A DNA stretch of 64,000 bases from an uncultured Bacteroidota bacterium (GCA_903919075.1 CAIXGR010000075.1:1-64000); one strand, 5' to 3'. Positions 1 to 64,000 are shown, counted from the first letter of the stretch. Numbers and translations: made by a program. The notes: generated from the letters alone by a model not told the origin.

Positions 1-70
1 TCAATAAAATATAAAGCTTCACTGATAAAAATGGCTATGAATGCAGGATCATCTAAAGATGGGAAATTAT

Positions 71-1819
71 TTACCATATAATAATAACCTCGCCATTACC
101 GGCTTGAATTCCATTTTGCATATTACCATTACTAACACCACCTATGTAACCGCTTCCTCCTCCTCCTCCTCCAGCATCCCCACCACCACCGCCGTAATAA
201 CCGCCGCCGCCACCGCCGCCGCTGTTATTGGCCGTTCCGGCATTGCCGCCTTGTGCGTAAGAACCAGCAGTACCCGAATGATAAGTTGTTTCGCCTGAGC
301 CACCAGCGCCCTGTGTTCCACCCGAGCCATTATAAGTAGGGCCATTACTGGATATGCCATTACCACCGGTTGTACCGCCACCGGTTCCACCGGTAACCGT
401 CCAACTGTTTGATACACCGCCTCCACCACCGGCTATAATAATTCTATTGCCTAGTCCATTACCATTAAACCTTACATCCGAACCACCGCCACCACCGGTT
501 CCGCCAATTCCATTTCCACCTCCATTAAAACCGCCGGCGTTACCACCGGGTTGCCCACCCACATACATATAAAACAATTGACCTGGCGTTACATTAAGGC
601 TACCAGTAGAATATCCCCCTAACCCACCATTATTAGCACCAGAGGTACCACCCTGCGCACCCAAAACCGCAAATGCAATTTGCGATACTCCATTGGGTAC
701 AGTAAATGTTTGTTGGCCACCCGAATATGTAAATGATTGTGTGCCTGTACCCAAGCCTATAGGTAGTAATACTTGCTCAGGGCTTGTTCCACAAGCATTA
801 TTTGCAACAACAGAAATACGGCCGAAACCAAAAGTATCCCATGTTACGTTGATTGAATTAGTGCCTTGTCCCGAAACAATAGTGCCCAAAGTTACAGTCC
901 AAAAATAACTACCGGCATAAGTTACCGAAGCTATAGAATAGGTTTCAGTAGCGTTTACATTCGAAGTTATAGGGCCCGAAATAGTGCCGGGTTGCGGAGG
1001 AGTATTTGGGTAATAAGTAGCCGTAACTGCGGTTCTGGTAGCAGTAGTACAGTTATTGAAAGTTGCATCAACATAATATATAGTGGTATCGCTTAGGCCG
1101 GTAACAATAAACGAGCCTGATGTAGCCAGCGAAGAACCACCGGTAGGCGCCGAATACCAATTTATATTTCCCGAACTAGCGGTGGCGCTTAAAGTTACAG
1201 GGTTGCCACTACAAAATGAATCCGGATAAATTTGTGTAATAGTGGGCACACTGTTTATTAACATCGTAATAGGGTTTGATGTAGCCGGCGAGCCTACTAC
1301 ACAGTTTGCAGTTGTTGTCATAATACATGTTACTACATCGGCATTATTTAATGTTGATGTTGAGTAAGTAGCGCTGTTGGTTCCCACATTGGCGCCGTTT
1401 ACTTGCCACTGGTATGTTGGGTTAATTTGATTAGGTGTAGCTGTAAAAGTTACACTGGTGCCTGCACAAACTGCCCCTACCGGATTTGCTGCAATATTAA
1501 CACCGGCCACCGGTGCGTTCGATGAGTTTAATGTTGCCCAGTTAGGGCTTGCAGGTGTGCCTGCATTAAAATTAACCACATTACAATCGGTATTAAAAAT
1601 AAATAGACCGGTGGCTGGTTTAACAATAGAATTTCTTTGAGCCATGCTCATTCGCGGCATCAAAAAGCCTTTATTAACTGAGCTAAGATCAAACAAAGCC
1701 GAACTATCTGGCGCGGAACCTGCCACATTTATGGCTACCCCACCCTGTGCATTAATAATTAAATTTTGACCAAGCAAAAGCAAAACCATTGCAAGTTGCA
1801 ACAAGTATATTTTCCTCAT
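71..1819 (-). CDS. Secreted Ig-like protein with ALK/LTK-type glycine-rich domain
   Basis: A 582-residue exported protein with an N-terminal signal peptide ending near NAQG. Residues about 30-95 form a module (ALFDLSSVNKGFLMPRM, later GLFIFNTD) that I know from many Bacteroidota surface proteins and that recurs in the collagen-like protein at 10713. Residues about 105-190 (VCAGTSVTF, YQWQVNG) and 190-270 look like Ig-like/PKD beta-sandwiches. From about residue 365 to the end is a glycine-rich domain with GGGGGSDVR and RIIIAGGGGG, resembling the ALK/LTK glycine-rich family. There is no typical T9SS C-terminal domain; the protein ends in GEVIIIW. It is probably a surface or extracellular adhesin; the ligand is unknown. 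The reading frame is clear and the role is inferred. Confidence 0.85.
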   Translation of the reverse strand: MRKIYLLQLAMVLLLLGQNLIINAQGGVAINVAGSAPDSSALFDLSSVNKGFLMPRMSMAQRNSIVKPATGLFIFNTDCNVVNFNAGTPASPNWATLNSSNAPVAGVNIAANPVGAVCAGTSVTFTATPNQINPTYQWQVNGANVGTNSATYSTSTLNNADVVTCIMTTTANCVVGSPATSNPITMLINSVPTITQIYPDSFCSGNPVTLSATASSGNINWYSAPTGGSSLATSGSFIVTGLSDTTIYYVDATFNNCTTATRTAVTATYYPNTPPQPGTISGPITSNVNATETYSIASVTYAGSYFWTVTLGTIVSGQGTNSINVTWDTFGFGRISVVANNACGTSPEQVLLPIGLGTGTQSFTYSGGQQTFTVPNGVSQIAFAVLGAQGGTSGANNGGLGGYSTGSLNVTPGQLFYMYVGGQPGGNAGGFNGGGNGIGGTGGGGGSDVRFNGNGLGNRIIIAGGGGGVSNSWTVTGGTGGGTTGGNGISSNGPTYNGSGGTQGAGGSGETTYHSGTAGSYAQGGNAGTANNSGGGGGGGYYGGGGGDAGGGGGGSGYIGGVSNGNMQNGIQAGNGEVIIIW

Positions 1820-1845
1820 AAATAAGATACGTTAGTGTGTAATTT

Positions 1846-1853
1846 CAAATATA
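1846..1853 (-). promoter_or_regulatory. Possible -7 box for the glycine-rich protein gene
   Basis: Minus-strand TATATTTG matches the Bacteroidota -7 consensus TAnnTTTG and lies 27 nt before the start codon at 1819. No TTG/TTTG is found at the expected 17-23 nt upstream, so only half of the promoter is supported. Confidence 0.3.
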
Positions 1854-1946
1854 GATAATTTGAGGGAAAACCTATGTGTTGGCACAGGCTATTGGCAACA
1901 GAACTTAGACGATTGGCCGAAGAATATTAACATAAAAATAAAAAAC

Positions 1947-2000
1947 AAGATATTAACTTAGCATAATACAAAAAAGATATTAACTTAGCATAATACAAAA
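1947..2000. repeat. Perfect 27-bp tandem repeat, two copies
   Basis: Two identical AT-rich 27-bp units lie head to tail at 1947-1973 and 1974-2000, each starting AAGATATTAACTTAG and ending AATACAAAA. They lie in non-coding DNA upstream of the DUF4242-like gene. No function is evident. Confidence 0.9.
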
Positions 2001-2125
2001 TCAGCTTCATCATTTAATGAATATGCTAAATACCAGCAATTCAAAAAAATTTGCTCGTTGGTGGCTGATAAACGGAGATGCCGAAAACCGAACAGAGTAG
2101 GCAGTAAAAAGTAAAATCAATAGTT

Positions 2126-2398
2126 ATGGATAAGTACGTTATTGAAAGAGAGATTCCCGGAGCGGGAAGTTTTACGCCTGAAAAATTAAAAGCTATTTCG
2201 CAAGTATCATGTGGTGTGCTAAGCAAAATGGGGCCGCAAATACAGTGGGTGCATAGTTATGTAACCGGAGATAAAATTTATTGCGTTTACAATGCTGCCA
2301 GCGAAGAATTGGTTCGCGAACATGCAGCACAAGGCGGCTTTCCTGCAAATGTGGTTAGTAAAGTTTCGACAATTATTGATCCGGTTACTGCGGGGTGA
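2126..2398 (+). CDS. Small DUF4242-like protein
   Basis: A 90-residue soluble protein with no signal peptide. It opens MDKYVIEREIPGAG and contains WVHSYVTGDKIYCVYNA and a C-terminal segment with FPANVVSKV. This pattern is typical of the DUF4242 family, small ferredoxin-like alpha/beta proteins; a nickel-binding role was reported for a Streptomyces member. It is a single-gene unit convergent with the T9SS protein gene at 2457. Its function in this organism is unknown. The family assignment rests on recognition, not on a search. Confidence 0.8.
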   Translation: MDKYVIEREIPGAGSFTPEKLKAISQVSCGVLSKMGPQIQWVHSYVTGDKIYCVYNAASEELVREHAAQGGFPANVVSKVSTIIDPVTAG

Positions 2399-2405
2399 GC
2401 GGGGA

Positions 2406-2426
2406 GAATATTTATTTTAAATATTC
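2406..2426. terminator. AT-rich hairpin between convergent genes
   Basis: A perfect 9-bp inverted repeat (GAATATTTA / TAAATATTC) with a 3-nt loop lies just after the stop codon at 2398 and before the convergent stop at 2457. The position suits a bidirectional terminator, but the stem is AT-rich and no clean U-run follows. Confidence 0.35.
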
Positions 2427-2456
2427 CAGATGTGGTATTGTACTCTACTGGGATCG

Positions 2457-3305
2457 TTACTCAATCTTCACTACTTTCTTGCTCAGTAAATCTTGGTTAT
2501 CGCCATATAGGCTGACGAGAATTATCCCTTTCGGAAGGTTTGCTGTATCAAGCAATACTTTGTCGGATTGGCCCTCTAGTATTACTGTTTTCAATACTTT
2601 CCCTTGTATGTCGGTCAGTATTAAACGGCTGCTTTTTTTTGAATGTAGGGAATAATCAACCATAAGGGTTTGATTAAACGGATTGGGGTACGCACTTATC
2701 ATTTCCTTCTCAGCTGAAGAACTATTGTCTGGCTGTGTAATGCCGTTTGTTAATGAACAGGCATTGCATGGTAGGCTGCCCGGCAGGGCATATACTTTGA
2801 ATACCTGTGTGGTGCAGGTAAATGCCAATTTATAAGCGTTATCAAATTTAAAAATTCGTGCATCTACCGGGCCGTATGGTATAGTATCAGGGAAAGTATA
2901 TTTAATATTTCCGGTTTCATCAACAATATGAACTACAGTATTATCTCCGGCGAGTTGACTGGTTAAAAACTCGATATTGCCATCATTATCAAACAGGTTG
3001 TCGGATAGAGATGGGATTAAGTTGAAATAAGCATCAGAGGGATATGAAATATAACGGTCTAACAATTTAAAAGGAATATACTGATTGTTTGGGGGCAATA
3101 TAATTTGCTTGTATAATGAACCGTCGTAATTATATATTTGGATGGAATCGGAAAATTGGCTGAGGATATAAAATTTTTCACTTGAATTTGTAAACGTAAC
3201 TTTATAAGGATAACTTTTCAAACTGCTCCAGTCATGATCAACAGTAATTTGAGCTTTTACCGATAAAAAAGAAATAATAGCGAACAATGAGAATATTTTT
3301 TTCAT
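2457..3305 (-). CDS. T9SS type A cargo protein
   Basis: Reading from the ATG at 3305 gives a 282-residue protein with a clear signal peptide (MKKIFSLFAIISFLSVKAQ). An upstream in-frame ATG at 3389 would put 28 polar residues before the signal, so 3305 is preferred. The middle region has no recognised domain and may be a beta-propeller-like or lipase-like fold. The last 75 residues, beginning near ISAYPNPFNQTL and ending SKKVVKIE, are a typical type A T9SS sorting domain, so the protein should cross the outer membrane and be secreted or anchored at the surface. It is followed upstream by another small secreted protein on the same strand. Confidence 0.88.
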   Translation of the reverse strand: MKKIFSLFAIISFLSVKAQITVDHDWSSLKSYPYKVTFTNSSEKFYILSQFSDSIQIYNYDGSLYKQIILPPNNQYIPFKLLDRYISYPSDAYFNLIPSLSDNLFDNDGNIEFLTSQLAGDNTVVHIVDETGNIKYTFPDTIPYGPVDARIFKFDNAYKLAFTCTTQVFKVYALPGSLPCNACSLTNGITQPDNSSSAEKEMISAYPNPFNQTLMVDYSLHSKKSSRLILTDIQGKVLKTVILEGQSDKVLLDTANLPKGIILVSLYGDNQDLLSKKVVKIE

Positions 3306-3400
3306 ATACGAAATTTTGTCACAAGTTAAAATCTTTTTGATATATTCCAACGTATAAATCGTCCATTCGGCATGCGTGTTAAAATGCAAAACACACTTTG

Positions 3401-3832
3401 CTATTGAATAACATTAAACTCAATAACACTTATCGAAGATACATTGGCACCGGTAGCCAGTGAAGTTCCTTCTGGCAACCAAATGGGAAGGCTAGTACAT
3501 ATTTCCTTGCTGAACCACATAGTGCGCGCGTTGCTTACATATCCATAGCTAACCGATGCAGAGCCTAAAAGTGCAGTCGCTACATCTACGTTCGAGCCGC
3601 CTACAACTATGGTATGGCTTGCAGGCAATGTAGCTGTGTAGCTACCATCCTGGTTACTGGCTGTGGTAGTAGCCACACCCAGTACTGACTCTACCTTCCA
3701 AACTTTACCGGCGGGAACATTTGCGCTTGTAGTAAGTAGTATTACCTGATTAAACTGTAATGTGCCTTGCGCGTTTACGTAAAAAGCAGATGCAACTAAA
3801 ATGCCGGTCAAAACTCGGGTAAAGCTTTTCAT
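3401..3832 (-). CDS. Small secreted protein of unknown function
   Basis: A 143-residue protein with an N-terminal signal peptide (MKSFTRVLTGILVASAFYVNAQ). The mature part is rich in Ser, Thr and Val and probably all-beta. Phrases such as VPAGKVWKVESVLG and ALPIWLPEG-type segments resemble short Bacteroidota surface proteins with a jelly-roll-like repeat. I do not recognise a named family and there is no T9SS signal. It sits 38 bp downstream of lpxA on the same strand and may be read through from the lipid A operon. Confidence 0.72.
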   Translation of the reverse strand: MKSFTRVLTGILVASAFYVNAQGTLQFNQVILLTTSANVPAGKVWKVESVLGVATTTASNQDGSYTATLPASHTIVVGGSNVDVATALLGSASVSYGYVSNARTMWFSKEICTSLPIWLPEGTSLATGANVSSISVIEFNVIQ

Positions 3833-3870
3833 AAAATTAAATTTATATTATTCGACTACTATGGACTTGC

Positions 3871-4662
3871 TTATTCTTCGTTCGAACTCTTAAACCCCTT
3901 CATAATTCCACGAACACTTTCGCGGATGAAGTTAACTATTTCGTCTTTACCGGGGCTGGAAGGAATATCGGCTTCAATTATTTTAAGCGCGGCGCTGGTA
4001 TTGAAACCACGTATATAAAGTATACGATATACATCAAGTATCTGATTAATCTGTTCGGTGGTGTACCCTCTTCTTCGTAAACCAATAGAGTTAACACCGG
4101 CGTAGGTGGTAGGATGGCGCGCAGCACGCACAAATGGCGGAATATCTTTATTAACCAAACATCCACCCGATACCATTACATGCCTTCCGATTTTGGTAAA
4201 CTGCTGAAAGTTAGTGGCACCACCTAATATAGCGTAGTCGCCTACTTCAACATGGCCGGCAAGGTTGGCGTTGTTGGCCAGCACACAGCTTTTACCAATA
4301 ACACAATCGTGCGCTACGTGTACGTATGCCATTAGCAGGCTGTTATCGCCAATTATGGTTTTCATGTAAGCTTCAGTCCCTTTGTTAACAGTAACAAACT
4401 CGCGAATGACAACGTTATCGCCAATTTCTACGATTGATTTTTCGCCTTTGTATTTTAAATCCTGTGGTATAGCTGAGATAACAGCACCGGGGAATATTTT
4501 GCAGTTTTTCCCGATGCGCGCACCCTCCATAATGGTAACGTGCGAGCCTATCCAGGTGCCTTCGCCAATTACAACGCCTTTAGATATGGTAACGAAAGGT
4601 TCAACTACTACATTATCGGCAACTTCGGCCTGGGGGTGTATGTATGAGTACGGCTGGTTCAT
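3871..4662 (-). CDS. lpxA: LpxA, UDP-GlcNAc acyltransferase
   Basis: Transfers a 3-hydroxyacyl chain from acyl carrier protein to UDP-N-acetylglucosamine, the first step of lipid A synthesis, in the cytoplasm. The 263 residues are of normal family length. The first two thirds are left-handed beta-helix hexapeptide repeats (for example VVIGEGTWIGS). The catalytic stretch YVHVAHDC is present with His118 at the position of E. coli His125, followed by ANNANLAGHV. The C-terminal third is the usual helical tail. It lies downstream of lpxC-fabZ on the same strand. Confidence 0.97.
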   Translation of the reverse strand: MNQPYSYIHPQAEVADNVVVEPFVTISKGVVIGEGTWIGSHVTIMEGARIGKNCKIFPGAVISAIPQDLKYKGEKSIVEIGDNVVIREFVTVNKGTEAYMKTIIGDNSLLMAYVHVAHDCVIGKSCVLANNANLAGHVEVGDYAILGGATNFQQFTKIGRHVMVSGGCLVNKDIPPFVRAARHPTTYAGVNSIGLRRRGYTTEQINQILDVYRILYIRGFNTSAALKIIEADIPSSPGKDEIVNFIRESVRGIMKGFKSSNEE

Positions 4663-4728
4663 TATTACAGTTCGGAAATGAAATATTTAAGCTTTAAGTA
4701 ATTGTTTTTCATCTCCGGTTTTCGGAAT

Positions 4729-6132
4729 TTATTTCCCTTCTTTTCTTTGAATTTTCGCCATCAGGTCGGCCTCGCTTACCAGTTTGTTACCTACATAAGC
4801 CGAGCCTTTCATTTCAATAATTCCCCTTCTCATCGGCCCAATCATTTCAAGCTTGAAAAGAATAGTATCGCCTGGCACCACACGTTGCTTAAACTTTACA
4901 TTATTTATTTTCAGAAAATACGTGTCGTAATTTTGCGGGTCGGGCATTTTGTGCAGCACTAATATGCCACCGGTTTGCGCCATAGCCTCAACCTGCAATA
5001 CACCAGGCATTACCGGATTGCCGGGAAAGTGGCCACGGAAAAACTCTTCGTTAAAGCTTACAGCTTTTACACCCACCACCTCTGTTTCACTAAGAAATAT
5101 GATCTTATCTAACAGCAAAAAAGGATAACGATGCGGTAATATTTTTTCAATACCGGTAGCATCGTATATAGGTTCTTTGTTGGGGTCGTAAAACGGCGCA
5201 GGTGGTTTTAGCCTTTCCTGCTTAATGTGTGCTTTTAAAATTTTAGCAAACTCAACATTGTGTTTGTGCCCCGGTTTGGTAGCTATAATATTGGCATGGA
5301 TAGGAGTACCTATCAATCCAAGGTCGCCAATAACATCCAATAGTTTATGGCGTGCCGGTTCGTTATGATGATACAACTCAACATTATTTAATATGCCCTC
5401 TTCTACTACTTTAATATCGGGCTTATTAAACATGTCGGCAAGTTTCTTCTGCTCTTCTTGGCTTACAGGCTTATCAACTACCACAATTGCGTTATTCAAA
5501 TCGCCACCTCTTATTAAACCCGCAGCATACAATGTTTCCAGTTCATGCAAAAACGCAAACGTGCGCGAAGGCGCTATTTCGTTCTTAAAATCAGTTACTT
5601 TATCTAATGTGGCATGTTGCTGGCCTAATACTTCACTTTTGTAATCTATTAGCGCAGTTACTTTATAGCGGTTGCTTGGCATAGCCAAATATTCAACCCC
5701 GCTATCTTTATCAGCATAATGAATGTTTTCCCGAAGTTCGAAAATATCTCTTTCTTCAGCCTGTTCCTGCAAGCCGGCTTTTTCAAGCGCTTCTACAAAA
5801 TATTTGGCACTGCCATCCATAATAGGCACTTCGCCACTATCTATTTGAACAAGACAGTTATCTATTTGTAAACCAACCAACGCGCTCATTAAATGTTCAA
5901 CAGTTGCTACCGAAGCAGTTCCTTTCTCAAGAGTTGTCCCTCTTTGCACGGTAGAAACCAAATCGCAATCGGCAGCAATTATGGGCTGGCCCTCTAAATC
6001 AAGGCGTTGGAATTTAATGCCGTGATTGGCAGCGGCAGGCAAAAATTTTACGGTTACAGTTTTGCCTGAATGCAAACCTACACCCGAAAGGGTTGCCTCT
6101 TTTTTAATCGTTTGCTGGTATGAATGCGTCAT
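4729..6132 (-). CDS. lpxC/fabZ: LpxC-FabZ bifunctional fusion
   Basis: A 467-residue fusion typical of Bacteroidota. Residues about 1-305 are LpxC, the zinc deacetylase that commits UDP-acyl-GlcNAc to lipid A; TVEHLMSAL carries zinc ligand His80, and HKLLDVIGDLGL carries the later His and Asp ligands. Residues about 320-467 are FabZ, the 3-hydroxyacyl-ACP dehydratase, with PHRYPFLLLD and the active-site stretch GHFPGNPVMPGVLQVEAMAQ. Joining the two may balance lipid A against fatty acid synthesis, because both draw on 3-hydroxyacyl-ACP. It lies between lpxD (upstream) and lpxA (downstream) on the minus strand. Confidence 0.97.
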   Translation of the reverse strand: MTHSYQQTIKKEATLSGVGLHSGKTVTVKFLPAAANHGIKFQRLDLEGQPIIAADCDLVSTVQRGTTLEKGTASVATVEHLMSALVGLQIDNCLVQIDSGEVPIMDGSAKYFVEALEKAGLQEQAEERDIFELRENIHYADKDSGVEYLAMPSNRYKVTALIDYKSEVLGQQHATLDKVTDFKNEIAPSRTFAFLHELETLYAAGLIRGGDLNNAIVVVDKPVSQEEQKKLADMFNKPDIKVVEEGILNNVELYHHNEPARHKLLDVIGDLGLIGTPIHANIIATKPGHKHNVEFAKILKAHIKQERLKPPAPFYDPNKEPIYDATGIEKILPHRYPFLLLDKIIFLSETEVVGVKAVSFNEEFFRGHFPGNPVMPGVLQVEAMAQTGGILVLHKMPDPQNYDTYFLKINNVKFKQRVVPGDTILFKLEMIGPMRRGIIEMKGSAYVGNKLVSEADLMAKIQRKEGK

Positions 6133-6192
6133 TAACGGTTTCTTAAAGTGCGCAAAACTAAAACTTTACGTGGGTATAACAAATCTACAGCT

Positions 6193-6256
6193 GCTCCCCC
6201 ACCCCTTGACTCCCTAAATGGAGAACCGCTCCCCTTGCAAAAGGGAAGCTTTTCTC
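6193..6256. repeat. GC-rich intergenic double hairpin between lpxD and lpxC
   Basis: Two small inverted repeats lie in the lpxD-lpxC gap. One is 6210-6223 (CTCC ... GGAG). The other is 6228-6249 (GCTCCCCTT ... AAGGGAAGC, one mismatch). The C-rich run before them and the pair of hairpins look like the dispersed intergenic palindromes common in Bacteroidota. Only one copy is in this window, so dispersal is not shown. Confidence 0.4.
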
Positions 6257-6270
6257 CTATAATAAGAAGA

Positions 6271-7305
6271 CTATTTCTCTTTCAGTTTCTTCTCTAATTC
6301 ATCTACCCGTTTTAACAGTTCGGGCAGCTTCATCATACTGGCAATAATGCGGTAATGCTCGCGGGCATCAATAGCCGGAGCGCCCGAAATGCCTTTTCCT
6401 TTTTCAGTTACATCTTTAATTACAGCAGACTTTGCCTGTATTTTCACACCATCTGCAATATTTAAATGCCCGGTAACGCCCGCCTGTCCGCCAATCATTA
6501 CATTTTTACCAATTTTAGTGCTGCCCGAAATACCCGCAAGGGCGGCAATGCCGGTATTTTCTCCCAAGTCAACGTTATGGGCTATTTGTATCAGGTTGTC
6601 TAACTTAACTCCGTCTCTAATTATGGTTGAACCAATAACTGCGCGGTCAATACAGGTATTAGCCCCAATTTCAACATCGTTGCCTACTACCACATTTCCG
6701 GTTTGGGGAATTTTCTTGTACGAACCATCCGGCTGTGGTGCAAAGCCAAAGCCATCGGAACCTATAACTGCGCCTGAATGAATAACACAGCGGCTACCCA
6801 CCTTGCAGTCATTATAAATAGAAACGTTGGCATATATAATAGTATCATCGCCTATTACTACATTATTGCCAATATAGCAGTTAGAGTAAATTTTTACGTT
6901 TTTGCCAATAACTACATCATCGCCAACATAGCTAAATGCTCCCAGGTAAAAATTCTCGTTGTAAGTAGTGTTTTTACCAATTTTGGTAAACTCGTCAATA
7001 CCTGCAATATTTTTGTTTTGGGTCATTGAGGCATACAAATCCATCAATTTTTGGAAAGCAACATAGGGTTCTGAAACCCTGAGGGCGGCTGAAACATTTT
7101 TGGGGTTGTATTCAAGCTTTTCATCGCAAAGCAATATGCCCACAGTGGCCGTTTGCGCGAAATGGAAATATTTAGGATTGGCAAGAAAGCAGAACGAGTC
7201 TTTATCTGCCTCTTCTATTTTCGACAATTTTGAAACCTTAGTATCAGGGTTGCCTTCCAGTTTTGCATTTAAAAGTACTGCTAGTTCCTTCGCTTTTATC
7301 TCCAT
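6271..7305 (-). CDS. lpxD: LpxD, UDP-3-O-acylglucosamine N-acyltransferase
   Basis: Adds the second 3-hydroxyacyl chain to the glucosamine nitrogen, the third step of lipid A synthesis, in the cytoplasm. It has 344 residues, the usual size. The N-terminal uridine-binding domain covers about residues 1-100. The left-handed beta-helix covers about 105-300, with many I/V-G-x-x-x repeats. LIQIAHNVDLG includes His243, matching the catalytic His239 of E. coli. The C-terminal helix ends RVDELEKKLKEK. It is followed 138 bp later by lpxC-fabZ, with a hairpin-rich gap between them. Confidence 0.97.
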   Translation of the reverse strand: MEIKAKELAVLLNAKLEGNPDTKVSKLSKIEEADKDSFCFLANPKYFHFAQTATVGILLCDEKLEYNPKNVSAALRVSEPYVAFQKLMDLYASMTQNKNIAGIDEFTKIGKNTTYNENFYLGAFSYVGDDVVIGKNVKIYSNCYIGNNVVIGDDTIIYANVSIYNDCKVGSRCVIHSGAVIGSDGFGFAPQPDGSYKKIPQTGNVVVGNDVEIGANTCIDRAVIGSTIIRDGVKLDNLIQIAHNVDLGENTGIAALAGISGSTKIGKNVMIGGQAGVTGHLNIADGVKIQAKSAVIKDVTEKGKGISGAPAIDAREHYRIIASMMKLPELLKRVDELEKKLKEK

Positions 7306-7369
7306 CCCTTCATAATAATTAACTAAAAACGTTTCGTTTAAGATTTATTGTGCAAAACCCGAATTATCA

Positions 7370-8602
7370 TCATTTCTTATTAAGCGCCTTAGGGTAAAAA
7401 ACATAATACTTAGTTACAGGAACGCTTAATACCAAAATATTCAATTGGTCGCTTGCCTGTGCAATATCTACTATTTCGCCCGAATTACTAAGTATGTTAA
7501 TTCGGTCCTCACCCGGGTTGTAAGCGTAATTATAGGTTGAATCGGAAAAAACAAGGTATTCCGCATCCTGCTCATTAAATTTGAACATCTGCATGGCCTT
7601 CCGGTTCAACAGCTTTATCTTATTATATGGTATAGCTTTGCTACTTATTTCTATTTTAAAAAGCTTACGTTCTAAAAGCGCCTCGCATAAAGTGCGCAAT
7701 ACCTTATCATCGCAATACTGCCAATATTTAAAAGCTGCAAAAATATCTACATCATCCAGTTCCGAATAATACTGTAGAGCCTTTTCATCCTTTTCGAAAT
7801 CTTTTGCCCCAATCTGATTATGCAAAAAATAAGCTAGTGCTGGTGATGCGTCTAATTTTTTGCCCTGGCCAATAAGGTAGCGGGCACGTTGCACTGCCTT
7901 TATCATCATCTGCTCAACACAAAGCACAGTTTTATGCAAATAAACCTGCCAATACATCAGCCTACGGGCTATAATAAAGCTTTCAATAGAGTATATCCCC
8001 TTTTGCTCAACCACCAACTCGTCCTTATGCACGTTCATCATTTCAATAATGCGCTCGTACGAAATAGCACCTTCGTTAACTCCTGTAAAGAAAGAATCGC
8101 GGGTTAAATAATCAAGCCTGTCAACATCTAATTGCGATGAAACTAATTGATGCAGAAATTTCTTTTTGTACTTCCCCGTAAAAATATCAATAGCCAAAGT
8201 CAGCTTACCTTTAAAGTGCTGGTTAAGGCGCTTCATGTATATTTTCGAAATATCTTCGTGGTGAACGTCAAACACCAAGCTCGATTCGAGGGTATGCGAG
8301 AATGGCCCATGTCCTATATCGTGCAACAAAATTGCAATCGAAGCGGCTAATTCTTCCTCATCGGTAATTTTATGGCCCTTCAACTTTAATATCGAAAGCG
8401 CCTTACGCATTAAATGAAAAGCCCCCAAAGCATGGTGAAAACGGGTATGTGTAGCCCCCGGGTAAACATAATCACTAAGTCCAAGCTGTTTAATCCTCCG
8501 AAGCCGTTGAAAATACGGGTGCTCAATAATATCAAATATCAATTCGTGCGGAATGGTAATAAATCCGTGTACGGGGTCGTTAAATATTTTTCGCTTGTTC
8601 AT
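7370..8602 (-). CDS. HD-domain phosphohydrolase
   Basis: A 410-residue soluble HD-superfamily protein. The start chosen is the ATG at 8602 (MNKRKIFNDPVHGF); the alternative at 8632 adds ten residues before the conserved opening. Key residues are FHHALG near 56-60 and LLHDIGHGPFSH near 92-104, which give the metal-binding H...HD set. The opening NDPVHGFI, and YPGATHTRF with LGAFHLM, match the dNTP triphosphohydrolase-like family often found next to lpxD in Bacteroidota. It may hydrolyse dNTPs or another nucleotide; the substrate is not shown. It leads the lpxD-lpxC-lpxA run on the minus strand. Confidence 0.88.
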   Translation of the reverse strand: MNKRKIFNDPVHGFITIPHELIFDIIEHPYFQRLRRIKQLGLSDYVYPGATHTRFHHALGAFHLMRKALSILKLKGHKITDEEELAASIAILLHDIGHGPFSHTLESSLVFDVHHEDISKIYMKRLNQHFKGKLTLAIDIFTGKYKKKFLHQLVSSQLDVDRLDYLTRDSFFTGVNEGAISYERIIEMMNVHKDELVVEQKGIYSIESFIIARRLMYWQVYLHKTVLCVEQMMIKAVQRARYLIGQGKKLDASPALAYFLHNQIGAKDFEKDEKALQYYSELDDVDIFAAFKYWQYCDDKVLRTLCEALLERKLFKIEISSKAIPYNKIKLLNRKAMQMFKFNEQDAEYLVFSDSTYNYAYNPGEDRINILSNSGEIVDIAQASDQLNILVLSVPVTKYYVFYPKALNKK

Positions 8603-8773
8603 CGCTACTGCGAATAAAAGCGTTATTGCCAAAAAAATGAATTTTATGAATAATTAATTGTTTGCTGAAAGATTAGGTTTATGATAACGGCCATTGTAAG
8701 GAAGCAAATTAAAACGATTCATTTTTTATCTTCTTAACAACCACCTTGCACAATAAATCAATGGTATTAACCT

Positions 8774-8781
8774 TATATTCG
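8774..8781 (+). promoter_or_regulatory. TATATTCG box upstream of porX
   Basis: TATATTCG, close to the -7 consensus TAnnTTTG, lies 82 nt before the porX start. The nearest upstream TTG is 25 nt away, slightly too far. The same octamer precedes several other genes in this window. Confidence 0.3.
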
Positions 8782-8863
8782 TGAAAGTTTATTTTTTACC
8801 AACCAAACAATACCTTTTGCAAAACGTTAAGTAAGCGTTCGCATTAAAAAACCAATAAAAACT

Positions 8864-10420
8864 ATGAGTCAAATAAACATTCTGTGGGCTGATGATGAAA
8901 TTGATTTACTGAAATCTTCTATACTATTTCTTGAAAATAAAGGATACAAAGTAACCCCCGTAACCAATGGCAAAGACGCTATTGACCGGGTTGCACAAAA
9001 AGGTATTGATATTGTATTCCTCGATGAAAGTATGCCAGGGCTAACCGGGCTTGAAACCCTTTCGCGCATTAAGCAGGCCAATAACCACATACCTGTGGTA
9101 ATGATTACTAAGAATGAAGAGGAAAACCTGATGGAAGATGCCATCGGTTCGCAAATTGCCGATTACCTGATAAAGCCGGTAAAACCGCAGCAAATTCTTT
9201 CAACCCTCAAAAAAATTATCGATAACCAACGATTGGTATCTGAAAAAACAACCTCATCTTATCAGCAAGAGTTTCAGAAGCTTTTTATGACCATGCAGGA
9301 TAACTTAGATTATAAGCAATGGGCCGAGCTTTACAAACAATTGGTGTATTGGGAAATAGAATTGAATAAGTCCGATTCAAGCATGGTGGAAGTTTACGAC
9401 TCGCAAAAGGCTGAAGCCAACCGCGAGTTCAACAAATTTGTAATTAAAAACTATAAGCGTTGGATAAACAGCGAGGCAGGCGACAACACTCCTATTATGT
9501 CGCACACTCTTTTGCGCAATAAGCTAATACCAATGCTAAAGGAAAACAAACCAACCTTTGTTGTGCTCATAGACAACCTGCGCTACGATCAGTGGAAAGC
9601 CATTCAAAGCATGGTAATGGATAGCTTTAAAATAGATGAAGAAGATTCCTTCTATGCCATTCTGCCAACTGCCACGCAATACAGCCGCAACTCTATTTTT
9701 TCGGGCCTCACTCCCTTAAAAATTCAGCAACAATTTCCCGAATTCTGGAAGAATGATGATGAAGAAGGTGGCAAGAATTTATTTGAACCCGATTTATTGG
9801 ATGCCTTTTTAAAAAGAACTTTGCACGAACCCATAAAGCACCAGTACGTAAAAGTTACTAATCACCGCGATGCGGAATTATTGGAGGCAAACATTACCAA
9901 CTACCTTACTAATAAGCTTACGGTTATAGTATACAACTTTGTTGATATGCTAAGCCATGCCCGCACCGAAATGGAAGTTTTGAAAGAGTTAGCAAGTGAT
10001 GAAGCGGCATACCGATCACTTGCAACATCATGGTTCGATCATTCCCCACTGCAAAATGCTTTGAAAAAACTAGCGGAGAAAGACGTTCAGATATTATTGA
10101 CAACAGATCATGGTACAGTTCGGGTTCAAGATCCTTCGCGTTGCATAGGCGATAGAGAAACTACAACCAATATTCGCTACAAAACCGGAAAAAACCTGAA
10201 TTTCGAAGACCGCGATGTATACGCAGTTAAAGACCCCGAGGAAATTGGCCTACCTAAATCACGTTTAAGTTCAACATACATTTTTGCTAAAGAAAATAAG
10301 TTTTTGGTATACCCCAATAACTACAATCACTTTGTAGGCTTCTACAAAAATACATTCCAACACGGCGGCATTTCGCTCGAAGAAATAATTGTCCCTGTAG
10401 TAAAACTAAGTTCAAAATAA
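8864..10420 (+). CDS. porX: PorX, T9SS response regulator with PglZ domain
   Basis: A 518-residue protein with an N-terminal receiver domain (about 1-125) and a C-terminal PglZ/alkaline-phosphatase-like domain (about 200-515). The receiver has acidic residues at WADDE, phospho-acceptor Asp54 in FLDESMPG, and the conserved Lys in LIKPVKP. The PglZ part has FVVLIDNLRYDQW and LTTDHGTVRVQ metal-site motifs. In Porphyromonas and Flavobacterium, PorX works with the kinase PorY to control type IX secretion, and its PglZ domain cleaves oligonucleotides. It stands alone here, with a strong terminator after it. Its presence agrees with T9SS cargo genes elsewhere in the window. Confidence 0.95.
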   Translation: MSQINILWADDEIDLLKSSILFLENKGYKVTPVTNGKDAIDRVAQKGIDIVFLDESMPGLTGLETLSRIKQANNHIPVVMITKNEEENLMEDAIGSQIADYLIKPVKPQQILSTLKKIIDNQRLVSEKTTSSYQQEFQKLFMTMQDNLDYKQWAELYKQLVYWEIELNKSDSSMVEVYDSQKAEANREFNKFVIKNYKRWINSEAGDNTPIMSHTLLRNKLIPMLKENKPTFVVLIDNLRYDQWKAIQSMVMDSFKIDEEDSFYAILPTATQYSRNSIFSGLTPLKIQQQFPEFWKNDDEEGGKNLFEPDLLDAFLKRTLHEPIKHQYVKVTNHRDAELLEANITNYLTNKLTVIVYNFVDMLSHARTEMEVLKELASDEAAYRSLATSWFDHSPLQNALKKLAEKDVQILLTTDHGTVRVQDPSRCIGDRETTTNIRYKTGKNLNFEDRDVYAVKDPEEIGLPKSRLSSTYIFAKENKFLVYPNNYNHFVGFYKNTFQHGGISLEEIIVPVVKLSSK

Positions 10421-10461
10421 CTTTTCGGCCCTAAACTTCTTCTTTTCCAAACTCTCATATT

Positions 10462-10510
10462 AAGAGGTCAAACATCTATGTTACAACTAAGACATTTGAC
10501 CTCTTTTTTA
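10462..10510 (+). terminator. Rho-independent terminator after porX
   Basis: A perfect 11-bp stem (AAGAGGTCAAA / TTTGACCTCTT) with a 22-nt loop is followed by a run of T. Confidence 0.85.
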
Positions 10511-10712
10511 TTGAAATTCAATCAATTATAGTAATACATGTCTCACATTGTGCTGTAATTTGCTACCCTTCCTTCTCAATCCTCTACAACACTGCACTTG
10601 TAACTTTTAGCCACGATTTGTAGCAAAAAGGGAATCTATTTTAAACACCCCTCGTTTAAAACTATAAAACAATGCCCACTTGTTACATAACAATACAAAA
10701 CAATTTTCGATT

Positions 10713-13700
10713 ATGAATAAGCTCAACTTTACTAAACTCCTGGTAGTAGCTTCAATACTTTTCAATTATGCGTTTGCCCAAAACGTAGGTATTGGAGAGC
10801 AAAACCCCGGAAGTAAATTATCTGTAAAAGGTGGTTTGAGTGTTGGCTCAAACTATTCCTCGCTCACTGCTCCTACAGGGGGGGTTATTGTTGAGGGCCA
10901 AATGGGTTTGGGAACCTCGACCCCAGATGCCACTTCGGTATTGGATATGAGTGCTGCAACTAAGGGGGTATTAATGCCTACCTTAAACACCACTCAAATG
11001 AACGCTATATCAAACCCCAAAAAGGGGTTATTAATATTTAACTCCGACAGTGCGGGGTTTAGCTATTTTAACGGAACTACCTGGTTAAACTTCTTGCTTA
11101 CTGGTCCAACAGGACCTGTAGGACAGGCAGCACAATTTGCGAACGGTTTAAACGGTGCCACTGGCGCTACAGGTGCAAAAGGTGCCACTGGTGCTACCGG
11201 CAGTAACGGAACCAACGGTTCAAATGGTGCCACTGGTGCTACGGGCGCTACCGGAAGTACATGGTATACAGGAAGCGGTGCTCCTTCCACTTTACTTGGC
11301 AGCATAAACGATTTCTATCTTAATTCATCAAACGGAACATATTATCAAAAAACCGGTTCTAGCACTTGGACATCTCAAGGCAGTCTTGCCGGTGCCGATG
11401 GCGCAAAGGGTGCTCATGGTGCAACAGGTACTAACGGTTCACATGGTGCAACCGGCGCTACGGGTTCACAAGGTATTACCGGCGCAACTGGTGCTAACGG
11501 AACTAATGGAACCAACGGCTCAAACGGAGCTACGGGTGCAACCGGCGCTACAGGTTCGCAAGGTATACAAGGTATTACCGGTGCAACTGGTGCTAACGGA
11601 ACGAATGGAACCAACGGTTCAAATGGTGCTACGGGTGCAACTGGCGCTACCGGGGTTACTGGCTCGCAAGGCATACAAGGTATTACTGGCGCAACTGGTG
11701 CTACCGGTTCTAACGGTTCTAATGGAACTAACGGTTCTAACGGCGCTGCTGGTGCAGGATATCTCGCAACATCAACTACAAGTATAACTATAGGTACAGG
11801 TAGCAAAGCATTTACCACACAATCGGGCCTTGCTTATTTGCCTAATGATAGAGTAAGAGTTTCTAACTCTGCTTCTAATTACGTTGAAGGTGTGGTTACT
11901 TCATATTCAACTACAAGCTTGGTTGTTAACGTTGATTATACCGCAGGCAGCGGAACTTTCACATCGTGGAATATCGGCATTGCTGGTAACGTAGGGGCTA
12001 CCGGCGCAACGGGTGCCGCAGGAACAAACGGAACGAACGGCACAAATGGTGCAACTGGCGCAACCGGTGCTACTGGCTCACAAGGTATTCAAGGTATAAC
12101 TGGTGCAACAGGTGCTACTGGAAGCAACGGTACTAACGGAACAAATGGTGCTACTGGCGCAACAGGAGTTACTGGCTCACAAGGTATTCAAGGTATCACT
12201 GGCGCAACTGGTGCTACAGGAAGCAACGGTACTAATGGAACAAATGGCACTAACGGTACCAATGGTGCTACTGGTGCAACAGGTGCTACTGGCTCACAAG
12301 GTATTCAAGGTGTAACTGGCGCAACCGGCGCAGCTGGAACTAACGGCACCAACGGTACTAACGGCTCTAATGGTGCTACGGGTGCTACGGGCCCTACAGG
12401 TAGTAACGGTAACAATGGAGACCAATATTCAACTACTTCAACTACTAGCACAACTATTGGTACAGGTTCTAAAAGTATAACTGTGGGCACTGGCTTAGCT
12501 TATACACCTGGCCAACCAATAATTATCGCAAACACCTCTGCCATTTATATGACTGGCTCTGTAACCTCTTATAATTCTGGTTCAGGTGCAATGGTAGCCA
12601 ATATTGCCACAACAGCTGGTAGTGGAACAAAAGCATCATGGTCAGTAAACCTATATGGGCTTGCTGGCGCTGTAGGTGCAACTGGTGCAACTGGTTCCAC
12701 CGGTGCTACAGGAACAAATGGAACGAATGGTTCAAATGGAGCAACAGGTGCAACCGGCGCTACTGGTTCGCAAGGTATTCAAGGTATTAGTGGCGCTACT
12801 GGTGCCACGGGCAGCAACGGTACTAACGGAACAAATGGTACCAACGGTGCAACCGGTGTAACCGGCTCTACAGGTGCAACCGGCGCAGGATATACTGCAA
12901 CATCAACCAGTAGTGTTCTTATTGGCACAGGAAGCAAAACATTTTCTACTCAATCAGGTCTTGCTTATTTAGCTAACGACAGGGTTCGTGTTTCTAACTC
13001 TGCATCTAACTATGTTGAAGGTGTAGTTACTTCTTATTCCGGAACAAGCCTTGTTGTTAACGTAGATAATACCGCTGGCAGTGGTACTCTTGCTACTTGG
13101 AATATAGGTATAGCTGGTACTCTGGGCGCTACTGGTGCTACTGGTGCTACAGGTTCGCAAGGTATAACAGGGCCTACTGGTGCTACTGGAACAAATGGTA
13201 CCAACGGTACAAATGGTGCTACCGGCGCAACTGGTGCTACTGGTTCGCAAGGTATTCAAGGTATTCAAGGTATTACAGGTGCAACTGGACTAACTGGTTC
13301 TGCAGGAACTAACGGAACGAATGGTACAAATGGCGCTGCAGGTGCTACAGGCCCTACAGGTGCAACTGGCGCAGCTGGTGCTGCCGGCCCAACAGGTGCA
13401 ACTAACGGATGGTTACTTACAGGTAACTCAGCCACCAGTTCGAACTTTGTAGGCACAACCAGCAATAACTCATTACGTTTCCGTACTAATAATACCGAAC
13501 GTATGATTATTGATAGCGTAGGTAACGTAGGTATTGGTACTAGCAGCTTTACACGTAAATTCAGTTTGCTTCAAACCCAAGCGTCACAGGGCTTAATTTC
13601 AGTTGAAAACACTGCTGCAACTGGTTACTCATCTTTCGACTTTATTGATCAGAATGGACTAATGCAGTGTAACATAGGTTATGCTAACTCATCTGCTGGC

Positions 13701-14300
13701 GCCTATGCAGGTAATATGTATCTGGCTACAAATACTACAACAGCTGAAATTGTTTTTGCCACTAACAATACTGAAGTCATGAGAATTGATAACTCAGGTA
13801 ACGTTGGAATTGGAATTACCAACCCAACACATCTTTTAGATGTAGCAGGAACAGGTAATTTTACAGGGGCATTAACTATAGGTGCTTATACTTTGCCAAA
13901 TACTGATGGCTTAGTTAACCAGGTTTTAAGTACCAATGGTTCAGGCACTGTAACCTGGTCTAATGCCGACCCTTACTTTACATCAGCTACTTTAAGCGTT
14001 GCTAACGGAACGGCTAACAATAACATCAGCATAGGTTCTGGAAGTTTCCTTAGAATAACAGCACCAACTTCAACATTTACCATTACCGGATTAGCAGGTG
14101 GTGTTGATGGAAAAATGATTGTTGTTTACAATACTACAAGCAACGCAATGACTATAGCTAACCAATCTACCAACTCTACAGCCGCAAACAGAATTATCAC
14201 TACAACCGGTGCTAACTTTGTTACTACTGCCGATGGTTCAGTTACTTTAGTATACGATGGCACACAAAGCCGTTGGATCATGGTTGCATCGCAACAATAG
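10713..14300 (+). CDS. Collagen-like repetitive surface protein
   Basis: A 1195-residue secreted protein read from the ATG at 10713 ([23 protein letters not shown] signal; the TTG at 10680 is less likely). Residues about 25-135 carry the [16 protein letters not shown] / GLLIFNSD module shared with the gene at 71-1819. Residues about 140-890 alternate collagen-like Gly-X-Y runs ([24 protein letters not shown]) with three copies of a globular insert containing IGTGSK, GLAY and VVTSY. The last 300 residues have phage-tail-fibre-like NVGIGT phrases and a beta-rich end with [15 protein letters not shown]. No T9SS or S74 autoprotease domain is visible. It is probably a fibrous adhesin; how it is anchored is unknown. 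Confidence 0.88.
11100..13400 (+). repeat. Degenerate short tandem repeats coding for Gly-X-Y collagen-like runs
   Basis: Reiterated 9-bp units of the form GGTGCNACN encode GAT triplets, mixed with units for GTN and GSN and a longer unit for [16 protein letters not shown]. Synonymous variation is high, so the repeats are old or kept by selection on the protein. They are broken by three unique inserts at about 11757-11990, 12421-12660 and 12888-13115. Confidence 0.9.
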
Positions 14301-14323
14301 GAAATCATTAAAACTATATAATC

Positions 14324-14358
14324 AGAGGCTCAAGCTGCAAAAAGCTTGAGCCTCTTTC
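14324..14358 (+). terminator. Rho-independent terminator after the collagen-like gene
   Basis: A perfect 13-bp stem (AGAGGCTCAAGCT / AGCTTGAGCCTCT) with a 6-nt loop, ending in TTT, begins 24 bp after the stop codon. Confidence 0.88.
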
Positions 14359-14431
14359 ATTTTCAGGCCATGCGGAAAAAATCCCGCAAATAGTTCTCAT
14401 CCCTAATTATATTCACCTCAAAATTTTGAAT

Positions 14432-16558
14432 ATGCCCGGCATTGCAAGTATCGAAAAACGCGGTGGTATAGCCATTATATGGTTAGATCAGGAAGGCGAG
14501 AAAATAAATAAAGTATCGGTTGAATTTATGGACGAGGTTGATCGCCTTTTTAAACAAATTGAAACTGACACCGAGATAAAAGCCGCTGTACTAATTTCAA
14601 AAAAGAAAGATTTTATTGCCGGCGCCGATATTGAAATGTTTAAGCGCGTACAAAAAAAGGGCGACTTTGAACCGGTAACCCGTCGCGGCCATCAATCACT
14701 TTTCGCATTAGAGCGCTCAAAGAAACCTATAGTAGCAGCCATTCACGGTGCCTGCCTGGGTGCCGGAACCGAAATTGCCCTTGCCTGCCACGCCCGCATT
14801 GCCAGTAATGATAAATCTACCCATCTTGCTTTGCCTGAAGTAATGCTGGGCCTCTTACCCGGTGGCGGTGGAACACAGCGGCTGCCCCGTTTAATTGGCA
14901 TACAGCGCGCATTAGACATGTTGCTTACCGGTAAAAAAGTATACGCCGATAAAGCAAAAAAAATAGGACTGGTAGATAAAGTAACTACCCAAGAAAGTTT
15001 GCTAACCGCAGCTATCGAATTTGCAACTGCCCTAACCGAAAAGCCAATCAAGCGAACAGATAAACGTAGCCTTTTCGAAAAACTGTTAGAATCAGCCGCC
15101 TTTAGCCGTGTTATCATCTACCGAAAAGCCAAAGAGGTTGTTCTGAAAAAAACTTACGGCAACTATCCCGCACCGCTTAAAATTTTAGAGTGCGTGCAAA
15201 TAGGCATGGAAGACGGAATACAAAAAGGATTAGATGCCGAAGCCACAAAATTTGAAGAACTGATATTAACCAACGAAAGCCGCCAGCTGATTAATGTCTT
15301 TTTCAATATGACTGAGAAAAAGAAAAATCCCTACGTCGGCAAAACCGAAATAAAGCCGCTAAATACAATTGCTATGGTGGGCGCAGGGTTTATGGGTGCA
15401 GGCATTGCCGAAATTAGTGCAGAGGATGGCATAAAAGTTTTATTGAAAGATATTAAAGAAGAAACCCTGGCCACCGCCAAACAAACCATCTGGAAAGACC
15501 TATGGAAAAAAGTGCAGCGCAAAAACATGACTGCTGTTGAAGCTGAAACAACCATGAACCTGATAGATTCAAAATTAGATTATTCGGGTTTCGAAAAAAC
15601 TGATGTAATTATTGAAGCAGTATTTGAAGAAATACAACTTAAACAAAGAATACTTGCTGATTGCGAAGCAGCCTCTTCAGCAAATACAATTTTTGCTTCT
15701 AACACTTCTGCCCTATCCATTTCGCATATTGCTGAAAAATCAACCCGTGCTGAAAATATTATAGGCATGCACTATTTCTCACCGGTGCCCAAAATGCCCT
15801 TACTCGAAATTATTAAAACACCAAAAACCGCACCATGGGTTACGGCTACAACATACGAATTAGGGCTTCGGCAAGGCAAAACCTGCATTGTAGTTAATGA
15901 TGGCCCCGGTTTTTATACTACGCGCATATTGGCTCCATATATGAACGAATGTTTTTTATTAATTGAAGAAGGTTGTGAAGCATGGCGTATTGATAAAGCT
16001 ATGAAAGCATGGGGATTTCCGGTGGGCCCGGTAGCCTTGCAAGATGAAATAGGCATTGATGTAGGCGCTCACATCATGAGCGGTGAATTAGCCGACTTTG
16101 CCAAAAAACGCGAGGGAGCGCGTAGCAACGATGCCATTATTAAAATGTTTAAAGATGGTTATCACGGCAAAAAAAACAAACGTGGTTTTTATAAATATAA
16201 TGAGGCAGGCAAAAAAGAAGATATTGATGAAAATATTTATAAATATTTCGGCAACCCCACACGCAAAGAATTTCTACAGGAAACTATCCAACATCGTATG
16301 AGCATGATGATGATTAATGAGGCTCTATATTGTTTACAGGAAAACATTCTTGAAAACGCCACCGATGGCGACGTAGGTGCAGTTTTCGGTTTAGGCTTCC
16401 CCCCTTTCCGAGGCGGCCCGTTTCGGTATATAGATTATGTGGGACTGGATAAAATTATCGAACTCATGGACGACCTCACCGTTAGATATGGCGCACTTTT
16501 TAAGCCTGCACAGATACTTAAAGATATGGCTGCGAAAGGAAATAAATTTTACAGTTAA
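14432..16558 (+). CDS. fadJ: Fatty acid oxidation protein (FadJ/FadB-like)
   Basis: A 708-residue multifunctional beta-oxidation enzyme. Residues about 1-200 form a crotonase domain for enoyl-CoA hydration; both catalytic glutamates are present (GAGTEIALACH and LPEVMLGLLPGGGGTQ). Residues about 305-490 form the NAD-binding 3-hydroxyacyl-CoA dehydrogenase domain with MVGAGFMGAGIAE and the catalytic His in IGMHYFSPVPKMP. Two C-terminal dehydrogenase domains follow. The length matches FadJ/FadB. ATG 14432 is chosen; a TTG six bases upstream is also possible. No thiolase gene is adjacent, so it probably works with an enzyme coded elsewhere. It is followed closely by mnmD. Confidence 0.93.
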   Translation: MPGIASIEKRGGIAIIWLDQEGEKINKVSVEFMDEVDRLFKQIETDTEIKAAVLISKKKDFIAGADIEMFKRVQKKGDFEPVTRRGHQSLFALERSKKPIVAAIHGACLGAGTEIALACHARIASNDKSTHLALPEVMLGLLPGGGGTQRLPRLIGIQRALDMLLTGKKVYADKAKKIGLVDKVTTQESLLTAAIEFATALTEKPIKRTDKRSLFEKLLESAAFSRVIIYRKAKEVVLKKTYGNYPAPLKILECVQIGMEDGIQKGLDAEATKFEELILTNESRQLINVFFNMTEKKKNPYVGKTEIKPLNTIAMVGAGFMGAGIAEISAEDGIKVLLKDIKEETLATAKQTIWKDLWKKVQRKNMTAVEAETTMNLIDSKLDYSGFEKTDVIIEAVFEEIQLKQRILADCEAASSANTIFASNTSALSISHIAEKSTRAENIIGMHYFSPVPKMPLLEIIKTPKTAPWVTATTYELGLRQGKTCIVVNDGPGFYTTRILAPYMNECFLLIEEGCEAWRIDKAMKAWGFPVGPVALQDEIGIDVGAHIMSGELADFAKKREGARSNDAIIKMFKDGYHGKKNKRGFYKYNEAGKKEDIDENIYKYFGNPTRKEFLQETIQHRMSMMMINEALYCLQENILENATDGDVGAVFGLGFPPFRGGPFRYIDYVGLDKIIELMDDLTVRYGALFKPAQILKDMAAKGNKFYS

Positions 16559-16583
16559 AGTACATTGAACCTTTATACCGGTT

Positions 16584-17252
16584 ATGCAAATCATTGAAAC
16601 AAAAGATGGCAGCCACACCCTGTTTTCCGAACAGTTTAATGAAATCTATCATTCACGTTACGGTGCAATACAAGAGTCTAAGCACGTTTTTATAAAAAGC
16701 GGATTAGATTACCTCAAATCAAAAGGCGAAACTGAAATCAGAATATTCGAAATGGGTTTCGGTACCGGTTTAAATGCTTTACTTACACTTATTGAAGCCG
16801 AAAAAAGAAATCTCAAAATTTATTACGAAACGATTGAGCTTTATCCTGTGCCTTTAGAAACAATTAAAGAACTGAACTATCCTCTCCTACTCGAAAACGA
16901 AAAATACCGCCCTCCTTTCCACTCACTTCATCTCTGCACCTGGAACGAAGAACATACGATACGCCCTTATTTTCAATTCAAAAAAATTCAAGGCTCTGTA
17001 TTTGACGAAGAACTTGAAACAAATAATGCCAACCTCATCTACTTCGAAGCCTTCGCTCCCTCACATCAGCTTGAAATGTGGACTGCTCCCGTAATGAAAA
17101 AGATGTATAACATCCTCGCCCCAAAAGGCATTTTGGTTTCCTACTGCTCTAAAGTTTTATTTCAACACGCATTAAAAGAAGCGGGTTTCGAGATAGAAAA
17201 AATTTCGGGCCCATGGGGTAAAAGAGAAATGGTAAGGGCGCATAAACCATAG
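16584..17252 (+). CDS. mnmD: MnmD-like tRNA U34 methyltransferase
   Basis: A 222-residue SAM-dependent methyltransferase of the DUF752/MnmD family, expected to methylate 5-aminomethyl-2-thiouridine at the tRNA wobble position without the oxidase partner (MnmC C-terminal half). The SAM-binding loop is EMGFGTGLNALLT (about residues 54-66). The family motif YFEAFAPSHQLEMWT follows near residue 153; most relatives have Asp where this has Glu (FDAFAP). GPWGKREMVRA closes the protein. It starts 25 bp after fadJ. Confidence 0.9.
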   Translation: MQIIETKDGSHTLFSEQFNEIYHSRYGAIQESKHVFIKSGLDYLKSKGETEIRIFEMGFGTGLNALLTLIEAEKRNLKIYYETIELYPVPLETIKELNYPLLLENEKYRPPFHSLHLCTWNEEHTIRPYFQFKKIQGSVFDEELETNNANLIYFEAFAPSHQLEMWTAPVMKKMYNILAPKGILVSYCSKVLFQHALKEAGFEIEKISGPWGKREMVRAHKP

Positions 17253-17337
17253 TTAAAATCTTAATTTTCCAATTATCGATTTAAACTACCTTAAATGTTG
17301 AAATGGTATTATTTTGCCGGAAGATACAGAAGGTATT

Positions 17338-20300
17338 ATGTTACGTATTTACAAATCATCTGCCGGTTCCGGCAAAACTTATACGCTTGTAAAAGAGTTT
17401 TTGAGGATTGCATTAAAAGATCCTGAAAAATTCAAGCACATCCTTGCCATTACTTTCACCAATAAGGCTGCTAACGAAATGAAAAGCCGCATTATTGAAA
17501 CCCTTCAACAAATTTCCGGCAACACTGAAAAAGTAAAAAAGCTAATTGATGACCTTGCGGCCGAATCTGAATTAGATAAAGTAGCAATCATTGAGCAATC
17601 AGGGAAAATATTGCGCAACATATTACATAACTATTCCGATTTTTCAGTCAGCACCATTGATAGTTTTGTACACCGTGTGATTCGCGCCTTTACGTACGAT
17701 TTGAATTTGCCCATGACGTTTGAAATTGAAATGGACCGCGACAAATTGCTTACCGAAACCATCGAATTGCTGATGGACCGCCTAACCGGTGAGGAAGACG
17801 CAGTAACAAATGCCGTTGTTGAATTTGCCGAATCAAATATTGAAGAAGGCAAAAGTTGGAATTTAGAACACAGCCTTATTGATTTAGGAAAAGAACTTTT
17901 TATTGAAGACGCTTATCCGCATTTAGAAAAACTGGAAACTTTCGATTTAAATGAAGCTAAAAAAATACGCGAAACCCTCTATAAATTCTCAGCAACCTTC
18001 GAACAAAAACTTTTTGAAGAAGGCAAACAAGCATTATCATTAATATTAAACACCGGGTTAACCTCGCAAAGTTTTTTTCAAACCAACAAGGGCGTTTTCG
18101 GCTTCTTTTCAAAATATGCCAATGAAGATTTCCCCGCCGACCCGCTTGGTAATTCATACGTTCAAAAAACTATTTCCGAAAATAAATGGGGCGGCGGCAA
18201 AACTACCGAAGCGGAGCTTTCAACAATAGCCGGCATCAAAAACCAACTCGAGCAACACTATAAAAATATTGCTGAACTATACAGCAAACAAGGGCAGGAT
18301 TACGCGCTTTCAAAACTGCTAAAAAGCAATTTTTATGCCTTCATCTTGCTTGCCGATATCCAACGATTGATGGAAGAATACAAGAAAGAAAATAATATCC
18401 TTCACATCAGCGAGTTTCAACAAAAAGTTCACGCCATTGTAAAAGAACAGGATGCACCAATCATTTACGAACGCATAGGCGATTGGTACGACAGCATATT
18501 GATTGACGAGCACCAAGATACTTCTGAACTGCAGTGGCAGAATCTTTTGCCATTAGTTGAAAACTCTCAATTTAAAAGCGAAGATAGCTTGGTGGTTGGT
18601 GATGGCAAACAAGCCATCTACCGTTTTCGCAACGGCAAAGTGGAACAGTTCGCCGTTTTGCCCAAAGTATACGGCAGCGAAAAAAACATGCGCCTAAAAG
18701 AACGCGAAGTTGCCATTGGCAATTACGGAACCGATACGCAACATCTTGTATACAATTTCAGAAGCAGAAAAGAAATCGTAGACTTTAATAATATGTTCTA
18801 CGATACGCTGTATCAATTCCCCGAATTAAAAAACAAGGATATATATAGCGAACACTCCCAGCAGCAGGGCAAGCAGCTAACCGGTGGCTTTGTGAGTATC
18901 GAATTTCTGCAAGATGGCGACGAATCCTTACTTGAACAAACCCGGTGCAAGCGCGTAGAGCAAATTGTTCGCGAAACAACTACAAAGGGATATGCATTAA
19001 AAGACATCACTGTTCTTACGCGCAGCAATTTCAATGCAAGCGCAGTTGCCTCATATCTTATTAAAAGGGGCATACCGGTGGTATCATCCGAAAGCTTACT
19101 CATTAATAACTCGCCCAAAGTAAAACTGGTGCTTTCTGCACTTCATTATTTCGAAGAAAAAGAAAATCATATAGCGCGCGCCACTATGGCGTATTACATA
19201 AATCTTCTACTATTTAAAACCGCCTTTCGTTTCGAACAATTCAATTTTAAAAACGACGAGAATTCGTTTGAGCAAGACATTTCAAATTTATTAGGCAAAG
19301 AATTTCACAGCTATAATTTCATCAACTATCAGCTTGCCGAATTAATTCATCAGCTCACATTATTTTTCAATCTTGGCGATGACGACCCCTTCCTGCAATT
19401 CTTTATGGATGAAACTATTTCCTACACCTCCCGCAATCGAGGCAACATTCGAGAGTTTTTGGAATGGTGGAACGAAGTAAAACATAAAAAGAGCATCATA
19501 TATCCCGATACGCTTAATGCCGTGCGTATAATGACAATTCATAAGTCTAAAGGATTGGAATTTCCTGTTGTTATTATGGCCGATGCCGATTGGCCGCAAA
19601 AAAACACAAAAAGAAATTTCTGGGTGACCATCAACAAACCTTGGCTAAACAACTTCAACGTTGGTATACTACCGGTTCGAAAAGAAGTACTGCAAACCGA
19701 ATACGCCGGGTTATACAAAGAGGAAGAAGCAGCATCTTTTCTCGATATGATGAATCTTGTTTACGTAGCCACAACCCGCGCTGAAGATATACTTTACATC
19801 CTTTCAACCCAAGTGGCAAAAGAACCGGTAAAGAAAAATTCGGTAACCGCTTTATTGATTAGCTTTCTAAAGCAACAAGGAATATGGGATGGCTTTAGGG
19901 CATATGAGTTTGGCAACGCAGATACTACTAAGTTGAGTAAAGCTGGCGTTGATGAAAACTTAAGGGTTTACGACAAACAAAAAGTAAACCAGAATTTAAA
20001 ACCAAGCCGTCCTTTAACCATCAAAAAAAATTCACAACTACTATGGAATGAGCAATCAGTCGAAAAAATAGACCGGGGAAATTTGTTGCATGAAATAATG
20101 AAACGAATAAAATATGCAGACAGTGCGCATACAGTCCTCGAAAAAATGTTTTCTGAAGGTTTGATTGGACAACCAGAAAAACAAGAGTTACTTAATAAAA
20201 TATCTGCCTTATTAAATAATGAAATCATCAAACCCTACTTTATGCCTCCATATAAAGTAGTTAACGAACGGGCATTGATGAGCAAACAACATATTAAAAT

Positions 20301-20484
20301 TCCTGACCGGGTGGTAATGAATGGCGACAAGGCTGTAGTAATCGAATATAAGTCAGGGAAAAAGAGAAATAGCGATACCTCTCAGTTAAGTGGTTACGCA
20401 CATGAATTAAAAAAATTCGGATTTACAGAAGTAAAAAAGATATTGATCTACATAGAAAAAAATCAGATTGAAGAAATTAAATAA
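17338..20484 (+). CDS. AddA-like UvrD/RecB helicase-nuclease
   Basis: A 1048-residue superfamily 1 helicase with a C-terminal nuclease, for DNA double-strand break end processing. The start is the ATG at 17338 (MLRIYKSSAGSGKTYTLV); a TTG at 17314 is less likely. Motifs in order are Walker A SAGSGKT (about 9-15), ITFTNKAANEM, Walker B ILIDEHQDTSEL, GDGKQAIYRFR, TIHKSKGLEFPVV and LVYVATTRAEDIL. Near the end, GDKAVVIEYKSGKK fits the PD-(D/E)XK nuclease motif. The next gene, 15 bp later, is an AddB-like partner, so together they should form an AddAB/RecBCD-type complex. Confidence 0.92.
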   Translation: MLRIYKSSAGSGKTYTLVKEFLRIALKDPEKFKHILAITFTNKAANEMKSRIIETLQQISGNTEKVKKLIDDLAAESELDKVAIIEQSGKILRNILHNYSDFSVSTIDSFVHRVIRAFTYDLNLPMTFEIEMDRDKLLTETIELLMDRLTGEEDAVTNAVVEFAESNIEEGKSWNLEHSLIDLGKELFIEDAYPHLEKLETFDLNEAKKIRETLYKFSATFEQKLFEEGKQALSLILNTGLTSQSFFQTNKGVFGFFSKYANEDFPADPLGNSYVQKTISENKWGGGKTTEAELSTIAGIKNQLEQHYKNIAELYSKQGQDYALSKLLKSNFYAFILLADIQRLMEEYKKENNILHISEFQQKVHAIVKEQDAPIIYERIGDWYDSILIDEHQDTSELQWQNLLPLVENSQFKSEDSLVVGDGKQAIYRFRNGKVEQFAVLPKVYGSEKNMRLKEREVAIGNYGTDTQHLVYNFRSRKEIVDFNNMFYDTLYQFPELKNKDIYSEHSQQQGKQLTGGFVSIEFLQDGDESLLEQTRCKRVEQIVRETTTKGYALKDITVLTRSNFNASAVASYLIKRGIPVVSSESLLINNSPKVKLVLSALHYFEEKENHIARATMAYYINLLLFKTAFRFEQFNFKNDENSFEQDISNLLGKEFHSYNFINYQLAELIHQLTLFFNLGDDDPFLQFFMDETISYTSRNRGNIREFLEWWNEVKHKKSIIYPDTLNAVRIMTIHKSKGLEFPVVIMADADWPQKNTKRNFWVTINKPWLNNFNVGILPVRKEVLQTEYAGLYKEEEAASFLDMMNLVYVATTRAEDILYILSTQVAKEPVKKNSVTALLISFLKQQGIWDGFRAYEFGNADTTKLSKAGVDENLRVYDKQKVNQNLKPSRPLTIKKNSQLLWNEQSVEKIDRGNLLHEIMKRIKYADSAHTVLEKMFSEGLIGQPEKQELLNKISALLNNEIIKPYFMPPYKVVNERALMSKQHIKIPDRVVMNGDKAVVIEYKSGKKRNSDTSQLSGYAHELKKFGFTEVKKILIYIEKNQIEEIK

Positions 20485-20499
20485 CAGGTTATTTAAATA

Positions 20500-23331
20500 A
20501 TGGAAAAGTTTCTTTCAAAAGTTGCAAAACATATACTGGCTAAGCATGGAAATAACCTGGCGGGCACAACTATTCTATTGCCCAATCACCGGTCCTGTGT
20601 TTATTTAAAACAGGCTTTACGAGAGAATTCGGAAGAAACTATCTGGTCGCCTGAAATTGCTACACTTCGCGATTGGATACACGACAAAAGCAAATTAGCG
20701 CTAATAGAATCATTAGAGCAGGTAATGGAGTTGTATAGCGTTTATCAGGAAAAAGGTGGCGAAGAAACTTTAGATGAATTTATTCCCATGGCCCAAACCA
20801 TGCTCGCCGATTTCAATGAAGTAGATTTGCAACTTGCCGATGCAAAACCCTTCTTCAATTACCTCGAGCAACTTCAGTCCATGAAAGTGTATACACCGGG
20901 CGAGGAACTTTCAGAATATTCCATTCAATACAAGAATTTCTGGAAAATGTTTCGTGAACTGTATTTCGGATTGCAAGATCGCCTAACAAAAAAAGGCAAA
21001 GGCTACGAAGGAATGCTATACCGCGATGTAGCTACAAATATCGAAACAATACTTTCAAATAGCGAGTGGAGCGGCATTGTAGCAGGTTTTAGCAGCCTGA
21101 CCAAAAGCGAAGAAAAAATCATTAAAACATTACGAACATTTTACAGTGCCGAAATAATTTGGGATACCGACCAGTATTATGTTGATGATGAATATCAGGA
21201 AGCGGGCACCTATTTCCGCAAGTATAAAAACGAATGGAGGGTGAATAATAATGCCTGGCAGAACAACCTTATTGCTACTGGAAATAAAAATATCAACATT
21301 ATAGGTGTTGCCAAAAGCGTTGGGCAAACCAAAGTTGTTGCCGATATACTTGCCAATAAATTACAAACCGATTCCACAACAGAAAAAGAAACCGTTGTGG
21401 TAGTACCCGATGAAACCATTCTTCGGCCCCTACTCTCCGCAATTCCCGGAAATGTTTCTGCTATTAACGTGTCAATGGGGTTTCCGTTAAAAGATTCTTT
21501 GATATCTGTATTGCTAAAAGCCCTTTTTTCATTGCACGATAACATTGAGCGCTTCCATTCAAAAAAGAAAAGCTCATTAAGATTTTATTATAACGATGTC
21601 TTCGACCTGCTTCATCATCCTTACACCGATTACTTAATACCGGATAAAAAAACTGTATCATCCTTCATTGAACGCGTTCGCCACCGAAACAGAGTAGTAA
21701 TAGGATATAAAGAATTATCCGAAATCTTTAAACAAACTGAATTCGAAAAACTATTTTGGTATACTGATGATGTAACCGAGTATTTAAACAAGCTCCTTAC
21801 GCTTATTGATGCTTTGCGTTTTCATTTTTTAACCCTTACACAGAATAAGGAAAAAGATTTGAGCGTTGACATCGAATTGCTTTTTCATTTTAATTCCGTT
21901 CTTAAAAATCTGCAAAATGTAATATCCGAGAATCAGCACGAAATAAACGTAACACCGCTTCGAAAACTATTAAGCGAAATTATCCGCCCTCTGCGGGTAC
22001 CCTTTGAAGGCGAACCGGTGCAAGGCCTGCAAATGATGGGCATAATGGAAACCCAATGTCTCGACTTTAAAAATGTAGTTATCGTCTCCATGAATGAGGG
22101 AATTTTCCCTACGGCCAAAAAACAAAACAGCTACATACCGTATGAAATGCGAAAAGAGTTCCTGTCAACTCATCGCGAAAAGGATGCAGTAGCGGCGTAT
22201 CTGTTCTACCGGCTACTTCAACGTGCTGAAAACGTTTTTCTGATTTATAATACTGAAAGTGATGAGTTAGGCGGTGGTGAAAAAAGCCGCTTTGTTATGC
22301 AGCTACAACACGAATTGCAACGGGCAAATAAAAATGCGGTGATTAAAGATTTGGTATACTCTGTTGATCCGCCCCCCGCCGTTCCTGAAGATGCCATCAG
22401 CATTATTAAGGATGAGGTATTAATGAAAAAGCTTGTTGACAATCTTTCAGATTATGGCATTTCTCCGTCGGCTATTAATACCTATATAAATTGTTCATTG
22501 CAATATTATTTACGCTATGTGGCAGGCCTGCGCGAGAAAGATGATGTAGAAGAAAGCATAGAAGCCGCAACTTTAGGATCTGCGGTACATTACGTTTTGG
22601 AGAATTTATATAAAGAATCAATCGGAAAAAATTTAAGTCCAACGTTTATCGAGAATATTTTAAAAGATAAACCTAAAACCGATAATTTATTACGACAAGC
22701 ATTTGCCGAACGTTTTGATCATGAAAATTTATCGCAAGGCAAAAACTACCTTTTATACCGGGTGTGCCTTAAACTGATAGATGAATTTTTAAAACAGGAA
22801 AAGAACAACTTGAAATTACTGGAAGATTCCGGTAGCAGCTTGAAATTGATAATGCTTGAAAAGGAAATGCTACAACCGCTTCAAATCGGCACACACGAGA
22901 TAAAAATAAGAGGCAAAGTTGACCGTGTTGAAGAAAGCAATAACATTATCAGTATAGCCGATTATAAAACAGGAACCCCTACCGGTAGCACTATTAAAAG
23001 CGATGACATAAAATTATTTGCAACCGATCCTAAATATGCCAAAGGCATGCAGCTGCTCACTTATGCCTGGCTTTATTGGCGAAGCAATAATGCTCCCGAT
23101 ATCATGATTCGCTCTGGCATTTATTGGTTGCGCCAAATCACACAGGGATTTGATGCCTTACAGTTAGATGGAAGCGACATTATAACCCGCGATATTTTAC
23201 TACAGTTTGAAGATGTTTTAAAAAATGTGCTCGGCGAATTGCTAAATCCTGAAGTTCCCTTTTCAAAAACTAATGAAATTGAACGGTGTGCACATTGCGA
23301 ATTTGCTGAGATTTGCAGAAGAAGTAAATAG
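20500..23331 (+). CDS. AddB-like PD-(D/E)XK nuclease
   Basis: A 943-residue partner of the upstream helicase. The N-terminal half is a degenerate helicase fold without a Walker A motif (TTILLPNHRSCVYLKQAL). A middle block has GIMETQCLDFKNVVIVSMNEG. The C-terminal nuclease has ISIADYKTG and a downstream Gln motif (KGMQLLTYAWL). Cysteines Cys665 (INCSLQYYL), Cys930, Cys933 and Cys939 (CAHCEFAEIC) reproduce the split 4Fe-4S cluster pattern of AddB. It is therefore the second nuclease subunit of a recombinational repair complex. Confidence 0.9.
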   Translation: MEKFLSKVAKHILAKHGNNLAGTTILLPNHRSCVYLKQALRENSEETIWSPEIATLRDWIHDKSKLALIESLEQVMELYSVYQEKGGEETLDEFIPMAQTMLADFNEVDLQLADAKPFFNYLEQLQSMKVYTPGEELSEYSIQYKNFWKMFRELYFGLQDRLTKKGKGYEGMLYRDVATNIETILSNSEWSGIVAGFSSLTKSEEKIIKTLRTFYSAEIIWDTDQYYVDDEYQEAGTYFRKYKNEWRVNNNAWQNNLIATGNKNINIIGVAKSVGQTKVVADILANKLQTDSTTEKETVVVVPDETILRPLLSAIPGNVSAINVSMGFPLKDSLISVLLKALFSLHDNIERFHSKKKSSLRFYYNDVFDLLHHPYTDYLIPDKKTVSSFIERVRHRNRVVIGYKELSEIFKQTEFEKLFWYTDDVTEYLNKLLTLIDALRFHFLTLTQNKEKDLSVDIELLFHFNSVLKNLQNVISENQHEINVTPLRKLLSEIIRPLRVPFEGEPVQGLQMMGIMETQCLDFKNVVIVSMNEGIFPTAKKQNSYIPYEMRKEFLSTHREKDAVAAYLFYRLLQRAENVFLIYNTESDELGGGEKSRFVMQLQHELQRANKNAVIKDLVYSVDPPPAVPEDAISIIKDEVLMKKLVDNLSDYGISPSAINTYINCSLQYYLRYVAGLREKDDVEESIEAATLGSAVHYVLENLYKESIGKNLSPTFIENILKDKPKTDNLLRQAFAERFDHENLSQGKNYLLYRVCLKLIDEFLKQEKNNLKLLEDSGSSLKLIMLEKEMLQPLQIGTHEIKIRGKVDRVEESNNIISIADYKTGTPTGSTIKSDDIKLFATDPKYAKGMQLLTYAWLYWRSNNAPDIMIRSGIYWLRQITQGFDALQLDGSDIITRDILLQFEDVLKNVLGELLNPEVPFSKTNEIERCAHCEFAEICRRSK

Positions 23332-23394
23332 CCCTTTTTGTGCCTTTCCTTCTTTTACCTACTTTAGACGATAATTTAATATCATCTCTACATA

Positions 23395-24033
23395 ATGAAC
23401 ATTGCTTCAGATTTAAAACAACAAACTTCAATACGCCTGTCCAATATCTCCAAAAAATTTGGAAGCACTTGGATTTTCAAAAATGTAAGCATCGAATTCG
23501 AAGCTGGAAAAAAATACGCCATTACTGGCCCCAACGGAAGTGGGAAATCAACCTTGCTAAAAATTATTGCAGGCATAGTTACACCACATGAAGGGAAAAT
23601 TGAGGTGTACAATAATAAATTATCACTTTCTCCGGACGAAATATTCAAGAAAATTTCTTTTTGCTCACCCTATATGGAACTACCTGAAGAATTAACCCTT
23701 ACCGAGCTTTTAACTTTTCACACAAATATTCGTCCCATTAGCATTCAGAATAACCAATTAATAAATGAATTAGAAATTGAACCCGACAAAGAAATAAGAA
23801 ATTACTCTTCGGGTATGAAACAAAGGCTAAAACTGGCGCTGGCATTTTATACACAAAGCAGTATTCTTTTATTAGATGAACCTGCTTCAACCCTCGATGA
23901 ACACTGGATGAGTTGGTATTTAAAAACCGTACAAGCAGTATCAGCCGGAAAGATTTTAATTATCTCATCAAACATGGCTGCCGAATATGCATTCTGCAAC
24001 AATATTTTGAATATTTTGAATTATAAAAAGTAA
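23395..24033 (+). CDS. Stand-alone ABC transporter ATP-binding protein
   Basis: A 212-residue ABC ATPase. Walker A is GPNGSGKST (45-53), the signature is NYSSGMKQRLKL (about 136-147) and Walker B is ILLLDEPAST (157-166). No permease gene is adjacent in the window. Two normally conserved residues look absent: the Q-loop region reads ISFCSPYMEL with no Gln, and the switch position reads IISSNMAAEY where a His is usual. It may energise an exporter coded elsewhere or have a non-transport role. It shares strand with the AddAB genes, and the following crotonase begins 6 bp later. Confidence 0.85.
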   Translation: MNIASDLKQQTSIRLSNISKKFGSTWIFKNVSIEFEAGKKYAITGPNGSGKSTLLKIIAGIVTPHEGKIEVYNNKLSLSPDEIFKKISFCSPYMELPEELTLTELLTFHTNIRPISIQNNQLINELEIEPDKEIRNYSSGMKQRLKLALAFYTQSSILLLDEPASTLDEHWMSWYLKTVQAVSAGKILIISSNMAAEYAFCNNILNILNYKK

Positions 24034-24039
24034 CCCGTT

Positions 24040-24861
24040 ATGTTATATACTTCTCAACAACTTTCGGATTTTAAAAAGCAAACATTCGCTCACCTTCTCT
24101 ACGAAGAAAAAAATCATCTACTAACCTTAACGCTCAATAGGCCTGAAAAGAAAAATGCTTTAAACCCGGTGCTGTTTAAAGAACTTGCCTACGCACTTAA
24201 TTATGCTGCTCACAACAACGAAATTTGGGGCGTAGTTATCGCAGCAAATGGCGATGTTTTTTGCGCCGGCGCAGACCTTAAAGCATTTGCTGGCGAAGTG
24301 CAAGAAACTATATCCACCATACCCGAACCGAAAAAAGAAGTTGTAATAGGCGATGAATTTAACCACTTACACAAACCTTGTATTGCTAAAGTTCATGCCC
24401 CCGTATATGCAGGTGGTTTTTTAATAATATGTGGGTGCACTCATGTAATTGCAACCCCGAATGCTACCTTTAGTTTGCCCGAAGTAAAGCGCGGGCTTTT
24501 CCCATTCCAGGTTATGCAAAGTCTGCTACAAATTATGCCGCCCAGGGCAGTAATTGATTTTTGCATCCGCGCAAAAAGCCTTACTGCTGCCGAGGCTGAA
24601 AAAACCGGACTGGTAAGTAAAATAGTAGAAGCCGGAAAATTAGACGAAGAAGTTAAAGGGCTGGTAAACGAAATTTTTGAATATTCTCCATCAGCTATCC
24701 GTTTGGGTTTACAGGCATATATTACCTTAAAAAATATTCCACATTCCGAAGCGCATACTTATTTAAAACAAATGCTTTCCCTTGCAATAGCAACTGAAGA
24801 TGCGGCTGAAGGAATGAAAGCTTTCAGTGAAAAAAGAAAACCAGTGTGGAAGGGGAAGTAA
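24040..24861 (+). CDS. Enoyl-CoA hydratase/isomerase family protein
   Basis: A 273-residue crotonase-fold protein. LTLNRPEKKNALN and GDVFCAGADLKAF form the CoA-binding and oxyanion-hole regions. LPEVKRGLFPFQVM keeps the second catalytic Glu (hydratase position 164). The first catalytic region reads YAGGFLIICGCT, where hydratases have a Glu, so it may be an isomerase, a different acyl-CoA lyase or a weak hydratase. The substrate is unknown. It lies 6 bp after the ABC ATPase gene and is convergent with the MbnP cluster. Confidence 0.88.
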   Translation: MLYTSQQLSDFKKQTFAHLLYEEKNHLLTLTLNRPEKKNALNPVLFKELAYALNYAAHNNEIWGVVIAANGDVFCAGADLKAFAGEVQETISTIPEPKKEVVIGDEFNHLHKPCIAKVHAPVYAGGFLIICGCTHVIATPNATFSLPEVKRGLFPFQVMQSLLQIMPPRAVIDFCIRAKSLTAAEAEKTGLVSKIVEAGKLDEEVKGLVNEIFEYSPSAIRLGLQAYITLKNIPHSEAHTYLKQMLSLAIATEDAAEGMKAFSEKRKPVWKGK

Positions 24862-24907
24862 ATCGCAATTACTTCCGTTCTTCTTATAGCCAAATGCAAT
24901 TATTAGT

Positions 24908-25672
24908 TTACTGCTGGTAGGTAAACATAGCAGGAATATGACTAGCAAGGCTGCTGGCTTGGCTTGGATAATCACTTGTATTAGTTATCGGATTAGCTTT
25001 CATATCCATGTTTTGAAGAAAGACAGAGAAATCGGCTGCAATGTGAATGGTAAGAATATGATTGCCGGCCGAAATAAAAGCAGCGTTGTAAGGTGCCGAT
25101 GAATGATCAGGAAGATTTACTTGACGCAACAATGAATCAACGCCTATATGGTAGCTGAACAACTTATTGGGCATGCCTGTTCCCGATACGCTGGTATCTA
25201 CCAAGCCCTCCGCAGCCACAAAAATATACCCTAAATTATCTGTAGAAAAATGCATAGAAGGGCTCTGTGCACCAAGTGGCCCCGCAAAATAATACGATGG
25301 GTCAACATGATTAATTGTATCAACCAATCCAACTTTGAATGAAACTTTTTTATAGGTGCCTACCGGAACACTACCCATAATATATTGCGAAGTTTGCGTA
25401 GTAACCAGAACAACACCACTTACCGGCTGCATATAATTATCATCGCGCGTTAATTCAATATCCGATAAATAATATTCAATTCTTGAAAAAGAAATATTTC
25501 TTCCTAAAGGGTTTTGATACGTGCTATCCAAAACTATTGAATCAGCCCCCATCTTGTTACTAATTTCCAATACCAGCAAAGATGAATCTGGGCTTCCTTT
25601 TTTACAACCGGTCACTCCCGCAAGGAAGGTTACTAAAAACAAAATAGTATTATAAAAAAATTTCTTCGTCAT
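24908..25672 (-). CDS. MbnP-family lipoprotein (copy 1)
   Basis: A 254-residue predicted lipoprotein, with lipobox Cys23 in FLAGVTGC. The body carries the MbnP-type pattern: ISFSRIEYYLSDIEL near residue 75, then VPVGTYKKVSFKVGL and a C-terminal HILTIHIAADF. MbnP-family proteins are periplasmic or outer-membrane associated and are linked to copper handling; in known systems they pair with the dihaem enzyme MbnH. Here the neighbours are a cytochrome-like lipoprotein, a second MbnP and an outer-membrane protein on the same strand. The family call is from pattern recognition. Confidence 0.82.
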   Translation of the reverse strand: MTKKFFYNTILFLVTFLAGVTGCKKGSPDSSLLVLEISNKMGADSIVLDSTYQNPLGRNISFSRIEYYLSDIELTRDDNYMQPVSGVVLVTTQTSQYIMGSVPVGTYKKVSFKVGLVDTINHVDPSYYFAGPLGAQSPSMHFSTDNLGYIFVAAEGLVDTSVSGTGMPNKLFSYHIGVDSLLRQVNLPDHSSAPYNAAFISAGNHILTIHIAADFSVFLQNMDMKANPITNTSDYPSQASSLASHIPAMFTYQQ

Positions 25673-25781
25673 CTTATCTGTATAATTAATTTAACTCATC
25701 TGCAATTGCATAAATAAATCCTTCTCGCGATATTTCACTGCATCGGGAGGAAATATGTGTTAATTCTTAAAAATATTTTCT

Positions 25782-26174
25782 TTAATTATTCTGCGCGCCT
25801 TGCTCTATCCAGCAATAAATTTCCTGAACCTCACAATCCGATGGCGCGGGGTAACCAGTTGGCGGCATAATGTGTTGGCCAAACTGATTATAAATAATGC
25901 TATTTAAAGGATTACCAGGTGTTACATACCCAGTACCTGGAGCAATAACTTGAAAATAAGCTCTGGCAGAATCAAGTGTCACCCCCCCTTCATGCGATGC
26001 AGCTATATGGCACCCCTGCATGTCACAATACTGCGTAAAAATCGGAATTACTTTAGCGTTAAATGAAACTATAGGGCAATCCTGATATTGGCAATTGCTT
26101 AACTGCGTATGGTCTTTCGTACAATTCGAAAGCAACATCGTAAATATTAACCCAACTAAAATGGCCCTACACAT
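25782..26174 (-). CDS. Small cytochrome c-like lipoprotein with CX4CH motif
   Basis: A 130-residue predicted lipoprotein (lipobox LLSNC, Cys18). Cys50 and Cys55-His56 form CDMQGCH, a CX4CH variant of the haem attachment motif. Met103 in QHIMPPTGYP is a likely sixth ligand. The end, IYCWIEQGAQNN, matches the last helix of the small cytochrome domains common in Bacteroidota (Wi..Ga.nN). Further cysteines (Cys28, Cys33 and two near the end) could bind metal or form disulfides. It lies between the two MbnP genes, so it may pass electrons in the same copper-linked process. Haem binding is inferred. Confidence 0.78.
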   Translation of the reverse strand: MCRAILVGLIFTMLLSNCTKDHTQLSNCQYQDCPIVSFNAKVIPIFTQYCDMQGCHIAASHEGGVTLDSARAYFQVIAPGTGYVTPGNPLNSIIYNQFGQHIMPPTGYPAPSDCEVQEIYCWIEQGAQNN

Positions 26175-26223
26175 TTAAAATAATTTAGCTATAAATTTTT
26201 AATAATAAAATATAAACGTGTTT

Positions 26224-27057
26224 TCAGCAATTGCCATTTGGCACTGAGCATTCATAACGGAAAATGCCTGGTACCAGATTCCAAACCGGTGTTGCTGAAC
26301 CTGGTGTAGTAAATGAATTTACGTTAGTAGGGGCTATAATTGGAAATGATTGCAATAACTTGCCATAATCAACCATCAAATGCACCAACTGAGCCCCGGG
26401 TATATTTGGCACAAGTGTAAACGTATTGCTAGCCGAGGCCGGTGCCGGAGATACCTGAACAGTATCTGCAGCACCACCTAGTTGATAGCTGAACGGTATA
26501 GGATTATTGTTATTATGCGCGGCGGAAGTATCTACAAACCCGGTAAGGCTCAAAAAATAATATCCGTTGGCACTGCCGTTATACATAATGCCCTCATTGT
26601 TCAATGCGGTAGATAGTACCGTGTCAGCACCTGAAGTAGTAGCTGCGGCGCTATTGTTCAAAGTTGTTCCTAGCCCTACAGTAAATCGTATGTTATCATA
26701 AGTATCTGCCGGAACGTTGCCCACAACATAAATTTCGCTTTCAATTCTTTGCAATATTAAAGATCCCGGTATAGTGTACCAGCCCTTAGTAGTGCTGTGC
26801 AGGCTTATATTGCTTAAATATAAGTTAGCCTGGGTAAAATACTCATACCTTCCATTTGAATCAGGATATTCTTGCTGATATAAAGGTTCTCCCAAAGAAG
26901 AATAAGGATTAATCTGGGAATCACCTATGGAGGTATGGATATGTAAGCCAAATAAAGCAACCGGATTTGTTTGCTCAACTTTATGACAACCGGTAATAAA
27001 AAAAATTGCTGTCATTATAATAAATGCAAATACTTTATAGTTGTTTTTGTTGTTCAT
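26224..27057 (-). CDS. MbnP-family lipoprotein (copy 2)
   Basis: From the ATG at 27057 the protein is 277 residues with a lipoprotein signal (MNNKNNYKVFAFIIMTAIF, lipobox Cys24 in FITGC). An upstream in-frame start at 27132 lies inside the preceding gene and is not preferred. It has the MbnP pattern FTQANLYLSNISL, VGNVPADTYDNIRFTVGLG and LVHLMVDYGKLL. It shares its fold with the lipoprotein at 24908 but is clearly diverged. Its start overlaps the end of the outer-membrane protein gene by 23 bp, which indicates a single transcript. Confidence 0.82.
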   Translation of the reverse strand: MNNKNNYKVFAFIIMTAIFFITGCHKVEQTNPVALFGLHIHTSIGDSQINPYSSLGEPLYQQEYPDSNGRYEYFTQANLYLSNISLHSTTKGWYTIPGSLILQRIESEIYVVGNVPADTYDNIRFTVGLGTTLNNSAAATTSGADTVLSTALNNEGIMYNGSANGYYFLSLTGFVDTSAAHNNNNPIPFSYQLGGAADTVQVSPAPASASNTFTLVPNIPGAQLVHLMVDYGKLLQSFPIIAPTNVNSFTTPGSATPVWNLVPGIFRYECSVPNGNC

Positions 27058-28027
27058 TTTGTTTTGCTTTTTTATGTTGAATAACATTCGAGAAACTGTA
27101 ATACACGCCTGTTTCAAACGAGAATAGCTCATAAGGCTCGCCCGACCAATTGGATATACTTAAAAGCACCGGTGAAACAGATGCGCTAAAGGCAACACTT
27201 TTATAATACACATCCAACCCTGCTGTTGCAAAAAGGTACTGCCCTCCGGTATAGCTTAATGCCTGCCTTTTGTAGTTGTTACAAAATAAGTATTCGTAGC
27301 TTATTCCGCCTTTAGGCATTATTGAAAGCTGATGTGGTAATTTGAAAAGACAAAATGGCTCGATGCCTGCTTTTATATTATCTCCAAATCTAAAGCCATC
27401 CATATTAACAAGATTTTTTTTGTACGAAGCCAGAGCATTAATACCAAACTTTTTGTACCGGTAAGTATAAACTGCGCTGAATAAAAAATCAACACTACCA
27501 GTTCCCAATTGCAAGTCGGTAGTATACATACCTTCTGGCGTTATACTAAATTTGCCGGTAGGTGCCTTAACTCCTACCCCAAGCTTTAATTGGTGCTTGC
27601 TCTCTTTGCCATTGCATTTTTTCGTATTAAAAACTGCATATTGAACCAAAGCACTTATATCGCCCAAACCTGCCAATCGCATATTGCTACCGGATATTTT
27701 TTCATTAAGTATATGTACCGGCAAAAAAACCGAAATAAAAAATCGTTTAGGCAAAGCAAATCTGGCAAACACATCAACAGTATTCATGTTTTCAGTAGTG
27801 GGTACCCCGGGTCCCATCATAGCCATATCAATACCATTCATGTTCATATTCATTGAAGGATAAGTAGTAGAGTTAAAGCTACTGAATGTATAGCGCATAC
27901 CAACTATATGGCTATCCATTTCAGGCAATACTGAATAATTGCCGCCTGCACTGGTGCAACAACAAGCCTGCGAATAAATACTTTGGCATGATGCGGTCAG
28001 CATCAGTACCAGCAAAATGGTTTTCAT
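27035..28027 (-). CDS. Outer-membrane beta-barrel protein of the MbnP cluster
   Basis: A 330-residue exported protein with a signal peptide (MKTILLVLMLTASCQSIYSQ). The mature N-terminus begins ACCCTSAGG, a cysteine cluster that could bind metal. The body is a run of amphipathic beta strands, with KAPTGKFSITPEG and LQLGTGSVDFLFSAVYTYRY typical of phenol-MetA/transporter-like barrels, and ends near FETGVYYSF. It probably sits in the outer membrane and passes or binds a metal compound. It is translationally linked to the MbnP gene that follows. The precise role is not known. Confidence 0.75.
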   Translation of the reverse strand: MKTILLVLMLTASCQSIYSQACCCTSAGGNYSVLPEMDSHIVGMRYTFSSFNSTTYPSMNMNMNGIDMAMMGPGVPTTENMNTVDVFARFALPKRFFISVFLPVHILNEKISGSNMRLAGLGDISALVQYAVFNTKKCNGKESKHQLKLGVGVKAPTGKFSITPEGMYTTDLQLGTGSVDFLFSAVYTYRYKKFGINALASYKKNLVNMDGFRFGDNIKAGIEPFCLFKLPHQLSIMPKGGISYEYLFCNNYKRQALSYTGGQYLFATAGLDVYYKSVAFSASVSPVLLSISNWSGEPYELFSFETGVYYSFSNVIQHKKAKQNEQQKQL

Positions 28028-28047
28028 AATAAATAGATTAATCCATC

Positions 28048-28080
28048 AAAAAAATAAGCAGGCAAAACACATCGCCCTGC
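28048..28080 (-). terminator. Possible terminator after the Cys-rich small gene
   Basis: On the minus strand a stem of about 6 bp with a bulge (GCAGGGC ... GCCTGC) is followed by TTATTTTTTT. It follows the gene at 28094-28486. Confidence 0.5.
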
Positions 28081-28093
28081 AAAAAATTGAGAA

Positions 28094-28486
28094 TTATGCC
28101 GCAGGTGGCTTAAGCAGCAAACAATGGTTGCCTGAATAATAGAGGGAAAAATTAAATGAAATGAAGTTCGAAGATGTATAAGACGGAAAATAGTGCGGGC
28201 TAAAAGACTGTGCTTGATTCGAAATAATTTCCTCTTTATCTTTTAAAAACTGCGCCGATTGTTTTTCGTTTTGCTCAGCCTTTTTCAATTGCTTCGATAA
28301 ATAGCAATGACCATTACAATGCACCTGTGGGTTGTTTCTATTAACACAAAGCTGCTTAGAAATGAACTCTTTATTAACATGGAAATACACACCAATGCCC
28401 ACATTAATCATTGTTTGACCTACGATCGAAATTACCAGTAATATAGATAGTAACTTTTTCAACTTAAGGGCAAATGTATATTTCAA
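28094..28486 (-). CDS. Small membrane-anchored Cys-motif protein
   Basis: A 130-residue protein with one N-terminal membrane helix (KLLSILLVISIVGQTMINVG). It then has a motif with Cys47, Cys57 and Cys61: QLCVNRNNPQVHCNGHCYL, followed by a charged KQLKKAEQNEK helix. This CxNR..P..xCNGxCYLxKQL pattern recurs in Bacteroidota next to TonB receptors and copper genes, but I know of no assigned function. The start is a TTG (28486); another TTG at 28462 is possible. It is divergent from the His-rich gene at 28614. Confidence 0.75.
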   Translation of the reverse strand: MKYTFALKLKKLLSILLVISIVGQTMINVGIGVYFHVNKEFISKQLCVNRNNPQVHCNGHCYLSKQLKKAEQNEKQSAQFLKDKEEIISNQAQSFSPHYFPSYTSSNFISFNFSLYYSGNHCLLLKPPAA

Positions 28487-28581
28487 TTATTAAATAGCCA
28501 AATGATTATTGTCAGCCAGTATATTCATACTCAAATAGCCTTAATGTCGGTCATCATTCTCAATCTTTGGCAAATAAACCG

Positions 28582-28589
28582 TACATTTG
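28582..28589 (+). promoter_or_regulatory. Possible -7 box for the His-rich protein / TonB receptor unit
   Basis: TACATTTG matches TAnnTTTG and is 24 nt before the GTG at 28614. A TTTG is present only 12 nt upstream, not the expected 19, so support is partial. Confidence 0.35.
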
Positions 28590-28613
28590 TTATAAGTCCT
28601 TTCGTAAAACATC

Positions 28614-29021
28614 GTGCACATTAAACATATACCCTTTAGGAAACGAGCAACAACATTCCTGGCCATTATCATGGCTGCGGTGTATGTTTCGGGTATTGTT
28701 CTTACAGATTTTGTTCACCCACTTATACATCACCAACATACTTCAATAAAGCATACTGCTAATGATGAACAAGACCCCTGTCACCGTGCCATCTATCATG
28801 GTGAAAAAGAAAACAATGCAACTCATCATAACCACTTAGTACCTGTTGATGAAAAATGCTGGTTGTGCGATATTATTTTTAATCATGGGCACGTTAAGCC
28901 TGAGCAACCCGTTTTTGCAGCCTTGGCACATAGCGCTACCCAAAAATTCTCTTTCTCCGATTCATTGTTTTTTGCACTTCATGCACTTCCTAATTTAAGA
29001 GGTCCTCCCCCAATAGTTTAG
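28614..29021 (+). CDS. Small His/Cys-rich membrane-anchored protein
   Basis: A 135-residue protein with a single N-terminal membrane helix (FLAIIMAAVYVSGIVLTDF). It then has a His-rich stretch (HPLIHHQHTSIKH; HHNHLVPVDEKCWLCDIIF) with a CWLC pair and a further CHRAIYH. This looks like a periplasmic metal-binding protein. It starts at a GTG (28614); an ATG at 28671 would cut into the helix. It is 81 bp upstream of the TonB receptor on the same strand, so metal capture for that receptor is likely. The metal is unproven; copper is suggested by the neighbours. Confidence 0.75.
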   Translation: MHIKHIPFRKRATTFLAIIMAAVYVSGIVLTDFVHPLIHHQHTSIKHTANDEQDPCHRAIYHGEKENNATHHNHLVPVDEKCWLCDIIFNHGHVKPEQPVFAALAHSATQKFSFSDSLFFALHALPNLRGPPPIV

Positions 29022-29102
29022 TTATTGATTAAGTTTTAAATCGCATATAGGTTTTTTAAAATCTGTGCGACAAAACATTTTATTAATTCCTAAACTTAAA
29101 TA

Positions 29103-31550
29103 ATGAACTATTTAAAATATATTATTCCTTTTCTTTTCGTATCACCTGCTATATATGCTCAAAACAGCATTAGCGGCCGGGTAATAGATAAAGATACCAA
29201 AGAACCCTTATTCACAGCTACTGTTTACATAGCCGACCTTAAAATGGGCACAATAACCGATACGCTTGGAATGTTTTCTTTCAATAACATTTCAGCCGGT
29301 AAATTCCTTTTGCAAATAAAACTGCTCGGGTACGCATCGCAGGTAATTACTGCCAATACAACTGATAAAAAAATTATAGAAGTAAGCCTGTCGCAATCTG
29401 CTGGCGAATTACAAGAAGTAGTTGTAACCGGAGTATCGAAAGGCACTGAAATAAGACGAAGCCCTGTGCCTATTGTGGCAATCGACAAGGATTATCTTTC
29501 TTCCAACCTATCCAATAATGTTATTGATGCTATTACAAAAGTACCAGGCATTACGGCAGTTACTACCGGTCCCAATATTTCAAAACCGTTTATTCGCGGG
29601 TTAGGCTATAACCGCATTTTAACCTTATATGACGGTATGCGGCAAGAAGGCCAACAATGGGGCGATGAGCACGGTATTGAAGTAGACCAATTTAGCGTTG
29701 ACCGGGTTGAAATTATTAAAGGCCCGGCCAGCTTGTCATATGGTTCAGATGCGCTTGCCGGTGTTGTAAATCTGATATCTACCCCACCCGCGCCTGATGG
29801 CAAAATGCTAGGGAATATTACAACCGAATATGGCACTAACAATCGCGAAATAGGCATTTCGGGAATGCTTGAAGGTACAAAAAAAAGTGTTGACTGGATA
29901 GCAAGATTAAGCCATAAGCAGGCCATGGATTACTATGACAAATACGATGGCCGTGTATTTAACACTGCCTTCAGCGAAACCGATGCCAGCGGCTCGGTAG
30001 GTGTGCACCGCAATTGGGGGTTTTTACATTTGGGCTTTGCGCTTTTCAACGATTTGCAGGAAATACCTGATGGAAGCCGCGATAGTGCTACCCGGCAATT
30101 TACACGACAAATTTCAGAAAATGATTTGGTGCGGCCGGCAGCTACAAAAGCTGAATTAAATACTTATAAAATAGAACCGCTGCATCAGCACGTACAGCAT
30201 TACAGAATTTATACCGATAACAGTTTCAGGTTGGGTGCTGCCGGTACCCTTGATGTGAATGCAAGCTACCAATACAGCTTAAGGCAAGAGTTTAGTCACC
30301 CGGTATTATATACCACTCCCGGGCTGTACCTGCAATTGCATTCAGTAAACTTTGATGTTAAATACAACATTGCCGAAAAAAAAGGCTGGAATTTCTCAAC
30401 CGGTATTAATAGTATGTACCAAAATAATACGGTAACCAATGGCACCGAGTTTGTAATTCCTTCGTACCAGCAATTTGATATAGGTGCTTTTGCTGTAGCA
30501 AAACGCAGCTTTGGCAAATTTGATATAGAGGCAGGATTAAGATACGATATACGAGATTTTAGCAATAACGGATTATACACCGGGCCTAATCCGGTTACCG
30601 GCTTCGATATGCCGGTGCCGGCGGCCGACTCAACAGGCCCGCCTATATTTTCCAATTTACACGCTTTATACCAAGGGCTAACAGGCAGTATAGGCGTAGC
30701 TTATAACATTACTAACCGGTTATGTCTTAAATTTAATTTTGGGCGTGGCTACCGGGCACCTAATATTGCCGAAATATCAGCCAATGGTGTTCATCCCGGC
30801 ACCAACATTTATCAAATAGGCAATTCATCATTCAAACCCGAATTTAGTCTTGTACCCGATTTGGGCATTTCGTATAATTCGAAATATGTAGTTCTCTCGG
30901 CTGATATTTTTTATAATTATATTCAAAACTATATCTACAACCAAAAGCTTGTTACCGCTAGCGGACAAGATTCAGTTATTGTACCAGGAAACTTCACATT
31001 CAAATTTCAATCTGCCGCGGCACAACTTTATGGTGGCGAAATAAGCGTAGATATACACCCCTTTAAATCTTTGCATTTCGAGAATGGCTTCTCCGCTGTT
31101 TTTGCTGATTTTTTAGGCAGTAAAGGACAAGCGGTACCCGACAGCGAAAAATACTTGCCGCAAATTCCACCTCTTCATGGATACTCTGAATTGCGATATG
31201 ATATCAACCTTAAAAAACTGCATATAGTTAATGCCTTTATTAAAGTTGGTGTTACGTATAATGCAGCCCAGAGCCGCTACTACTCAGCTTTTGGCACCGA
31301 GACTTATACATCGGGATACGTATTGCTTAATGCGGGCGCAGCGGCAAGCTTTACAACCAAGAAAGGAAAAACTTTTATGCGTGTAACCGTGTTAGGCGAT
31401 AACCTGGCCAATAAAGCTTACCAGGATAACCTAAACCGTTTAAAATACTTCGAACCTTACCCCAATAATTTTACCGGGCATAATGGTATTTACAACATGG
31501 GAATTAATTTAGTAGTTAAAGTAAATTTTCCGCTCGATTTTAAAATTTGA
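29103..31550 (+). CDS. TonB-dependent outer-membrane receptor
   Basis: An 815-residue receptor. After a signal peptide (MNYLKYIIPFLFVSPAIYAQ), residues about 22-105 form a carboxypeptidase-regulatory-like domain (SGRVIDKDTKEPLFTATV). The plug domain follows (about 115-220) with VPGITAVTTGPNISKPFIRG and VEIIKGPASLSYGSDALAGV. The rest is the 22-strand barrel. No SusD partner lies beside it, so this is a single-receptor system rather than a glycan uptake locus. With the upstream His-rich protein and the MbnP genes across the divergent gap, a metal complex such as copper is a reasonable substrate, but this is inference. Confidence 0.92.
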   Translation: MNYLKYIIPFLFVSPAIYAQNSISGRVIDKDTKEPLFTATVYIADLKMGTITDTLGMFSFNNISAGKFLLQIKLLGYASQVITANTTDKKIIEVSLSQSAGELQEVVVTGVSKGTEIRRSPVPIVAIDKDYLSSNLSNNVIDAITKVPGITAVTTGPNISKPFIRGLGYNRILTLYDGMRQEGQQWGDEHGIEVDQFSVDRVEIIKGPASLSYGSDALAGVVNLISTPPAPDGKMLGNITTEYGTNNREIGISGMLEGTKKSVDWIARLSHKQAMDYYDKYDGRVFNTAFSETDASGSVGVHRNWGFLHLGFALFNDLQEIPDGSRDSATRQFTRQISENDLVRPAATKAELNTYKIEPLHQHVQHYRIYTDNSFRLGAAGTLDVNASYQYSLRQEFSHPVLYTTPGLYLQLHSVNFDVKYNIAEKKGWNFSTGINSMYQNNTVTNGTEFVIPSYQQFDIGAFAVAKRSFGKFDIEAGLRYDIRDFSNNGLYTGPNPVTGFDMPVPAADSTGPPIFSNLHALYQGLTGSIGVAYNITNRLCLKFNFGRGYRAPNIAEISANGVHPGTNIYQIGNSSFKPEFSLVPDLGISYNSKYVVLSADIFYNYIQNYIYNQKLVTASGQDSVIVPGNFTFKFQSAAAQLYGGEISVDIHPFKSLHFENGFSAVFADFLGSKGQAVPDSEKYLPQIPPLHGYSELRYDINLKKLHIVNAFIKVGVTYNAAQSRYYSAFGTETYTSGYVLLNAGAAASFTTKKGKTFMRVTVLGDNLANKAYQDNLNRLKYFEPYPNNFTGHNGIYNMGINLVVKVNFPLDFKI

Positions 31551-31561
31551 GTTTTACATAA

Positions 31562-31598
31562 TGGCCAGGCAGCTTTATTTGTCTGGCCACTTTTTTTT
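31562..31598 (+). terminator. Rho-independent terminator after the TonB receptor gene
   Basis: A 7-bp stem (TGGCCAG / CTGGCCA) with a loop of about 15 nt is followed by C and a run of eight T. It also shows that the apparent in-frame start at 31561 is not the sixA start. Confidence 0.85.
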
Positions 31599-31611
31599 AT
31601 TTTCACGGTCC

Positions 31612-32127
31612 ATGTCTGCCAAGCGAAAACTAATTTTAATACGCCATACCAAATCCGATTGGGGTGATTTTTCATTACCCGATATTGACCGCCCCATAAA
31701 AAAAGATAGAATAGAGGATGCTGAAAACATGGCATCAAAACTTAAATCGCTAAAACTGGTTCCCGATTTAATTATTTGCAGCCCTGCAAAACGTACTCGG
31801 CAAACGGTCAAATATTTTTACGAAAAACTGAAATACGAAAAGGATAAAATACGGTTTGACGAAAGAATCTACGAGTCGAGCGCTACGGAAATAATGCAAG
31901 TAGTACAGGAGACAGATTCAAAAATTAAAACTTTAGTATTGATTGGCCACAACCCCCCTTTAACCCGCTTCGCCAACTTATTTATTGAAGATACAATTGA
32001 TGAAATTCCCACTACGGGCGTAGTCTGGCTGGAATTTGTCAATGCCGATTGGAAAATTGACCCTCAAACACATTGCAAACTGTTACACTTCCTTACCCCA
32101 AAAACAATTTATCCTCACCAACGTTAA
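31612..32127 (+). CDS. sixA: SixA-type phosphohistidine phosphatase
   Basis: A 171-residue histidine phosphatase of the phosphoglycerate mutase superfamily. From the ATG at 31612 it opens MSAKRKLILIRHTKSDWGD; Arg11-His12 is the catalytic RHxKS motif. DLIICSPAKRTRQT and LVLIGHNPPLTRFAN give the second Arg and the later His. SixA removes phosphate from phosphohistidine on phosphorelay or PTS proteins. It is followed by a tiny lipoprotein gene and then ppk1 on the same strand. Confidence 0.92.
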   Translation: MSAKRKLILIRHTKSDWGDFSLPDIDRPIKKDRIEDAENMASKLKSLKLVPDLIICSPAKRTRQTVKYFYEKLKYEKDKIRFDERIYESSATEIMQVVQETDSKIKTLVLIGHNPPLTRFANLFIEDTIDEIPTTGVVWLEFVNADWKIDPQTHCKLLHFLTPKTIYPHQR

Positions 32128-32137
32128 CTAATAACGT

Positions 32138-32266
32138 ATGAAAAAGGCCAGCTTTAAACTACTAATTTTTACTTTGGTTATCCTTTCCACCGCTACCGGA
32201 TGTAAGGTAAAACGCGATTGCCGCGGACATATAAAACATAAATTACCCAACGGTATTTGGATGTAA
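32138..32266 (+). CDS. Tiny lipoprotein, 42 residues
   Basis: A short reading frame from ATG 32138 to TAA 32266. Its first 20 residues (MKKASFKLLIFTLVILSTAT) are a lipoprotein signal and Cys22 in ATGC is the lipobox cysteine. The mature part would be about 21 residues, very basic, with CRGHIKHK and an end of LPNGIWM. The start is 10 bp after the sixA stop. A complete signal plus lipobox in so short a frame is unlikely by chance. I think similar tiny lipoproteins occur in other Bacteroidota, but no function is known. Confidence 0.72.
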   Translation: MKKASFKLLIFTLVILSTATGCKVKRDCRGHIKHKLPNGIWM

Positions 32267-32447
32267 TGCCATTCAATACATTTATTTGACTACTAACTAC
32301 TTACAACATTTCATGTTGTCAAATTGCAGGTCATTCTGCTCTGTTTTTTTCGTTAAATCACCCCCCAATCAAACCACATATAACATAAAATCTTCTATTT
32401 TGGCTTTCTAAGCTATCCTACACAAATTCAGGAATGCACGGTTTTGT

Positions 32448-34511
32448 ATGGCAAAAAATGGAAAGTTTATTAATCGCGAAATCAGTTGGTTGGCATTTAA
32501 TGAGCGGGTTTTGCAGGAAGCTGCCGACCCGAATGTGCCTATCATTGAACGTCTTCGTTTTCTAGGCATTTTTTCAAATAACCTCGATGAGTTTTTTCGT
32601 GTGCGTATAGCCACACTCAAAAGGCTTTTAGTGTTAGGCAAAAAAGCCAAAGCCACCATACACTTCAGGCCCAAAAAAATTTTAGAAGAGGTTCAAAAAA
32701 TTGTTTTAACCCAATCGAAAAAGTTTGAGGAAATTTATAAAAATGTTCAACAGGAGCTAAAACGCCACAACATTTTTATTATAAACGAAAAGCAGCTAAA
32801 CAAAGAGCAGGGCGAGTTTGTAAAAAACTACTTTAACGAAAATGTGCGCCCGGCATTAGTGCCCATTATGCTTACCCAGGTAAAAACTTTTCCGTACCTG
32901 AAAGACAAAGCAATTTATCTGTCTATTAAACTTTCGGTAGATAAGAAACCCCGGCTTAAACAATATGCGCTAGTCGAAATTCCAACTGATGTAGTTGGCC
33001 GTTTTATTGAGCTGCCATCTAATAACCGTAAGCATTATGTTATTTTGCTAGATGATATCATCCGGTATAATTTACCTGAGGTGTTTTCAATGTTTGCGTT
33101 CAATAAAATTGAAGCATACACCATTAAAATAACCCGCGATGCTGAGTTAGATATTGATAACGATATTTCGCAAAGCTTTATTGATAAAATTTCGAAAAGT
33201 GTAAAGGCAAGACAAAAGGGCAATCCGGTAAGGTTTGTGTATGATGATACTATTAGCAAAGACCTGCTTGATTTTTTAAAAACAAAAATAAAGTTGAATA
33301 ATTTAGATAACCTCATCCCCGGTGGGCGTTATCATAATTTTAAAGATTTTATCCGGTTCCCTACCATTGGCCCTAAAAATCTGCGGTACGAAAAGCAAAA
33401 ACTTATTTCGAATAAATTACTACGTAACAATCAAAGTTATTTCGAAGCATTAAAAAAAGAGGATGTAATGCTGCATTACCCTTACCAAAGCTTCTCGCAT
33501 TTTATCGACCTGCTTCGCGAAGCTGCTATTGATCCTAATGTTAAGACCATTAAAATTACTTTATATCGGTTAGCACGTGTTAGCATGGTAATTAATGCGC
33601 TAATGAACGCCGCCCAAAATGGCAAGCAGGTAATAGCAATTTTAGAATTACAGGCCCGCTTCGACGAAGAGGCCAACATTAACTGGGCCAAACGCCTGCA
33701 AGACGAAGGCATACAAGTAATTTACGGCGTTCCCGGCTTAAAAGTACACTCAAAATTATGCCTGATAAGCCGGATTGAAAATGGTAAAATGCAACACTAT
33801 GCCAATGTAACCACCGGTAATTACAACGAACTCACTTCACAAGTTTATTGCGACGATGCCCTGTTTACACGCGACCCAAGAATTACTAAAGAAGTAGAAC
33901 AAATCTTCGAATTTTTTGAAAAGAACTACAAGGTGCATAACTTTAAGCATCTTATTCTCTCTCCTTATTCCACCAGAAAGAAATTTATCCGCCTCATAGA
34001 AAACGAGATTGAAACTGCGCGAGCAGGAAAAAAAGCTGAAATATTTTTGAAGATGAACAGCCTGGTAGATGAAGAAATGATTACACAATTATACGAAGCC
34101 AGCAATGCCGGTGTAAAAATTCGGATAATTGTGCGGGGCATATGTGCGGTAATAACCGGTGTGCGTGGAATGAGCGAAAACATTGAAGTAATAAGTATAG
34201 TAGATAAGTATTTGGAACATTCGCGTGTGTTTGTGTTCAAAAACGGCGGCGATGAACTATATTATATCTCATCTGCCGACTGGATGGCTCGAAACCTCGA
34301 CTCGCGCATTGAAGTAACCTGTCCTATTTACAACAAAAAAATACAGAAAGAATTGCGCGACATTATGGAAATACAATGGAGCGAAAATGTAAAGGCACGA
34401 ATAGTTGACCCTATGCAAACCAATCATTACAAAATTGTTGCCGTTAATAAAAAGAAAACTCGCTCACAGGAATCAATTCACGAACTCATCAGCAAAAACA
34501 ATTCTCGCTGA
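32448..34511 (+). CDS. ppk1: Polyphosphate kinase 1
   Basis: A 687-residue PPK1 that reversibly makes inorganic polyphosphate from ATP. It opens with the N domain (FINREISWLAFNERVLQEA). The head domain covers about 105-310. The two C-terminal catalytic domains contain DVMLHYPYQSFSHFIDLLREA and LKVHSKLCLI; His434 is the autophosphorylated histidine. NVTTGNYNELTS and DWMARNLDSRIEVTCPI are also typical. The length is normal. The exopolyphosphatase gene follows 96 bp later, so one unit makes and degrades polyphosphate. Confidence 0.97.
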   Translation: MAKNGKFINREISWLAFNERVLQEAADPNVPIIERLRFLGIFSNNLDEFFRVRIATLKRLLVLGKKAKATIHFRPKKILEEVQKIVLTQSKKFEEIYKNVQQELKRHNIFIINEKQLNKEQGEFVKNYFNENVRPALVPIMLTQVKTFPYLKDKAIYLSIKLSVDKKPRLKQYALVEIPTDVVGRFIELPSNNRKHYVILLDDIIRYNLPEVFSMFAFNKIEAYTIKITRDAELDIDNDISQSFIDKISKSVKARQKGNPVRFVYDDTISKDLLDFLKTKIKLNNLDNLIPGGRYHNFKDFIRFPTIGPKNLRYEKQKLISNKLLRNNQSYFEALKKEDVMLHYPYQSFSHFIDLLREAAIDPNVKTIKITLYRLARVSMVINALMNAAQNGKQVIAILELQARFDEEANINWAKRLQDEGIQVIYGVPGLKVHSKLCLISRIENGKMQHYANVTTGNYNELTSQVYCDDALFTRDPRITKEVEQIFEFFEKNYKVHNFKHLILSPYSTRKKFIRLIENEIETARAGKKAEIFLKMNSLVDEEMITQLYEASNAGVKIRIIVRGICAVITGVRGMSENIEVISIVDKYLEHSRVFVFKNGGDELYYISSADWMARNLDSRIEVTCPIYNKKIQKELRDIMEIQWSENVKARIVDPMQTNHYKIVAVNKKKTRSQESIHELISKNNSR

Positions 34512-34607
34512 TTGTTGCACCAGTATACAACATCAACATTGTTGCGTTGAAAACTCACCTATCTGCTAATAAGGTTATGAAATTACCTTTCGGTAAAATT
34601 TCTGTCA

Positions 34608-35513
34608 TTGGAAATCCGCAAATTTGCATCAATTGATATTGGATCCAACTCAGTGCGTCTGTTTATAACAAACGTATTGCAGAATGGTGAAGGGCCTTTT
34701 TTCAAAAAAAGCTCTCTCATTCGTGTGCCGGTGCGCTTGGGCGGCAATGCGTTTACCAACCATAAAATTCCTGAAGTTTCTGTTCGCCACCTTGAAGAAA
34801 CCATGCTTGCTTTCAAATACCTGATGAAAGCCAATGATGTAATTCACTATAAAGGCTGCGCCACCTCTGCCATGCGAGAAGCAAGCAATGGCCCGCAAAT
34901 AATAAAACGTATTAAACAAAAAGCGGGTGTTAACATCGAAATTATATCTGGCAATACCGAAGCCAGCCTTATTTTCAACAGCCAAAGTGCCTCGCTGGGT
35001 AAAATAAAAAAGAACTGCATGTTTATTGATGTGGGCGGCGGAAGTACCGAGATAACTATTTTCTCAAAAGGCAAACCGGTAGCTGCTAAATCTTTTCGTA
35101 TAGGCACCATCCGTATTATGCAAGGCCAGGTTAACAAGGCTATTTGGAAACAGATGAAGGAGTGGATAAAAAGTAAGGTTGGTAATACGAAAGATTTTGC
35201 ATTACTGGGTTCCGGTGGCAATATTAACCGCATTTCAAAATTGGCCGAGTTGAAACCCGGTAAGCCATTATCGTTTGACAAGCTAAGCGATATACTGCAC
35301 GAACTTAAAGCCCTAACCTTTGAGGAGCGTGTGAAAATTTACGACTTAAATCCTGATAGGGCCGATGTAATCATTCCTGCCGGCGAAATTTTTGTAACCA
35401 TTATGAAATGGTTACGGGCCGATAAAATACTGGTGCCAAAAATTGGTTTGGGGGATGGAATAGTGCGTGAAGCCTACAAAGAATATTTAAACGGAAAAAA
35501 GAGTACGTTCTAA
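34608..35513 (+). CDS. ppx: Exopolyphosphatase (Ppx/GppA family)
   Basis: A 301-residue enzyme of the ASKHA fold that removes phosphate from polyphosphate or guanosine pentaphosphate. It has phosphate loop 1 ASIDIGSNSVRLFI, the conserved Glu in ISGNTEASLIF, loop 2 MFIDVGGGSTEITIF, and GSGGNINRISK. The start is TTG 34608: a stop codon lies 30 bp upstream in frame, and the conserved opening follows at residue 7. It is a short form without the C-terminal HD domain. It is paired with ppk1. Confidence 0.93.
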   Translation: MEIRKFASIDIGSNSVRLFITNVLQNGEGPFFKKSSLIRVPVRLGGNAFTNHKIPEVSVRHLEETMLAFKYLMKANDVIHYKGCATSAMREASNGPQIIKRIKQKAGVNIEIISGNTEASLIFNSQSASLGKIKKNCMFIDVGGGSTEITIFSKGKPVAAKSFRIGTIRIMQGQVNKAIWKQMKEWIKSKVGNTKDFALLGSGGNINRISKLAELKPGKPLSFDKLSDILHELKALTFEERVKIYDLNPDRADVIIPAGEIFVTIMKWLRADKILVPKIGLGDGIVREAYKEYLNGKKSTF

Positions 35514-35537
35514 AAAAGCAAGAAAGGGCAATTCAAA

Positions 35538-36167
35538 TTACCAGGCTGCCGCTGCCGGAGAGTGCACAATAAACTTATCCTTAAAAAATTCTTCCTCGAA
35601 ATAGTTTGATATTGGAATTTTACGACAATTTTTTACCGGTGCTATTTCAGCATCTATATCCCCGCCCTTTAAACAAATAAGCCCGTTAGGAACAGAATTT
35701 CTGTTTTTGGGTAGGTATTTCTTATGTGTCCATTTCAACAAATCTGCCAAGGGGGCTACGGCACGTGAAACCACAAAGTCATAAGTAAATTTCATCTCTT
35801 CCGACCGGTCGTGAAAAATAAATACGTTTTTCAAACCAATTTCTTCTTTCACAGCATCTACTACTGCCAGCTTCTTCCCTATCGAATCTACCAAATGAAA
35901 TCTGCTTTCAGGAAATAATATGGCGAGCGGAATACCGGGGAAACCTCCACCGGTACCCAAATCCATAATTTTTGTTCCGTTCTGAAACTGAACAAACTTG
36001 GCAATACTTAGTGAATGAAGAACATGCCGCTCGTAAAGGTTATCAATATCCTTTCGCGAAATGACATTTATTTTTTCATTCCACTCAGTATAAAGATTCT
36101 TAAGTGCAGAAATTTGTTGAATCTGGATTTGGGTAAGAGCGGGAAAGTACTTCAGGATTATTTCCAT
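35538..36167 (-). CDS. rsmG: RsmG, 16S rRNA m7G527 methyltransferase
   Basis: A 209-residue SAM-dependent methyltransferase acting on 16S rRNA G527. The SAM site is IMDLGTGGGFPGIPLAILFP; NVISRKDIDNLYERHVLHSL and FVVSRAVAPLADLLKW are family hallmarks. The length is normal. It is the last gene of a minus-strand group with a sigma factor and a glycosyltransferase upstream, and it is convergent with ppx. Confidence 0.95.
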   Translation of the reverse strand: MEIILKYFPALTQIQIQQISALKNLYTEWNEKINVISRKDIDNLYERHVLHSLSIAKFVQFQNGTKIMDLGTGGGFPGIPLAILFPESRFHLVDSIGKKLAVVDAVKEEIGLKNVFIFHDRSEEMKFTYDFVVSRAVAPLADLLKWTHKKYLPKNRNSVPNGLICLKGGDIDAEIAPVKNCRKIPISNYFEEEFFKDKFIVHSPAAAAW

Positions 36168-36197
36168 GATAAAATCTAAAAACCAGAATTTACACTT

Positions 36198-36806
36198 CTA
36201 ATATTTCTCCTTAGTAATTTTCAGAATGTTGTAAAGCATATCCTTCGCCCTGAAAAGCTGTGCTTTTACAGTGCCCAGAGGAATATCAAGCTTCTCAGCA
36301 ATTTCTTCGTATGATAACTCATCCAGGTAGCGCAATTCAATAAGCGATCGATATTTTGGTGAAAGCTCCTCAATAGCCGAACGAATTTTTTCGGCCCGTT
36401 GATCTTTGATGATGCTTTGCTCGGGGTTAGGCGCATGGTCTCTAACAGCAATAGGCGATGTTTCTCCATCCTCAGTAGTGCTTGTTTGATCAAGCGAGGT
36501 AGTTAACAACCTTTTTTTGCGGATAAAGTCGATGGAATTGTTGGTAGCAATTTTAAATAGCCAAGTGCTGAAAGCAAAATCGGCAGAGTAATTACCAATA
36601 TTATTAAAAGCCTTACCAAAAGCCTCAATAGTCAAATCCTCAGCATCGTCCCTATTATGCACCATTTTAAGTACCATGAAAAAAATGGAGTCGCGATAGC
36701 GGGTCATCAGCTTACCAAAAGCATTCTGATCTCCTTCTTTGGCTTTAGCAACCAATTCAAGGTCTTCCTGCGCGCGCGATGAAAATTTCGAGTTTAAATC
36801 TTCCAA
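36198..36806 (-). CDS. ECF-type sigma-70 family RNA polymerase sigma factor
   Basis: A 202-residue sigma factor. Region 2 covers about residues 25-95 (FGKLMTRYRDSIFFMVLKMV, DLTIEAFGKAFNNIG, FSTWLFKIATNNSIDFIRKK). Region 4 covers about 140-195 (LSPKYRSLIELRYLDELSYE, LDIPLGTVKAQLFRAKDML). There is no adjacent anti-sigma gene. Its start overlaps the end of the upstream glycosyltransferase gene by 13 bp, so the two are probably co-transcribed. The regulon is unknown. Confidence 0.93.
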   Translation of the reverse strand: MEDLNSKFSSRAQEDLELVAKAKEGDQNAFGKLMTRYRDSIFFMVLKMVHNRDDAEDLTIEAFGKAFNNIGNYSADFAFSTWLFKIATNNSIDFIRKKRLLTTSLDQTSTTEDGETSPIAVRDHAPNPEQSIIKDQRAEKIRSAIEELSPKYRSLIELRYLDELSYEEIAEKLDIPLGTVKAQLFRAKDMLYNILKITKEKY

Positions 36807-37903
36807 CTGTCTTTACGTTTAAGCAATAATAACAAAAATATTATCAGTAAATAACCTGAGTATGCAATATCCAATACAGGCGATAAAACCGGCAAATCTG
36901 CCGAACCCAGCTTTTTATATACCCTGAAAGTTACGATAAATTTTACAAGTAGTGCAACAACAAATAATGCAACTACCTTCTTCAATAAAACGCCCTTCAA
37001 CAGCAAAGCAGCGAAAGAAATGTAGAAAACGAAATTTGTAGCAGTAAAAAGGAATAACATCAGTTGGTGGATAAACTTATAACTGAACCCCGAGCGCAAA
37101 TGTCGTTTCTTCTGGTTAAGCCACGCTTTAAACGTAAGTTCAGGCATTGTATAGGTAAAAGCGTCTTTATCAATACAAATTTCAGTGTTTTTCGAATTGG
37201 CAACAGCATTAACAAACAAATCATCATCACCTGATAATATAGTCTTGCTTTTTTCAAACCCGCCAAAATTTTTAAACAATTGTTTTTTGTACGAAAGGTT
37301 TCTGCCAACGCCCATATAAGGTATGCCCAACTTAGCAAACCCAAAATACTGCATGGCTGTTATAAAATTTTCGTAGCGTATTAATTTATTCAAAAAACCC
37401 GCTTGCTTTTCGTACGGCGAATGGCCCAGCACAATTTCTGTTTCATTCATATATGCCCCAACCATTTTTGCTAACCATTGCGTAGTGGCGGGCCGGCAGT
37501 CGGCATCCGTTACTACAATGGTGTCGAAAACCGCTGCTTCTATACCTTTCATCAGTGCGTATTTTTTCCCGGCATAGGGCTTTGATTGGTCTGGGGTAAT
37601 ATTTACAATTTTCAGGTTTTTGTTGCGCAGGTAAAAATCAACCAATACATCGGCTGTATTGTCGGTACTTTGGTCGTTAACCACAATTACCTCAAACTGT
37701 GCATATTGCTGAATTAAAACCACTTTTAAATTACGAACAAGATGGCGCGCCTCGTTTTTAGCGCAAATAACTACCGATACCGGTGGAAGAAACTCAGGCA
37801 CACCTTTAAACGGGCGTACAAAATTTAAGCGCAAGAAAACCAGCAAATAATAAAGAAGCTGGATAAGCGCACAAGCCAAAAATATTTTGAATTGGATGCT
37901 CAT
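36794..37903 (-). CDS. Membrane-bound family 2 glycosyltransferase
   Basis: A 369-residue enzyme with an N-terminal membrane helix (about 5-25), a cytoplasmic GT-A domain (about 40-265) and three or four C-terminal helices. GT2 marks are VSVVICAKNEARHLVRNL, VIVVNDQSTDNTADVL, the DxD-like VVTDADCRPAT, and a late Gln/Arg region near NQKKRHLRSGF. It probably builds an envelope polysaccharide or glycolipid; acceptor and sugar are unknown. It heads the minus-strand group glycosyltransferase, sigma factor, rsmG. Confidence 0.9.
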   Translation of the reverse strand: MSIQFKIFLACALIQLLYYLLVFLRLNFVRPFKGVPEFLPPVSVVICAKNEARHLVRNLKVVLIQQYAQFEVIVVNDQSTDNTADVLVDFYLRNKNLKIVNITPDQSKPYAGKKYALMKGIEAAVFDTIVVTDADCRPATTQWLAKMVGAYMNETEIVLGHSPYEKQAGFLNKLIRYENFITAMQYFGFAKLGIPYMGVGRNLSYKKQLFKNFGGFEKSKTILSGDDDLFVNAVANSKNTEICIDKDAFTYTMPELTFKAWLNQKKRHLRSGFSYKFIHQLMLFLFTATNFVFYISFAALLLKGVLLKKVVALFVVALLVKFIVTFRVYKKLGSADLPVLSPVLDIAYSGYLLIIFLLLLLKRKDSWKI

Positions 37904-38006
37904 TACAGTGCAAAGAAAAGAATTCCTTTAAATGGGCAAATTCGGAAATGAGTAAATGAGTAAATTAACCTGAAAGTTGTTGTAGGATAACTTCCCACTT
38001 CTAACT

Positions 38007-38014
38007 TATATTCG
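38007..38014 (+). promoter_or_regulatory. TATATTCG box immediately upstream of tgt
   Basis: The octamer ends 8 nt before the tgt ATG, so the transcript would be nearly leaderless. The best TTG is 24 nt upstream, just outside the usual spacing. Confidence 0.35.
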
Positions 38015-38022
38015 CGCGTAAT

Positions 38023-39153
38023 ATGAAGTTTAAACTGATTACTGAAGACAAGAATACCAAAGCCCGCGCAGGCGAAATATTAACCGACCATGGCAAAATT
38101 GAAACACCAATTTTTATGCCGGTGGGCACATTGGGTGCAGTAAAAGCGGTGCATATACACGAGCTGAAAAGTTTTATTAATGCGCAAATTATACTGTCCA
38201 ATACTTATCACTTATACCTGCGCCCGGGCACTGATGTGCTGGAAAAAGCAGGCGGCATACACAAGTTTAATGGCTGGAACGGCCCGGTGCTTACCGATAG
38301 CGGCGGGTACCAGGTGCACTCGCTTTCGGCAAACAGAAAAATAAAGGAAGAAGGGGTAGAATTTAAGAGCCATATAGATGGTTCGAAGCATTTGTTTACT
38401 CCTGAAAAAGTAATGGATATACAGCGTAAAATAGGCGCTGATATTATAATGGCTTTTGACGAATGCACCCCTTACCCATGCGAAATGAGCTATGCTAAAA
38501 ACTCAATGAAACTAACCCACCGGTGGTTGGAAAGATGTATTAAGCGTTTTAAAGAAACCGAATGCACATACGGGTATACCCAAACGCTTTTCCCTATTGT
38601 TCAAGGCAGTGTTTACCACGATTTACGTAAAGAATCGGCAGAGTTTATTGCTTCGCAGGATATGGAGGGCAATGCAATTGGTGGCCTTTCAGTAGGCGAA
38701 CCAGATGATGAAATGTATGAGATGACAGAATTGGTTTGCGACATTTTGCCCAAAAACAAACCCCGCTATTTAATGGGCGTAGGCACACCGGCAAATATTC
38801 TTGAAGGAATAGCGTTGGGGGTGGATATGTTTGATTGCGTAATGCCCACCCGTAATGGGCGCAACGGCATGTTGTTTACAAAAAGTGGTATTATTAATAT
38901 TAATAATGAAAAATGGCGCGATGATTTTTCGCCAATAGATGCCGAGAGTGATTGCGAATTAATGCGCACACATTCAAAAGCATTTATGCGCCACTTGGTG
39001 CATGAGGGTGAAATACTGGCGGCGCAAATAGCATCTATCAACAACCTCAGTTTATATTTATGGTTGGTAACCGAAGCACGCAAAAAAATAGTTGATGGAA
39101 CTTTTGCAACCTGGAAAAAGGAAATGGTTGAAAAGCTGATGCGAAGGCTGTAA
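38023..39153 (+). CDS. tgt: Queuine/preQ1 tRNA-ribosyltransferase
   Basis: A 376-residue TGT that swaps guanine for preQ1 at the wobble position of tRNAs with GUN anticodons. The active-site features are kept: LTDSGGYQVHSL, IMAFDECTPYP, AIGGLSVGEP, and the nucleophile Asp in GVDMFDCVMPTRNGRNG. The C-terminal zinc site is strongly altered. Where E. coli has CDCYTC and a later His in TIHNL, this protein has SDCELM and SINNL, so three of four ligands are missing. The length is normal. An LptF/G gene follows 27 bp later. Confidence 0.95.
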   Translation: MKFKLITEDKNTKARAGEILTDHGKIETPIFMPVGTLGAVKAVHIHELKSFINAQIILSNTYHLYLRPGTDVLEKAGGIHKFNGWNGPVLTDSGGYQVHSLSANRKIKEEGVEFKSHIDGSKHLFTPEKVMDIQRKIGADIIMAFDECTPYPCEMSYAKNSMKLTHRWLERCIKRFKETECTYGYTQTLFPIVQGSVYHDLRKESAEFIASQDMEGNAIGGLSVGEPDDEMYEMTELVCDILPKNKPRYLMGVGTPANILEGIALGVDMFDCVMPTRNGRNGMLFTKSGIININNEKWRDDFSPIDAESDCELMRTHSKAFMRHLVHEGEILAAQIASINNLSLYLWLVTEARKKIVDGTFATWKKEMVEKLMRRL

Positions 39154-39180
39154 TACAATTTGAAGATAAGATAACCCGAA

Positions 39181-40257
39181 GTGAAAAAACTGGATTGGTA
39201 CATACTTGGCAAATTTTTAGGCACGTTTGTGTTTATTATGATGTTATTGCTAAGCATTACCATTGTAATAGATCTGAGCGAAAAAATTGATGGCTTTGTA
39301 GATAATCATGCACCTGCACGGGCTATAATTTTCGAGTACTACGTTTATTTTATTCCTTACATCACTTCACTTATCGGGCCCTTTTTTATTCTTGTTTCAG
39401 TTATCTTTTTCACCTCGCAACTAGCCGAGCGCTCGGAAATTGTTGCCATTTTAAGCAGTGGCACAAGTTTTTACCGCATGTTATGGCCTTATGCAGTTGG
39501 CGCTACCATTCTAGCATCAATATTTTTCTATGGCAATAATTATGTAGTTCCGTTCGCCAACAAAAAGCGTATAGAGTTTGAACGAAAATATGTAAGCAAA
39601 CCGGTAGAGGGTATTCGCTACAATTTTCATCGAACTATCTCTCCTGGCACTATTGTTTATTTCGAAAATTATAAACCTACCGATGGCAGTGGAGCAAATT
39701 TTTCGATTGATAAATTTGTTGATGGAAAATTAGTTTACAAACTGCGGTCCGACAGGATAATGTGGAATAAAGACACAAAACATTGGATAATTTCTAAATA
39801 CTATATCAGGCAAATGAATGATAGCGCCGATAAAATTACCAGTGGCGCAATGTTAGACACTGTTATGCCTTTTAAGCCCGAGGATTTTACTTTTAGCGAA
39901 AGCAAAAAAGAAATAATGACTACCCCCGAGCTTGTAGAGTATATAGATTACATGCGTAAGGGCGGGCAGCCTGATATTGAGTTTTATGAAGTAGAACGTT
40001 ACAGGCGCACCTCATCATCTTTTAGCATTTATTTGATGACGCTGATAGGGGTTAGTGTGGCATCGCGCAAAGCCCGCGGCGGCTTGGGCTGGCACATTGT
40101 AATGGGCATAGGCCTTAGTGCGCTTTACGAAATAATTATGAAATTTACCGTTACCTTTTCTACCAATGCCTCTTTACCCCCCATACTTGGGGTCTGGATT
40201 CCTAATTTTCTATATGCGGCTTTGGCCATCTATTTAATAAGAAAAGCACCTAAATAA
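39181..40257 (+). CDS. LptF/LptG family LPS permease
   Basis: A 358-residue inner-membrane protein of the YjgP/YjgQ family, a subunit of the LptBFG transporter that extracts LPS for export. The start is GTG 39181 (MKKLDWYILGKFLGTFVFI). There are three N-terminal membrane helices within about 1-120 (TSLIGPFFILVSVIFFTSQL, AERSEIVAILSSGTSFYRML). A periplasmic beta-jellyroll covers about 130-260. Three C-terminal helices follow. Bacteroidota usually code two such proteins; the partner is not in this window. Confidence 0.92.
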   Translation: MKKLDWYILGKFLGTFVFIMMLLLSITIVIDLSEKIDGFVDNHAPARAIIFEYYVYFIPYITSLIGPFFILVSVIFFTSQLAERSEIVAILSSGTSFYRMLWPYAVGATILASIFFYGNNYVVPFANKKRIEFERKYVSKPVEGIRYNFHRTISPGTIVYFENYKPTDGSGANFSIDKFVDGKLVYKLRSDRIMWNKDTKHWIISKYYIRQMNDSADKITSGAMLDTVMPFKPEDFTFSESKKEIMTTPELVEYIDYMRKGGQPDIEFYEVERYRRTSSSFSIYLMTLIGVSVASRKARGGLGWHIVMGIGLSALYEIIMKFTVTFSTNASLPPILGVWIPNFLYAALAIYLIRKAPK

Positions 40258-40318
40258 TACTAGAGAAACACATAAAAAATGGCCTAAGCCACTTTAACAC
40301 AACTTTGGGCTTAATATT

Positions 40319-40326
40319 TATATTTG
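40319..40326 (+). promoter_or_regulatory. Possible -7 box for the DUF2723 gene
   Basis: TATATTTG fits TAnnTTTG 72 nt before the start codon. A TTTG lies only 11 nt upstream, so the -33 element is not supported. Confidence 0.3.
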
Positions 40327-40398
40327 CCCCTTCCGTTAAAGGCCCTGCTTTGGGGTTTTTTAAACGAAACAATAAAAACACCATAAACATTAAGTTGA

Positions 40399-43300
40399 AT
40401 GCAGAAATTTAAATTGTTGAACAACATCTTCGGATGGCTATGCTTTATTTTCGCCATAGTGGTATATGGTATGACCATGGAAAAAAGCGGCAGCTTTTGG
40501 GATTGCGGCGAATTTATTCCCAGTGCTTTTAAATTAGAAATTGCACACCCACCAGGCTTTCCTCTGTTCCTGATGTTGGGCCGTATATTTGCCCTTTTTA
40601 CTGGGGCCGACCCCACAGTATACGGTGGTCACGGTGCCAATCACGTTGCCGCAGCTACCAATTTTATGAGCGCAGTAATGGCTGCCGGAACTGTTCTATT
40701 TACGTTTTGGATAACCACCAACTTAACCGGCAGGTTTGTTTTTAATGATGGCAATTATACCCCTGGCAGAATTATTAGCGTGCTTGGCGCAGGTGTAATA
40801 TCAGCTACCTCATGCACGTTTCTTGATTCGCAATGGTTCAGTGCTGTTGAGTTTATCGTTTTCACCAGCTCTCAGTTTTTCCTTTCATTCAATATATGGG
40901 CCATATTAAGATGGTATGACGACGACAGCAAATATGCCGACAAGTGGCTATTGCTTATTGCATATATAACTGGTGTATCTATAGGTGCCCACTTATTGGC
41001 CCTTCTTGGGCTTCCGGCAATTGCGGTGGTTATCTATTACAAAAAATTCAAAAAAACAACTGTTGGTGGTTGGATAGCTGCAGTAGCTTCCGGTTTTTTC
41101 CTGATTGGTATGTACATGAAGTATATTATATCTTATACTTTATCCTATCTGGCTAACCTCGATCTTTTCTTTGTTAACACATTGAATATGCCGTTTAACA
41201 GCGGGGTTTTATTTGGCGGATTGCTAGTGGTTGTAGTTATAGCATCCATATTATGGTATACTCATACAGGTAATGAGCGTGACTATAATATTGCTCTAGG
41301 CATAAGTATACTTTATGTTGGTATAGGTTTCTTTTTTGACAGCACCGTGCTTGCCAAATTTATTCGCATCATTTTCCCGCTAGGACTGTACCTTTCAAAC
41401 CGGTACGGGTACGAAATGCGTCGGTATTTTAATATAGGGATATTGGCTATTGCATTTTCATACATAGGTTATCTTTCATACCTCGTGGTTCCAATTCGTG
41501 CCGCGGCAAATCCGCCAATAAACATGAACCGGCCTACGGATCCTTTTACCATGAAATCATATGTTGACCGCGACCAGTATGGCGAACGTCCTTTATTATT
41601 TGGGCCCGACTACACGGTTAATTCGTACGACCTGGTAGATTATGCAAAATTAGACGAGCGCTGGACAAAAGTTAAAGGTGAAAGCAAATACATTTTCGAC
41701 GGCAATAAAATGGATTACAAATGGCGCGATGGCGTTAAAATGTTTTTCCCAAGAATGGGCTTTTGGCAAGAAGATGGTAAAAAAGCTGCGTACCGCGCAT
41801 GGCTTAACCCCGAATACAATGTGGTAAGCCGCGAAACGCATGAAATAGTTCAAACCTTCCCTTCTTCTGGCGAAAAACAAGCCAATGATTACGCAAGCGC
41901 ATTGAATAAAAAAGGCGGTGGTGGATATTATGTAAAAGATAATATAACATGGGGAGATAACATTAAATTTTTCTTTAAGTATCAGGTAGGCTTTATGTAT
42001 TTCCGCTATTTTATGTGGGATTTTACCGGAAGGCAGGATGACTTGCAAGGCACCTATGCCAATGATAACGGCCGGTGGATATCGGGTATTCCGTTTATCG
42101 ATAATAGCCATCGCTTTTTTACGCCCGATTGGCCACAGGAACATTTACCAAAAAGCTCATTAAGCAATAAGGCGCGAAATAAGTTTTATATGATTCCGCT
42201 AATAGTGGGTTTAATAGGGCTTGTTTTTACATTCTTTAAAGATGAAAAGACCTTCTGGCTTATTGCAATATTTTTCTTCACTACCGGCTTGGCTCAAATC
42301 ATTTTCCAGAACGAACCGCCTATTGAGCCACGTGAACGAGATTACTCAACAGCTTGTTCATTTGCAGTCTTTACCCTGTGGATGGGGTTTGGTGTTATAG
42401 GAATTATAGACCAACTAATAAAAAAATTGAAGGTGCCCGAAATCCCTGCATCATTAGGTGCCGTTGCATTGTGTGCTTTAGCTCCATTTTTAATGGGCTC
42501 GCAAGGATGGGATGACCATAACCGCGATGCGCGTTACACAGCACGCGATTTTGCAATTGATTATCTTGAATCTTGCGCACCTAATGCAGTACTGTTCACA
42601 CAGGGCGATAACGATACGTATCCGCTATGGTATGCTCAGGAAGTTGAAGGTGTACGTCCGGATATTCGGGTAATTAATCTTGAATTGGCCGGTGTTGATT
42701 GGTATATAGACCAGTTTAGATATAAAATGAACGAGGCTCCACCTTTAAAATTATCGTTCACTCCGGCGCAATTGCAAGGTAGCAAACGCGATGCTGTGCG
42801 CTATAAGCTTGGCCCCGGCATATCCGAAAATTCAGCTATTGAGTTGAAACGGGTAATGAACTTTATTGGCAGCGATGACGATAAAGCCAAGGTAATGTAT
42901 CAGAATGGCGATAAGGAAAACTATCTGCCAACCAAAAACTTTTACATGGATATTGATACAGATAAAGTGAAGAAATTAAACATGGTTGACGCAGCAGATG
43001 CAGGAAAGGTGGTTTCTCGTATGGAGTGGAGTATCGATAACTCTACGCTAATGAAGAACGACCTGATAACTTTAGATATAGTTGCCAATAACCTGATGGA
43101 CCGACCTATTTACTTCGCGGTGTCAGTGGCGCCTAGTGCTTACATGGGCCTATCTAAATATATGCAGCTTGAGGGTCTTACATACCGGGTAGTGCCTAAA
43201 GTAAACACAACCAATTCTCCTTACAATGCACCGGTACGTTTAGATGAAATGTACGACAACATGATGCACAAATTTAAGTTTGGCGGCATTAAGGAAAATA

Positions 43301-43875
43301 AAAACGTTTACATGGACGAAAACATTTTGCGTATGACCGTTAATATACGCAGCAATTTCGGCCGCTTAGGCGAAACAATTTTAGATAGAGCAGATAAAGA
43401 AGAAGCAGCCGGTAATATTGATTCAGCGAAACAAGATCGCATCAGTGCCGTGCATATTATTGATTACTCTTTAGATGAAATGCCTGCCGACAGGGTTCCT
43501 CATTCGGTTTTCGATTATTCATATCCTGAAGTTTATTTCCGCGCCGGTGAAAAAGAAAAGGGGCACAAGTTGTTAACTGAAATGTTTGACCGGGCTAAAG
43601 ATGAATTGAACTATTACAAAGTAGTTTATGAATTTGTATTAAACGATGCCAAAGAAAGTACAGACATTGGCTACCTGGCGCAATTACAACAAGGTGCATT
43701 TATGCAGCGCCATGAAGTAAGAGAACAACTATACATTATGCAAGAGTTAGATCTTGCTGCCAGAAAATACGAAGAGAAAAGTGTTGCCGAAAAAATAGAT
43801 AAAGATTTCAATGATTACCGGATGTCGTTTGTAAGAATGCCCCCAGGAGGCGGACAACCCGGTAGCCGGCAATAG
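40399..43875 (+). CDS. DUF2723 / GT117 membrane glycosyltransferase
   Basis: A 1158-residue protein with about 12 membrane helices in the first 370 residues and again near 610-690, and large soluble parts. The family opening is plain: SGSFWDCGEFIPSAFKLEIA, then HPPGFPLFLMLGRIF. The acidic DCGE region is the likely catalytic loop of a GT-C enzyme. DUF2723 is the family of human TMEM260, a protein O-mannosyltransferase for Ig-like IPT domains, so protein O-glycosylation in the periplasm is likely. The gene has its own strong terminator and is followed by a T9SS cargo gene and a TMTC-like enzyme gene. The sugar used is unknown. Confidence 0.9.
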   Translation: MQKFKLLNNIFGWLCFIFAIVVYGMTMEKSGSFWDCGEFIPSAFKLEIAHPPGFPLFLMLGRIFALFTGADPTVYGGHGANHVAAATNFMSAVMAAGTVLFTFWITTNLTGRFVFNDGNYTPGRIISVLGAGVISATSCTFLDSQWFSAVEFIVFTSSQFFLSFNIWAILRWYDDDSKYADKWLLLIAYITGVSIGAHLLALLGLPAIAVVIYYKKFKKTTVGGWIAAVASGFFLIGMYMKYIISYTLSYLANLDLFFVNTLNMPFNSGVLFGGLLVVVVIASILWYTHTGNERDYNIALGISILYVGIGFFFDSTVLAKFIRIIFPLGLYLSNRYGYEMRRYFNIGILAIAFSYIGYLSYLVVPIRAAANPPINMNRPTDPFTMKSYVDRDQYGERPLLFGPDYTVNSYDLVDYAKLDERWTKVKGESKYIFDGNKMDYKWRDGVKMFFPRMGFWQEDGKKAAYRAWLNPEYNVVSRETHEIVQTFPSSGEKQANDYASALNKKGGGGYYVKDNITWGDNIKFFFKYQVGFMYFRYFMWDFTGRQDDLQGTYANDNGRWISGIPFIDNSHRFFTPDWPQEHLPKSSLSNKARNKFYMIPLIVGLIGLVFTFFKDEKTFWLIAIFFFTTGLAQIIFQNEPPIEPRERDYSTACSFAVFTLWMGFGVIGIIDQLIKKLKVPEIPASLGAVALCALAPFLMGSQGWDDHNRDARYTARDFAIDYLESCAPNAVLFTQGDNDTYPLWYAQEVEGVRPDIRVINLELAGVDWYIDQFRYKMNEAPPLKLSFTPAQLQGSKRDAVRYKLGPGISENSAIELKRVMNFIGSDDDKAKVMYQNGDKENYLPTKNFYMDIDTDKVKKLNMVDAADAGKVVSRMEWSIDNSTLMKNDLITLDIVANNLMDRPIYFAVSVAPSAYMGLSKYMQLEGLTYRVVPKVNTTNSPYNAPVRLDEMYDNMMHKFKFGGIKENKNVYMDENILRMTVNIRSNFGRLGETILDRADKEEAAGNIDSAKQDRISAVHIIDYSLDEMPADRVPHSVFDYSYPEVYFRAGEKEKGHKLLTEMFDRAKDELNYYKVVYEFVLNDAKESTDIGYLAQLQQGAFMQRHEVREQLYIMQELDLAARKYEEKSVAEKIDKDFNDYRMSFVRMPPGGGQPGSRQ

Positions 43876-43910
43876 AAAAAGTTAAATTATCTATAAACTT
43901 AATTGAATTA

Positions 43911-43953
43911 AAAAGGCCGCTCAAAAGGTAATTTTTTTGAGCGGCCTTTTCTT
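43911..43953 (+). terminator. Rho-independent terminator after the DUF2723 gene
   Basis: A perfect 16-bp stem (AAAAGGCCGCTCAAAA / TTTTGAGCGGCCTTTT) with an 8-nt loop, followed by CTTT. Confidence 0.92.
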
Positions 43954-43989
43954 TCCTTTATCATTAACAACATCTGGTATGGGCAAATA

Positions 43990-44019
43990 TTGACTTTTGC
44001 TCTTTTTTGCTTATATTCG
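43990..44019 (+). promoter_or_regulatory. Promoter TTG-N19-TATATTCG for the SprB-repeat gene
   Basis: TTG at 43990-43992 is spaced 19 nt from TATATTCG at 44012-44019, the canonical Bacteroidota spacing with one base change in the -7 box. The start codon is 59 nt downstream. Confidence 0.5.
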
Positions 44020-44078
44020 GAAGAGGCAATTGCTGCCCAAGCTATAATAAAGCTCCATTTTTATATAATAATCCATAA

Positions 44079-46382
44079 ATGAAAAAAAGATTACCCGCAA
44101 TCCTGATTATTGCTTTTCTGTTCAGCATTATTTCATCAACCAATGCACAGCTAGTTACGTATGCCGATTATGATGCTAACGGCGAAGGCCCACTAAGTCA
44201 GGCTGCCGGCAATATCAATTTATCCTACACATCATCATATTTAGAGCGTCATAATGGGGCAGCACCTTTAAATTTTCCTTGTACCGAGGGCATGAGTAAT
44301 TCCGGAAATGCGTTTACATACCCATATTTCGATCTTTACTATGGCCCCTATATGTCGTGCACTGTTTATCCTAATGCTGGTTCTTCCATCAACATTACAG
44401 GTTTTAGTTTGGGAATAAGAAGCAGTCTTTACGGTGCTTATTACACCCGGTTGGTTTATTCAATTGATGGTGGAAACAGTTGGATTGATGATGGAGCGGA
44501 TACATATATACCCTACTCCAGTTGTATAACTCAATCTGATGTTTATGCATTTACATTAACATGGCCCCTTTCCGGCTCTCAAATAGCCACCAGCAATAAC
44601 GGAGTTGAATTTCGCATTTATGGATACGGTGCCGCGCAGGCTAGTGGAAATTTTCAACTACACACGGTTCAGATTTATGGAACAGTTCAAGATTGTTCAT
44701 CGCTCACCATCGATCAATCAGATTTTTCAATTTGCGATGGCGGCAGCGCCTCTCTTTCAGCATCCGGTGCAAGCAACTATCTTTGGACACCCTCAGATGG
44801 CTTATCATCTGACAATGTCTCTAATCCTATTGCCAGCCCTTCTTCAAACACGGTTTATACTTTAAATGGTTGCCCCGATGCTACTGTAACAGTGAATGTT
44901 AGCGCTCAACCTACCGGTCCAACTTTAGCATCACAAACACCTTCGGCAGCTTCAATATGCGCGGGTGGACAAGTTTCAGCAACTTTTAGTTCAGGCACCG
45001 GCGGCTCAGGTTGCGGCGATGACTTTACGTTTAGCATTGATGGAGGCTCGGCTACGCCCTATACACCGGGTGACCTAGTTGGCAGCACTGCCACAAATAG
45101 CATAGTAATTCAGGGAAGGCGGGCAACTTGTACAGATGGCGCTGGATGTACCGGTACAGATTATACAACCCTAGCAAGCTGGACTATTAATTCACCCCCA
45201 ACATTTACCGCCACCGGTACAAACATTACCTGCAATGGCGATACTAATGGAACTATTAATGTTTCTATAAGTTCCGGTGTTGCACCTTTCTCCTACTCTA
45301 TTAATAATGGCGGTTCATTTAATTATAACAGTGATACAATTACCGGTCTGCTGGCTAATACCTATACTGTACAGGTAATTGATAGCAACGGCTGCAAGGC
45401 ATCCGATTCGGCAATAGTAATCATCAGCCAGCCGGCTATATTAACCCCGCCATTTATTACTTTAACTAAAAATATTACATGCGATAGCTCTACTGCCGGG
45501 GTGGTAAGCATAACCACACTGCCTACCGGGGGCACTAGCCCATATCAGTTTTCGATTAATGCCGGTAATTACCAAGGCGATACAACATTTATTGGGTTAA
45601 GTGCCGGCACCTATAGCGTCATTGCCCTCGATTCAAACGGTTGTATTTCACCCGTTTCCGACTCAATAACTTTAGCTACTTCGCAACCCTATATTACAGC
45701 AGCAAGTAACGGGCCTGTTTGCGAAGGCGATACATTAAAATTATTTGCAAGTAATTTTTCGAATGCTACTTATAGTTGGACCGGTCCAAATACTTTTAGT
45801 GAAAAAAATCCGGTTAAAGCTAACGCTAGTTTATCCGATGACGGCACCTATTCTGTAATAGCAACTGTTGGCTCATGCACTAGCTCTCCGGCAACAACTG
45901 TAGTGCTTATTAACCCCAGCCCATCGGCTTCAATTTCCAGCAATGGTGATACCCTTACTTCATATAACGCAACTTCATTTCAATGGTATCTGGGCGATAG
46001 TTTAATATCTGGTGCTACTTCATCTACTTATGTGGCGCAGCAATCCGGTTCATATTCTGTGTTAATAACAGATAGTAATGGTTGTACAGCTTTTTCAAAT
46101 GGTGTAAATGTTACCGTATTGGGAATAGCCACTTTAACAGGAAACAATATTTTTGAAATTTATCCCAATCCGGTAGGCGATAAATTTACAGTTATTACCA
46201 ATAATTCCGATGTTCAGCGCGCCCCAATTGAACTCATAGACGTTTCGGGCAGAAAATATGCGCATGGCAATATGCCATTGGGCACTCAATTTTCAAAAAC
46301 TGAAATTGATGTTAGCATGCTAGCACCCGGAGTATACATTTTAAAGATAAATAATACCCTCCGTAGATTTGTAAAGCAATAA
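44079..46382 (+). CDS. T9SS cargo with Ig-like domains and SprB repeats
   Basis: A 767-residue secreted protein. After the signal peptide (MKKRLPAILIIAFLFSIISS), residues about 25-205 form an uncharacterised beta-rich domain. Ig/PKD-like domains follow near 205-380. Two SprB repeats lie at about 385-450 and 462-535, with ITCNGDTNGTINV, ITCDSSTAGVVSI and repeated VIDSNGC / ALDSNGC ends. Two more Ig-like domains precede a type A T9SS sorting domain from about 690 (IFEIYPNPVGDKFTV to the end). It should be displayed on or released from the surface. Its position between two putative O-mannosyltransferase genes is notable. Confidence 0.9.
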   Translation: MKKRLPAILIIAFLFSIISSTNAQLVTYADYDANGEGPLSQAAGNINLSYTSSYLERHNGAAPLNFPCTEGMSNSGNAFTYPYFDLYYGPYMSCTVYPNAGSSINITGFSLGIRSSLYGAYYTRLVYSIDGGNSWIDDGADTYIPYSSCITQSDVYAFTLTWPLSGSQIATSNNGVEFRIYGYGAAQASGNFQLHTVQIYGTVQDCSSLTIDQSDFSICDGGSASLSASGASNYLWTPSDGLSSDNVSNPIASPSSNTVYTLNGCPDATVTVNVSAQPTGPTLASQTPSAASICAGGQVSATFSSGTGGSGCGDDFTFSIDGGSATPYTPGDLVGSTATNSIVIQGRRATCTDGAGCTGTDYTTLASWTINSPPTFTATGTNITCNGDTNGTINVSISSGVAPFSYSINNGGSFNYNSDTITGLLANTYTVQVIDSNGCKASDSAIVIISQPAILTPPFITLTKNITCDSSTAGVVSITTLPTGGTSPYQFSINAGNYQGDTTFIGLSAGTYSVIALDSNGCISPVSDSITLATSQPYITAASNGPVCEGDTLKLFASNFSNATYSWTGPNTFSEKNPVKANASLSDDGTYSVIATVGSCTSSPATTVVLINPSPSASISSNGDTLTSYNATSFQWYLGDSLISGATSSTYVAQQSGSYSVLITDSNGCTAFSNGVNVTVLGIATLTGNNIFEIYPNPVGDKFTVITNNSDVQRAPIELIDVSGRKYAHGNMPLGTQFSKTEIDVSMLAPGVYILKINNTLRRFVKQ

Positions 46383-46464
46383 GGTATATTTTAATCAAAG
46401 CTTTCTCATTCAGCTCAGCATAAATACTTAAATTTAACCGGTGGAAAAAAGCTGGGTAAATAAG

Positions 46465-46472
46465 TATATTCG
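46465..46472 (+). promoter_or_regulatory. TATATTCG box upstream of the TMTC-like gene
   Basis: The octamer lies 29 nt before the ATG at 46502. No TTG is present at a suitable distance upstream, so this is a weak call. Confidence 0.3.
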
Positions 46473-46501
46473 CCTATTGCGAATTAAATGACTTGCTTGT
46501 T

Positions 46502-48409
46502 ATGGCAAAGAAAAGAGATAGACAAAATGAAAAAACTGGCCCCACAGTTTACAAACAACCTTCCCCTAAAAAACAATCAGCCTATAAAGATCGGGATTTC
46601 ATTAGCCGCTTTTCTCATACTACATTAATTATTGCCATCTCTTTTATTACCTGGTTGTTTTATAAAGCCAGCTTAAACAATCAGTTTACCGATTGGGACG
46701 ATAAAGGATATCTACTAAACAACCTATTGCTAAAAGACCTTTCATTTAATGGTCTGAAAAATATTTTTGTAACTCCGGTTATGGGACATTATCATCCCAT
46801 AACTATTTTAATCTATGCACTTGAGTACCACCTGGTACAATTTGACCCTTGGCTATATCATTTTGATAGTGTCCTATTCCATATGTTTTGCGTAATACTA
46901 TCCTATTGGCTGGTCTACCTGCTAACACAAAACAAAACAGTATCCTCAATAACCGCCCTGCTTTTTAGCCTTCATCCAATGCACGTTGAATCGGTTGCTT
47001 GGATAGCAGGCAGAAAGGATGTACTTTGTACTATGTTTTACTTCGCAGCTTGTATCTGCTATCTCTATTATTTAAGAACCAACGATATTAAAAAGAAGAG
47101 ACCAAGGTATGCGGGTGTTTTCATCCTTTATTTACTGGCTCTTTTATGCAAACCAATTGCTGTAACTCTTCCTTTGGTTTTGCTGCTACTGGACTATTAC
47201 GAAAAACTCAACTGGAAAACATCTGTATTCTTTGAGAAAATTCCATTTTTTATTACTGCTGTATTTTTTGGCCTTTTATCTATTGAAATAAGCCGCACCG
47301 GTGGGGTGATGGATATACATAAAGTAGACTATACTTTTTTTGAGCGCATTAACCTTATGGGGTATACATTGTTTCTTTATTTATGGAAAGCTTTATTGCC
47401 CATACATTTACATAACTTTTATCCATACCCTTCAAAAGTAAATGGCTCAATACCCTACTATTACTTTTCTTTTCCTTTAATAATAGCTGCAGCTTCTTTT
47501 GCGTTTTGGTATTACTTTAGACATAAAAAAGAAATTGTTTTTGGTATGCTTTTCTTTATGGCCAACATTGCATTACTGGTTAAATTTATACCGGTAGGCG
47601 ATGCCATCGTTGCCGAGCGCTATACCTACGCCTCGTACTTTGGCCTATTTTTTATTATAGGGTGGCTGGTATCTTCATTCATTTCAAAAGGAAACTACCA
47701 ATATCCTAAATACCTGGTTCTTATTGTATGTTTCTTTTTTATGGGGTATGCTACCAGTGAAAGGTGCAAAGTATGGTATGATGCGCGTTCACTATGGACG
47801 GATGAAATGGTAAAAGAAGGCGCTCAGGCACCAGTAGCATACAATAATCTTGGGTTTTATTATTTCGAAAAGCGCACTGCCAATGCCACGCCTGCGGAAA
47901 GAAAAAGAGATGCAGATTCGGCTTTATATATGCTGCGCAAAGCGGTGGAGTTTAAGCCTGATTACGTGAATGCTATTGAGGGCCTGGGTATTCTTTACTT
48001 TATGAATCACACCACCGATTCATCGCTTTTCTATTTCAGAAAATTTCTTGAATTAAAGCCATGTTCCGAATCATATTACGATTACGCTCTTTTATTGGAT
48101 AATACAAATCAAAGAGATTCGGCATTACTAGATTACACACAATCAATAATGCTTGATTCAACAAATTGGAAACCGCGCTTAAATAGAGGTATTATTTACC
48201 AGCAACAACGCGACTACGAAAGAGCAATAATAGATTTTGACAAAGCCATAAAAATAGACTCTACCTTGGGTTCAGCGTATTACCAGCGCTCAATTTGCGA
48301 AACAGTATTAGGAAATAGAACACGCGCCTTGGAAGACGTAGAAAAAGCAAGGAGGCTTGGCTTTGCTGAAATAGATAGCCGATTTTACAATAGCTTAAAG
48401 AATCAATAA
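46502..48409 (+). CDS. TMTC-like membrane glycosyltransferase with TPR repeats
   Basis: A 635-residue protein from ATG 46502 (MAKKRDRQNEKTG). Residues about 35-420 hold 10-11 membrane helices, and about 430-635 hold TPR repeats (for example YERAIIDFDKAIKIDSTLG). The first loop has the acidic FTDWDDKGYL expected in GT-C enzymes. HPMHVESVAWIAGRKDVL closely matches the hallmark of eukaryotic TMTC proteins, which O-mannosylate cadherin domains. It is therefore a probable periplasmic protein O-glycosyltransferase. It follows the SprB-repeat T9SS gene by 119 bp. The donor and acceptors are not known. Confidence 0.88.
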   Translation: MAKKRDRQNEKTGPTVYKQPSPKKQSAYKDRDFISRFSHTTLIIAISFITWLFYKASLNNQFTDWDDKGYLLNNLLLKDLSFNGLKNIFVTPVMGHYHPITILIYALEYHLVQFDPWLYHFDSVLFHMFCVILSYWLVYLLTQNKTVSSITALLFSLHPMHVESVAWIAGRKDVLCTMFYFAACICYLYYLRTNDIKKKRPRYAGVFILYLLALLCKPIAVTLPLVLLLLDYYEKLNWKTSVFFEKIPFFITAVFFGLLSIEISRTGGVMDIHKVDYTFFERINLMGYTLFLYLWKALLPIHLHNFYPYPSKVNGSIPYYYFSFPLIIAAASFAFWYYFRHKKEIVFGMLFFMANIALLVKFIPVGDAIVAERYTYASYFGLFFIIGWLVSSFISKGNYQYPKYLVLIVCFFFMGYATSERCKVWYDARSLWTDEMVKEGAQAPVAYNNLGFYYFEKRTANATPAERKRDADSALYMLRKAVEFKPDYVNAIEGLGILYFMNHTTDSSLFYFRKFLELKPCSESYYDYALLLDNTNQRDSALLDYTQSIMLDSTNWKPRLNRGIIYQQQRDYERAIIDFDKAIKIDSTLGSAYYQRSICETVLGNRTRALEDVEKARRLGFAEIDSRFYNSLKNQ

Positions 48410-48420
48410 TATTTTTGAGC

Positions 48421-49860
48421 CTAAACTATTTCAGAAGAACGTAAAATAGGAGATAAATTCGTTTCCCAATTTTCGTTTTTTTTAATCTCCTGGTTTCCAG
48501 ATTCACTTTTTGTTATAATCTGGTTTGAAAATTGGGAAAAATCTGCAACTGATTGTGTAAGATATTTTTTTCTTTCTGCTGAAAGGTGAAGTTCTTCAAG
48601 GGGATTAAAGTCTTTTTGCACATATTCAAAAAGCGGTTCCATACCATTCTTACTCACCGGAGCATACATCCAATCACCATTCCGCATAACAAAGCGCTTA
48701 TCGCCTTCAATAAATGCAAATTGGTTATATTTATATTTCTCTAAAGTTTTATCCTCATTATCGTACCAAAAACTTTGCAGCACGGGCATATTCCGATCGT
48801 GCTCTTCCATTAAAGTTCCTTCATCGGTTGGTAAGCCACTAGCCCTTATAATGTCATGATACATAAAGCGCGAACTTACATTGTGCGATTTTATGCCGCT
48901 TTGGCGGTTTTCATGATCAAGCCAAAACAGCGGCACTCTGTTTCCACCATCAGTAACATTATTAAAATGATATTGCCATCCCTGATCGCCAAAATTATCG
49001 CCGTGGTCCGAACAGAAAACCATTAAATTATCATCCTCACTATGCATTTCTTTGCAAAAATTGTCTACATCATCCCTAATCAACTCCCATGATAATTTTT
49101 GCTTGCTTTTTAAAAGGTCAAGATCTGCCTGGCTAAGAACCTGTTTTTCTTTTTTCAAAAACGTTCGTGAAATGAAATGATAAAGTATATACCACTCGTG
49201 CATTTTACCCCGAAATGATTTATTCATTAAAGTAAATACATCGGCGGTATGATAGGGATAGTGAGGCTCCATAAGGTTTATAAACATAAACACCGGCTGG
49301 CCCTTCGCGTTATTTTCTGCAATAAGTTGTTTCGCCTTCTCAAAAGCCACATGGGCTGTTTTCTGTGTCCAAACAATTTCATGCCTTAAGTCTTCAATTA
49401 TCTTTTCTATTACTTTAAAATCGGGCCTACGCATCATACGGCGTATTCTGGGTCTGTTAAATGCTAAAGCTAACCGTAATAATAATTGGTCGTTAGGCTC
49501 AGTTAAATCCCATGTTTTATGTACTTCATCAAAGCCCTTGCTTACATTAAATATATCGGTAGTAACAATATTGGCTGTAACCTGTATTGATTTATAACCC
49601 GCCAGCTTCAGCTTTTCCGGCAACGAAGGAATTTCATCTTTAAACCAACGCGAATGTGTTGCAGCACCATGCTGATGAGGTAGCATACCGGTAAACATAC
49701 TGCATGTGCCGGGCAATGTCCAACAACCTGATGAACGGGCATTACTGAATTGTACGGCGTTTTTTTCTAAGTAAGGAACTCCGGCACCTTGTTCAGTATA
49801 TACCGAATCATACCGTAAGCTATCGGCCACTACCATGATTATGTTCTTGGGAGCTGCCAT
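48421..49860 (-). CDS. Sulfatase-like hydrolase with Thr at the nucleophile site
   Basis: A 479-residue member of the alkaline phosphatase/sulfatase superfamily, without a signal peptide. Metal-site features are VVADSLRYDSV (Asp13) and FCSDHGDNFGDQGW. Where sulfatases have C/S-x-P-x-R, this has TLPGT, with Thr48 at the nucleophile position and no Arg, inside GCWTLPGTCSMFTG. It therefore cannot carry formylglycine. A Thr nucleophile is known in lipoteichoic acid synthases and phosphoethanolamine transferases, so it may act on phosphodiesters. The location (cytoplasmic) and substrate are uncertain. It is convergent with the TMTC-like gene. Confidence 0.82.
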   Translation of the reverse strand: MAAPKNIIMVVADSLRYDSVYTEQGAGVPYLEKNAVQFSNARSSGCWTLPGTCSMFTGMLPHQHGAATHSRWFKDEIPSLPEKLKLAGYKSIQVTANIVTTDIFNVSKGFDEVHKTWDLTEPNDQLLLRLALAFNRPRIRRMMRRPDFKVIEKIIEDLRHEIVWTQKTAHVAFEKAKQLIAENNAKGQPVFMFINLMEPHYPYHTADVFTLMNKSFRGKMHEWYILYHFISRTFLKKEKQVLSQADLDLLKSKQKLSWELIRDDVDNFCKEMHSEDDNLMVFCSDHGDNFGDQGWQYHFNNVTDGGNRVPLFWLDHENRQSGIKSHNVSSRFMYHDIIRASGLPTDEGTLMEEHDRNMPVLQSFWYDNEDKTLEKYKYNQFAFIEGDKRFVMRNGDWMYAPVSKNGMEPLFEYVQKDFNPLEELHLSAERKKYLTQSVADFSQFSNQIITKSESGNQEIKKNENWETNLSPILRSSEIV

Positions 49861-50048
49861 TGCTTATTGGTTACGATTAATTAAAAATAAGTTACTGAAA
49901 GTGTGGGCATGGGCGGGTTTGTAGCTAACGCTAAACCATATTAGCGCGCAGAAGTATATTACGCTAAAGGTGCATAAACAAACATCACAAAAATCATAAA
50001 TTGACATAGCCCATGTATTACACAGGGCCGCTCTTGGGTGAGACGATA

Positions 50049-50079
50049 CGAATATACACAAACTGTTTAAATAAGTCAA
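50049..50079 (-). promoter_or_regulatory. Promoter TTG-N20-TATATTCG, minus strand
   Basis: On the minus strand TTG (50077-50079) is followed after 20 nt by TATATTCG (50049-50056). The predicted start is near 50043, about 180 nt before the sulfatase-like gene. Confidence 0.5.
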
Positions 50080-50114
50080 GCTATTGGACCTAAATTAATA
50101 CCGGCACGGGTTAG

Positions 50115-50134
50115 GCATAATTTTACGCTTATGC
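50115..50134. repeat. Inverted repeat, 6-bp arms
   Basis: GCATAA / TTATGC arms with an 8-nt loop, just before the larger palindrome at 50140. Confidence 0.6.
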
Positions 50135-50139
50135 ATTTA

Positions 50140-50164
50140 ATAATCAATATATTATATTGATTAT
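50140..50164. repeat. 25-bp AT-rich palindrome
   Basis: Perfect 12-bp arms around a single central T (left arm ATAATCAATATA). It could be a regulator's operator or a hairpin. It lies upstream of the minus-strand promoter at 50049. Confidence 0.75.
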
Positions 50165-50291
50165 AGGCACTTGTAGAAAAGAGATTATTGATTGTAACTA
50201 ATTACTTGGTTAATATTAAATAGGCCATATTACCGGTTAAACTTCAAATTTGTCGGAATATATTGTTCATTATTTGGCACCGGTATACAAT

Positions 50292-50321
50292 AAAAAAACC
50301 CACCGATAATGAGGTGGGTTT
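50292..50321 (-). terminator. Rho-independent terminator after rplQ
   Basis: On the minus strand a 9-bp stem (AAACCCACC / GGTGGGTTT) with an 8-nt loop is followed by a T run. It closes the alpha operon. Confidence 0.92.
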
Positions 50322-50343
50322 CTTATTATTATTTGCAGATGAT

Positions 50344-50847
50344 TTATTCTTCTGACTTTGTTTCGTCAGCAGCTTTTTCTTCACCTTTAGCTTTTTTGGT
50401 TGTTGTTTTCTTAACCCCTGCAGCACCTCTTCTGGTTTTCTTCTTAGGCTCTGTAGTTTTAGCAGTGTTTTTGTTTTGAGTATACGAATCGTTGAAATCA
50501 ACCAACTCAATCATTGCCATTTCAGCTGAATCGCCGGGGCGGAAACCAGTTTTAATAATACGGGTATAACCACCTGGCCTGTTGGCTACTTTTGGGCCTA
50601 TTGTGCTAAACAATTCTTCACAGCTCTTTTTATCATTTAAGTAGCTGAATACAGTACGTCTGTTATGCGTAGTATTTTCTTTGCTTCTGTTTACTAGTGG
50701 CTCAATATACCCTCTTAAAGCTTTCGCCTTTGCAAGTGTGGTAAATATTCTCTTGTACTGAACAAGCGAAATAGCCAGGTTCATCATCAATGCATGACGA
50801 TGTGCAGTTTTTCTGCCTAAATTATTTACTTTATCTCCGTGTCTCAT
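50344..50847 (-). CDS. rplQ: 50S ribosomal protein L17
   Basis: A 167-residue L17, which binds 23S rRNA near the exit tunnel. The core (MRHGDKVNNLGRKTAHRHAL, LFSTIGPKVANRPGGYTRII) fills about 120 residues. A basic Lys/Thr/Ala tail of about 45 residues follows, as is common in Bacteroidota. It is the last gene of the infA-rplQ unit, with a terminator 22 bp downstream. Confidence 0.97.
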   Translation of the reverse strand: MRHGDKVNNLGRKTAHRHALMMNLAISLVQYKRIFTTLAKAKALRGYIEPLVNRSKENTTHNRRTVFSYLNDKKSCEELFSTIGPKVANRPGGYTRIIKTGFRPGDSAEMAMIELVDFNDSYTQNKNTAKTTEPKKKTRRGAAGVKKTTTKKAKGEEKAADETKSEE

Positions 50848-50903
50848 TTCAATTCAATTTTATAAATCCGTATTATTTTTTCTCTTTTCTTAAATTAAGA
50901 TAA

Positions 50904-51893
50904 TCACTCGTCTAATTTGTATTTGCTCAAATCCATACCAAAGCTAAGGCCTTTTTCGTGCAACAAAGCTTCAATTTCAACTAAAGATTTTCTACCGAAG
51001 TTTCTGAACTTAAGAAGGTCATTAGTATTAAACTGAACAAGCTCTTCTAAAGTATTAATCTTAGCTGCTTTTAAACAGTTGAATGCACGAACTGAAAGAT
51101 CTAAATCTTCTAAAGGCGTTTTAAGCAACTTGCGCATGTGTAATACATGTTCATCAACCATTTCTGTTTCGGTAGCTGTTGGGCTATCGAATGAAATATG
51201 TTCATCAGTAATCAGCATCAGGTGTTGAATCAATACTCTTGAAGCTTCTTTTACTGCTTCTTCAGGATGAATTGTTCCATCGGTAGAAACTTCAAGAACT
51301 AATTTTTCGAAATCCACTCTTTGTTCTACACGGAAAGGCTCAACAGCATATTTGACGTTCTTTATTGGAGTGTAAATAGCATCAACCGGTATAAAACCTA
51401 TTGGATGTTCTTTAGAGTTTTCGTCGGCAGGAACATAACCACGGCCTTTTGATATAGTTAATTCAATCTCAAGGTTCACATTTCCTTCCATATTGCAAAT
51501 TACCAACTCAGGATTCATTACCTGGTAAACGTTAGTATGTTTTTCAATATGTTCAGCCTTAAACTGGCTTGCATTTTTTAGGGCGATATAAATTTTGTCG
51601 GCTGTATTTTCGTCATCCATAACCTTTTTTAAGCGCACTTGCTTAAGGTTAAGTACTATTTCAGTAATATCTTCCAACACGCCTTTAATAGTAGAAAACT
51701 CATGGTCGATACCGGTAATTTTAAGACCACTTACCGCATAGCCTTCTAATGAAGAAAGAAGAACTCTTCTTAATGCATTGCCAATAGTTACACCAAAACC
51801 AGGCTCGAGCGGTTTAAATTCAAAAGTTCCTTCAAAATCAGTTGCTTTTTGTAAAGTAATTTTGTCGGGTTTTTGAAAAGTTAATAGTGCCAT
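50904..51893 (-). CDS. rpoA: RNA polymerase alpha subunit
   Basis: A 329-residue alpha subunit. The N-terminal dimerisation domain (about 1-230) has FVFEPLEPGFG-like FKPLEPGFGVTIGNALRRVL. A linker and the C-terminal domain follow (about 255-329), with FNCLKAAKINTLEELV, then KFRNFGRKSLVEIEALL, which contact upstream promoter DNA and activators. Length and order (rpsD-rpoA-rplQ) are standard. Confidence 0.98.
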   Translation of the reverse strand: MALLTFQKPDKITLQKATDFEGTFEFKPLEPGFGVTIGNALRRVLLSSLEGYAVSGLKITGIDHEFSTIKGVLEDITEIVLNLKQVRLKKVMDDENTADKIYIALKNASQFKAEHIEKHTNVYQVMNPELVICNMEGNVNLEIELTISKGRGYVPADENSKEHPIGFIPVDAIYTPIKNVKYAVEPFRVEQRVDFEKLVLEVSTDGTIHPEEAVKEASRVLIQHLMLITDEHISFDSPTATETEMVDEHVLHMRKLLKTPLEDLDLSVRAFNCLKAAKINTLEELVQFNTNDLLKFRNFGRKSLVEIEALLHEKGLSFGMDLSKYKLDE

Positions 51894-51950
51894 ATTTATT
51901 TAAGATTTATTTAGATTAAAAAATTGTCCTCGAATCTCAGACTCACTTTT

Positions 51951-52556
51951 TTACTTAGAATACAACTCAACAATCAATTGCTCATTAATGTTTTCCGGTA
52001 TTTGCTCTCTCTCAGGAAAATCAACAAAAGTGCCTTCAACAGTTCTTTCATCTAAAGTAAGCCAGTTGAATCTTTTTCCTTTACGGCCAATAGAATCCTG
52101 AACTACTGTAAGATTTTTAGATCTTTCACGTAAACCTACTTTATCGCCTGGTTTTAATGTAAAAGATGGAATGCTAACTACTTGGCCGTTAACTACTACG
52201 TGTTTGTGTGTAACTAACTGGCGGGCCTGTGCGCGTGATGCTGCAAAACCAAGACGGTAAATTGTATTATCTAACCGTGCTTCCAAAAGTTTTAAAAGGT
52301 TATCACCGGTAACACCTTTTTTGCGAGAAGCCTTTTCGAAAAGGTTTCTGAACTGGCGCTCTAACAAGCCATAGGTATATTTTGCCTTCTGTTTTTCCTT
52401 CAACTGAATAGCATATTCAGAAGTGGTTTTTCTTTTCTTCGACATGCCGTGCTGCCCTGGAGGATAGCTTCTTTTTTCGAAGTATTTGTCGCTTCCGAAA
52501 ATAGCATCGCCGAATTTACGAGCAATCTTGGTGGTAGGTCCTATATATCTTGCCAT
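51951..52556 (-). CDS. rpsD: 30S ribosomal protein S4
   Basis: A 201-residue S4, a primary 16S rRNA binder. It begins [20 protein letters not shown], a form without the N-terminal zinc cysteines. The S4 RNA-binding domain includes [20 protein letters not shown], then [20 protein letters not shown]. It lies between rpsK and rpoA. Confidence 0.98.
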
Positions 52557-52617
52557 TGATAACTTTTATTAAAGGTTTTTTTCTAATTATTGTTTACTGA
52601 ATATTCTGTCAAATCAA

Positions 52618-53037
52618 TTACACTCTTCTCTTCTTAGGTGCACGGCAGCCATTGTGAGGTATTGGTGTCATATCATTGATTACTGTTACTTCAATTCCAC
52701 TGGTGTAAATGGTTCTGATAGCAGATTCGCGACCAGCACCCGGGCCTTTTACAAACACTTCAACTTTTCTTAAACCTGCTTCATGTGCAACACGTGCAGC
52801 TTCCGATGCAGCCATTTGTGCAGCATAAGGAGTATTCTTTTTTGAACCTCTGAAACCTACACGGCCTGCAGAGCTCCAGCTAATGGTTTGACCGGTAGCA
52901 TTGGTAAAAGTGATAATGATGTTATTGAAAGTAGCATTAACAAATGCTTTGCCTTCTGCATCTACTTTTACTACTCTTTTTTTAGCCTTTGCTTTTGTTA
53001 CCGCCGATTGTTGCGCAGGTGTTTGCTGTTTTGCCAT
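52618..53037 (-). CDS. rpsK: 30S ribosomal protein S11
   Basis: A 139-residue S11 of the 30S platform. It has a short Ala/Lys-rich N-terminal extension, then [37 protein letters not shown] and the C-terminal [15 protein letters not shown]. It is in the standard place between rpsM and rpsD. Confidence 0.98.
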
Positions 53038-53075
53038 TTTTATTTCTATTACTATTAATCGTTAACTAAATAATA

Positions 53076-53453
53076 TTACTTGGTTACCATTTTCTTATTA
53101 GCTACTGTCTTACGTTTACCTTTACGAGTTCTCGCATTGGTTTTAGTTCTTTGGCCGCGAACCGGTAAACCTTTTCTGTGGCGCATACCACGGAATGTGT
53201 TGATATCCTGCAGACGTTTGATGTTTTGTTGCATCTCGCCTTTCAATTCACCTTCAACTTTTAAATGTTCGCCAATGTAGCGGATGATTCCGTTTACCTG
53301 CTCATCATTCCAGTCTTTTACCTTAATGCTAACATCGATTTTATTAGCGGAAAGGATTTTGCCTGCAGTAGTTCTGCCAATGCCATAAACGTATGTAAGG
53401 CCTATAACGCCTCTTTTGTTTTTCGGAAGATCAACACCTGATATTCTAGCCAT
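53076..53453 (-). CDS. rpsM: 30S ribosomal protein S13
   Basis: A 125-residue S13 of the 30S head, which touches the P-site tRNA and the 50S subunit. It opens [31 protein letters not shown] is the helix-two-turn-helix, and [20 protein letters not shown] lies near the basic C-terminus. It is preceded by rpmJ. Confidence 0.98.
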
Positions 53454-53487
53454 ATTATTTTAATGAATATGTTTTTTAATTAATTAA

Positions 53488-53604
53488 TTACCCTTGACGT
53501 TGTTTGTACTTAGGATTCTTTTTATTGATAATAAAAACAACACCCTTGCGCCTTACAATTTTGCAGTCAACGCTTCTCTTTTTTACTGATGCTCTTACTT
53601 TCAT
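53488..53604 (-). CDS. rpmJ: 50S ribosomal protein L36
   Basis: A 38-residue frame: [20 protein letters not shown] then [18 protein letters not shown]. The length and sequence are those of L36. Only one of the four usual zinc ligands (Cys14) remains, so this is the zinc-independent form. It lies between infA and rpsM, its normal place. The gene was read directly from the DNA. Confidence 0.96.
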
Positions 53605-53644
53605 TGCTGTTATCTTAAAACTTATATTAAATACTAATTATTAA

Positions 53645-53863
53645 TTATTTATATCTGAACGTTATTCTGCCTTTATTCAAATCATAAGGGCTCATTTCAA
53701 CCTGAACTTTATCACCGGGTAGAATTTTAATATAATTCATTCTCATTTTACCCGAAATATGTGCAATAATCTCGTGCCCGTTTTCCAATTTCACCCTGAA
53801 CATTGCGTTACTCAATGCTTCAGTTATCGTTCCGTCTTGTTTTATCAGGTCTTGTTTTGCCAT
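53645..53863 (-). CDS. infA: Translation initiation factor IF-1
   Basis: A 72-residue S1-fold protein that occupies the A site during initiation. It opens [40 protein letters not shown], then [20 protein letters not shown], are the usual strands. It is the first gene of the infA-rpmJ-rpsM-rpsK-rpsD-rpoA-rplQ unit and has a strong promoter upstream. Confidence 0.98.
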
Positions 53864-53927
53864 TCAATTAGTTATGTTCCAACACCTTTTTTTGCTTTGC
53901 GCATTAAACGCCTTTAAAAAAGGAACG

Positions 53928-53958
53928 CAAATATAGGGTTTATAGACAGAGTTACAAA
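53928..53958 (-). promoter_or_regulatory. Canonical promoter of infA and the alpha operon
   Basis: On the minus strand TTTG (53955-53958), a 19-nt spacer and TATATTTG (53928-53935) give a perfect Bacteroidota promoter. The spacer starts TAACTCTG, and the sequence after the box is CGTTCCTTTTTT. Both features are shared with the rplE promoter. The start codon is about 65 nt downstream. Confidence 0.85.
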
Positions 53959-53994
53959 TACTGACGTAATTTTCTTTGCGAGTTAGTTTCAACC

Positions 53995-54795
53995 CTATAT
54001 TTTAACTAATTGAGGGTTCTCCTGTATAGCTTTTTCAATCCACTCAAAAGTGGTCAATATTTCCGCTTTTTGGTTTTTTACCACCACAGTATGCTCAAAA
54101 TGAACCGATGGCAGGCCATCTTGGGTAGCTATAGTCCAATTATCCCTTTTAGTGTAAACATCCTTTCGGCCCAAATTAACCATGGGTTCAATGGCTATAA
54201 CACAGTTTTCAGGCAATTTTTGCCCCTCTCCTTTTCTACCGTAATTAGGCACTTGGGGGTCTTCATGCAAAGTTTTACCTACACCATGCCCTACAAGTTC
54301 ACGTACACATTTAAAGCCATTTTCTCTTTCACAATAATCTTGCACCGCAAAACCAATATCGCCTGTTCTTTTACTTACCAAAGCCTGTTCAATACCTAAG
54401 TAAAGCGACTGCTTCGTAACGCGCATCAATTTTTCATATTCCGGCCTTACTTTGCCCACCCCAAAGGTATAAGCCATATCACCGTGGTAGCCATTCATAA
54501 AAACTCCGCAATCTAACGATACAAGGTCGCCCTCTTTAAACTCATCAGGTTTCGGAATGCCATGCACTACCTCATCATTAACCGATATGCAAAGCGAGGC
54601 CGGATATTTATTATAGCCTTTAAAAGAAGGATGGCCGCCGTGATCTTTAATATATTCTTCAGCAAATTTATCAAGCTGTTCACCTGTAACACCGGCCTTT
54701 AAAATTTTAGCCACTTCGGCCAAAGTTTTAGAGAGCAATTCGCAGCTTTTGCGGATTAACTCAATTTCTTCCTGTGTTTTTATTTTAATGGCCAT
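53995..54795 (-). CDS. map: Methionine aminopeptidase, type I
   Basis: A 266-residue enzyme that removes N-terminal methionine from new proteins. Metal ligands are visible: His in YPASLCISVNDEVVHGIP, Asp in VSLDCGVFMNGYHGDMA, His in ELVGHGVGKTLHEDPQVPNY, and Glu in IAIEPMVNLG and SVHFEHTVVV. The length is typical. It lies between secY, after a terminator, and the infA promoter. Confidence 0.97.
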   Translation of the reverse strand: MAIKIKTQEEIELIRKSCELLSKTLAEVAKILKAGVTGEQLDKFAEEYIKDHGGHPSFKGYNKYPASLCISVNDEVVHGIPKPDEFKEGDLVSLDCGVFMNGYHGDMAYTFGVGKVRPEYEKLMRVTKQSLYLGIEQALVSKRTGDIGFAVQDYCERENGFKCVRELVGHGVGKTLHEDPQVPNYGRKGEGQKLPENCVIAIEPMVNLGRKDVYTKRDNWTIATQDGLPSVHFEHTVVVKNQKAEILTTFEWIEKAIQENPQLVKI

Positions 54796-54827
54796 TGTTT
54801 CAATCTATCGAACAAAAAAACTTTTTT

Positions 54828-54835
54828 CAAATTTA
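54828..54835 (-). promoter_or_regulatory. Possible -7 box for map
   Basis: Minus-strand TAAATTTG fits TAnnTTTG and lies 32 nt before the map start, just after the secY terminator. No clear TTTG is seen at the expected distance. Confidence 0.35.
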
Positions 54836-54866
54836 CTTTTTCTGCAATGCTTTACGCATAAAACGT

Positions 54867-54899
54867 AAAAAAAAACCCTCTCGTTGCTGAGAGGGGTTT
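54867..54899 (-). terminator. Rho-independent terminator between secY and map
   Basis: On the minus strand AACCCCTCTC and GAGAGGGTT form a strong stem with a short loop, then a long T run. It divides the spc operon after secY. Confidence 0.9.
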
Positions 54900-54912
54900 C
54901 AATTTTTTCGGT

Positions 54913-56268
54913 TTACATACTCGCTGTCGCAAAGCCTTGTCTTCCCTTTATCCGCCCGGATGAAGTTAATCCATCATAATGGCGGTTTAATAAATATGTT
55001 TCTATAGTTTGCAGGGTATCTAAAATTACACCCACCATAATCAAAATTGAGCTGCCTCCAAAAAACAGAGCGAAGGCACGGTTAACATCAAACATCATTA
55101 CCAAGGCAGGCATAATTGCCACAATACCTAAAAATATAGCACCGGGTAAAGTAATTCTTGAAATAACGGTATCAATAAACTCCTCAGTTTTTTTACCTGG
55201 TTTTACACCCGGAATAAAACCACTGTTGCGCTTTAAGTCGTCAGCTATTTGAGTAGGGTTAATAATAAGTGCGGTATAGAAATAAGTAAATGCTACTATC
55301 AATAAAAAGTAAACAGCATTATAAGGAACCGACTTAATATCATTGAAAGCAATCAGGAACTTTCCGTTCTGGTCGAAGCCCGGAAGGAATTGCGCTACTG
55401 TTGCAGGTAAAAACATAATTGCCTGTGCAAAGATGATAGGCATTACACCCGATGCATTTAATTTTAACGGAAGGTATTGACGAACACCACCCGACTGCAT
55501 CATCTTTCCGCCTTGTACTATATTTCTCTTTGCATACTGTACCGGTATTCTTCTGGTGCCTTGTATTAAAAGTATACATGCGCCAATAACTACTACTAAG
55601 AAAGCTAATTCGATAACGAATACTATCAATCCGCCTTTAGCAATAATTCTTGAAGATAATTCTTCGATAATAGAACCGGGGAAACGTGCAAGGATACCAA
55701 TCATAATGATTAGAGAGATACCATTACCTATACCTTTATCGGTAATTTTTTCGCCCATCCACATTACAAATAAAGTACCTGCGGTTAAGGTTACTATGGT
55801 TGAAATTGAAAATATAAACGGAGATAATGAAGGTATAACCGCAGCCGAATCAGCATTGCGCAAATACACTACATAACCTGCACCTTGAAAAGCTGTAACA
55901 GCAATAGTCAGTAATCTGGTGTACTGATTTAATTCGCGGCGTCCGCTTTCGCCTTCCTTTTGTAATTTCTGGAAATAAGGAATAGCCATGGTTAATAGCT
56001 GAATAGCAATAGATGCCGAGATATAAGGCATAATACCTAATGCAAAAATAGATGCACGTGCAAACGCGCCCCCTGCAAATAAGTTAACCAAGCCCAAAAT
56101 ACCACTTGAACCCTGCGATTTTATTGACTCTAACGATGTAGGGTCAATACCGGGTAGAGTGATATAAGTTCCTAATCTGTAAATAACAATGAGGCCCAGG
56201 GTAAGAAGAATTCTCTGTCTGAGTTCTTCTATACTCCATATCTCTCTTAATTTCTGAATAAGTTTCAT
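54913..56268 (-). CDS. secY: SecY preprotein translocase subunit
   Basis: A 451-residue inner-membrane channel protein with 10 membrane helices, the core of the Sec translocon. The ATG at 56268 (MKLIQKLREIWSIEELRQRI) is chosen over an upstream one at 56301, since the conserved opening starts here. RLGTYITLPGID, GIMPYISASIAIQLL, GKMMQSGGVRQYLPLKLN and the cytoplasmic loop before it are typical. It ends with GRIKGRQGFATASM. Confidence 0.97.
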   Translation of the reverse strand: MKLIQKLREIWSIEELRQRILLTLGLIVIYRLGTYITLPGIDPTSLESIKSQGSSGILGLVNLFAGGAFARASIFALGIMPYISASIAIQLLTMAIPYFQKLQKEGESGRRELNQYTRLLTIAVTAFQGAGYVVYLRNADSAAVIPSLSPFIFSISTIVTLTAGTLFVMWMGEKITDKGIGNGISLIIMIGILARFPGSIIEELSSRIIAKGGLIVFVIELAFLVVVIGACILLIQGTRRIPVQYAKRNIVQGGKMMQSGGVRQYLPLKLNASGVMPIIFAQAIMFLPATVAQFLPGFDQNGKFLIAFNDIKSVPYNAVYFLLIVAFTYFYTALIINPTQIADDLKRNSGFIPGVKPGKKTEEFIDTVISRITLPGAIFLGIVAIMPALVMMFDVNRAFALFFGGSSILIMVGVILDTLQTIETYLLNRHYDGLTSSGRIKGRQGFATASM

Positions 56269-56347
56269 GCTGCTATTTAAATAATTTTCTGTTCCAAGCA
56301 AAAAAGGATTTCCGTATTTTGGGAAATCCTCTTCATATCGGGATAAT

Positions 56348-56800
56348 TTACTTCACAATAGTTACTGTCCCACCTAGGCCTTCTATCTTTCCTTTTGCCG
56401 ATTCGCTGATGGCATGAACTTTAATGTCAATTTTCTTTTTCAATTCTCCGCTGCCCAATACTTTTAGCAAGGCACTTTTAGCAAGCATACCTTTTTCGCG
56501 AAGTCCGTCAACACTAATTTCTTTAAAGCCGTGCTTTTCAATCATGGCTTGAATTTGACCAAGATTAAGCGACTTATATTCAACACGCGAAAAATTCTTG
56601 AATCCTACTTTAGGCAACCTTCTTTGCAATGGCATCTGTCCACCTTCATGCGCAGGTTTACGTGAGTAACCTGAACGAGATTGGGCACCTTTATGGCCAC
56701 GGGCAGAAGTTCCACCATCGGTAGAGCCTTGTCCACGTCCTAATCTTTTTTTCTTTCTTCCTATTGAACCCGGAGCAGGTTTAAGATTGTGCAATTCCAT
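56348..56800 (-). CDS. rplO: 50S ribosomal protein L15
   Basis: A 150-residue L15, a late-assembling protein in the 50S core. It opens MELHNLKPAPGSIGRKKKRL, with the Gly-rich RGQGSTDGGTSARGHKGAQS, then GYSRKPAHEGGQMPLQRRLP. It lies between rpmD and secY. Confidence 0.98.
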   Translation of the reverse strand: MELHNLKPAPGSIGRKKKRLGRGQGSTDGGTSARGHKGAQSRSGYSRKPAHEGGQMPLQRRLPKVGFKNFSRVEYKSLNLGQIQAMIEKHGFKEISVDGLREKGMLAKSALLKVLGSGELKKKIDIKVHAISESAKGKIEGLGGTVTIVK

Positions 56801-56828
56801 TTTATAGATATTTATTACTGCCTGTTAA

Positions 56829-57008
56829 TTATTTATTCTCAACCTTGAGCAAATGCTGTACTTTACGAATCATACCGTCAATAGATAATGACCTTGTAAA
56901 TTCGTTGCTATCGCCTATTTTATTTAGCCCAAGTGCCTTCATTGTTCTTTTCTGGCGCTCGTCCTTTTCAATAGTGCTCTTTACCTTTGTAACTTTAACC
57001 TTTGCCAT
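56829..57008 (-). CDS. rpmD: 50S ribosomal protein L30
   Basis: A 59-residue frame read directly from the DNA: MAKVKVTKVKSTIEKDERQK, then RTMKALGLNKIGDSNEF and a C-terminal MIRKVQHLLKVENK. This matches L30 in length and sequence and sits in its normal place between rpsE and rplO. Confidence 0.96.
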   Translation of the reverse strand: MAKVKVTKVKSTIEKDERQKRTMKALGLNKIGDSNEFTRSLSIDGMIRKVQHLLKVENK

Positions 57009-57040
57009 TTTACTTTGGATTTTCTAAATTCTTGATTCTA

Positions 57041-57559
57041 TTATCCTTTGAAAACTTTCTCCATTGAAACACTGCGGTTTTTTGATACCGTGTAAGGGTC
57101 ACGCAATTTGCTTAGTGCATCTAACGTAGCTTTAATAACGTTGGCTGGGTTAGCGCCGCCTTGCGATTTTGCAAGTACGTCTTTAATACCAACACTTTCC
57201 AACACAGCACGCATAGAGCCTCCGGCAATTACACCGGTACCTTGTGATGCCGGCTTTAGCATAACCTTTGCTGCACCAAATTTACCATGCTGAACGTGAG
57301 GAATTGTTCCTTTAAAAATTGGAACATTCACCAGATTCTTCTTTGCATCGTCAATGCCTTTCTGGATAGCTTCCTGAACTTCGCGTGCTTTTCCTAAGCC
57401 TTCGCCTACAATGCCATTGCCGTTACCAACAACTACAGTTGCCGAAAAAGTAAATGTACGTCCGCCCTTGGTAACCTTAGTTACACGACGAATGTTCACC
57501 ACTTTCTCTTTCAGTTCCAGTTCGCTCGCTTTGAGCTTTTGCATATTCAATTTTGCCAT
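57041..57559 (-). CDS. rpsE: 30S ribosomal protein S5
   Basis: A 172-residue S5, involved in decoding accuracy and mRNA unwinding at the entry channel. It shows [40 protein letters not shown], then [19 protein letters not shown]. The order rplR-rpsE-rpmD is standard. Confidence 0.98.
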
Positions 57560-57582
57560 TTCTATTGGTTGTATATCTAAGT

Positions 57583-57936
57583 TTAAAATTTAAGTCCACC
57601 TTCACGTGCTCCTTCGGCTAATGCTTTCACGCGGCCATGATATAGGTATCCGCCACGGTCAAACACCACTTCGGTAATGCCTTTTTCAGCAGCTTTTTTA
57701 GCTATTGCAACACCTACGGCTTTGCCTTGTTCGCTTTTTGTACCGTTACGGGTAAACTCCTTATCGCGGGTTGAAGCCGCTACAATAGTTCCGCCTTTCA
57801 CGTCATCTATCAATTGAACATATATCTCTTTATTGCTGCGGTATACGCTCAATCTTGGACGCTCAGTAGTTCCGCTTATTTTGCCGCGAATCTTAGTTCT
57901 GATTTTCTCTCTTCTTGCAATTTTATTAACTGCCAT
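57583..57936 (-). CDS. rplR: 50S ribosomal protein L18
   Basis: A 117-residue L18, a 5S rRNA binder. It has [19 protein letters not shown]-like [20 protein letters not shown], and [20 protein letters not shown], then [18 protein letters not shown]. It lies between rplF and rpsE. Confidence 0.98.
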
Positions 57937-57974
57937 AACTATTAGGTTATTTGTTATTCGTAAATTATTACTTA

Positions 57975-58535
57975 CTATTTTTTAGCTGCGGCTGACTTAC
58001 CAGCTTTTCTTCTTAATACTTCGCCTACAAACTTGATACCTTTTCCTTTGTATGGTTCAGGCTTACGGATAGAGCGGATTTTTGAACATACTAAGCCCAA
58101 AAGTTCTTTATCGTTAGTTTCAAGTGTTATAATAGGGTTCTGTCCTTTATCTTGTTTTGCTGAAGCCTTAATTTCAGAAGGCAACAAAACTACTACCGGG
58201 TGAGAGTAACCTACGCTAAGTGTCAATACACTTTTGTTTACATCGGCACGGTAACCTACACCTACAAGTTCAAGATTGGCTGTGTAACCATCGGAAACAC
58301 CTTTTACCATGTTGCTTAATAAAGCGCGGTATGTACCGTGAAGCGATTTATGTCTTTTTTGCTCTGTAGGACGTTCAACGGTAACTACACCGTTATCTAT
58401 CTTAACTGCAATATCAGGATTAACTTCCTGAAACATTTCGCCTTTAGGGCCCTTTACCTTTACTGTGTTGCCCTTCATTACTTCTACCGAAACTCCTTTC
58501 GGTAATGTGATGATGGCTTTTCCTATACGTGACAT
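57975..58535 (-). CDS. rplF: 50S ribosomal protein L6
   Basis: A 186-residue L6 with the usual two similar domains, near the factor-binding site. [19 protein letters not shown] opens the protein and the C-terminal signature [20 protein letters not shown] is intact. It lies between rpsH and rplR. Confidence 0.98.
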
Positions 58536-58571
58536 ATATCTAAATTTGAAGTGTGAATTCGGAATAAAGAA

Positions 58572-58970
58572 TTAAAAAATTTCGCATAAAACCTCGCCAC
58601 CAATACCTTTCGATCTTGCTTCTTTTTCAGTCATTACCCCTTTTGATGTTGAAATGATGGCAATACCTAAACCGCTTAATACGCGAGGCAATTCCGTAGT
58701 GCCTTTATACTGGCGCAAACCCGGGGTTGAGATTCTTTTCAAATCTTTAATAACCGGTGCCTTTGTGGTACCGTCGTATTTCAACGCAATTTTAATAACA
58801 CCTTGCTTATCGGCAGTGTCATCAAATTTGTATTTAAGAATGTAACCGTGTTCGTACAGAATTTCGGTAATTCTTTTTTTCATTGTTGAAGCTGGAATTT
58901 CAACTAACCGGTGGCCGGCTTGCTGTGCATTCCTGATTCTTGTCAAATAATCTGAAATAGGATCGGTCAT
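58572..58970 (-). CDS. rpsH: 30S ribosomal protein S8
   Basis: A 132-residue S8, which binds the 16S central domain; in E. coli it also represses the spc operon. [20 protein letters not shown] and the C-terminal [20 protein letters not shown] are typical. It lies between rpsN and rplF. Confidence 0.98.
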
Positions 58971-59031
58971 TTTATTTTCTTTTTATCGTTCTTTTACTAA
59001 TTCCCATTTTTTACCCTGGGCTTTGGGTTGT

Positions 59032-59301
59032 TTACCATGAAGACTTTGTAACGCCCGGAATTTTTCCATCGCTGGCCAAGTCGCGGAATTTAATACGCGA
59101 AACACCAAACATACGGATATACCCTCTGCCTCTGCCTGTAAGTGCACAACGGTTGCGCAGTCTTATTTTCGAAGAGTTTTTAGGTAATTTGTCTAACAAA
59201 CCCCATTCGCCTGCTTCTTTTAATGCTTTTCTTTTTTCAGCATATTTTTTTACAAGCGCTTCTCTTTTGCGTTGACGTGCTTCTACTGATTTTTTAGCCA
59301 T
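59032..59301 (-). CDS. rpsN: 30S ribosomal protein S14
   Basis: An 89-residue S14 of the long, zinc-free class: there is no CxxC pair, and [20 protein letters not shown] carries one Cys only. It ends VTKSSW. It lies between rplE and rpsH as usual. Confidence 0.97.
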
Positions 59302-59341
59302 CGTTTATTTTTTATTACAATTCTTTATTTGCTTCAATTAA

Positions 59342-59914
59342 TTACGCTTCTTTAATCTCTTTTTTGAAAGGCATACCCAATTTTTCAAGTAAAGCATAAG
59401 CCTCTTCATTGGTTCTAGCAGTTGTTACAAACGTAATATCCATGCCATTCATCTTGGTTACCTTGTCTATTTCAATCTCAGGAAAAATGATTTGTTCTTT
59501 AATACCCAAAGTATAGTTACCACGGCCATCAAATGCCTTATTGTTTATACCTTTAAAATCGCGCACACGAGGCAACGAAACAGAAACTAAACGGTCAAGA
59601 AATTCATACATTCTCTCGCGACGTAGTGTTACACGTGCACCGATAGGCATTCCTTCACGAAGTTTGAAGTTAGATATCGCCTTTTTAGCTAAAGACGATA
59701 CTGATTTTTGTCCGGCAATAGCGGTCATTTCGTTTAAGGCAATATCCACCAATTTTTTATCGGAAGTAGCCCCGTTAACGCCTTGGTTTAAACAAATTTT
59801 TAGTAAGCGCGGCACCTGCATTACAGAGGTGTATTTGAATTCTTTTACCAGTGCTGGTATAATTTCGTCCTGATAGCGCTTCGCGAGGCGCGGAGTATAT
59901 TTTGTTTTGCTCAT
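59342..59914 (-). CDS. rplE: 50S ribosomal protein L5
   Basis: A 190-residue L5 that binds 5S rRNA and the P-site tRNA. The ATG at 59914 ([20 protein letters not shown]) is preferred to 59932, which adds six residues taken from the leader hairpin region. [26 protein letters not shown] and the C-terminal [20 protein letters not shown] are typical. It is the first ribosomal gene in the window. rplX and rplN, its usual neighbours, are missing upstream. It has its own promoter. Confidence 0.97.
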
Positions 59915-59927
59915 TTTATTACGTTTT

Positions 59928-59947
59928 AGCACGATTCCAACCGTGCT
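59928..59947 (-). promoter_or_regulatory. Hairpin in the rplE leader
   Basis: On the minus strand, perfect 6-bp arms AGCACG / CGTGCT enclose an 8-nt loop and end 13 nt before the rplE start codon, inside the predicted 5' leader. It may be a control site for an L5 or spc repressor; there is no evidence beyond position and stem. Confidence 0.5.
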
Positions 59948-59964
59948 TTGTTTAAAAAGGATTG

Positions 59965-59995
59965 CAAAAATAGGAGATAATAGCAGAGTTCCAAA
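59965..59995 (-). promoter_or_regulatory. Canonical promoter of rplE and the truncated spc operon
   Basis: On the minus strand TTTG (59992-59995), a 19-nt spacer and TATTTTTG (59965-59972) match the Bacteroidota consensus. The spacer starts GAACTCTG and the -7 box is followed by CAATCCTTTTT, nearly the same as at infA. Confidence 0.82.
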
Positions 59996-60113
59996 CTATT
60001 GGTGTGAAAATGTTTTCTTGTTATGAATTGGAAGTTATTCTGGCAGTTAACAAAACAAGTGTAGTCTTACCAAAAAAAGTCTGCCGGAGAACAGATGGAT
60101 TCAATATTTTTAG

Positions 60114-60130
60114 AGCCAATTTATTTGGCT
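60114..60130 (-). terminator. Weak hairpin after the lipoprotein gene
   Basis: AGCCAA / TTGGCT arms with a 5-nt loop lie about 60 bp beyond the stop codon at 60188. Only a poor T run follows on the minus strand, so termination here is uncertain. Confidence 0.3.
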
Positions 60131-60187
60131 ATCAATTACTTATATTGTTTTTTTGATTAAAAAATTATTGGAAGGACACGCTAAAAG

Positions 60188-60889
60188 TTATTTAAACTTT
60201 GGCTTTGTTTCGTATCGTACACTATCCAATCTTGTGGTAATTATCTGACCCGATGGAAGGATTTTATTTATGTAGCTAACCGAATCGAAAACTGAATACT
60301 CTTTAAGTGAATCAATTTTTACAAGTTGTTTTAGCGAATATGAAATAATTTCATTCCCTTTAATATAAGAGTTTGTCACTGCCTGCAAATCTATGGTTGA
60401 GTCAGTTTGATCATCAGGGCCCGTTTCCTGGCCACCACTTAATGAGAAATAGGAAACTGGATTGAATGTTCTATCAAGAAGGACATAAAATAATTCGTTG
60501 TAGTCATCACCTGAAACCCTGACAACTATTGGAGTCAGACTTCCAATATTTTTTTGTTTTGAAACGAAAATAGCACGCATATACTGAATAACATAGCCTG
60601 GATCTATTTTCCCTTCCTTAGCCATAATTGGTATAATCAATTTCATCTTTTGGGCGCTATCCAAATAAATGATGGGGATGCGCATTGTTGAGTCCGCAAA
60701 TAGTTTATCTGTTTTCTCATCATACCAAAACATATTTTCTATCAGCGAACTTTGAATATCCTTGAATGGAAACAAACTATCGGGCAATTGAAATGCATCT
60801 GTGTTTATCTGTTTTTTATCTATCGCAGTTTGATTGTTGGAACAAGCGGAAAGTAAAAGAACTAATAAAAGATAAAGTAAAATTTTCAT
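60188..60889 (-). CDS. Lipoprotein of unknown function
   Basis: A 233-residue predicted lipoprotein: signal MKILLYLLLVLLLSAC with lipobox Cys16. The mature part is acidic and hydrophilic, with no recognised family. It is the last gene of a three-gene minus-strand operon; the previous gene ends 12 bp before its start. The lipobox places it at the inner or outer membrane. Its role with the two upstream cytoplasmic-looking proteins is unknown. Confidence 0.75.
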   Translation of the reverse strand: MKILLYLLLVLLLSACSNNQTAIDKKQINTDAFQLPDSLFPFKDIQSSLIENMFWYDEKTDKLFADSTMRIPIIYLDSAQKMKLIIPIMAKEGKIDPGYVIQYMRAIFVSKQKNIGSLTPIVVRVSGDDYNELFYVLLDRTFNPVSYFSLSGGQETGPDDQTDSTIDLQAVTNSYIKGNEIISYSLKQLVKIDSLKEYSVFDSVSYINKILPSGQIITTRLDSVRYETKPKFK

Positions 60890-60901
60890 GTCGTTAAGCA
60901 G

Positions 60902-61252
60902 TTATTTGCCTGATGGGTAAAATGATTTTGTTACTTCAATAGTTCCTACAATATTGCTGTTAAACTCTTCAAGATCTTCGGCTGGCACCCAAAGTTCATT
61001 ATGAATTTGGCCACCTACATTTTGCACCTCAAACTTTTTTAAATAATCGGATTTGACAGCAAACTTCGTAACAAAACCTGAACCGGAAGCGGCAACGTTC
61101 CAATCTCTTGCAATTTGTATAGCGTAATCTTCATTCATTACCGGGTAAAAAATTGGCTGCTCAGGAAGCCGAGGAGGAAATTTTTTCCAACCTGCTTCTT
61201 CAATCAAAGCGAGTTCTAATGGCCCAACCGGCCTGAAAAGTATAGTTGTCAT
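60902..61252 (-). CDS. Small protein resembling the 'ADP-ribosylation/crystallin J1' group
   Basis: A 116-residue soluble protein from ATG 61252 (MTTILFRPVGPLELALIEEA), whose ATGA overlaps the TGA stop of the upstream gene; an in-frame ATG at 61267 adds five residues. The block FPPRLPEQPIFYPV, with RDWNVAASGSGFVTKF and ELWVPAEDLEEFN, is highly characteristic. I recall a widespread bacterial family of about 120 residues sometimes annotated ADP-ribosylation/crystallin J1. No catalytic function is established, and I cannot verify the family by search. It sits in the middle of a three-gene operon. Confidence 0.75.
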   Translation of the reverse strand: MTTILFRPVGPLELALIEEAGWKKFPPRLPEQPIFYPVMNEDYAIQIARDWNVAASGSGFVTKFAVKSDYLKKFEVQNVGGQIHNELWVPAEDLEEFNSNIVGTIEVTKSFYPSGK

Positions 61253-61731
61253 TTGCTCGCTATCCATTCGAATCTTTTTCTAAACCCTTCATAAACCCTT
61301 CTTTCCTTTTCATCCTTTGCCGTTTTAATGGTGCTATTAATGCTTCTCAAAAATTGTTCTGTTAGTTCTTTGCTAATTTCAACTTGCGAACTTTGTCCAT
61401 AAGCGTCCGAAGACTGTGAAGCCCCTTCTATGTAATATTTCAAATAATCTGTTCCGCCTCTTATCAATAGTTGTTGACCCAGTATGTGAAATTTATTATA
61501 TATACACCACGCTTCTTTAGAGTATTTTCCAAGCTCAAGATAAAGGTCCCGAACGAGTTCAAGTTTTACTGTGCCAATCTGCGGAATAAGAAACTCACAA
61601 AGCTCTGCTCTAAATTTGTAATTGTCATCCTGGAATTTGGCACCGTGTTGTCCATTCCAATCAAATTTTATTTTGTCAAAATCCACTAGGGAATAATTAT
61701 CAGCGAATAATTGAAGTGTTGTGTTGTCCAT
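61249..61731 (-). CDS. Hypothetical soluble protein, first gene of a three-gene operon
   Basis: A 160-residue protein with no signal or membrane segment, predicted mostly helical (LVRDLYLELGKYSKEAWCIY; the C-terminal half is rich in Lys and Glu). I recognise no family. Its stop codon overlaps the next start as ATGA, so the two are translationally coupled and probably work together. It is separated by 30 bp from the thioredoxin-family gene upstream. Confidence 0.75.
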   Translation of the reverse strand: MDNTTLQLFADNYSLVDFDKIKFDWNGQHGAKFQDDNYKFRAELCEFLIPQIGTVKLELVRDLYLELGKYSKEAWCIYNKFHILGQQLLIRGGTDYLKYYIEGASQSSDAYGQSSQVEISKELTEQFLRSINSTIKTAKDEKERRVYEGFRKRFEWIASK

Positions 61732-61761
61732 CTTTTAAGTTCATTTTTGCTAACCGGCACA

Positions 61762-63225
61762 CTACTTCCTCAACTCATTTTCCAATTCGCTTGCGGTCAT
61801 GGGTTTGGCTATTATTTTCTTTTGCTTGTCTAATAGCAGCATAGTGGGCGTGCCGGTAACATTATAGTCTTTGGCAACCTTACTGCCCCAACCTTTAAGT
61901 TCCGAGCAATTAATCCAGTTGTAGTTGCCATCGTTAATAAATTTCTTCCACAGGGTTGAGTCGGTATCAATAGAATAAGCCAGCACTTCTAATTTTTTAT
62001 GTGCAAGGCCACTGTTTATACTTTCGTAAACCACCTTTACCGGCGGCAACACAGTAGTGCAGTGCGGGCACCAGCTCGACCAAAATAAGACCAGCATATA
62101 ATCAGTATTAATTTCAGAAAGCTTAACGGGCTTACCGTTAATGTCATTCATCTCAATACCAGGTGCGGGCTGGCCGATAGCCAGTTTTTTCATTTTTTCA
62201 GCTTTAATTGAATAGTCATCCTTCAACTCATCATTTTTGCAAGAGGTGGCCAAGTATTTGTCGGTAATATATAGCACCACTTCTTCCATGCCTACTTTTT
62301 CAAATCCTTTAGTAAGATATACCAGCACATAATTGTTAACAGCGTCATTTACCTTTACCTTACTTGCAACAACATCGGTAGCCTTCTTATATTCCTGTGC
62401 CTGCTGTACTGATGTGCGCTGTTTATCGTAGAACAATGACATAAACGACATTATTTTATCGGGAAGCAAACTGGTGCGCAATATTATGGTATCGGTAAAA
62501 TCTACATCATCCAAAAAATGGGCCTTTATATATTCACTTCTCTCTAAATCGGTCATTTTCTGCGTTGCCTCTACAAACTTGAAGAAGCTGGGCTTTTGCT
62601 GAATTTTTATAATTCGGGCGGCAACGGTATTTGCATTTTTTTCAAGAAAGCCACTAACATACTTTTGTTGCTCTGCCAACACTTTTTGAAAATGCTTTTC
62701 TATTTCATCATAAAAGCCATCTGTGTGCGGATAAAAGCGCAGGGTTTGACTTAAAATTTCTAACCGGTCCTGATATTGATGTTTCATGGTACGAAAAAAA
62801 TCGTAATACAACCGGTTTTCGTCAGATTCAATAACCCTTAGGCTATCAATTACATACCCAAACGTAGTGTTAAACTTTATGTTAGCGTAATTGAAAATAA
62901 GGTCGATATTGTTTTCTTCACTGCTGGTTAAATCGGGTTTATAGGTTCTACCCAACAATAATTTGTAAATGCCAATTGGCATGTTTCCGGCAATTTGCAT
63001 TTGAAAATTGCCGCCGCTATCGCAAACTACCGAATCGATTTTTTTCAAATCATCGCCATGCACCGAGGCGAGGTATATCTTTTTTTGAGATAAGCCCTTA
63101 ACAGTTCCCTTTACATAATAAGTTTCAGCGGCTGATGGTTTGCCCCCTGATGGTTCTGCACTGCTTGCTTTGCAGGCAAACACGAACAGGAAAAATACTG
63201 TAACAATTGAGTTGTATAAATTCAT
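61762..63225 (-). CDS. TlpA-family thioredoxin-like protein with DUF4369-type N-terminus
   Basis: A 487-residue exported protein. The N-terminal signal (MNLYNSIVTVFFLFVFAC) ends in a possible lipobox Cys18. Residues about 35-140 resemble DUF4369 (YYVKGTVKGLSQKKIYLASV). A helical linker covers about 150-350. The thioredoxin domain fills about 355-487, with the redox pair in FWSSWCPHCTTVLPP and the cis-Pro in NVTGTPTMLLLD. It is a likely periplasmic thiol-disulfide oxidoreductase. Its own promoter lies just upstream. Confidence 0.9.
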   Translation of the reverse strand: MNLYNSIVTVFFLFVFACKASSAEPSGGKPSAAETYYVKGTVKGLSQKKIYLASVHGDDLKKIDSVVCDSGGNFQMQIAGNMPIGIYKLLLGRTYKPDLTSSEENNIDLIFNYANIKFNTTFGYVIDSLRVIESDENRLYYDFFRTMKHQYQDRLEILSQTLRFYPHTDGFYDEIEKHFQKVLAEQQKYVSGFLEKNANTVAARIIKIQQKPSFFKFVEATQKMTDLERSEYIKAHFLDDVDFTDTIILRTSLLPDKIMSFMSLFYDKQRTSVQQAQEYKKATDVVASKVKVNDAVNNYVLVYLTKGFEKVGMEEVVLYITDKYLATSCKNDELKDDYSIKAEKMKKLAIGQPAPGIEMNDINGKPVKLSEINTDYMLVLFWSSWCPHCTTVLPPVKVVYESINSGLAHKKLEVLAYSIDTDSTLWKKFINDGNYNWINCSELKGWGSKVAKDYNVTGTPTMLLLDKQKKIIAKPMTASELENELRK

Positions 63226-63232
63226 AATTTTT

Positions 63233-63264
63233 CAAAGATATATAAAGAACCTTTTGCTTTGCAA
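63233..63264 (-). promoter_or_regulatory. Promoter TTG-N21-TATCTTTG for the TlpA-like gene
   Basis: On the minus strand TTG (63262-63264) is spaced 21 nt from TATCTTTG (63233-63240). The box ends 7 nt before the start codon at 63225, so the mRNA would be nearly leaderless. Confidence 0.55.
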
Positions 63265-63450
63265 GAGATTGATAAGCAAATAAACACAAGCTTTTTAGTT
63301 TCAAACATACATTGCATTTTTTTGCTATTTAATTTTAGGTTTTTTCACATTAATAATAGCTTTACCTTGTAAACCGGTAATCAATACCATAGCCGAGATT
63401 ACAAATTTATTCTGTTTATCTTTATAGCAGCTTAACCATAAAATCAACAA

Positions 63451-64000
63451 ATGAAAGGAACAAAATTTTACATTATTGCTTTATGTATTTTATTCTGCAT
63501 GCCCTGTTTTGCACAATTGGAGGTTGATCACCCGATAGAGCTGACTGGCTCAGGAACCAATGCAAAAGTTACAGGCATACAAAGTGTAACCGGCTCGCGC
63601 GATGCTACAAGTGTAGAAGCCGTACAAAAGGGAAGCTTTATTTATGCCACTGCTACAGGTTCGGGCAATAATTTTAATGTAAATATTACTCCTGCTTTAA
63701 GTGCATACCAATCGGGCATGGTATTCAATTTTGTATCTAACCAAACTGTAACAGGTGCCTCAACATTAAACGTAAACAATCTGGGCCCAAGTGCCATTAA
63801 AAAGAGCGTAAATATGGATCTTACGGGTTGCGAAATTGAAAACGGGCAGGTGGTAACTGTTGTATACGATGGAACAAATTTTCAAATGACTTCGGTAACC
63901 TCTCTTTTAGGTTCAGCTCCTTCCGGTGCTAATGCCGGACCAGATCAGCTTAATGTTTCGGGCTATGCAACTATTACTTTAGCTGCAAACACACCATCAA
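63451..64000 (+). CDS. Secreted tail-fibre-like protein, cut by the window end
   Basis: An open frame from ATG 63451 runs without a stop to base 64000, giving the first 183 residues. It has a signal peptide (MKGTKFYIIALCILFCMPCFAQ). Residues about 65-150 have a phage-tail/adhesin-like beta pattern, with ASTLNVNNLGPSAIKKS and VVTVVYDGTNFQMTSV; the second resembles the VTLVYDGTQ end of the collagen-like protein at 10713. It is followed by GANAGPDQLN and a Thr/Ala-rich stretch. The rest lies outside the window. It is probably another surface adhesin. Confidence 0.82.
   Translation, partial: MKGTKFYIIALCILFCMPCFAQLEVDHPIELTGSGTNAKVTGIQSVTGSRDATSVEAVQKGSFIYATATGSGNNFNVNITPALSAYQSGMVFNFVSNQTVTGASTLNVNNLGPSAIKKSVNMDLTGCEIENGQVVTVVYDGTNFQMTSVTSLLGSAPSGANAGPDQLNVSGYATITLAANTPS

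Follow-up and report, generated by a model that had tools for sequence, protein, structure and literature searches.

In animals, two families of GT-C glycosyltransferases O-mannosylate proteins: TMTC1-4 (GT105), which act on cadherins, and TMEM260 (GT117), a 729-aa enzyme acting on the IPT domains of plexins, so that the substrates of both are Ig-like folds (PMC11292533). Prokaryotic homologues of the TMTCs, full-length proteins in which the GT-C part is combined with TPRs, have been described by Eisenhaber and colleagues, the accessible text of that paper naming neither a genomic partner nor a substrate for them (PMC7801869). In Bacteroidota, general O-glycosylation modifies extracytoplasmic proteins with a core, commonly beginning with mannose and rhamnose, that carries an outer glycan (LFG); according to a 2025 review, the OTase and the core flippase of this system are undiscovered, and a search for homologues of eukaryotic O-mannosylation has been recommended (PMC12871550).

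Here, we describe a window of 64,000 nucleotides from an uncultured member of the Bacteroidota, in which relatives of both animal families stand on either side of a gene for a secreted protein. The reading that we prefer, with a probability of roughly 0.45, is that the TMTC-like enzyme glycosylates the neighbouring Ig-like cargo of the type IX secretion system (T9SS), the TMEM260-like (DUF2723) copy of the window being altered and its canonical counterpart elsewhere in the genome being a candidate for the core transferase.

The locus and its host genome

All three genes lie on the plus strand, and their ORFs and families were confirmed as given in the initial annotation. The features are as follows:

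40399-43875, + strand: DUF2723/TMEM260-like GT-C protein, paralogue 'B', 1158 aa (ORF, PF11028)
43911-43950, + strand: intrinsic-terminator-like hairpin with an 18-bp stem, -25.9 kcal/mol, about 35 bp 3' of the DUF2723 stop codon
44079-46382, + strand: T9SS type A cargo, 767 aa (ORF, PF18962, TIGR04183)
46493-48409, + strand: TMTC-like GT-C glycosyltransferase with C-terminal TPRs, 638 aa (ORF, TPR Pfam matches); the listed start is a TTG at 46493, an ATG at 46502 being likelier

The host genome, a 3.53-Mb draft that is 99.6% complete, contains two PF11028 genes, namely, that of the window and a copy on contig C30, as well as three TMTC-like genes; among named organisms, Flavipsychrobacter, Taibaiella and other Chitinophagaceae have the genes closest to the TMTC-like gene of the window. 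Secreted proteins are abundant in this genome, with T9SS type A tails numbering at least 150 (a lower bound, since 150 of the 211 candidates were scored) and 25 CHU_C tails over the cut-off. The 767-aa cargo consists of an N-terminal hydrophobic leader, a SprB repeat, an Ig_7/PKD-like region and a C-terminal sorting domain, the last of which belongs to the T9SS families by its scores against PF18962 (44 bits) and TIGR04183 (38.7 bits). To speak of Ig-like and SprB repeats, as had been done for this protein, was slightly generous: one SprB repeat exceeds its cut-off, and Ig_7 remains just below (26.3 vs 27.3).

A second copy of a phylum-wide TMEM260-like gene

The placement of the DUF2723 protein in the TMEM260 family proved correct. 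It matches PF11028 ('TMEM260-like') with 180.1 bits, far over the curated cut-off of 24.2, and a profile of this protein together with 18 relatives retrieved from the PDB human TMEM260 (9rql, E = 2.5e-18) and no other match at E<=0.01. Shared with the human enzyme are PF11028 and the first-loop pattern D..GE ... HPPG.P. The family is a constant feature of the phylum, occurring in 391 of the 392 Bacteroidota genomes of at least 95% completeness and in all 183 genera; beyond Bacteroidota, where its distribution was judged from 14 control genomes alone, the single positive control was Bacteroides and the 13 genomes from outside the phylum were negative. Throughout the genus, the family and parts of the order, the usual neighbour of DUF2723 is rlmB, and the contig C30 copy, to which we refer as canonical, is likewise followed by a gene that reads as a SpoU-type RNA methyltransferase. 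The size of this neighbour had suggested a polyprenyl-phosphate-mannose synthase, an identification abandoned once the sequences were seen to be of the SpoU kind.

In the phylogenetic tree, the DUF2723 of the window falls within a supported four-species clade, B, nested inside the genus, and is therefore a recent duplicate, that is, a second, diverged within-genus copy of the phylum-wide TMEM260-like enzyme. Invariant columns of the alignment include D35, E38, H50, P52 and G53, and the window copy retains both WDCGE, of which D35 and E38 align with the human D.GE, and HPPG. By contrast, Glu153, which is a glutamate in 16 of 16 canonical copies and aligns with the Glu of the human AEVF, within a motif, (E)V[YF], that the canonical bacterial copies retain, has been lost from the window copy, where EGEVYA has become EFIVFT; the aligned B copies have Ile at this position. 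Because of this loss, and judging from conservation, the window enzyme has probably changed in its specificity or its activity, and may be impaired.

The surroundings of the B copies are variable. In G013, the other species that carries both DUF2723 copies, the B copy has a PMT_2-family GT-C gene on one side and, on the other, a T9SS cargo in which PKD_6 is matched ten times (L070:3293-12743). In G006 (L073:6905-13144) and G011 (L072), four or more genes lie between or beside the B-type DUF2723, with the extra genes of L073 separating it from rlmB. Two of these extra genes weakly match the Wadjet components JetC (1.8e-5) and JetD (7.7e-5), and two further ones had no match in PADLOC; this locus may have received an insertion of a diverged defence island of the Wadjet kind.

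As for the canonical copy beside rlmB, its family and its phylum-wide distribution fit the general O-glycosylation of Bacteroidota, and for these reasons we propose as a hypothesis that it could be the transferase that starts the Man-Rha core. Such universality would, however, suit a GT-C enzyme in any housekeeping role. Sequons of the Bacteroidota O-glycosylation type, D-[ST]-[AILVMT], number seven in the 767-aa cargo, against 3.9 +/- 1.8 in shuffled sequences, an excess that falls short of significance (p 0.087). Within the literature collection searched, no paper turned up on DUF2723, nor any on GT117 in Bacteroidota. The near-universal TMEM260-like gene provides one concrete gene to test for the role of core transferase.

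The TMTC-like protein and its secreted partners

An AlphaFold2 model of the TMTC-like protein, computed from a 70-row alignment (pLDDT 93.7), has a GT-C fold of the PMT/OST kind, to which the C-terminal TPRs, also matched by Pfam, are appended. Its membrane half matches OST (Z 21.3), Pmt4 (20.5), Pmt1-Pmt2 (20.0), ALG12 (19.1) and ArnT (18.9), as found with a second structural aligner, the top rows of Foldseek all being TPR proteins. Searched by sequence, the GT-C half yielded no PDB match at E<=0.01, and PMT_2 was reached at the same threshold by 18 of the 70 relatives. PF08409, the DUF1736 domain of the TMTCs, had no match at E<=0.01 in the window protein and did not rank with the 25 commonest families in the 70 relatives.

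With the seven motifs of the human TMTCs as a reference (PMC7801869), the TMTC character that had been ascribed to this protein could be upheld in part. Residues 161-176, in the multi-pass half ahead of the TPRs, carry the motif HPMHVESVAWIAGRKD, and M1 (D69/D70), M3 (R174-x-D176) and M7 (E375-R376-x-x-Y379) were all recognized, with D69, D70, D176, K220, R376 and Y379 invariant in 70 of 70 rows; thus, by its sequence, the protein possesses the predicted catalytic Asp pair and the putative lipid-phosphate contacts. On the other hand, M2 is cut down to Y-x-P, M4, KE(T/Q)xxT in the animal enzymes, retains K220 but continues with P221 in place of the metal-ligand Glu, and neither PxxP nor, outside EL1, the DW of M5, a predicted metal ligand located in EL4 of the animal proteins, was detected. 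Because two metal-ligand motifs and DUF1736 of the animal TMTCs are missing, the protein is best described as TMTC-like rather than as a TMTC; what it has in common with them is a GT-C part followed by TPRs, together with DD, RxD, the Lys and ERxxY.

The architecture is that of the previously described prokaryotic homologues, to which we add a recurrent genomic partner. Among the 35 loci of the subfamily that have an upstream neighbour on the same strand, this neighbour carries a T9SS tail in 14 (40%), compared with 7 of 182 (3.8%) among the other genes of these stretches (Fisher 3e-8, with kinship ignored); L297 is a possible 15th pair, its tail being a weak Pfam match (20 bits vs the cut-off of 27). 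At other Bacteroidota TMTC-like loci, outside the subfamily, the corresponding numbers are 6/36 vs 11/235 (p 0.015, kinship again ignored). Ten of the paired rows fall into a single 15-row clade of the tree and the pair is present elsewhere too; as a label on the tree it requires 11 changes, of which well-supported branches force 7, and clustering as strong as that of the observed label arose in 6 of 500 shuffles, although tandem copies at one locus were counted as separate rows and independence is thereby overstated. The partners that were scanned, those of the 15-row clade as well as of L293, L300 and L303, combine Big_2 and/or NUP210-type Ig-like domains with a T9SS tail, some also having a glycine-rich N-terminal domain. 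Downstream of the pairs, the context varies, with a gene for a SAM hydroxide adenosyltransferase at some loci and for a PDZ protein at others, and therefore the cargo and the enzyme are the common part. The paired TMTC-like genes are patchy rather than universal, in which they differ from the general O-glycosylation system, and at many loci the TMTC-like gene stands without a T9SS neighbour.

Terminator-like hairpins occupy most of the conserved gaps between cargo and enzyme, which makes co-transcription of the two genes uncertain. Examples within gaps of 50-120 bp are L140, L141, L142, L279, L281, L284 and L288; in L140, the hairpin reaches to within one base of the start assigned to the enzyme gene. 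Terminators had been considered as proof that the cargo and the TMTC-like gene are unlinked, an argument that was dropped because hairpins also separate the two genes in most of the conserved pairs. Read-through of such hairpins may yield much cargo and little enzyme, and may in this way tune the enzyme relative to its substrate.

Competing readings and a proposed mechanism

The initial annotation had interpreted the three genes as a local glycosylation module, in which the two enzymes modify different domain types of the 767-aa protein. The genes are indeed adjacent on one strand, and the G013 locus, where a PMT_2 GT-C gene and a T9SS cargo rich in PKD domains lie beside the B-type DUF2723, is reminiscent of such an arrangement. 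The lack of synteny, however, largely refutes the module. A close TMTC-like gene was absent from 33 of 33 other DUF2723 neighbourhoods, and no DUF2723 stood within the roughly 10 kb inspected around other TMTC-like genes, a survey that covered 79 contig stretches from other genomes as well as 35 further stretches of the subfamily. In 12 genomes that have close TMTC-like relatives, DUF2723 is matched exactly once, outside the stretches around the TMTC-like gene. With the trio found at no other DUF2723 or TMTC-like locus inspected, its synteny was dismissed. Furthermore, DUF2723 is universal whereas close TMTC-like genes occur in 50 of the 148 genomes of the order, a strong terminator with an 18-bp stem and a T-rich end splits DUF2723 from the cargo, and the window DUF2723 lacks a conserved Glu, all of which makes joint modification of the cargo by both enzymes very improbable. 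What survives of the original idea is the link between enzyme and cargo, inasmuch as a TMTC-like gene with an upstream Ig-like T9SS cargo recurs, although without DUF2723.

Even this link could be fortuitous at the present locus, a mobile or duplicated DUF2723, one T9SS cargo and one TMTC-like gene having come to lie together without any functional connection. Adjacency to a T9SS-tailed gene is cheap in a 3.53-Mb genome with so many of them, the other TMTC-like copies of this genome have different neighbours, and DUF2723 is linked to neither gene at other loci. In addition, the cargo of the window is of the SprB type and not homologous to the conserved partners, being no orthologue of the Big_2 cargoes, which it matches at 26-33% over partial alignments; for this reason, our confidence in the window locus is tempered, and the evidence for an enzyme-cargo relationship at this exact position is modest. 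Nevertheless, the rate of upstream cargoes in the subfamily is far over the background, and a T9SS cargo lies directly downstream of DUF2723 on the same strand in two of the four B-type copies (those of the window and G013), so that a chance neighbourhood appears to us an unlikely explanation, if one to be taken seriously. Alternatively, one or both GT-C enzymes might act on lipid- or polysaccharide-linked acceptors in the manner of ArnT or the ALG enzymes. The fold of the TMTC-like protein matches ArnT and ALG12 as well, lptG is located upstream of DUF2723 in the window, and the metal-ligand motifs of the animal TMTCs are missing. Yet those TPR-bearing GT-C enzymes for which acceptors have been established, namely, the TMTCs, use proteins (PMC11292533), the TMTC-like gene is recurrently paired with Ig-like secreted proteins, and lptG does not adjoin DUF2723 in the related loci inspected; we consider such acceptors improbable.

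If the TMTC-like enzyme indeed glycosylates its neighbour, it would function as an inner-membrane GT-C glycosyltransferase, relying on the Asp pair D69/D70 and on K220 and R376 as lipid-phosphate residues, with the TPRs that follow the last membrane helix lying, by homology, in the periplasm. There, the TPRs could hold an Ig-like domain, unfolded or folded, while a polyprenyl-phosphate carrier would supply a sugar, which may be mannose, for attachment to Ser/Thr residues of the neighbour, the Ig-like T9SS protein whose gene lies immediately upstream. The transfer would take place during the periplasmic passage of the cargo, before its export by the T9SS. A bolder version of this reading, in which the TMTC-like enzyme is dedicated to its paired Ig-like T9SS proteins as a bacterial counterpart of the TMTC-cadherin pairing, DUF2723 adds the first mannose of the Bacteroidota glycan and the window copy has been re-specialised, we regard as doubtful. 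Were the preferred reading true, the pairs would point to TPR-bearing GT-C enzymes as O-glycosylating Ig-fold adhesins beyond animals as well; bacterial enzyme-substrate pairs of this kind would also be simple material for structural work.

The TMTC-like genes themselves are clustered in places, with four in a row in L182:2414-10757 and several in L200:2976-21275, some of them weak matches to the model, which suggests local expansion of the family.
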